The notes beneath the pieces were generated by a model. It was not told where the DNA came from. It searched no databases and saw nothing but the letters and a program-made list of their open reading frames with translations. A stretch of DNA of 22,257 nt, taken from a bacterium. GTDB lineage: Bacteria; NPL-UPA2; JAUVJM01. Every line of letters starts with the position of its first letter. Within the stretch, counting starts at the first letter, position 1. The translations under genes were made by a program, and so were the position numbers. The DNA is taken from the NCBI GenBank assembly GCA_030606215.1, contig JAUWGW010000026.1, positions 1 through 22,257 on the forward strand. Reading direction: 5' to 3'. This document shows, piece by piece, positions 1-22,257 of this stretch.

Positions 1-401
1 TTGGGTTCTATTTGTTGCTTCCAGAACATAAGCACCAGGAAAGCGGCAATAGAACCTGCAGGAAGAAGGACAAAAGCAAGTGGGATAAATTCAGGGAATT
101 TGGCTGAGGGAGGCGAGAGAATTAAAGGTGTGAGGCCTAAACCCCAGAAACTTACGAAGGGAAGCAGAGATTTTTTCTTTCTCTGGAGGTAAAGACAGGA
201 GAAAAACGTTGCTGTCAAGAGTAGAATAAATAGTATGATGGAGATAGGATTAAACGGTGATGGAACCTGCCACAGGAGGAGCGGACCAATAGAATGTTTC
301 AGGAATAAAACGCGAAATGGCAGACTGACCGTATAGAAATATGCCCATAGCGCTAAGGCAGTTGGTAGTGCCGCAATGAAAGAATATTTTCTATCGTTCA
401 T
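1..401 (-). CDS. GT-C-like polytopic membrane protein, duplicate copy (5' part only)
   Basis: An open frame starts at ATG 401-399 and runs leftward without a stop to the window edge (133 codons visible). Its translation is nearly the same as the N-terminus of the neighbouring gene: by eye about 95 of 120 residues match from the shared ALPT motif onward, including the segment LPFRV-FLKHSIGPLLLWQ. It is therefore a tandem duplicate. The visible part holds about four hydrophobic segments separated by a short basic stretch (LQRKKKS). The catalytic-type loop seen in the full copy would lie beyond the edge. The start lies 1 bp after the upstream gene's stop, with no convincing ribosome binding site, so translation is probably coupled. 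The function, presumably sugar transfer from a lipid donor, is inferred from the full-length paralogue. The gene is truncated by the window and shows no sign of being broken. Confidence 0.85.
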   Translation of the reverse strand, partial: MNDRKYSFIAALPTALALWAYFYTVSLPFRVLFLKHSIGPLLLWQVPSPFNPISIILFILLLTATFFSCLYLQRKKKSLLPFVSFWGLGLTPLILSPPSAKFPEFIPLAFVLLPAGSIAAFLVLMFWKQQIEP

Positions 402-402
402 A

Positions 403-2736
403 TTAATTAAGATATATCCATCCGGAAGGTTCCCCTTTTTCTTCAATCTTTGATATTAAGGATTCCAACCCGTCCGGGATTGGAGTTATAGTCATTTCAT
501 TGAAGATAATTTGTGATTTTTTTCTCTCATCATGGGGTTTAAGTTCTACCCTGATTCTATTAACGCTCCGTGACAGGTTTAACTCAATCTCATGGGAGAA
601 GTTTCCATTTGCATCTACAAGCACAGGAAAACTGCATAGCTCCTTACCTCCTAGAATCTCAAGTATGGTTACTATTCCTCTGGTGCGGGGTTTGCCTGTC
701 CCAATAAGGTGGAAACGATACATTCCTTTTGCGAGGTCAAGATAGGTTGGGAGTCTTTTCTTGATTTCTACAGACCAGGATAATTTCTCTTGAGTTTTAT
801 CCAGCCCATGAACAAGATACCTGTAGAGTCCTCTCTCCAGTGGAGGGTATCCGATACCGCACCTATTATGCTCTCCAGCACAATTTGTAATGGTGTTCCA
901 GTCAATAGGAGAAGGAGTATCAAAATGTGTCTTCATCCATCCGGCGCTGACAAATATCCAGAGAAGAGTAAATGCCATTCCTGTGAACATGAACCTTATT
1001 CTTCCCCTACCCTCTTTGAGCAGTAAAAGCACCCAGAACAGGGCGAGCAATACAAAACTCACAGTTACTGCCCCAACATGTGTCCATGGGAAATTGTGGA
1101 AGCTTCTGCCAAATCCAGGGAGGTGAAAACAGACAGTGCGAAACCGCTGCCCTGATAGTGCCAGGGAACCAATGGGAAGTCTGAGACCGCGAATCAGGAT
1201 AAAATAAGACATATAACTTAGTGAGAGCAAACTCAAGAATGTTACTAACCAGTAAAAGGCAGGAGTTTTTCTTCTGTTGAGAAAATAGCCCAGTGGCACA
1301 CAGGTTAGTGGGATAATTTCAACCAATCTTCTTCCGGGATGGCAACTACCCCCTGTCCAGTACCTTCCTGCTGTGCCAATGACAAAACCGGCTAAATACA
1401 GAGCTAACAGGACGAAGCCAGAGAGATTTCGCTTTTTGAAAGCATAAACAAAAATCAACATAAAGCAAAGGAGGTGTATAGGTGCGGCGAATACCATACC
1501 GCGGTAATGGTCAAACCAGGTAGCAAGCATGCCTGGCCAGAAGGTGAAGGCTGCTGACTGCTGTGCAAACAGAGCTTTTCCAAACCAGCGATAATGGAAC
1601 CAGAAGAATATCCCAATATTTACTGCCTGAAAGATAAGTGTGGCTAATGTTTTGGGATTTCGCGGTCTTCTCACCCAATAATAGAGTAGAAAAATTCCAA
1701 GAATTCCGTAGCATAGGATGAAAGAGTCATGCAGCCACAGGAGCCATGTTAGGAGGAGATTCAGGATTACTATCTGGTAGATGCGGTTTTCATGAAAATG
1801 TGATATTTTCCGCCAGGCATAAAGGATACATAATCCTCCCGGCACAAAGGGCCATGCACGGAATGAATAGAACCACAACGGAGAACTGAAACTCAGGACT
1901 ATCCATACCCAGAGACTTATGCTGGTATTCCCTGTTTCATCAAAGACTGCAAGATACATCTGTGAAGCCATGAATGCCCCGATAATACACATTATAATAA
2001 GCGTCTCTTTATAATCGTTAACTTCATTACGTAGTGGTGCAAGCACAAAAGATAATCCCACCGGGTGCCAGGAATAAGCGTGCCCCTTTACAGAAAATCC
2101 GGAAATGTGGAAACGGGGCGACTGCCTTTTTCTGTAGTGCCTGATGTTGTTAGCCAGATCGACATCATTATCCTCATGCATACTTTTGGCAATCGTGAAA
2201 TAATGTTCTTCATCTCCACCGGTGTATCCACCCCTCTCACATACATACAGCCCGCTTGACAAAAGGATAAAGAAAGTGATTACCCAGATTGTGTATGGGG
2301 CCGAGCGAGGGGCAAAAATCCCCTGGACTCCACGAATTTGTTTTCCCCAGAATGTAAATACCAGAAAAGCAGCAATGGAACCTGCAGGGAGAAGGACAAA
2401 AGCGAGTGGGATAAATTCAGGGAATTTGCCTGAGGATGTTGAGAGAATTAAAGGTGTGAGACCTAAAACCCAGAAACTTGCGAGGGGAAGCAGAGGTCTT
2501 TTCTTTTTCTGGAGGTAGAGGCAGGAGAAAAAAGTTGCTATTAAAAATGCAGTGAACAGCATGATGGAAGTGAGGCCAAAAGTGGATGGAATCTGCCACA
2601 GGAGGAGTGGACCAATAGAATGTTTCAGGAATACTACGCGAAATGGCAGACTGACAGTATAGAAGTATGCCCATAGCGCTAAGGTAGTTGGTAACGCTAC
2701 GCAAAACAGAATGAAACAACGTCTTCTTATAGCCAT
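403..2736 (-). CDS. Polytopic membrane protein, probable GT-C-type glycosyltransferase with C-terminal soluble domain
   Basis: About 777 residues with many hydrophobic segments. After roughly four N-terminal membrane segments and one more near residues 150-165, a loop carries GYTGGDEEHYFTIAKS (D175, E176 from the ATG). An acidic pair in an early loop, followed by a D-rich DVDLANN stretch, is typical of GT-C glycosyltransferases of the PMT/ArnT type, which use polyprenyl-phosphate sugars at the membrane. More membrane helices follow to about residue 650. The last ~130 residues are hydrophilic, beta-rich in appearance and probably outside the cytoplasm. Start: ATG 2736 aligns best with the start of the duplicate gene; an in-frame GTG at 2757, just after the preceding stop, is the alternative. 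It is third in a minus-strand operon behind two beta-barrels and followed 1 bp later by its duplicate. Donor and acceptor are unknown. The GT-C call is moderate; it could also be a polymerase- or ligase-like membrane protein. Confidence 0.72.
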   Translation of the reverse strand: MAIRRRCFILFCVALPTTLALWAYFYTVSLPFRVVFLKHSIGPLLLWQIPSTFGLTSIMLFTAFLIATFFSCLYLQKKKRPLLPLASFWVLGLTPLILSTSSGKFPEFIPLAFVLLPAGSIAAFLVFTFWGKQIRGVQGIFAPRSAPYTIWVITFFILLSSGLYVCERGGYTGGDEEHYFTIAKSMHEDNDVDLANNIRHYRKRQSPRFHISGFSVKGHAYSWHPVGLSFVLAPLRNEVNDYKETLIIMCIIGAFMASQMYLAVFDETGNTSISLWVWIVLSFSSPLWFYSFRAWPFVPGGLCILYAWRKISHFHENRIYQIVILNLLLTWLLWLHDSFILCYGILGIFLLYYWVRRPRNPKTLATLIFQAVNIGIFFWFHYRWFGKALFAQQSAAFTFWPGMLATWFDHYRGMVFAAPIHLLCFMLIFVYAFKKRNLSGFVLLALYLAGFVIGTAGRYWTGGSCHPGRRLVEIIPLTCVPLGYFLNRRKTPAFYWLVTFLSLLSLSYMSYFILIRGLRLPIGSLALSGQRFRTVCFHLPGFGRSFHNFPWTHVGAVTVSFVLLALFWVLLLLKEGRGRIRFMFTGMAFTLLWIFVSAGWMKTHFDTPSPIDWNTITNCAGEHNRCGIGYPPLERGLYRYLVHGLDKTQEKLSWSVEIKKRLPTYLDLAKGMYRFHLIGTGKPRTRGIVTILEILGGKELCSFPVLVDANGNFSHEIELNLSRSVNRIRVELKPHDERKKSQIIFNEMTITPIPDGLESLISKIEEKGEPSGWIYLN

Positions 2737-2760
2737 AAAAATTAGAGCATAGAACACTTA

Positions 2761-3477
2761 TTAGAAATGATATCCAAAGCCCATTGTATAAGCGGTTTCA
2801 TCAATAAACCTAACCTCAAAAAAGCCTGAAAACTTTTGATTAAAATCCATGCTTATTCCGGTGAATAAGCCGAGGTTTTCCTCTGACTTGAATGTTTCTT
2901 CTTCAGTGTTTCCGGAGGGCCAGGTGCGTTTCTGATTACATCTCACATGGGAGTATTTAGGGCCTCCGTAAAGGGTGAACGGCTCTAACTTTCTGGCTAT
3001 TTTAAGAGAGAACTGCCACTCGGTCCAGTCTATTGTTACCTCATGCGGGGTCTGGTGTTCTGTCATTGCGGCGGCGCCGGTTAACTTTCCATTCCCTGGT
3101 TCAAAAGTAAAATACTGGCAGGTTACATCTACTTTGAATTGTGAATTAGTAATTTCATAGCTTATCCCGGCACCATATGCAAACCGCTCGCTAAAAAAGT
3201 GGGTTTCACCTTCAAGACGATGAAGTTCCAGATTAGCTGCACCAGCTTTTCCGAAAAGAGTTATCTTATCTCCTATTGTGTAGCCTGCTGCAATCAGGTA
3301 ATGTTCCGAGCGAATTCTTGCAGTCTCAATACCTTTTACATCTCTATTCCTTAGCCAGGTGAATTCGTCTCTTAGAATAAACTTGCTGTTATCTCTGTCA
3401 TTACCCACGGTTACCGCATTTACAGCCACGTTGCTAAATAGTACGCAAAACAGAACTGTTATCAATGCTCTTTTCAC
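2761..3477 (-). CDS. Outer-membrane beta-barrel protein (paralogue B)
   Basis: Predicted 238-residue secreted protein. From GTG 3477 the product begins with KRALITVLFCVLFSNVAVNA, a signal peptide, followed by about 215 residues of alternating polar/apolar strands ending in the aromatic C-terminus GFGYHF, a typical barrel-assembly signal. The frame stays open upstream to 3564, but that start would overlap the preceding gene by more than 80 bp and bury the signal peptide. GTG 3477 lies 4 bp after that gene's stop and is preferred; there is no clear ribosome binding site. The C-terminus (RFIDETAYTMGFGYHF) aligns with that of the neighbouring barrel (RFVDEDAYTLGIHFTF), as does NLGLFTGISMDF with NLGVAVGVEIKF, so the two are diverged tandem paralogues. 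Length suggests a small barrel of roughly 8-12 strands. Its role is unknown: a structural protein or small channel are both possible. Confidence 0.8.
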   Translation of the reverse strand: MKRALITVLFCVLFSNVAVNAVTVGNDRDNSKFILRDEFTWLRNRDVKGIETARIRSEHYLIAAGYTIGDKITLFGKAGAANLELHRLEGETHFFSERFAYGAGISYEITNSQFKVDVTCQYFTFEPGNGKLTGAAAMTEHQTPHEVTIDWTEWQFSLKIARKLEPFTLYGGPKYSHVRCNQKRTWPSGNTEEETFKSEENLGLFTGISMDFNQKFSGFFEVRFIDETAYTMGFGYHF

Positions 3478-3481
3478 GTCG

Positions 3482-4222
3482 TTAAAATGTGAAATGTATT
3501 CCCAGAGTGTAGGCGTCTTCATCAACAAAACGTTTCTCCAGACATAAAGAGACTTTTTTAGCAAACTTTATTTCTACTCCGACAGCTACTCCTAAATTAT
3601 CCCTCTCCTTAAAACCGCCTATTCTTACTACCGGGGGACCTGCATGAGTGTATGGAATGGTAGATTCCGAATATCTAACGGCGCTATAGAAAAGACATCT
3701 ACTAAACTTCTTTGCCACATCCACAGATACATGCCACTCTTCCGATTTAGATGAGAACGGGTCTTTTCTACTATACCGGATGGCATTATCATTGTAAGAA
3801 TGTTGATACTGAAAACCTGCCCCGGTTGCAAGATTTCTTTGCAAGTTCTCGAAGAGCTTAACTCTAATTCCCAATCCCCATGTGTCCCCACTATCAAATC
3901 TCAGGCCAGGGTCACCGATGTTGTTTTCAGGCTCAAGGTCTAAGGTGGCTCTTCCAAACATGAAGTCCAATACTATATTTTCCTCCACTCCATATGAAAT
4001 TTTTCCAAGATTACGCTCGGATGAATCTATTATCCATAATGCTCCCCCATCATATTCAACAATACGCCGGTTGTCTACCTCTGTATATTCATAACCAGCA
4101 GTTAAATTTCCTTTTTCCGGAAAGTTTGCTATGTTGCCAGATACACTTGCAGAAGCATGCAGAGAGGGGAAAAAGAGTAGAATAAAGATGCAAATACATT
4201 TTCTGCTAACAGTTGTGTGCAT
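3482..4222 (-). CDS. Outer-membrane beta-barrel protein (paralogue A)
   Basis: 246 residues and first gene of the minus-strand operon. The N-terminus MHTTVSRKCICIFILLFFPSLHASA is a signal peptide with a likely signal peptidase I site after ASA. The mature part has alternating hydrophobic strands with glycine/aromatic turns (NLTAGYEYTEVD, AVGVEIKFAKKVSLCLEKRF) and ends in GIHFTF, the terminal-phenylalanine signal of outer-membrane barrels. ATG 4222 is preceded by GGAGAAG four bases upstream, so the start is well supported. It shares its C-terminal pattern with the next gene, showing an old tandem duplication. A strong promoter lies just upstream on this strand. The family is not one I can name. 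The function is unknown, though placement with envelope glycosyltransferase genes suggests an envelope role. Confidence 0.82.
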   Translation of the reverse strand: MHTTVSRKCICIFILLFFPSLHASASVSGNIANFPEKGNLTAGYEYTEVDNRRIVEYDGGALWIIDSSERNLGKISYGVEENIVLDFMFGRATLDLEPENNIGDPGLRFDSGDTWGLGIRVKLFENLQRNLATGAGFQYQHSYNDNAIRYSRKDPFSSKSEEWHVSVDVAKKFSRCLFYSAVRYSESTIPYTHAGPPVVRIGGFKERDNLGVAVGVEIKFAKKVSLCLEKRFVDEDAYTLGIHFTF

Positions 4223-4247
4223 TCAACTTCTCCAGTTTTTCTCAAGA

Positions 4248-4276
4248 ATTATATCTTTGTTCAGCCCTCAGGTCAA
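4248..4276 (-). promoter_or_regulatory. Sigma-70 promoter for the barrel/GT-C operon
   Basis: Read on the minus strand, TTGACC (plus 4276-4271) is followed after exactly 17 bp by TATAAT (4253-4248), a near-perfect sigma-70 match. A start site near 4241 would leave a leader of about 19 nt containing the GGAGAAG ribosome binding site of the first barrel gene. It is back to back with the plus-strand promoter; the two -35 boxes are 19 bp apart. Confidence 0.75.
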
Positions 4277-4295
4277 TTTTTTTATCACAAAACTT

Positions 4296-4325
4296 TTGAC
4301 ATAAACTAAGGTTAGGGAGTATAAT
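4296..4325 (+). promoter_or_regulatory. Consensus sigma-70 promoter for the methyltransferase/radical SAM genes
   Basis: TTGACA at 4296-4301 and TATAAT at 4320-4325, both perfect hexamers, are separated by 18 bp. The -10 box ends only 8 bp before the ATG at 4334, so the transcript would start at or within about 2-3 nt of the start codon, leaving no room for a ribosome binding site. The gene is probably expressed from a leaderless mRNA. Confidence 0.75.
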
Positions 4326-4333
4326 TTTGCACG

Positions 4334-5113
4334 ATGAAACAAAACTGGCAGGTTGAACTTTCTTCAAAATCGATTAAGAAGACCCAGAAATACGGGATAT
4401 TGAGCCAATTCATGCTGCGCTGTGACGGCAAATTATGCATGGAAATAGGTGCGGAAACAGGTGTGGTAACAAATTATCTTCGTCAGGAAAAGGGTGGGAG
4501 ATGGATTGCCGGAGTGCTTGCTGAGAAGTGGTATGACATCTCGCTTGAATTTTTGAAAAGAGATGTGCATCAAATTAATCCGACAGGGATTGATTTCCCG
4601 GATTCAACCTTTGACATTGTGCTTGCTTCAAGACCGGAACATATCTACGATGATACCATGTTTTTTCAGGAGATAAATAGAATCTTAAAACCTTCAGGGA
4701 GAATATTTATTCTGACTCCACACAATGAGCCGGAATTGTTCCTTAATAGACTTAAGGAGAAGATTGGGCTGACGCTGGAGCAGTATGACCATTATAGACC
4801 CGGATATGGAACTTGCGAGATGCAGGATAAATTGAGGAAAGCCGGGTTTGTGATGGAAAAAAGCGGAAGTTACTGCAGATTTTTCACTGAATTGATAGAA
4901 CTTCTCTTAAATGCCTCATATTCTTTCATTAGCAAAAGAAAAAAGAAATACGGTTCCTACCGGCCTGCGACCAGAGAGGAAATCAGCAAGAATAAGCTTG
5001 GTTATATGGTTTATAGTATGATATTCCCGCTTCTACGAGTTATCTCACTCCTTGATTACTTATTACCATTCACAGCTGGATATGTTCTTTATATGCAGGC
5101 TAAGAAAGAATGA
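4334..5113 (+). CDS. Class I SAM-dependent methyltransferase
   Basis: 259 residues with a Rossmann methyltransferase core. Motif I is CMEIGAETGVV (E37, G39, G43), which binds S-adenosylmethionine. It is followed by an acidic post-I region, a motif IV-like stretch (STFDIVLASRPEHIYDD) and the common LKPSGRIFILTPH strand near residues 117-129, as in Methyltransf_11-type enzymes. The C-terminal ~35 residues are hydrophobic (MIFPLLRVISLLDYLLPFTAGYVLYM), suggesting membrane association and a lipid-linked or membrane glycan substrate. ATG 4334 gives the expected helix before motif I; no ribosome binding site precedes it and the promoter -10 box lies 8 bp upstream, so it appears leaderless. It overlaps the next gene by 4 bp (ATGA), implying a coupled pair. 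The methyl acceptor cannot be told from the sequence. Confidence 0.85.
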   Translation: MKQNWQVELSSKSIKKTQKYGILSQFMLRCDGKLCMEIGAETGVVTNYLRQEKGGRWIAGVLAEKWYDISLEFLKRDVHQINPTGIDFPDSTFDIVLASRPEHIYDDTMFFQEINRILKPSGRIFILTPHNEPELFLNRLKEKIGLTLEQYDHYRPGYGTCEMQDKLRKAGFVMEKSGSYCRFFTELIELLLNASYSFISKRKKKYGSYRPATREEISKNKLGYMVYSMIFPLLRVISLLDYLLPFTAGYVLYMQAKKE

Positions 5114-6507
5114 GAGTCCTCTTCATTTATACTGATATCAACATTAAAGGCGGAGCAAGAAGTTTTAACTATGGTATTGCCATACTTTCTGCCATTCTGA
5201 AAAAACACGGACACGAAACAAATTTGTATTATATGTATCCACGCTATGAGACAAAGCATCTACCCCGAAAAGTTTTAGAGTTTGACCCACAGGTAGTTGC
5301 TTTTTATTCTACCACATCACAGTTCAGGTATGTGGAAAGGCTTCTAAAAGATATCCCTTTGAGAAAAGATGTCTTCACGATTTGTGGAGGACCTCACGTA
5401 ACGGTAGAGCCGGAAACATCTCTCCATGAAATTCCCCGTCTGGATGCTGTATGCCGCGGCGAAGGAGAATATCCCTTGCTGGAATTAGTAGAGACTCTTG
5501 AGAAAAACCGTGACATTACTAAAATAAAAAATATTTATGTAAAGAGAGATGGGGAAATTTGCAGGAATCCTTCAAGACCGTTTATAGAGAACCTCGATGA
5601 TTTACCTTTCCCTGACAGGGAACTCTTCCAGTATCAAAAAATCATTGATTCTGATTTTGGCACTGCCCTTTTTATGTTTGCTCGTGGTTGCCCGTTTAAC
5701 TGCTCTTACTGCAGTAATTACGCTTTAAGTAAAGTTCAGAGTGGTAAATATGTGCGGTTCCGAAGTGTGGAAAGCTGCATTACTGAAATAAAAGAGGTTC
5801 TGAACAACTATACGGCAAAAGCTATTTATGTTAACGATGACTTGTTTACGTTTAAAAAAGATTTTGTTTTTGAGTTCTGTGAGCGGTATAAGGAAGAGAT
5901 AGACCTGCCTTTTGACATCAATACAAGAGTTGGGTTCATTGATGAAGAAATTTGTGCCTGGCTGAAAGATGCAGGTTGCAGGAGGGTGAATATAGGAATT
6001 GAATCAGGCAGTCCCTATATTCGCAGCAAGGTACTCACCAGGAAAATGTCAAATGAAGAAATAATTAAAGCATTCCGAATTGTCCATGAAGCGGGATTGA
6101 AAACGAAGTCTTTTAACATGATTGGTTTTCCCGAAGAGACTCCCGAGCATTTTCAGGAGACAATAGAGTTGAATGCAAAGATCCATCCTGATAGTGTCAT
6201 ATTAAATGTGTTCGACCCCTATCCTGGAACAAAGTTAGGCGAGGTGTGCAAGAAGGAGAATTTAATTGATGTTGAAAGGGCAGGGAAAGACTTTATCCCA
6301 AAAACCGACACCGTGCTGAACCTACCAGATTTTCAAAGAGAAAAAATCCATCGCTTCTACAAAATATTTGCTTATGAAGTTTACAGGAAACAGTCTCTTA
6401 AAAAAGCAATATTTTACAGGGTTTATTATTCAGAAATTGGGGAGCTACTAATTCGCCTACTCTCTCCGTTCAAAAGTATCCTGCGCCGCATTACCATGGG
6501 AATATGA
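5110..6507 (+). CDS. B12-binding-domain radical SAM protein (first of two)
   Basis: 465 residues. The N-terminal ~140 residues match the cobalamin-binding Rossmann-like domain of this family (RVLFIYTDINIKGGARSFNYGIAILSA, later CGGPHVTVEPE), but no DxHxxG cobalt-ligand motif is present, as is common in these enzymes. The radical SAM domain follows with the CxxxCxxC cluster motif at C194, C198 and C201 (GCPFNCSYC), then the typical RRVNIGIESGS strand and MIGFPEETPEHF. The enzyme should bind a [4Fe-4S] cluster and SAM in the cytoplasm and perform a radical reaction, often methylation or rearrangement at an unreactive carbon. It is translationally coupled to the methyltransferase by a 4-bp overlap, suggesting the same substrate. 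The C-terminal ~100 residues are basic and of unclear role. Family assignment is firm; substrate is unknown. Confidence 0.88.
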   Translation: MRVLFIYTDINIKGGARSFNYGIAILSAILKKHGHETNLYYMYPRYETKHLPRKVLEFDPQVVAFYSTTSQFRYVERLLKDIPLRKDVFTICGGPHVTVEPETSLHEIPRLDAVCRGEGEYPLLELVETLEKNRDITKIKNIYVKRDGEICRNPSRPFIENLDDLPFPDRELFQYQKIIDSDFGTALFMFARGCPFNCSYCSNYALSKVQSGKYVRFRSVESCITEIKEVLNNYTAKAIYVNDDLFTFKKDFVFEFCERYKEEIDLPFDINTRVGFIDEEICAWLKDAGCRRVNIGIESGSPYIRSKVLTRKMSNEEIIKAFRIVHEAGLKTKSFNMIGFPEETPEHFQETIELNAKIHPDSVILNVFDPYPGTKLGEVCKKENLIDVERAGKDFIPKTDTVLNLPDFQREKIHRFYKIFAYEVYRKQSLKKAIFYRVYYSEIGELLIRLLSPFKSILRRITMGI

Positions 6508-6551
6508 TAAAAATAAAAACTTGGCAGCAGAAATGTTGTAGAGGTTGAAGC

Positions 6552-6622
6552 TTGTCATTCTGAGTTGGGAATGTCGTTCTGAACGGAGCTTCTTGTCATT
6601 CTGAGCGTAGCGAAGAATCTCC
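6552..6622 (+). repeat. Palindromic-repeat left arms (three head-to-tail, partly degenerate)
   Basis: Three copies of the same arm occur in series: TTGTCATTCTGAG at 6552-6564, a variant TGTCGTTCTGAACGGAGC at 6572-6589, and the fullest copy at 6593-6622, running from TTGTCATTCTGAG to AAGAATCTCC. The same sequence forms the left half of the complete palindrome at 12035-12097, and its reverse complement is at 10934-10968. It ends directly at the ATG of the GIY-YIG gene. This is a dispersed intergenic palindromic (REP-like) family. The 44 bases between the radical SAM stop and this block hold nothing recognisable. Confidence 0.85.
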
Positions 6623-6907
6623 ATGAATGAATACTATGTTTACATCATGACCAATAAATCCAAAACCCTCTACACGGGTATTACTAATGACCTGGAGAGA
6701 CGTGTTTTTGAACACAAAAACCATTTGGTTGAAGGATTTACAAAGAAGTATAGGATTACAAAACTTATTTATTATGAAGCGACTAACGATGTACAGGAAG
6801 CAATCGCTCGGGAGAAGCAGATCAAGGGGTGGTTACGGAAAAAGAAGATTGCGCTCATCAAGTCAATGAATCCTGAATGGAGAGATTTAAGTAGTGAAAC
6901 CTCTTAG
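6623..6907 (+). CDS. GIY-YIG superfamily endonuclease, stand-alone single domain
   Basis: 94 residues, nearly all a GIY-YIG nuclease domain of the small UPF0213/YhbQ-like group. The first motif is YVYIM (residues 5-9), the second LYTGIT (16-21). R27 and H31 lie on the following helix (DLERRVFEHK), and E64 in AIAREKQIKGW is the expected metal-binding glutamate. The end NPEWRDLS is typical of this subfamily. All catalytic positions are present, so it should be an active DNA nuclease or nickase, although the family's physiological role is poorly known. Its ATG directly abuts a palindromic-repeat arm, with no good ribosome binding site. The stop lies inside the next gene (14-bp overlap), so it is linked to the restriction enzyme. 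Possible roles are a repeat-associated mobility or homing-type nuclease, or a repair enzyme; the choice is inference. Confidence 0.88.
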   Translation: MNEYYVYIMTNKSKTLYTGITNDLERRVFEHKNHLVEGFTKKYRITKLIYYEATNDVQEAIAREKQIKGWLRKKKIALIKSMNPEWRDLSSETS

Positions 6908-9900
6908 AACATATTTCAAGAGAATACTTGAAGTATCTATGCGAGGGGATGCGAGAGAAGAGAGTTACTACTCTTCTCTGGAAGATTTGCTCAAAAGTTA
7001 TGCTGAAGATACTGACAAAAAACATGTTTATATCACTACGCTCCCCAAAAAGACTGAAGCAGGCAATCCTGATTTTCGCATATGGGATGGAAAACAACAC
7101 ATAACTGGTTATGTTGAAGCAAAAGCCCCCACTACTGAAAATCTTGACCATATTGAGGAAACTGACCAACTTAAAAGATATCTTAAAACCTTTCCCAATT
7201 TAATCCTCACCAATTTCTTTGAATTCAGACTATACAGGAATGGCAGATTGCTTGATAAAGTGCAAATTGCCAGACCATTTATCGTTCATAAGTTGAAAAC
7301 TATTCCCCCAGTAGAAAAGGAAGATGAATTCTTTCATTTACTGGACCAATTTTTCTCCTTTTCCTTACCCAGAGTTTATTCAGCTAAATCACTTGCTATT
7401 GAACTTGCCAAGCGAACCAGTTTCCTGAAAGAGCAGGTTATAGCAGAGGAATTGAGAGAGGAAGAAGAGAAGAAAGGAAAGGGTTTTATCCTGGGATTCT
7501 ATGAGGCTTTTCAAAAACACCTTATTGCTGGACTCACCAAAGAAGATTTTGCAGACCTCTATTCTCAGACTATTACCTATGGATTATTTGCTGCAAGGAC
7601 GCGCTCTAAAAATGGTTTCAATCGCAAATTAGCTTATGATAATATTCCTGCTACTATTGGAATCCTTAGAGATGTGTTTGAATTTGTCTCTCTGGGTGAT
7701 TTACCACTCCAGATGGAGTGGATTGTAGATGATATTTCAGAAGTCCTATCAGTTACTGATGTGAATGGAATCCTTCACAAATATTTCCATGAAGGGAAAG
7801 GCAGAGACCCTATCATCCATTTCTACGAGACTTTTTTGGCAGAATATAATCCTTCTGAACGGGAGCGCAGAGGAGTTTATTATACGCCGGAATCTGTCGT
7901 CTCTTATGTTGCTCGCTCCATTAACATAATTCTAAAAGAACATTTTGATAGAGTAGGTGGATTTGCGAGCGAATCGGTTACAGTTTTAGACCCTGCTGCA
8001 GGAACACTCACCTTTTTAGCAGAGGCAGCTAAACTGGCGGTAGAAGAATTTGTCTCCGAATATGGTGAAGGTGCTAAAGCAAATTTTATCAAAGAGCATG
8101 TTCTGAAAAACTTCTATGCTTTTGAGTTGATGATGGCTCCTTATGCCGTGGGACATTTGAAGATGTCCTTTCTCCTGGAAGAACTCGGCTATAAACTGCG
8201 GAAAGATGACAGGTTTAAACTCTATCTGACCAATACGCTGGAGATGGAAGAGTTAGAAGAGACTTTCTTGCCTGGTATGTCATCGTTAGCTAAAGAGTCT
8301 CATTTAGCAGGAAGGGTAAAGAAGAAAACTCCGATTTTGGTCATACTTGGCAATCCTCCGTATTCAGGGCATTCTTCTAACGTAGGAGAATGGATTTTGA
8401 AGGAAAACAAGGCTTATTACCAGGTTGATGGTAAACCACTCGGGGAAAAGAATCCAAAGTGGCTGCAGGACGATTATGTCAAGTTCATCCGCTTTGCTCA
8501 ATGGAAGATAGACCAGGCAGGAGAGGGCGTTTTAGGGTTTATTACCAATCATAGTTACCTGGACAATCCTACATTCAGAGGAATGCGTCAGTCCTTGACG
8601 GACAGCTTCAATGAAATCTATCTGCTCGACTTACACGGCAACAGCTTGAAAAAGGAAAAATGTCCTGATGGCTCCAAAGATGAAAATGTTTTTGACATCC
8701 GACAAGGCGTGGCTATTGCTCTTTTCATAAAAAAGAAAGACAAGAAGAAAGAATGCAAGGTATACCGGTCAGAGCTTTGGGGATTGAGAGAAAACAAATA
8801 TGATTGGCTTTCAAAAAAGGATATAAGAACAACCAAGTGGAAGAAATTATCCCCAAAATCTGAATTTTATCTTTTCATCCCGAGAGATGAAAAGCTTTTA
8901 GGAAATTATGAGAGGTATCCCAAAATAACCAAAGTTTTCCAGGTGAATAGCGTTGGCATAGTAACATCAAGGGACGGTTTTGTGATAGACCCAGATAAAG
9001 AAGTGCTGAAACGGCGAATCAGAATGTTTTGCGATGGGAGAATGCCAGATACAATCGTCAGACAGACATTCAACTTAAAGGATAAACCAAACTGGAAATT
9101 AAAAGATGTGCGAGAAAAAGTAAGGAAAGATGAAAGCTGGGAGAAATCAATAACCAGAATTCTATACAGACCATTTGATATTCAATGGATCTTTTACCAT
9201 GATGAAGTGATTGAGCGCTCTCGCAAAGGCGTGATGCGTCATATGTTGCAAGGGAACTTGGCTCTATGTGTTGGTAGAGCAGGCCAAGTTGTCGGATTGG
9301 AAAAACCTTGGAATATTGTTTTCTGTTCCGATTGCATTGAAGATCTTAACTTATTCTATCGTGGTGGAAATGTAAATTTTTCCCTCTACCTCTACCCCGA
9401 CACGGACGAAAAAGACCTGTTCAGCCATGCGAAGGAGACAGAGGGAAGACGGCCGAATATTGACTCCGAACTTTTCGCTGCACTCTCTAAAGTTTATAAA
9501 AAGAAACCAACGCCGGAAGAGATTTTTTATTACATCTATGGGGTCATTTATTCCAATACTTATCGCACAAAATATGCTGAATTCTTAAAGATAGACTTTC
9601 CGAGGATTCCTTTCACAGGAAATTACAAATTGTTTGGCAAGATGGCTAAACATGGGAAAACACTCGTTGGTTTACATCTTCTAAAACCAGAAGAACTTGT
9701 CCCACTCATTGCAAAATTTCAGGGAAAGGGTGATTATGGAATTGAAAAGTTGAAATATGAGGAAGAAGAAAAACTCGTCTACATCAACCAGAACCAGTAC
9801 TTTGAAGGAATAGCGAGGAATGTCTGGGAATATCAAATCGGTGGTTATCAGGTCTTAAATAAATGGTTAAAAGACAGAAGAGGGAGGAAATTATCCCTTG

Positions 9901-10022
9901 ATGACATCAAACACTACTGCAAGATAGCCACCGCTTTGAAAAGGACAATAGAAATTCAAAAAGAGATAGACAGGATGTATCCCGAAGTTGAACGGGGGAT
10001 TGTTGAATTTCGAGGAGGATGA
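6894..10022 (+). CDS. Type IIG restriction-modification enzyme (fused nuclease, N6-adenine methylase, specificity domain)
   Basis: 1042 residues. An N-terminal PD-(D/E)xK nuclease is visible as NPD (58-60) and EAK (75-77). A helical linker leads to the N6-adenine methyltransferase: motif I DPAAGT (D366-T371) binds SAM and NPPY (487-490) is the catalytic motif IV. The C-terminal third, including YIYGVIYSNTYRTKYAEFLKIDFPRIPF (from about residue 878) and YQIGGYQVLNKWLKDR, resembles the specificity region of type ISP/IIG enzymes. The helicase found in type ISP proteins is absent, so it should cut without ATP-driven translocation. One chain would methylate and cleave an asymmetric site; the site is unknown. 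Start GTG 6894 has GGAGAG 9 nt upstream and overlaps the GIY-YIG gene by 14 bp. No separate methylase or specificity gene is nearby. The reading frame is intact. Confidence 0.92.
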   Translation: MKPLRTYFKRILEVSMRGDAREESYYSSLEDLLKSYAEDTDKKHVYITTLPKKTEAGNPDFRIWDGKQHITGYVEAKAPTTENLDHIEETDQLKRYLKTFPNLILTNFFEFRLYRNGRLLDKVQIARPFIVHKLKTIPPVEKEDEFFHLLDQFFSFSLPRVYSAKSLAIELAKRTSFLKEQVIAEELREEEEKKGKGFILGFYEAFQKHLIAGLTKEDFADLYSQTITYGLFAARTRSKNGFNRKLAYDNIPATIGILRDVFEFVSLGDLPLQMEWIVDDISEVLSVTDVNGILHKYFHEGKGRDPIIHFYETFLAEYNPSERERRGVYYTPESVVSYVARSINIILKEHFDRVGGFASESVTVLDPAAGTLTFLAEAAKLAVEEFVSEYGEGAKANFIKEHVLKNFYAFELMMAPYAVGHLKMSFLLEELGYKLRKDDRFKLYLTNTLEMEELEETFLPGMSSLAKESHLAGRVKKKTPILVILGNPPYSGHSSNVGEWILKENKAYYQVDGKPLGEKNPKWLQDDYVKFIRFAQWKIDQAGEGVLGFITNHSYLDNPTFRGMRQSLTDSFNEIYLLDLHGNSLKKEKCPDGSKDENVFDIRQGVAIALFIKKKDKKKECKVYRSELWGLRENKYDWLSKKDIRTTKWKKLSPKSEFYLFIPRDEKLLGNYERYPKITKVFQVNSVGIVTSRDGFVIDPDKEVLKRRIRMFCDGRMPDTIVRQTFNLKDKPNWKLKDVREKVRKDESWEKSITRILYRPFDIQWIFYHDEVIERSRKGVMRHMLQGNLALCVGRAGQVVGLEKPWNIVFCSDCIEDLNLFYRGGNVNFSLYLYPDTDEKDLFSHAKETEGRRPNIDSELFAALSKVYKKKPTPEEIFYYIYGVIYSNTYRTKYAEFLKIDFPRIPFTGNYKLFGKMAKHGKTLVGLHLLKPEELVPLIAKFQGKGDYGIEKLKYEEEEKLVYINQNQYFEGIARNVWEYQIGGYQVLNKWLKDRRGRKLSLDDIKHYCKIATALKRTIEIQKEIDRMYPEVERGIVEFRGG
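10012..10018 (+). promoter_or_regulatory. Strong ribosome binding site fixing a TTG start
   Basis: GAGGAGG lies in the last codons of the restriction gene, 5 nt before TTG 10024. It favours that start over the in-frame TTG at 9988, which has no comparable site. Confidence 0.7.
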
Positions 10023-10023
10023 T

Positions 10024-10737
10024 TTGAAAAATATTTTGCGGTTTCTTGGATCAGCTCAGAAAAAAACAACTTCTATGATACGTTTTCTTGATAAACATGA
10101 TGGTTCTCTCATCTTCCTTGCTACCTTTGCTTTGGCAATTATCACGTTTTTTTATCTTGTAGAAACCCACAAATCGAGAGAGCTAATAGAAGAAGACATG
10201 TATAGGCGGTCTTTGCCGGTTATGGTTTGCAATAATCCTGTAAATGAAAAACATGAAGGGAAAGTGATTACCAAAATCAAGGTTACAAATCATGGTGCAT
10301 CTGCTTTTAACGAAAATATAGTTGTTTTTTGGTTTGATGATGATCGACCTATTTTTGAGAATAGAGCTGTTGTGATTATTGAAGGGGCAAGAGTGCCTGC
10401 ATATCGGCTCCAACTCAATCATCCGCCCAATGTGTGGAGAGAAGTAACCTTAGGTTTTTCCAACATCAAACCTAAAATTAACAATCTTAATGATCTCTAT
10501 TTATTAGTGATCGTGAAATATAAAGTGCCCCTATCCGAAGAATGCCTATTCGAGAAATTCTGTTGTAAATATGAACCTGAGGATGATGTTGGTAAGTGGA
10601 AATATATTCCTATCTCTAAAGTGGAAGAGTTGTATGAGAAGGCAAGAACTTTTACTCTGGACAGTAAGGTTTATAGTAAAGAGGTGACTGAAGAAATAGA
10701 AACTTTTTTGAAAGAGTTTTTCCAAAAAAAGCTGTGA
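10024..10737 (+). CDS. Membrane-anchored protein of unknown function next to the restriction enzyme
   Basis: 237 residues from TTG 10024, chosen because of the GAGGAGG site 5 nt upstream; an in-frame TTG at 9988 would add 12 residues and overlap the restriction gene. After a basic N-terminal stretch there is one membrane segment (about residues 28-46, SLIFLATFALAIITFFYLV), then about 190 soluble residues. These contain beta-strand-like segments (KVITKIKVTNHGASAFNENIVVFWF, DLYLLVIVKYKVPL) that could form an Ig-like or similar sandwich, and end in a charged helical tail (EEIETFLKEFFQKKL). I do not recognise the family. The start is 1 bp past the restriction gene's stop, so the two are co-translated. 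That position is suggestive of a defence accessory or effector, but nothing in the sequence proves it. Confidence 0.75.
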   Translation: MKNILRFLGSAQKKTTSMIRFLDKHDGSLIFLATFALAIITFFYLVETHKSRELIEEDMYRRSLPVMVCNNPVNEKHEGKVITKIKVTNHGASAFNENIVVFWFDDDRPIFENRAVVIIEGARVPAYRLQLNHPPNVWREVTLGFSNIKPKINNLNDLYLLVIVKYKVPLSEECLFEKFCCKYEPEDDVGKWKYIPISKVEELYEKARTFTLDSKVYSKEVTEEIETFLKEFFQKKL

Positions 10738-10786
10738 GGGGTAAAATGAAATCTCAGAGTCGGACTTTAAGATTTAACAAAATTAT

Positions 10787-10912
10787 GGTGGGGTGGCAAA
10801 ACTCGGGTCCAGGTACCAGGTATGAGGTTGAAAAAGCCTGGGGCGTCAGGACAAGTCCTTTGGACTTAGAATCCAGTTTCTGGAGTGTCTACCTCTGTGG
10901 GTCTACCCCACC
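10787..10912. other. Hairpin-rich non-coding element with closing stem
   Basis: GGTGGGGT (10787-10794) and ACCCCACC (10905-10912) form a perfect 8-bp closing stem. Inside are AAGTCC-TTT-GGACTT (10853-10867), TCCAG-TTT-CTGGA (10872-10884) and CCAGG (twice, 10809-10820) able to pair with CCTGG (10837-10841). Two adjacent hairpins with TTT loops within a closed 126-nt unit suggest a folded RNA or a small palindromic mobile element. It fills part of the 310-base gap between the membrane protein and the epimerase. I cannot match it to a known RNA family. A coding reading (ATG 10746 to 10931) exists but looks incidental. Confidence 0.5.
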
Positions 10913-10933
10913 CCGCTGTGATATAACATGAAT

Positions 10934-11042
10934 GAGATTCTTCGTCGCTTCGCTCCTCAGAATGACAGTATGAGGCTTACGCTCAGACTTGTCCTGAGTG
11001 AAACGAAGGGATGACAGTGTACAGTATAATGACAGTATGAGG
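10934..11042 (-). repeat. Palindromic-repeat right arms and derivatives
   Basis: The stretch 10934-10968, running from GAGATTCTTCG to CAGAATGACAG, is the reverse-complement version of the arm in front of the GIY-YIG gene. A related arm beginning TTGTCCTGAGTG follows at 10989-11017. The 15-mer AATGACAGTATGAGG occurs twice, at 10961-10975 and 11028-11042; the second copy ends 5 nt before the preferred start of the epimerase gene and supplies its GAGG ribosome binding site. The whole gap is thus repeat-derived. Confidence 0.8.
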
Positions 11043-11047
11043 TTGTG

Positions 11048-12028
11048 TTGAGAATATTAGTTACGGGTTCTTCAGGTTTTATTGGAAGTAATCTGGTGGA
11101 TTTCTTGTTGAAGGAAGGTTACACTGTAAGGGGTTTGGATGAAGGGAGAAGAGAGTTTGGAACAGCCCCACCGCAAAGGAATTCTTATGAAGAGCTGATT
11201 GGTGACATAACTCAAGAAGAGGTTGTCAGACAAGCTACCGAAAATATTGATGTGATATTTCACTTAGCAAGCCTTGTTACGCAGGCAAACGTTCCGGAAA
11301 AGAGATACTGGGAAGTGAATGTCGGAGGGACAGAAAATTTACTACACGCTTCTAAAGAAGCTGGCATAAAACGTTTCATTTACTGCAGTACAGATAGCGT
11401 GATAGGAGAGATTTGTCGTCCTCCAGCGAGGGAAACAGATACTCCTCGTCCGGAGAATATCTATGGAATTACGAAATATGAAGCGGAAAAGAAAGTTCTT
11501 GAGTATTCTAAGCATATGTCTGTAGTCATCATTCGTCCCACAAGGGTTTATGGTCCGGGAGACCGGAGGATGCTTGAGATATTTAAGAGGATTAAACAGG
11601 GCAAGTTTTTCTTGATAGGCAGGGGACAAACTCTCTTCCATCCTGTCTATATAAGTGACTGCCTGCAAGGATTTAAACTTGCGCTGGAGGTGAAAGGTGC
11701 TGAAGGAGAAATATTTAACATAGGGGGAGAGGAACCTGTTAAGATAAAATACTTCCTGAATGTAGCGGCAAAAGAGCTTGGCGTAAAAATTGGTAAAATC
11801 TACTTTCCCTGCTTCTTTGCTAAAGCCATTGCAGTTATTCTGGAGAGGTGTTGTCCCATTGCAGGTATTACTCCACCTTTTACAAGGAGAAATTTGGAGT
11901 TTTTTACCAAAACACGCAGTTATGATATTTCCAAAGCGAGGAAGATATTAGGTTATAAGCCGGATGTGGGTGTCGAAGACGGGGTAAAGAAAACAATTCA
12001 ATGGTACAGGGAGAAGGGATACCTTTGA
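11048..12028 (+). CDS. NAD-dependent epimerase/dehydratase (extended SDR)
   Basis: 326 residues. The N-terminus RILVTGSSGFIGSNLVDFLLKEG carries the NAD(P)-binding GxxGxxG (G7, G10, G13). The catalytic YxxxK is Y139/K143 (YGITKYEAEK), with an upstream CSTDSVIG strand supplying the usual Ser/Thr. RPTRVYGPGDRRMLE and DISKARKILGYKP near the C-terminus are typical of nucleotide-sugar epimerases/dehydratases and the related 3-beta-HSD-like reductases. It probably converts a nucleotide sugar for the downstream glycosyltransferases. Start: TTG 11048 is spaced 5 nt from GAGG; the frame also offers GTG 11045, only 2 nt away. It lies just downstream of the repeat-rich gap and upstream of a full palindrome, so it may be transcribed separately from the later genes. 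The exact substrate cannot be read from sequence. Confidence 0.87.
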   Translation: MRILVTGSSGFIGSNLVDFLLKEGYTVRGLDEGRREFGTAPPQRNSYEELIGDITQEEVVRQATENIDVIFHLASLVTQANVPEKRYWEVNVGGTENLLHASKEAGIKRFIYCSTDSVIGEICRPPARETDTPRPENIYGITKYEAEKKVLEYSKHMSVVIIRPTRVYGPGDRRMLEIFKRIKQGKFFLIGRGQTLFHPVYISDCLQGFKLALEVKGAEGEIFNIGGEEPVKIKYFLNVAAKELGVKIGKIYFPCFFAKAIAVILERCCPIAGITPPFTRRNLEFFTKTRSYDISKARKILGYKPDVGVEDGVKKTIQWYREKGYL

Positions 12029-12034
12029 CCTTAT

Positions 12035-12097
12035 TGTCATTCTGAACGGAGTGAAGAATCTACGAAAGATTCTTCGGGCTTTGCCCTCAGAATGACA
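12035..12097. repeat. Complete intergenic palindrome of the REP-like family
   Basis: The outer arms TGTCATTCTGA (12035-12045) and TCAGAATGACA (12087-12097) pair perfectly. The inner arms AAGAATCT (12054-12061) and AGATTCTT (12067-12074) also pair perfectly around a 5-nt loop, with less regular sequence between them. It starts 6 bp after the epimerase stop. The hairpin could slow or stop transcription, but no T-run follows, so it is not a classical intrinsic terminator. Confidence 0.88.
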
Positions 12098-12135
12098 GAA
12101 AAAAGGGATTCTCTCGAACAAAGTGAGGGGGTACA

Positions 12136-12873
12136 ATGGAAAAGGGGCCAGGACTTCACAGGAAAATTTTTGATGAGAGAAAATCTATTTTCAGAAAATA
12201 CAAAGAGATGTACCTTGGAAATTTGAGTTTGCCGGGTATTATTTACTATGAATTGGTCATACTCTTATTTACACAGATTCCGGGTTCTCTTGGGTTTTTC
12301 CTGAGGAAGAAATTTTTTGCTCCGCTTTTCAGGAAGATTGGAAAAGGTGTTATCTTCGGCAAAAATCTGACTATCCGCCATCCGCAAAAAATAAGCTTTG
12401 GTAACAATATAGTAATTGATGATAATTGTTTGATAGACGCAAAGGGTGAAACCAACGAAGGGATATCTATAGGTGATAATGTTACCATAGGGCGTAACTC
12501 TTCACTTGTTTGCAAGAACGGGAACATAAAGATTGGCTCCAGCGTGAACATTACTACGAATGTAAATATGATTTGCGGGGAAAATGGAGAGATTGTATTG
12601 GGAAATAATATTGACATTGGTTCTTTTACACACCTTTCAGGCAGCACATATAATTACTCAAGGGCAGATATGCTGCCGTCTGCGCAGGGAAGGATCTCCA
12701 GGGGCATAATCCTGAAAGATTTGGTCTGGATTGGGGCGGGGGTTATCATTCTTGATGGGGTTACAATCGGAGGAAAAAGTGTTGTTGGAGCAGGAGCTGT
12801 CGTCACTGAAGATGTTCCGCCCAATTCGGTTGCTTTTGGCGTACCTGCAAAAGTGGTAAGGGAACGCCAGTGA
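12136..12873 (+). CDS. Left-handed beta-helix (hexapeptide repeat) acyltransferase
   Basis: 245 residues. A hydrophobic N-terminal helix region ([20 protein letters not shown], about 36-55) may attach it to the membrane. From about residue 70 the isoleucine/valine-led hexapeptide repeats of a left-handed beta-helix run to the end ([52 protein letters not shown]), closing with the common [15 protein letters not shown] tail of WbbJ/maltose-type O-acetyltransferases. It probably transfers an acetyl or other acyl group from CoA to a sugar hydroxyl, acting as a trimer. ATG 12136 follows GAGGGGG with about 4 nt spacing. It overlaps the next gene by 4 bp (GTGA), starting a tightly coupled operon. 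Acyl donor and acceptor are not determinable. Confidence 0.88.
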
Positions 12874-13802
12874 AGAAAACTCTCCTGTTTTTCGGGAAAC
12901 TTGTTGTAAGCACGCTGCTTATTATTTATCTTCTCAGAAGACTTGATTTATCGGTTATTTACAGCTACCTTAAGGAAGTAAGAATCTCGTGGATAATCGT
13001 TGCTATTTTCCTCCTCGGTATAGGAAGATTAATTACTGGTTGGCGGTGGAAAGTGCTTTTAAATGCTCAGGGAATTCATATTCCATTTAAAACTCTGTTG
13101 AGTTTTTTGTTTGTCAGCAATTTCTTCAATACTTTCCTCCCATCGACAATTGGAGGGGATGCTATAAGAGCATCTGATTCCTCAAGACATAGCAGACTTC
13201 CTGCTGAATCAATAATGACTATTGTCGTTGAGAGAATTTTGGGGATTTGTGCGCTCGGGACAGTTGCATTTATTAGCTTTCTCTGCGGAATAAGTTTTAA
13301 GAAATATCTGTTATCCCTGTTCTGGCCGGTAACACTCTTTTTTGCTGTAACGTATGCCTCTCTGATATTAATTCTTAATAGGAGGACATCAACGGTGATA
13401 ATAACCATCCTTAGGAAGATGCGTATCAGGAAACTGAGTGATAAAATGCGCAAAGTTTCTCTTATTATCTCAGAACTCAAGCAGAATAAAGCTTCAATGA
13501 CTGGAGCAGGTCTCCTTTCTTTACTATTGCAGGTGAACGTTATCATCTACACTTATGTAGTTGCCCTATCATTGAACTTGAGGATTCCGTTAATAGACTT
13601 CTTTATAATCGTGCCGATAGTCCTCTTAATCTTGGTCCTGCCTGTATCAATAAATGGGATAGGTTTAAGAGAGAACGCTTATGCATTTATGTTTGCGGGA
13701 TACATTGCGGGAGAAGAGGCGGTTGCTTTATCGTGGGTGCTGTTAGCACTTACTTTGTTTCTTGGAGCTATAGGAGGTTTGTTCTATCTTGGAAGGCATT
13801 GA
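12870..13802 (+). CDS. Flippase-like / lysylphosphatidylglycerol synthase TM-region family membrane protein
   Basis: 310 residues, almost all membrane segments. The order and conserved patches match the LPG-synthase transmembrane (UPF0104, AglD/YbhN-like) family: [20 protein letters not shown] near the start, [31 protein letters not shown] (about 85-105), a following VVERILG segment, and the late [20 protein letters not shown]. There is no aminoacyl-transfer domain, so it is not a lipid aminoacylator. Such stand-alone proteins occur in glycan clusters and are proposed to move or present lipid-linked intermediates; that role is inference. GTG 12870 overlaps the acyltransferase stop by 4 bp and has AAGGGA upstream at good spacing. 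Its own stop lies within the first codons of the next gene. Confidence 0.85.
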
Positions 13803-14940
13803 GAAGTTCAAAAGGATTGTCGGCAGTATTCATATACACACAAGCTTTAGCGGTGGGAACCTGACACCGGAAGAAGTAGTTGCATTAGCGCGGGATAAAG
13901 GAATAAAAGTTTTAGCTATTACAGATTATAGCGATAGAAAATGGGAATATCATAAGATTAGTATTAATAGAGCTTCAGTTTTAAAATTCGGCATGAAAAG
14001 ATACCTTGAGAAAATGACCTCGGTTGCGAACGAGAATCCTGATATGGTTATACTATGCGGGCTTGAGACTTCCCCTTTTTACTACTGGGAGGGAAATTTC
14101 TTGAAGCCAGTTTGCAGAGACTACAATAAGCATATAGTCGTTCTCGGGCTTCAGGAGTTGTATGAGTATGAAAACCTGCCGCTTTTGGCTAACAAGAATT
14201 CCGGGTACGACCAGTATTCAGGCTCACAAGCAATTGAACCGTATCAGAAACTCATAGATTATGTCAATCTTAGAGGGGGGCTTACTTTCTGGGCTCATCC
14301 TGAAATGGAAGATAATTTTCGTTATCTTAATGCACGATTGTATACTCCTCCATATGTTGGAGATTTGAAAAGGAGTTTTGATTACACTGGTTTTTCTGTT
14401 TTCCCCCGGGGCAGCCAAATAGCCCCCAAACCGGGAGGATACTGGGACGAAGTTCTTGGTGATTATTGTAAAGGGAAGAGGGCAAAGCCAGTCTGGTGCA
14501 TCGGGGAGAGTGATTATCGTAAAGAAGGCAATGATATTGCTAACCCTCCTACAGTCTTTGTTGACTCTGTAGGAGATAAAGAAGATGCTCTTGCGGCATT
14601 CAGGAGTGGAAGGATTTACGCATTGGATAGTCCACAAAAGGGTTTATTCCTTAATTATTTTGGGGTAAAGGATAGCAAGACAAACGAATTTATGTCTATG
14701 GGAGGGACACTTCTGAGTGGAACCAATTCAGTTACCATCAAGGTTGATATTGAATCAGAGCATCCCTTGAAGAAGGTGGTTTTGGTAAGGGATGGGGTGA
14801 TTACTAAAGAATCAAATGAAATGAGGTTTGAATTTGTAGATAATCTTTCTTCACCACAGGAAAAGGTCTTTTATCGGTTGATTGCAGAAGATATTCGGGG
14901 CTCAAAACTTTTCTCTAACCCTGTTTTTGTAGGAAGGTAG
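13789..14940 (+). CDS. PHP-domain (CehA/McbA-like) metallohydrolase with altered metal motifs
   Basis: 383 residues from TTG 13789 (AGGAGG 11 nt upstream, 14-bp overlap with the preceding gene). The PHP fold is indicated by HIH (H15, H17), TDY (D46), GLE (E93), H115, FWAHP (H170) and ESDY (D242). PHP enzymes are metal-dependent phosphoesterases or hydrolases. Here two usual histidines are replaced: the TDH motif reads TDY, and the late SDAH-type motif reads SDYR. The metal site may therefore hold fewer ions or serve another purpose. The last ~90 residues (VTIKVDIESEHPLKKVVLVRDGVI, VFYRLIAEDIRGSKLFSNPVFV) look like a beta-sandwich, as in CehA/McbA-type proteins. No signal peptide is seen. Within the operon it could cleave a phosphoester of a glycan precursor. 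Family is fairly sure; activity is not. Confidence 0.8.
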   Translation: MEGIEKFKRIVGSIHIHTSFSGGNLTPEEVVALARDKGIKVLAITDYSDRKWEYHKISINRASVLKFGMKRYLEKMTSVANENPDMVILCGLETSPFYYWEGNFLKPVCRDYNKHIVVLGLQELYEYENLPLLANKNSGYDQYSGSQAIEPYQKLIDYVNLRGGLTFWAHPEMEDNFRYLNARLYTPPYVGDLKRSFDYTGFSVFPRGSQIAPKPGGYWDEVLGDYCKGKRAKPVWCIGESDYRKEGNDIANPPTVFVDSVGDKEDALAAFRSGRIYALDSPQKGLFLNYFGVKDSKTNEFMSMGGTLLSGTNSVTIKVDIESEHPLKKVVLVRDGVITKESNEMRFEFVDNLSSPQEKVFYRLIAEDIRGSKLFSNPVFVGR

Positions 14941-14948
14941 AGGGAGGA

Positions 14949-16469
14949 ATGATAACACTTATAAATCCGAATCTTGTTATTCAGCTAAATGATTTGTTCA
15001 CAACAGGTATAGTTTATATGCCTTTGAACCTTGCCTATTTTGCCGGTGTTATTAGACAAAATGGTTTCCAATGCAGTGTAATAGATGCTTTTGGAGAAAG
15101 AACATGCCAGGTGTGGAAAGATAATGGTTTCATGTTTCGGGGGCTGACACCATTGGAGGTGGCGAATAAAATAGATACAAACTCAAAAGCTATTGTTATC
15201 TATGCAGGCAATGTGACTTACCATTCCTCTGTTATCCAGTTCGCAAAGGCTATTTCTTTTCGGTACCGGCGTATTCCATTGATCGTTATGGAAAATACCG
15301 AGGCAGTGACTTCCTATTCTCTTCGTAGAGTACAGGATACACTCTATGATGTGGGAGTTGATTATATAGTTACTGGAGAAGCAGAAGAGCGTGGTATGGA
15401 GTTATTAAAAGCGGTAATAAACGGAGATGCAAGGAAGAGTATATCTGCGGTAGATGGAATTGGTTATCGGGACAATGGTGTAACACATTATATTCCTCCA
15501 GAAAAACAAATTGTAGATTTGGATACGCTGCCTTTTCCTGCCTGGGATTTATTCCCCTTACAAAACTATTGGAAATTGCGCTATGCCCATGGACCATTTA
15601 ATACAAAAAGATATTTGCCTATTCAGACTTCGCGGGGATGTAAATATCGTTGTAACTTCTGCATAATGCCGGAAATGAGCAATAGAAAATGGCGTGCTCG
15701 CTCCGCAGTGAATGTAGTTAATGAAATGGAAGAGTATTCCGTTAAATTCGGTGTGCGGGAGTTTCATGTTGAAGATCCTAATCCGACGGTGAATGACAAA
15801 CGTATACGTAACATATGCGAGGAAATAATCAGGCGCAAAGTTAATATAATTTGGAAGATAGCGGCAGGTACGAAGGTCGAAACGATACGTGACGAAATCA
15901 CTGTTGCCCTCATGGCAAAAGCTGGTTGTCGCTACATTTCAATATCACCTGAAACAGGCTCCCCCAGAATTTTAAGAAAGATTAATAAGCCTTTTAACCT
16001 TGAGCATGCAATTCGGATGGTTAAAGAAATGAATGAAGTTGGGATTTATTCTCAAGCATGTTTCGTGTTAGGTTACCCTGGCGAAAATGATGAAGACAGG
16101 CAAATGACGCGGAAACTCGTTCATGATTTAACCAAAGTTGGTGTTGATGAGATTGCGCTTTTTATTATTACACCAGTACCCGGGTCGGCTATTTTTGACG
16201 GGTTTTATGGTTATAGAGGTTATTCCCAGTTGAACTTTTCGCCGACCTGGCGGCAAGATTATACAAGACTCAATCGGTTTCGTTTTGGTCTGTATCGTAA
16301 TTTCTTGCTCTGGAAATTACGCTATCATCCTTGGAAAATTGCAAAACAGCCGGTTAGTTTCTTGACACGAAGATTCGAAACAAAGATGGAAATGACTCCC
16401 TACCGGGCATTACATACAGCCATATTGAGATTGGGATTGACCGCAAGGAGAATCAAGAATGAAAATTGA
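14949..16469 (+). CDS. B12-binding-domain radical SAM protein (second of two)
   Basis: 506 residues. The N-terminal ~200 residues form a cobalamin-binding-like domain (MITLINPNLVIQLNDLFTTG, PLNLAYFAGVIRQNGFQCSVIDAFG, DYIVTGEAEE) without a DxHxxG motif. The radical SAM core has CxxxCxxC at C231, C235 and C238 (GCKYRCNFC), then AGCRYISISPETGSPRIL and CFVLGYPGENDED, characteristic of this superfamily. It should use a [4Fe-4S] cluster and SAM for radical chemistry such as C-methylation. It differs clearly from the first radical SAM protein in this locus, so it is not a recent duplicate. A basic C-terminal tail (WRQDYTRLNRFRFGLYRNFLLWKLRYHPWK) may bind membrane or nucleic acid. ATG 14949 is preceded by AGGGAGG. 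It overlaps the next gene by 11 bp. The substrate is unknown. Confidence 0.88.
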   Translation: MITLINPNLVIQLNDLFTTGIVYMPLNLAYFAGVIRQNGFQCSVIDAFGERTCQVWKDNGFMFRGLTPLEVANKIDTNSKAIVIYAGNVTYHSSVIQFAKAISFRYRRIPLIVMENTEAVTSYSLRRVQDTLYDVGVDYIVTGEAEERGMELLKAVINGDARKSISAVDGIGYRDNGVTHYIPPEKQIVDLDTLPFPAWDLFPLQNYWKLRYAHGPFNTKRYLPIQTSRGCKYRCNFCIMPEMSNRKWRARSAVNVVNEMEEYSVKFGVREFHVEDPNPTVNDKRIRNICEEIIRRKVNIIWKIAAGTKVETIRDEITVALMAKAGCRYISISPETGSPRILRKINKPFNLEHAIRMVKEMNEVGIYSQACFVLGYPGENDEDRQMTRKLVHDLTKVGVDEIALFIITPVPGSAIFDGFYGYRGYSQLNFSPTWRQDYTRLNRFRFGLYRNFLLWKLRYHPWKIAKQPVSFLTRRFETKMEMTPYRALHTAILRLGLTARRIKNEN

Positions 16470-17358
16470 AGTTGCAGTTCCATGTTATAACGAAGAGTTA
16501 ACGATTGAAAAAGTCGTGCGAGATTTTCATGCTGCTCTTCCGGAAGCCGAAGTAGTTGTCTATAACAACAATTCCCAGGATAATTCTGCCGCATTGGCTG
16601 CCAAAGCAGGAGCACGGGTTGTCCGGGTGAATCGACAGGGAAAAGGCTATGTTGTAGATAAGATTTTTGAGTTGTCACAAGCAGATATTATTGTTTTGGT
16701 TGATGGCGATGATACCTATGAAGCGCAGGATGTACGGCTGCTTATTGAGCCGCTGACATCTGGTATTGCAGACGTGACCATCGGGACAAGATTGCATTCC
16801 GACAAGGCCGCATTTCGGCGAATGCACCGTTTTGGTAACCGATTCCTGACCGGAGTGTTGAATATGATCTTTCGGACTCGTTACAAGGATATTTTATCAG
16901 GTTATCGTGCATTCAATAGAAGATTCATCGAAAATGTGCCGATAATCAGCGGTGGTTTTGAGGTTGAAACCGAGCTGACGGTTAAAGCGTTAGAAAACGG
17001 TATGGTTGTCAAGGACATCCCGATTCGTTTTCGACAACGTCCCCCTGGAAGCGATAGTAAACTAAGTGCGGTTAGAGATGGTTCCCGCATTGTTCTCATG
17101 ATGGTCGCTCTGTTACGCGATCACCGGCCGCTTTTTGTCTTTACTCTTACGGGAATGTTGTTGGCGTGTATCGGTTTGCCGATTTGGGTGATTGGTTTTC
17201 TGCATGGTACCCAAAATAACTTACTTTCCGTTTTCCGAAGTGCAGGAGCGTTGCTCATTGTACTTGCCGTTGGACTTTTTCTTGTCGGCCTGATTCTTAA
17301 CACTGTAAACACGCGCATGCGTGAGCAGCGATTATTAATGAAAAGGAAACGTTTGTGA
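16459..17358 (+). CDS. Family 2 glycosyltransferase, polyprenyl-phosphate sugar transferase-like
   Basis: 299 residues. The N-terminal GT-A domain starts EVAVPCYNEELTIEKVVRDF and has the nucleotide-sugar/metal motif DGDDTYE (D82, D84, D85) and the acceptor-side SGYRAFNRRF near 150-160, as in dolichol-phosphate mannosyltransferase/GtrB-like enzymes. Two C-terminal hydrophobic segments (about 218-240 and 255-280) anchor it in the membrane. The likely reaction is transfer of a hexose from a nucleotide sugar to undecaprenyl phosphate at the cytoplasmic face, providing donors for GT-C enzymes such as the one at the right edge of the window. ATG 16459 lies inside the preceding gene, with GGAG upstream. 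Its stop overlaps the next GTG by 4 bp. The sugar is undetermined. Confidence 0.9.
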   Translation: MKIEVAVPCYNEELTIEKVVRDFHAALPEAEVVVYNNNSQDNSAALAAKAGARVVRVNRQGKGYVVDKIFELSQADIIVLVDGDDTYEAQDVRLLIEPLTSGIADVTIGTRLHSDKAAFRRMHRFGNRFLTGVLNMIFRTRYKDILSGYRAFNRRFIENVPIISGGFEVETELTVKALENGMVVKDIPIRFRQRPPGSDSKLSAVRDGSRIVLMMVALLRDHRPLFVFTLTGMLLACIGLPIWVIGFLHGTQNNLLSVFRSAGALLIVLAVGLFLVGLILNTVNTRMREQRLLMKRKRL

Positions 17359-18287
17359 GCTATCAAACGAATTTACTTGAACATGTGACATGTAACCTGT
17401 GTGGCGCAGATCAATTTATCGTCATATACCCGGGATCTCGTAATGGTTCAGTCAGCATGGAAGAGAATGAATTCCGTTCGTCAGGTGACGAACCGCTTAA
17501 GAATCCACTTGTGAAATGCGCTGTCTGCGGTTTCCAATATGTTACCCCGCGCTTGAATTCAGCAAGGGTATTGGACGGATACACTAATGCAGTAGATGAA
17601 ACATTCGTATCTCAGGCAAGAGGGCGCGAACTTACGTTCAAGCGTTGTCTTGCTGAAGTAGAACGCGTGTGGAAGAAACAGCCTGGCAGGATTCTCGATG
17701 TGGGGACAGCAAATGGGTCTTTTTTGAAAGTGGCAAAAGATGCCGGTTGGAAGATGACAGGATGTGAACCCAATCGCTGGATGTGTGATTGGTGCAGGGA
17801 AAATTATGGTATAAAAATCACACAGGGCACAATCTTCGATAGTAATTATAGTGACGAGACGTTTGATGTTGTTACACTCTGGGACGTGCTTGAGCACACA
17901 CCCGATCCAATGGCAGCAATGCGCGAATGCGTTCGGGTTCTTCGCCCCGGCGGCTTACTAGTAGTGAACTACCCTGACATTGGTTCCTGGATTGCAAGGC
18001 TGATGGGACAGAGATGGGTGTTTTTATTGTCTGTTCATTACTATTATTTTACACGGGAAACAATACGCCGGGCATCAAAACTGGCTGGATTGGAAATAAT
18101 CACGATTAAACCGCATTTTCAGACTTTGGAATTTGACTACGTGCTCTTCCGCGCAACGCCGTATGTGGGAGCACTTGCCAGGATAGCCAGAGCCTTTGTG
18201 CGATTTGCGGGTTTAAGCAAAGCTCAGATCCCATACTGGGTTGGACAAACATTGGTTATTGCACAAAAGAAGGGACAGATGAGCTGA
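17355..18287 (+). CDS. SAM-dependent methyltransferase with N-terminal zinc-knuckle motif
   Basis: 310 residues. A four-cysteine site (C13, C16, C55, C58: CNLCG and CAVCGF) likely binds zinc, an arrangement found in several sugar C-methyltransferases and related enzymes. The class I Rossmann core follows with motif I LDVGTANGSF (D115, G117), GCEPN, DVVTLWDVLEHTPDP and VLRPGGLLVVNYPD, a Methyltransf_23-type pattern. The C-terminal third contains FTRETIRRASKLAGL and a hydrophobic stretch. It probably methylates a sugar or lipid intermediate in the same pathway. GTG 17355 overlaps the GT2 stop by 4 bp (GTGA), so it is translationally coupled. Whether it forms C-, N- or O-methyl products cannot be decided; the zinc knuckle favours C-methylation only weakly. 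Confidence 0.86.
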   Translation: MSYQTNLLEHVTCNLCGADQFIVIYPGSRNGSVSMEENEFRSSGDEPLKNPLVKCAVCGFQYVTPRLNSARVLDGYTNAVDETFVSQARGRELTFKRCLAEVERVWKKQPGRILDVGTANGSFLKVAKDAGWKMTGCEPNRWMCDWCRENYGIKITQGTIFDSNYSDETFDVVTLWDVLEHTPDPMAAMRECVRVLRPGGLLVVNYPDIGSWIARLMGQRWVFLLSVHYYYFTRETIRRASKLAGLEIITIKPHFQTLEFDYVLFRATPYVGALARIARAFVRFAGLSKAQIPYWVGQTLVIAQKKGQMS

Positions 18288-19711
18288 TGAAAAAGAGAGT
18301 CATTATTCTTGGAGGGGGTGTTGGCGGGCTTTCTGCAGGCTGGATGCTGGCACGAACCGGTAACTATGAAGTTACTATCATTGAGTCTGCTCCTGTCACA
18401 GGAGGGGCTTGTGGAACGTTTGAATACCGGAAGTTTCTCTTAGATTATGGTCCACACAAGTCATACTCTATCTTACCCGGCATTCTTGATGAACTAAAAA
18501 ATCTGATGGGTGATGAGTTCTTAAAGCATGAGAAAAGGAACAGTATTTTTATGTTTAACAGCTTTTTAAAATACCCAATCAGAATGACAGACCTTGCCCT
18601 CAAGATGGGTGCCAAAAACTTAGTCCAGTGCGGATTAAGCGCAACAGCGATATTGAATAGAGGAGCAAAAACCGGAGATGGTAAAGAATCTTATGAAGAG
18701 TACATAGTGGATAGGTTTGGGCGGAAACTTTACAGATTAGTTTTTGAACCTTTGGCTGATAAGATTTGGGGGGACCCGTCGACACTTTCGGCGGACATTG
18801 CCAGCGCAAGAATTCCCGGCAAGAGCTTCATGGATGTGGCAATGAGAGCAATAGGATTAAAAAAAGACTCCGAGCTGACGGATGCAAAATACTTCTACTA
18901 CCCGCGTCGTGGTTTTGGCAGAATACTAAAACGGATGGAAGAAGAAATTATAAAGTTTGGAGGGACAATATTAACAAGTACAAAACCAGCAAAAATACAT
19001 CATAAAGAATCCCTTATTACCCAACTTCAGGTTGAAAACAATAGCAATTTGGATACTTTGCCCTGTGATTTGCTGATTTCTTCCATTCCATTAGATGTTC
19101 TGGTTGCCCTTCTGGGAAGTGCGAAAGAACCATGTTGGAAAGATGCCTTACATATAGTGAAGAAGCTGCAGTACCGCAGCGCTGTTTTGGTCTACGTTTT
19201 TCTCAGGCAGGAAATGGTTACGGACCATCATTGGATTTTCTTTCCGGAACGGGATGTTATCTTTTCCCGAATCTTTGAACAAAAGCAAATGAGTAAAGAA
19301 ATGTGTCCAAAAGATAAGACCGTCATCTGTTGTGATTTTACGGATTACGAGAATGGGAACTTGTGGAATCATTCTGACAGGGAATTGGTGGACAAATGCG
19401 TATCTGACCTGGAAAGGACAGGTATAATCAGGAAGTCTTGGGTTGAAGGAAGTTTTATAAAGCGTTTTCCCAGATTTTACCCCCGTTACGATCTCTCATA
19501 TAAGAGAACCCTTACAACACTTTATAGCTTGCTGAAGCGGGTCGAGAATCTGCTTTTGACGGGACGAATAGGTCTCTATAATTACAACAACAGCGATCAC
19601 TGTGTGGATATGGGCAGGTTTATTGCTGATAATTTAGAATGCGGCAAGAAACCAGACCAAATTTGGACAGAACTTGAACAACGAGTTGCGGAATATAAGA
19701 TTGTTGATTGA
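18287..19711 (+). CDS. FAD-dependent amine-oxidase/protoporphyrinogen-oxidase-like oxidoreductase
   Basis: 474 residues. The N-terminal dinucleotide-binding fold KRVIILGGGVGGLSAGWMLA has GxGxxG (G9, G11, G14) followed by an acidic ESAPVTGGACGTF FAD-binding segment. LLDYGPHKSYS and VFEPLADKIWGDPSTLSADIASARIPG are typical of NAD(P)/FAD-dependent amine-oxidase-like proteins found in glycan and lipid clusters, sometimes annotated as protoporphyrinogen oxidase- or UDP-galactopyranose mutase-like. The end LLLTGRIGLYNYNNSDHCVDMGR is the second FAD contact. No heme pathway genes surround it, so a heme role is unlikely; oxidation, desaturation or isomerisation of a sugar or lipid intermediate is more plausible. 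ATG 18287 overlaps the previous TGA by one base. Cofactor assignment is firm, reaction unknown. Confidence 0.85.
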   Translation: MKKRVIILGGGVGGLSAGWMLARTGNYEVTIIESAPVTGGACGTFEYRKFLLDYGPHKSYSILPGILDELKNLMGDEFLKHEKRNSIFMFNSFLKYPIRMTDLALKMGAKNLVQCGLSATAILNRGAKTGDGKESYEEYIVDRFGRKLYRLVFEPLADKIWGDPSTLSADIASARIPGKSFMDVAMRAIGLKKDSELTDAKYFYYPRRGFGRILKRMEEEIIKFGGTILTSTKPAKIHHKESLITQLQVENNSNLDTLPCDLLISSIPLDVLVALLGSAKEPCWKDALHIVKKLQYRSAVLVYVFLRQEMVTDHHWIFFPERDVIFSRIFEQKQMSKEMCPKDKTVICCDFTDYENGNLWNHSDRELVDKCVSDLERTGIIRKSWVEGSFIKRFPRFYPRYDLSYKRTLTTLYSLLKRVENLLLTGRIGLYNYNNSDHCVDMGRFIADNLECGKKPDQIWTELEQRVAEYKIVD

Positions 19712-19731
19712 TGGGGGGTGCTTTTGGCTAA

Positions 19732-20907
19732 ATGATGAATCTTAGGTTTGTAAGAATGACTGACAGGTATTTGGGTATTTCCCTCTGCCATCTTCTGTAT
19801 TTTCTTGAGAAGGTGATGAAGGCTGTCTTTGGAGAAAAGGAGGAAAAGGAGGAAAAGGAGGTAGAGAAGATACTCATGATGAAATTTTGGGGAATTGGTA
19901 ACCTTGTAATGATTCTTCCTACAATTGGGGCAGTGAGAAGGCATTATCCAAAGGCTCAAATAGATATGTTTACGCTCCTAACAAATAGAGAGGTTCTTCA
20001 ACACAATCGTTGGATTAATAATATTCATTTTCTTGATTCCAGGAATTTTTTTATATTTGCAGTATCCTACCTGCGAAACGTCTTTAGATTGAGGCGGGAA
20101 AGATATGATATGGTTTTGGACTTTGAGCAGTTTGCCAAGACCTCTTCTGTTTTTGCTCTCTTAGTTAGGGGGAGAGAGAGGATTGGGTTCGATACCCCCG
20201 GTCAAGGCAGGGGCATCGCGTATACGCGAAGGGTTGCATATCTGGATTATAAACACATGGTGGAAACTTTCTTCCGTATTGCAAAAGGTGCAGGTGTGGA
20301 AGAAGCAGATTTATCGCCGGTAAGATTGGATGTAAACGACCAGGAAAGGGAGAATGTAAGGTCATTCCTAACAAACAATAGCATAGGGGAGAAGGATATT
20401 ATTGTCGGTGTCCATATCGGAAGCGGCGATAACATGATGACTCAGCGAAGATGGGCAAAGGAAAACTTCGCTCAATTAGCGGACATCTTGATCAATAAAC
20501 ATAACGCTAAGATTATTTTTACAGGAGCAGGTGAGGGGGAAGCGAGGCTTGTTGAGGAAACTTTATCTTTGATGAAGAATGGCGCGGTGAATGCTGCAAA
20601 CAAATTTACCATCAAGGAATTGGCAGCCTTTACAGAAAAATGCCGATTTTTTATCTCCAATGATACTGCTCCAGTCCACATTGCCTCGGCTATGGGCACA
20701 CCGGTAGTAGCCTTTTTTGGGCCAAATACACCGTATCTATATGGCCCGCGTGGTAATAACGACCTCATATTCTATAAGGACCTGTATTGCAGTCCCTGCA
20801 TAACAAACTATAATGCTAAGATAGCCAGTTGTGATAACCCAGTATGTGTTAAATCCATCACGGTAGGGGAAGTTTTTGAAGGAATCAGGAAAAAATACTT
20901 GAAATGA
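19732..20907 (+). CDS. Family 9 glycosyltransferase (heptosyltransferase-like)
   Basis: 391 residues. An N-terminal hydrophobic/amphipathic stretch (RYLGISLCHLLYFLEKVMKAVFG) and a highly charged EKEEKEEKEVEK linker precede the GT-B domain, which opens KILMMKFWGIGNLVMILPTIGAVRRHYP. In the second half, VGVHIGSGDNMMTQRRW, IIFTGAGEGEA and FISNDTAPVHIASAMGTPVVAFFGPNTPYLYGP are the classical donor-binding signatures of WaaF/RfaF-type heptosyltransferases. It probably adds a heptose or similar sugar to a lipid-anchored core at the inner membrane. The linker is encoded by three exact 9-bp tandem repeats. ATG 19732 is chosen; ATG 19876 would give the canonical short N-terminus, but the preceding segment looks like a conserved membrane-proximal helix. 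A poorly spaced G-run lies upstream. It overlaps the next gene by 4 bp. Confidence 0.88.
   Translation: MMNLRFVRMTDRYLGISLCHLLYFLEKVMKAVFGEKEEKEEKEVEKILMMKFWGIGNLVMILPTIGAVRRHYPKAQIDMFTLLTNREVLQHNRWINNIHFLDSRNFFIFAVSYLRNVFRLRRERYDMVLDFEQFAKTSSVFALLVRGRERIGFDTPGQGRGIAYTRRVAYLDYKHMVETFFRIAKGAGVEEADLSPVRLDVNDQERENVRSFLTNNSIGEKDIIVGVHIGSGDNMMTQRRWAKENFAQLADILINKHNAKIIFTGAGEGEARLVEETLSLMKNGAVNAANKFTIKELAAFTEKCRFFISNDTAPVHIASAMGTPVVAFFGPNTPYLYGPRGNNDLIFYKDLYCSPCITNYNAKIASCDNPVCVKSITVGEVFEGIRKKYLK
19835..19861 (+). repeat. Three exact tandem copies of a 9-bp unit within the GT9 gene
   Basis: AAAAGGAGG occurs three times in direct succession at 19835-19843, 19844-19852 and 19853-19861, encoding the charged KEE linker. 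The unit keeps the frame when copies are gained or lost, and each copy contains a strong Shine-Dalgarno-like AGGAGG or its equivalent. Confidence 0.85.
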
Positions 20908-22257
20908 GGGATAAAATTCAACGTATCATTCTGAACTGTTTAATCATACTATTCTTCCTGTTTCTGGAATACTCATGGTTTGAGAACCTATCTGCTCTCT
21001 GTGTGCAGTTCTCTCTAATCATGTTATTACTGCTGGTTGGTTTAAAAGTTTTCCTTGAAAGGCGAAAGTTCAGCTATTCCCTCAATAGCTTATCAGAAAC
21101 AATTAGAACGTTCCTCACTAATAATAAGCTATATAGCACGTTGTTTATCGGCATTCTTCTTTTAGCCATAATCATCGGGCTTTCTGCATTAGTGTATGTG
21201 GAAGGAGCTATGGATGCGGATGAGGCGATGGAAGGGATTATGGCAATGCATATCTACAAAGGGATGCATCGTCCCATCACAATCTACAAAATGCCTGTCA
21301 ACTTCACTCTCAAGCCTCATCTGGCGGCTTTATTTTTTAACATAACTGGAATCTCGGCAAAGACTTTGCAAGCAGTGGATTTACTTTTTTACCTTTCTGT
21401 CCTCATCCTTATGTACTTTCTGGCGCTGGAGATATTCGGCAAACAGACAGCTTTGATTACACTGTTTATTCTTGGAATACCCGCTTCACATTTTTATTAT
21501 GCCTGCTTGTTACGTACAGGTGAATACGTTGAAGTACTCTTCTTTGGTGCTGTGGTACTTTTTCTTACACAAAGATATGCGGCGGCGCCAAGCACGATAA
21601 ATAGAGAAACTCCTAAATGGTTTTTTTCTCTCACTGGCTTTCTATGGGGTCTTGGTTTCTCAACCCAGGCATTAGTGGTAGCATTTATCATTCCCTCCCT
21701 GATAGTTTTATTTTTGAAAGACATAAAACATTTTTTCAAACACATTTTATGGAGACTTGTAGTATTTTCCTTTATTGGGTGTTTCCCTCTCATTATCTAC
21801 AATGTCAGAACTAATTACTCTACCCTCAGATTTTTGATGCATCCTCCTAAGGCTCCGCCGTCTATGCCAATCATCGAGAGAATCAAGATGGTAGCCCATA
21901 ATATCACCCTTGCTTTCGGAAATGTAAATGCCGGAAGCCTGGAAATTGAGGGACGCCTTCAATTGATAGTGGTAGTTGGCTTGTTTGGATTATGCACCAT
22001 TTCAATACTATATTTCATGTGGAAGAAACGACCAGAGTTGAAGCATTGGGTGCTCATCTTAGTGATTATCGTAACCATCTGTTTAAACCTTCGTCCAGCA
22101 CGCCCTGGCCCAAATCCGCGATATATGATCCCACTTTTTGCTTCCATGCCTATCTTCTTAGCCTGGTGGCTATCAACTTTTAGGGGGAAATTAAAATACT
22201 TGATATTGCTACTGATTTTCATAAATAATATGACATATATCTCACATCATCTATTAT
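20904..22257 (+). CDS. GT-C (family 39-like) polytopic membrane glycosyltransferase, 3' end cut by window
   Basis: From ATG 20904 a frame stays open to the last base of the window (451 codons, no stop). It overlaps the GT9 stop by 4 bp (ATGA). The product begins with a membrane segment (IILNCLIILFFLFLEY), a second hydrophobic stretch, a polar loop (about 51-75) and a third membrane segment. Then comes MDADEAMEGIMAMHIYKG (D104, D106, E107), the acidic first-loop motif of GT-C enzymes. Further membrane helices alternate with short loops (VDLLFYLSVLILMYFLAL, LITLFILGIPASHFYYACL, LVVVGLFGLCTISILYF), and NLRPARPGPNPRYMIPLF near the visible end resembles the RY-containing region common in these proteins. 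It probably transfers a sugar from polyprenyl phosphate to a glycolipid at the periplasmic face, fitting the GT2 enzyme upstream. The acceptor is unknown. Confidence 0.85.
   Translation, partial: MRDKIQRIILNCLIILFFLFLEYSWFENLSALCVQFSLIMLLLLVGLKVFLERRKFSYSLNSLSETIRTFLTNNKLYSTLFIGILLLAIIIGLSALVYVEGAMDADEAMEGIMAMHIYKGMHRPITIYKMPVNFTLKPHLAALFFNITGISAKTLQAVDLLFYLSVLILMYFLALEIFGKQTALITLFILGIPASHFYYACLLRTGEYVEVLFFGAVVLFLTQRYAAAPSTINRETPKWFFSLTGFLWGLGFSTQALVVAFIIPSLIVLFLKDIKHFFKHILWRLVVFSFIGCFPLIIYNVRTNYSTLRFLMHPPKAPPSMPIIERIKMVAHNITLAFGNVNAGSLEIEGRLQLIVVVGLFGLCTISILYFMWKKRPELKHWVLILVIIVTICLNLRPARPGPNPRYMIPLFASMPIFLAWWLSTFRGKLKYLILLLIFINNMTYISHHLL

Follow-up and report, generated by a model that had tools for sequence, protein, structure and literature searches.

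Architecture of the three-gene block

The window analysed here, a stretch of 22,257 nucleotides that represents contig C34 of the 1.52-Mb bacterial genome G000, contains three genes located between a radical SAM gene and an epimerase gene, all on the plus strand and enclosed by a pair of inverted repeat arms. This locus raises the question of what the arms delimit and which of the enclosed genes belongs with them. The initial annotation described both the arms around the three genes and the tight coupling of these genes, and our analysis recovered each of these features, including the 14-bp overlap between the GIY-YIG and type IIG genes and the 1-bp gap between the type IIG gene and the third ORF (Table 1). 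The third ORF starts with a TTG codon at position 10,024, the longest possible ORF extending from position 9,988. The G+C content of the block was not odd and no sign of foreign composition was seen within it.

Table 1. Positions of the genes and repeats at the block and of the reference dimer in the same window.
Feature	Position	Strand	Remarks
Radical SAM gene	5110-6507		Flanks the block on the left
Two partial REP-like fragments (GTCATTCTGAG..., GTCGTTCTGAACGGAG...)	6554-6594	+	Just outside the left arm; REP-like by sequence
Left arm, short-type REP GTCATTCTGAGCGTAGCGAAGAATCTC	6595-6621	+	Tag outward; identical arm in the G000:C21:6171 dimer
Direct repeat CATGAATGA, left copy	6622-6630	+	Inner edge of the left arm
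GIY-YIG nuclease, 94 aa, single domain	6623-6907	+	PF01541, E 1.9e-16
Type IIG restriction-modification enzyme (putative cargo)	6894-10022	+	PADLOC REase_MTase_IIG, E 2e-264; Type_ISP_C, E 1.5e-92; N6_Mtase
Third ORF, apparent N-terminal membrane segment (putative cargo)	10024-10737	+	Matches no family
Direct repeat CATGAATGA, right copy	10927-10935	+	Inner edge of the right arm
Right arm, long-type REP GTCATTCTGAGGAGCGAAGCGACGAAGAATCT	10935-10966	-	Tag outward
Epimerase gene	11045-12028		Flanks the block on the right
Complete, unsplit REP heterodimer belonging to this family	12036-12096	+	In-window reference for the unoccupied state

The window arms and dispersed REP dimers

The short-arm pattern gave 19 matches across the genome when up to three mismatches were allowed (reversed control, 0 matches), so copies of the arms also lie outside this locus. 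Most copies are found in dimers of 60–75 bp in which just a few nucleotides separate a short arm from an inverted long arm, and we identified 12 distinct dimers of this type elsewhere in the genome. The dimer at G000:C21:6171-6233 carries both window arms, separated by the spacer TATG. Because the left arm of the window is of the short type, the right arm is of the long type and the C21 dimer combines the two, the block appears from these sequence comparisons to lie within one split REP heterodimer, not between two unrelated repeats.

The 9-mer CATGAATGA occurs twice in the whole window, once at the inner edge of each arm, and the start codon of the GIY-YIG gene, almost directly after the left arm, falls within the left copy. 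A shared 9-mer was found in 0.5% of trials with random window pairs of equal size. This pair of direct repeats may represent an insertion footprint; direct repeats bounding the insertion could not be resolved in the Azospirillum and G003 elements described below.

The GIY-YIG protein

Assignment of the small nuclease to the GIY-YIG superfamily is supported by the PF01541 match, by its fold and by the catalytic residues Y7, Y17, R27, E64 and N83, all of which are present in the window copy. Y17, R27, E64 and N83 are invariant and Y7 is nearly so in an alignment of homologues that leaves out three broken GIY copies with in-frame stops. The AF2 model of the protein (pLDDT 94) suggests little beyond the catalytic fold and short helices. 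The closest folds to this model were those of UPF0213 proteins (1zg2, 1ywl), of Slx1 and of the catalytic domains of I-TevI and UvrC, with Z scores of 7.7 to 6.0 for UPF0213 and Slx1 and 6.1 for I-TevI. GIY-YIG enzymes are in general hydrolytic, and transposase-like strand transfer by this protein would therefore be unlikely.

Recurrence of the arm-flanked nuclease gene

An outward-tagged inverted arm pair was present at 35 of the 70 close GIY-YIG homologues with enough flanking sequence, compared with 1 of 105 comparison genes, which were other ORFs with non-coding flanks from the same loci (Fisher 3.8e-16). Arm pairs were scored up to 150 nt upstream and up to 200 nt downstream of the gene, and the same tag motif yielded a pair in 2% of random windows. 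A strict hairpin detector returned tag-out pairs at 7 of the 70 GIY loci and at 0 of 2,433 comparisons. The first such detector proved too strict for imperfect arms, and a looser version still misses those of the window. Since hairpin detectors overlook imperfect arms, the main test relied on the plain tag motif, which was scored against matched controls.

The association of the arm pair with GIY-YIG genes spans many phyla. It was seen again in a second sample taken from 241 genomes, in which 19 loci were locatable and 13 of these had the pair. Among GIY-YIG genes below 45% identity, the pair was found at 2 of 16, and it was found at none of the 13 distant viral GIY-YIG genes used as a control on viral contigs. 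Ordinary units enclose the GIY gene alone and measure 327–551 bp from tag to tag (median 400), compared with 4,372 bp in the window; of the 80 loci, L114 alone looked like a unit with a clearly displaced right arm. Some loci contain two closely spaced GIY-YIG genes (L143, 6001-6258 and 6598-6873; L125, with a second copy at 2699-2959). At the Neisseria gonorrhoeae locus L238 (around 3001-3255), the dRS3 repeats closest to the GIY-YIG gene face inward instead of outward.

Arm sequences and their co-occurrence with the nuclease

Arm sequences differ widely among genomes (GTCATTCTGAG..GAAGAATCT, GTCATCCTGAG..GAAGGATCT, GTCATTCCCGC..GCGGGAATCCA, GTCATTTCGACC..GAAATC and GTCATTGCGAG..GCAATCT); the left and right arms of each locus are alike (p=2e-4), and the arm type weakly tracks the similarity of the GIY protein (p=0.014). 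The arm pattern of one element was detected in 3 of the 113 genomes of its class, which are exactly the three best GIY matches, the count in one of these genomes including the element's own two arms. Arms of the window type and a GIY gene occur together in 15 of 241 genomes, against 6.9 expected (p=6e-4), and the odds ratio for their co-occurrence in these 241 genomes reached 9.9 at 15 or more arm copies.

The arms of these elements generally carry the tag that is characteristic of CGTC REPs, an unpaired (C/T)GTC or CCTC at one end. GTCAT is enriched beside GIY genes, and CGTC tags were found next to them in Rhizobium, Sinorhizobium, Shinella, Azospirillum and Sphingobium. A subset of the arms also features the stem of 8–9 bp starting with AT, the loop of 4–5 nt and the CCA tail, as exemplified by CGTC-ATCCTCGGG-CTTGA-CCCGAGGAT-CCA (fold z −4.9).

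Presence and absence at orthologous sites

The GIY unit of G003 is absent at the orthologous site of G000, where the conserved blocks lie 22 bp apart versus nearly 500. In Azospirillum lipoferum 4B, a unit located between sufB and sufC is absent in three relatives that are approximately 95–96% identical in this region. Neither the Azospirillum nor the G000 empty site contained a palindrome or REP. For the Shinella sp. PSBB067 sequence NZ_CP069303.1, the coordinates (approximately 1538249-1540898) likewise point to a GIY-YIG gene that separates sufB from sufC, a possible case of repeated insertion at one site.

The initial annotation had predicted that an empty site would retain a single palindrome, and this configuration was encountered for two other elements, in Sphingobium and Sinorhizobium. 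Sphingobium TomMM7A and TomTYG46 carry the unit between fnrL and a response-regulator gene, whereas TomTYG64 and TomTYG74 have one palindrome at this site instead. The TomTYG64 palindrome, CGTC-ACCCCGGG-TCAAG-CCCGGGGT-GACG, is composed of the outer halves of the left and right arms. A junction of this type is also found in Sinorhizobium K101, at the site where the arms of S. meliloti Ak57 enclose part of a GIY gene. Such a palindrome could represent a target prior to insertion, a product of excision or the outcome of passive deletion between repeated half-stems. The recurrence of the arm-flanked gene across phyla, together with its presence or absence at orthologous sites, favours the earlier suggestion of the small nuclease as mobiliser, a role that we consider likely.

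For the window block itself, the comparison was with G003, the only close relative. There, a radical SAM orthologue with 80% identity is followed by unrelated genes, the epimerase orthologue is on a different contig and the block is absent. As the two orthologues reside on separate contigs, the G000 junction corresponds to a synteny break, and no clean empty site for the block was found in this rearranged relative.

The type IIG gene and the third ORF

The type IIG enzyme is a full-length member of its class, combining nuclease, N6-methylase and specificity functions in one chain, with the nuclease part recognised solely through whole-length PADLOC models. None of its 29 homologues, which are up to 73% identical, had a GIY-YIG neighbour within the fetched flanks, so the type IIG gene does not form the core of the unit. 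A hairpin REP was found on any side of 1 of the 20 homologues with scored flanks, giving no enrichment of arms. The most plausible reading of the type IIG gene is cargo acquired after the stop codon of the nuclease and before the right arm, and the restriction gene of the window looks like a one-off passenger. The proposal that the arms are the ends of a mobile defence unit thus stood in part: the arms as unit ends are supported by the recurrence across phyla and by presence and absence, whereas the defence component found no support among the type IIG homologues or in the ordinary units, which hold the GIY gene alone.

No family match was found for the third ORF in Pfam, PADLOC, NCBIfam or PHROG, nor a confident match in the PDB; weak protocadherin-15-like matches (E 0.18) were set aside. 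A GIY-YIG gene 77% identical to that of the window is present in REP-rich DNA of a Planktothrix agardhii plasmid (L237, 4001-4285), with a type IIL MmeI gene on one side and DISARM drmA on the other, which makes it a second case near defence genes.

A proposed REP-GIY element and its alternatives

Taken together, we consider it probable that the block is a REP-GIY element, in which the nuclease cuts the REPs of its own genome and repair copies or excises the unit, and that the window holds a copy with cargo. An element of this kind would comprise a free-standing, single-domain GIY-YIG gene inside outward-tagged inverted REP arms, with the dispersed REP dimers as its gene-less counterparts. The nuclease probably recognises a hairpin or cruciform formed by these REPs and cuts there. 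Repair would then duplicate or remove everything between the outer half-arms, and an empty site would be left with one palindrome. The type IIG and membrane-protein genes of the window unit would be extra cargo, placed after the nuclease stop codon and ahead of the right arm. Whereas the architecture of the unit, its recurrence, the matching of its arms and its presence and absence were observed, REP cutting by the enzyme, the mechanism of mobility and the order of events are inferred.

Several observations count against a REP-GIY element. Taken singly, the window arms fold weakly (z −0.24 and +1.55, DNA parameters). The whole dimer, evaluated with RNA parameters as opposed to the DNA parameters applied to single arms, folds far better, so the dimer cruciform would be the likelier nuclease substrate in the window genome. 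Near GIY genes, some arms are clustered or face the opposite way, and the dRS3 repeats at L238 face inward. The palindrome-free empty sites of Azospirillum and G000 give no indication of insertion into an existing REP, and passive deletion could account for the single palindromes. Finally, the genomes G299 (140 copies), G021, G259 and G040 are rich in window-type arms and had no close GIY-YIG gene at E 1e-15, which may reflect a partner that has diverged or repeats that are relics.

A homing-like alternative is a selfish gene that would cut REP dimers lacking it and be copied in by repair, as a parasite of REPs that are spread by other means. The gene sits in the middle of its would-be target as in such genes, the modelled fold resembles that of I-TevI, unoccupied dimers are numerous and single palindromes mark two empty sites. 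We nevertheless regard this explanation as unlikely, because the G000 and Azospirillum empty sites contain no REP, the arms offer just about 30 bp of homology and the REP families vary among genomes in step with the gene. Passive association, whereby REPs gather between genes and a small mobile gene lands among them or is carried along by REP-REP recombination, would fit the intergenic position of REPs and the location of the window at a synteny break relative to G003. It is made improbable by the specific orientation and left-right matching of the arms and by the lack of flanking arms at comparably situated genes, both the other genes with intergenic flanks and the type IIG genes, and also at most distant GIY-YIG genes.

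We judge an exchangeable or mobile restriction-defence unit, bounded by its own arms and helped by the nuclease, to be quite doubtful as well. The enclosure of the type IIG gene by complementary halves of one dimer would agree with it, as would the setting of the related GIY-YIG gene on the Planktothrix plasmid; against it stand the type IIG homologues, the normal units that carry no cargo and the scattering of the arms over the genome. Membership of the type IIG gene in the recurring unit was rejected, recurrent arm enclosure or GIY adjacency having been seen for 0 of the 29 homologues. Transcription termination or mRNA stabilisation has been proposed for REPs (PMC3733652) and some REP hairpins do fold strongly, yet it is very improbable that the arms are mere terminators or stabilisers of the small gene, given that termination has no need of a mirror-oriented upstream arm and that the arms match repeats scattered through their own genome, their gain or loss accompanying that of the gene.

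Comparison with known systems

CGTC-tagged REPs, which include Neisseria dRS3 and Rickettsia RPE-4 and RPE-6, were described without a dedicated transposase (Di Nocera et al, 2013; PMC3733652). Many GIY arms share with them the CGTC or TGTC tag, the AT-start stem, the CCA tail and the arrangement in inverted dimers, and A. lipoferum and S. meliloti, both listed as hosts of CGTC REPs (PMC3733652), have such REPs adjoining the GIY gene. Judged by sequence, the window arms are related to CGTC REPs only, since they keep the TGTC tag and the AT start but have a shorter, mismatched stem of 5 bp in place of 8–9 bp and the tail CTC in place of CCA. Given the pairing of arms and GIY genes in many phyla, the enzyme may be the missing partner of a large repeat family, with a role like that of RAYT for GTAG REPs. 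We see an even chance that nucleases of approximately 90 residues from the GIY-YIG superfamily are the missing enzymes that spread or maintain CGTC-type REPs, through structure-selective cutting and repair and with occasional cargo.

The layout resembles that of REPtrons (RAYT/TnpA-REP), in which the gene of a small DNA-processing enzyme is likewise flanked by inverted REPs of its own genome's family and gene-less dimers are dispersed in the genome. The likeness is in layout alone: REPtrons encode an HUH/Y1 tyrosine transposase and their repeats are tagged GTAG, whereas the window gene encodes a GIY-YIG protein and the repeats of GIY elements are tagged (C/T)GTC. Free-standing GIY-YIG homing endonucleases have in common with the window protein the catalytic fold, as in the I-TevI catalytic domain, and the location of the gene inside a palindromic candidate target; the position of the GIY gene within the putative split dimer is consistent with interruption of such a site. 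However, the window protein has no separate DNA-binding domain and its candidate target is a multi-copy repeat. Slx1, a structure-selective nuclease acting on branched DNA, has a fold near that of the window model but works with a partner and an extra domain. The UPF0213 proteins are among the nearest folds, and the more distant GIY-YIG homologues are mostly not flanked by REPs. The type IIG enzymes stand outside the recurring unit.

We found nothing in the open-access literature, to which the search was confined, that links GIY-YIG proteins to REPs or related intergenic repeats. Later open-access papers citing PMC3733652 make no mention of GIY-YIG enzymes, and a literal search of this literature with the window arm sequence returned unrelated papers only. 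The CGTC-REP superfamily occurs in many genomes and was described in 2013 as having no dedicated transposase; the tie to GIY-YIG genes makes the question of its enzyme directly testable and suggests a likely function for a common uncharacterised gene. If correct, it would add a second enzymatic route, beside that of RAYTs, for short palindromes to colonise the chromosomes of bacteria, and the GIY-REP unit could explain small recurrent insertions between conserved genes.

Additional repeats and duplicated genes

Larger inverted repeats (GTAGTGTTTCA.., GTAAATATTCGGTGAACCGTG..) surround the dimer at G000:C21:6171-6233 (L003) as well as several other REP dimers, and may represent an additional level of miniature elements. 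A different repeat, CTTCTCGACAGGCTCGAAG, borders an interrupted and more distantly related GIY-YIG gene at L036 (G003:C65). The window also contains a 300-nt direct repeat with 83% identity (positions 10-309 and 2336-2635) that corresponds to a duplicated N-terminal part of a large membrane-protein ORF (403-2757). The adjacent ORFs 2761-3564 and 3482-4222 are of similar size with similar C-terminal ends and are possibly a pair of outer-membrane barrel paralogues.

Follow-up and report, generated by a model that had tools for sequence, protein, structure and literature searches.

REPs, REPINs, the CGTC class of repeats and GIY-YIG proteins are each already known, separately. In the closest described system, GTAG-tagged REPs and REPINs go together with a RAYT (TnpA_REP, a Y1 HUH tyrosine transposase; REPtrons): the hairpins are short, tagged, arranged in inverted pairs and dispersed, the nuclease gene is usually single or low copy and flanked by its own repeat type, and a genome may hold more than one nuclease/repeat type. 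RAYTs are regarded as single-copy genes that do not move (PMC3116915). The CGTC-tagged REPs are recognized by a CGTC or TGTC tag, a stem starting with AT, a CCA tail and head-to-head dimers (PMC3733652), and include dRS3 of Neisseria (PMC3733652) and RPE-4/RPE-6 of Rickettsia (Di Nocera et al. 2013, PMC3733652). That 2013 survey reported no dedicated transposase for them, left the mobiliser open and did not mention GIY-YIG proteins (PMC3733652); a 2025 REP survey likewise does not mention a GIY-YIG link, and our literature search (bioRxiv preprints outside it, few subscription papers within it) found no paper linking GIY-YIG to REP, REPIN, RAYT or CGTC arms.

The stretch of DNA analysed here (the window, 22,257 nt in full) carries a small GIY-YIG nuclease gene directly behind a REP arm, and a second arm further to the right:

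6554..6592, + strand: two degenerate partial arms, GTCATTCTGAGttggg and GTCGTTCTGAACGGAG, 5' of the full arm (sequence and pattern scan)
6595..6619, + strand: left REP arm GTCATTCTGAGCGTAGCGAAGAATC, spanning 6593-6622 with its flanks TT and TCC; GTC tag, then a weak 5-bp stem ATTCT/AGAAT
6622..6630, + strand: 9-bp direct repeat CATGAATGA, left copy, including the GIY-YIG start codon
6623..6907, + strand: GIY-YIG nuclease gene, 94 aa; PF01541 60.6 bits, E 1.9e-16
6894..10022, + strand: type ISP / IIG-like restriction-modification gene; PF18135 310.8 bits, PADLOC REase_MTase_IIG 878 bits
9988..10737, + strand: 249-aa ORF between the REP halves, family unassigned, without a Pfam, NCBIfam or PADLOC match
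10927..10935, + strand: 9-bp direct repeat CATGAATGA, right copy, just inside the right arm
10936..10967, - strand: right REP arm GATTCTTCGTCGCTTCGCTCCTCAGAATGACA; an intact REPIN at another place in the genome (L186) has the same right arm
12036..12096: intact REPIN of the same arm family, GTCATTCTGAACGGAGTGAAGAATC tacgaaa GATTCTTCGGGCTTTGCCCTCAGAATGAC

The full left arm, TTGTCATTCTGAGCGTAGCGAAGAATCTCC, has its last base at 6622 and the ATG begins at 6623, so the adjacency of arm and gene pointed out in an earlier, sequence-only reading of this DNA is borne out. That reading also took the arm for the whole 5' region of the gene, which does not hold, as two partial arms lie upstream (starting at 6554 and 6573), and it overlooked the second arm, the split REPIN with a 4.3-kb block inside it, and the superfamily name, CGTC-tagged REPs. 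The ORF at 6623-6907 belongs to the GIY-YIG superfamily by its PF01541 match together with the conserved Tyr, Tyr, Arg, His/Lys/Tyr, Glu and Asn. Aligned with 30 relatives, the window protein has Y7, Y17, G19, R27, H31, E64 and N83 invariant, and the catalytic residues of GIY-YIG nucleases are kept unchanged throughout. With free-standing GIY-YIG homing endonucleases it shares the catalytic core and a possible spread by cutting a target and then being copied in; unlike them, the window-type protein has no separate DNA-binding domain, and its target would be a multicopy palindrome rather than a unique gene. To our knowledge no repeat association is on record for the single-domain GIY-YIG proteins of UPF0213 / COG2827, which agree with the window protein in size and domain and include the nearest solved structures (PDB 1zg2 and 1ywl; E 5e-6 and 2e-3), but are distant from it in sequence.

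The left arm of the window is one half of a split REPIN, with no partner arm adjoining it. Because the left and right window arms exactly match both arms of an intact REPIN (contig C21), we read the 4.3-kb block, whose leftmost gene is the GIY-YIG gene, as sitting inside that split REPIN; the halves lie ~4.3 kb apart, with the ORFs 6894-10022 and 9988-10737 in between. The arrangement is more than chance, since on the + strand of the window CATGAATGA occurs at the two inner arm junctions only, and a 9-mer common to random junction pairs in such a position has a probability of ~1e-4. The restriction-modification frame begins 14 nt inside the GIY-YIG gene and overlaps its stop, and this type ISP gene is possible cargo of the split REPIN; tblastn found no relatives of it beside the GIY-YIG genes of the other collected loci. 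The block may have entered as a whole, or the restriction-modification gene may be a later arrival. On Planktothrix agardhii plasmid p1 (L235) the neighbours of a GIY-YIG gene are an MmeI-type restriction gene on one side and DISARM drmA on the other, defence genes once more.

The arm core recurs in ~23 copies in the 1.5-Mb genome, and most copies inspected are paired in inverse orientation, as GTCATTCTGA...GAATC and GATTC...TCAGAATGAC with a few bases between them. They are thus arranged as REPINs: two inverted REPs as one unit, dispersed in the genome. A RAYT/Y1 transposase was rejected as the driver here, no PF01797 match being found in this genome (completeness 93%). REPINs of two arm types in the same genome (TTCTGAG and TTCCCGC; L203-L212, L226) are centred in one outer palindrome, GTAAATATTCGGTGAAC...GTTCACCGAATATTTAC, as if nested in a MITE-like repeat; GTAAATATTCGGTGAAC was rejected as the REPIN target, there being no clear empty copy and the 3-mismatch matches being largely chance. 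The window also contains a 300-bp direct repeat (10-309 and 2336-2635, 83% identical), one copy of which overlaps the start of a 784-aa membrane protein gene.

We collected 80 loci, one genome per species, picked by protein similarity only, from Chloroflexi, Planctomycetes, Cyanobacteria, Zixibacteria, Bacteroidetes, Acidobacteria, Nitrospirae, Firmicutes, Proteobacteria, Patescibacteria and other phyla, and scored an arm structurally, as GTC, a five-base stem, a loop, the perfect complement and C, within 120 bp of a gene. Such a hairpin was found at 68 of the 75 testable GIY-YIG genes vs. 144 of the 844 control ORFs of the same loci (p ~2e-39), a strongly positive outcome for the count over many genomes that the sequence-only reading had proposed; likewise TGTCAT or ATGACA lay within 120 bp of 69 of the 75 GIY-YIG genes vs. 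188 of the 844 controls. Enclosure was specific to these genes, with hairpins on both sides of 20 of the 75 and of a single one of the 844 control ORFs. The association was also specific to the subfamily: hairpins accompanied close paralogues in the same genomes (22 of 30, of which two were already in the first set and one pair is almost the same in sequence) and genes from plasmid-collection records (11 of 12), vs. 2 of 27 more distant small GIY-YIG genes of the same genomes. On the strength of the control ORFs (144/844) and the distant GIY-YIG genes (2/27) we reject chance adjacency or REP-rich surroundings. Within the window's own phylum, arms of three different types stood at 3 of 3 close relatives and at none of the four distant ones shown. 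Class-wide samples gave an arm at 18 of 25 genes in Anaerolineae (5 enclosed) and at 21 of 30 in Alphaproteobacteria (8 enclosed), with no enclosed control in either; the rates for any arm at the controls of these two samples are inflated, because the controls neighbour the gene and share its flanks. Over all collected genes an arm was present at 156 of 185, and about a third (67 of 185) were enclosed. The downstream arm often supplies the stop codon of the GIY-YIG frame, which extends into it, giving C-termini such as DSSLRSE from GATTCTTCGCT..CGCTCAGAATGA (L014, L025, L027, L031, L033, L076, L085).

The two arms of a gene match each other. In six multi-copy genomes the upstream arm corresponded to the downstream arm of its own gene, with a score sum of 545 vs. 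382 +/- 27 when arms were permuted within genomes (0/20000 permutations), and in one genome (G306), with ten GIY-YIG copies, the palindrome is visibly different at most of them. Arm and protein covary: between genomes, arm similarity rises with protein similarity (Mantel r = 0.49, 0/500), a correlation partly confounded with host phylogeny. Unlike that correlation, a comparison with paralogues is free of such confounding, and in it arms were closer to those of the nearest protein relative in another genome than to those of paralogues in the same genome (0.458 vs. 0.388), at the modest significance of p = 0.026.

These matched, gene-specific arms, the paralogue-specific repeat types and the REPIN arrangement make the comparison with REP and RAYT, drawn already from the sequence alone, an apt one. 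The nuclease gene here, too, is usually single or low copy and flanked by its own repeat type, several types can share a genome, and the repeats are short tagged hairpins, dispersed and in inverted pairs. The differences are that the tag is CGTC/TGTC and not GTAG, that the enzyme is a GIY-YIG nuclease of 90-100 aa without an HUH/Y1 motif, and that its gene often sits exactly between both arms. Since the Y1 transposase (PF01797) and the GTAG tag are absent, the GIY-YIG/arm pair is not a member of the REP-RAYT system, and appears rather to work like it.

The arms share one architecture, a tag followed by a hairpin. Stems were varied (ATTCT, ATCCT, ATTGC, ATTCC, ATGCT, ATCCC, ACCCT, ATTTC, ATGCC and others), both sides covarying around a constant GTC tag and closing C; the stem variety is the only new information in this, because the search criterion itself required the pairing, the tag and the C. 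In a tag-free hairpin scan of 20 alphaproteobacterial paralogues, GTC preceded 21 of the 64 hairpins and TGG preceded 20 of the 64, TGG being the CCA tail read on the opposite strand. GTC was also the commonest triplet in the first locus set, but at 7 of 53, the weaker signal being due to the TTCTGAG-type stem, which is too short for a tag-free scan; in the window this type has a stem of -1.9 kcal/mol, not better than shuffles.

With the CGTC-tagged REPs the arms share the CGTC/TGTC tag and the head-to-head dimers and, to a degree that depends on the arm type, the stem starting with AT and the CCA-like tail; the arms at GIY-YIG genes belong to, or closely resemble, that superfamily. An 8-9 bp stem starting with AT, a loop of 4-5 and a CCA tail are present in alphaproteobacterial, Neisseria and CCCGC-type arms. 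In the TTCTGAG type of the window the outer stem is 5 bp long and starts with AT, the inner part is imperfect and the tail reads CTCC; this type carries tTGTC, that is, the unpaired CGTC/TGTC tag, and head-to-head inverted dimers predominate among the arms inspected in its genome. The TTCTGAG / TGCGAG arms (window and many phyla) differ from the four families of PMC3733652 in their longer, imperfect inner part. The window type is best called a TGTC-tagged relative of the superfamily, with a weaker stem. A gonococcal relative of the GIY-YIG gene stands amid dRS3-type units, and in S. meliloti, A. lipoferum and N. aromaticivorans, all listed in PMC3733652, a GIY-YIG gene adjoins their arms.

Presence of the unit is polymorphic, with arms at its ends. 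On Sphingobium plasmids the content of one intergenic slot varies: seven records have arm-gene-arm, two have a single doubly tagged hairpin (CGTCACCCCGGGTCAAGCCCGGGGTGACG, from which one of the two differs by two bases) and two have neither. In Azospirillum lipoferum 4B a REPIN-gene-REPIN block separates sufB from sufC; in eleven further Azospirillum records sufB and sufC are present without the gene, and no such block was present in the four examined closely. In Planktothrix the GIY-YIG gene is found in 1 of 10 species at one intergenic site, where no exact insertion boundaries could be fixed, the intergenic DNA being too diverged for alignment. One Acidobacteria MAG holds two copies, 94% identical over the gene, in different surroundings. 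These cases show that the unit was gained or lost, either direction being compatible with them, and in Sphingobium the arms are at or near its ends. No consistent target duplication was found in 70 enclosed arm-gene-arm units; as for end repeats of constant length, the 9-bp repeat of the window lies just inward of the two arms, and none was consistent in the 70 units.

Repeat number goes with the gene in part of the sample. Among Anaerolineae, arms of one pattern had a median of 15 with the gene (n = 17) vs. 0 without it (n = 62), p = 1e–5. Some genomes have hundreds of arms without a close GIY-YIG gene (534 arms in G135, with none detected), and for these the enzyme would be unneeded for keeping arms, or has been lost, or was missed. 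At the other extreme, 4 of the 7 pattern matches in the 4.6 Mb of one genome (G123) fall on the contig that carries the gene, no more than ~500 bp away from it to either side. Most genomes have one or few GIY-YIG copies, so autonomous transposition of the gene-bearing form would be rare at best.

We propose that this GIY-YIG subfamily is the dedicated nuclease of the CGTC/TGTC REP/REPIN family, as RAYT is of the GTAG REPs, and give this reading, of which cleavage and mobilisation are the presumptive parts, a probability of about 0.6; that subfamily and arms are linked in a dedicated way we hold to be nearly certain. For the missing enzyme that would spread or recognise CGTC-type repeats, this gene is the strongest candidate to date; DNA recognition, cleavage and transposition by its product are what we infer from comparing sequences. 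The element would consist of two hairpins in inverted orientation, both with a 5'-(C/T)GTC tag and a C(CA) or CTC end. Its complete form would have one small GIY-YIG gene between the arms (arm - gene - arm, with mostly ~290-480 bp from arm to arm), and its reduced form, the REPIN, would be two arms without the gene. The protein would bind its own type of arm at tag and hairpin, either as a double-stranded cruciform or as a single strand during replication, and nick at the GTC tag; the nick would release or copy the arm-to-arm segment, which would insert elsewhere, and the protein would serve its own unit in cis and REPINs in trans. Such a unit would in the window have become a 4.3-kb insert between REPIN halves, with a further ORF besides the type ISP restriction-modification gene. 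A bolder version, which we hold tentatively and at somewhat short of even odds, is a minimal class of mobile elements in which a stand-alone GIY-YIG protein of ~95 aa is the transposase of its own CGTC/TGTC unit in cis and of REPINs in trans, in many phyla including Neisseria (dRS3), with cargo such as the type ISP gene possible.

The main rival to a dedicated nuclease is homing: a free-standing homing endonuclease would target the REP palindrome, its gene inserting at cut REPINs and spreading by break repair, and something else would multiply the palindromes. GIY-YIG is a classic homing-endonuclease fold, the gene often takes the place of the spacer in an inverted arm pair, the window block is flanked by the two halves of a REPIN and by a 9-bp direct repeat, and the distant small GIY-YIG genes that adjoin tRNA genes and other palindromes fit target-specific insertion. 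We nonetheless consider homing unlikely, given that the arms are gene-specific and differ between paralogues of one genome, that no other mobiliser was found (no Y1 transposase in the window's genome) and that gene copy number is low despite abundant targets.

The low copy number would also suit a domesticated hairpin nuclease that processes or clears REP cruciforms for the host and sits beside its substrate for regulation, without mobilising it; the genes are mostly single-copy with a conserved active site, and RAYTs are likewise thought single-copy and immobile (PMC3116915). However, a gene with a conserved housekeeping role would hardly be so patchy among close relatives or so widely spread over phyla, and this explanation is quite improbable. 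It is harder still to credit that the gene is a passenger that merely inserts into intergenic DNA rich in REPs and is functionally unrelated to them: REPs are indeed intergenic, and abundant in some of these genomes, but the association is absent from control ORFs and distant GIY-YIG genes of the same genomes, the arm pairs are matched and gene-specific, and in G123 4 of the 7 pattern matches in 4.6 Mb are close around the gene.

Under the dedicated-nuclease reading a specific candidate gene is now named for the mobilisation of the CGTC-tagged REPs, which make up one of the two major superfamilies of REPs. If it is true, two unrelated nuclease folds, HUH and GIY-YIG, would independently have come to drive hairpin-tagged repeats, and a role would be found for a very common uncharacterised gene, annotated 'GIY-YIG nuclease family protein'. 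Arm types can be paired one to one with proteins, which opens the mobiliser question to bench testing.

More distant small GIY-YIG genes in several genomes adjoin tRNA gene pieces or nest between them (L171, L172, L174, L175, L179, L181), which suggests a sister GIY-YIG subfamily sitting in tRNA genes. Other small GIY-YIG genes are flanked, on one side or on both, by palindromes of the CCCTTCGACAGGCTCAGGG type (L149, L156, L158, L164), and may represent a second GIY-YIG subfamily paired with a second palindrome class.
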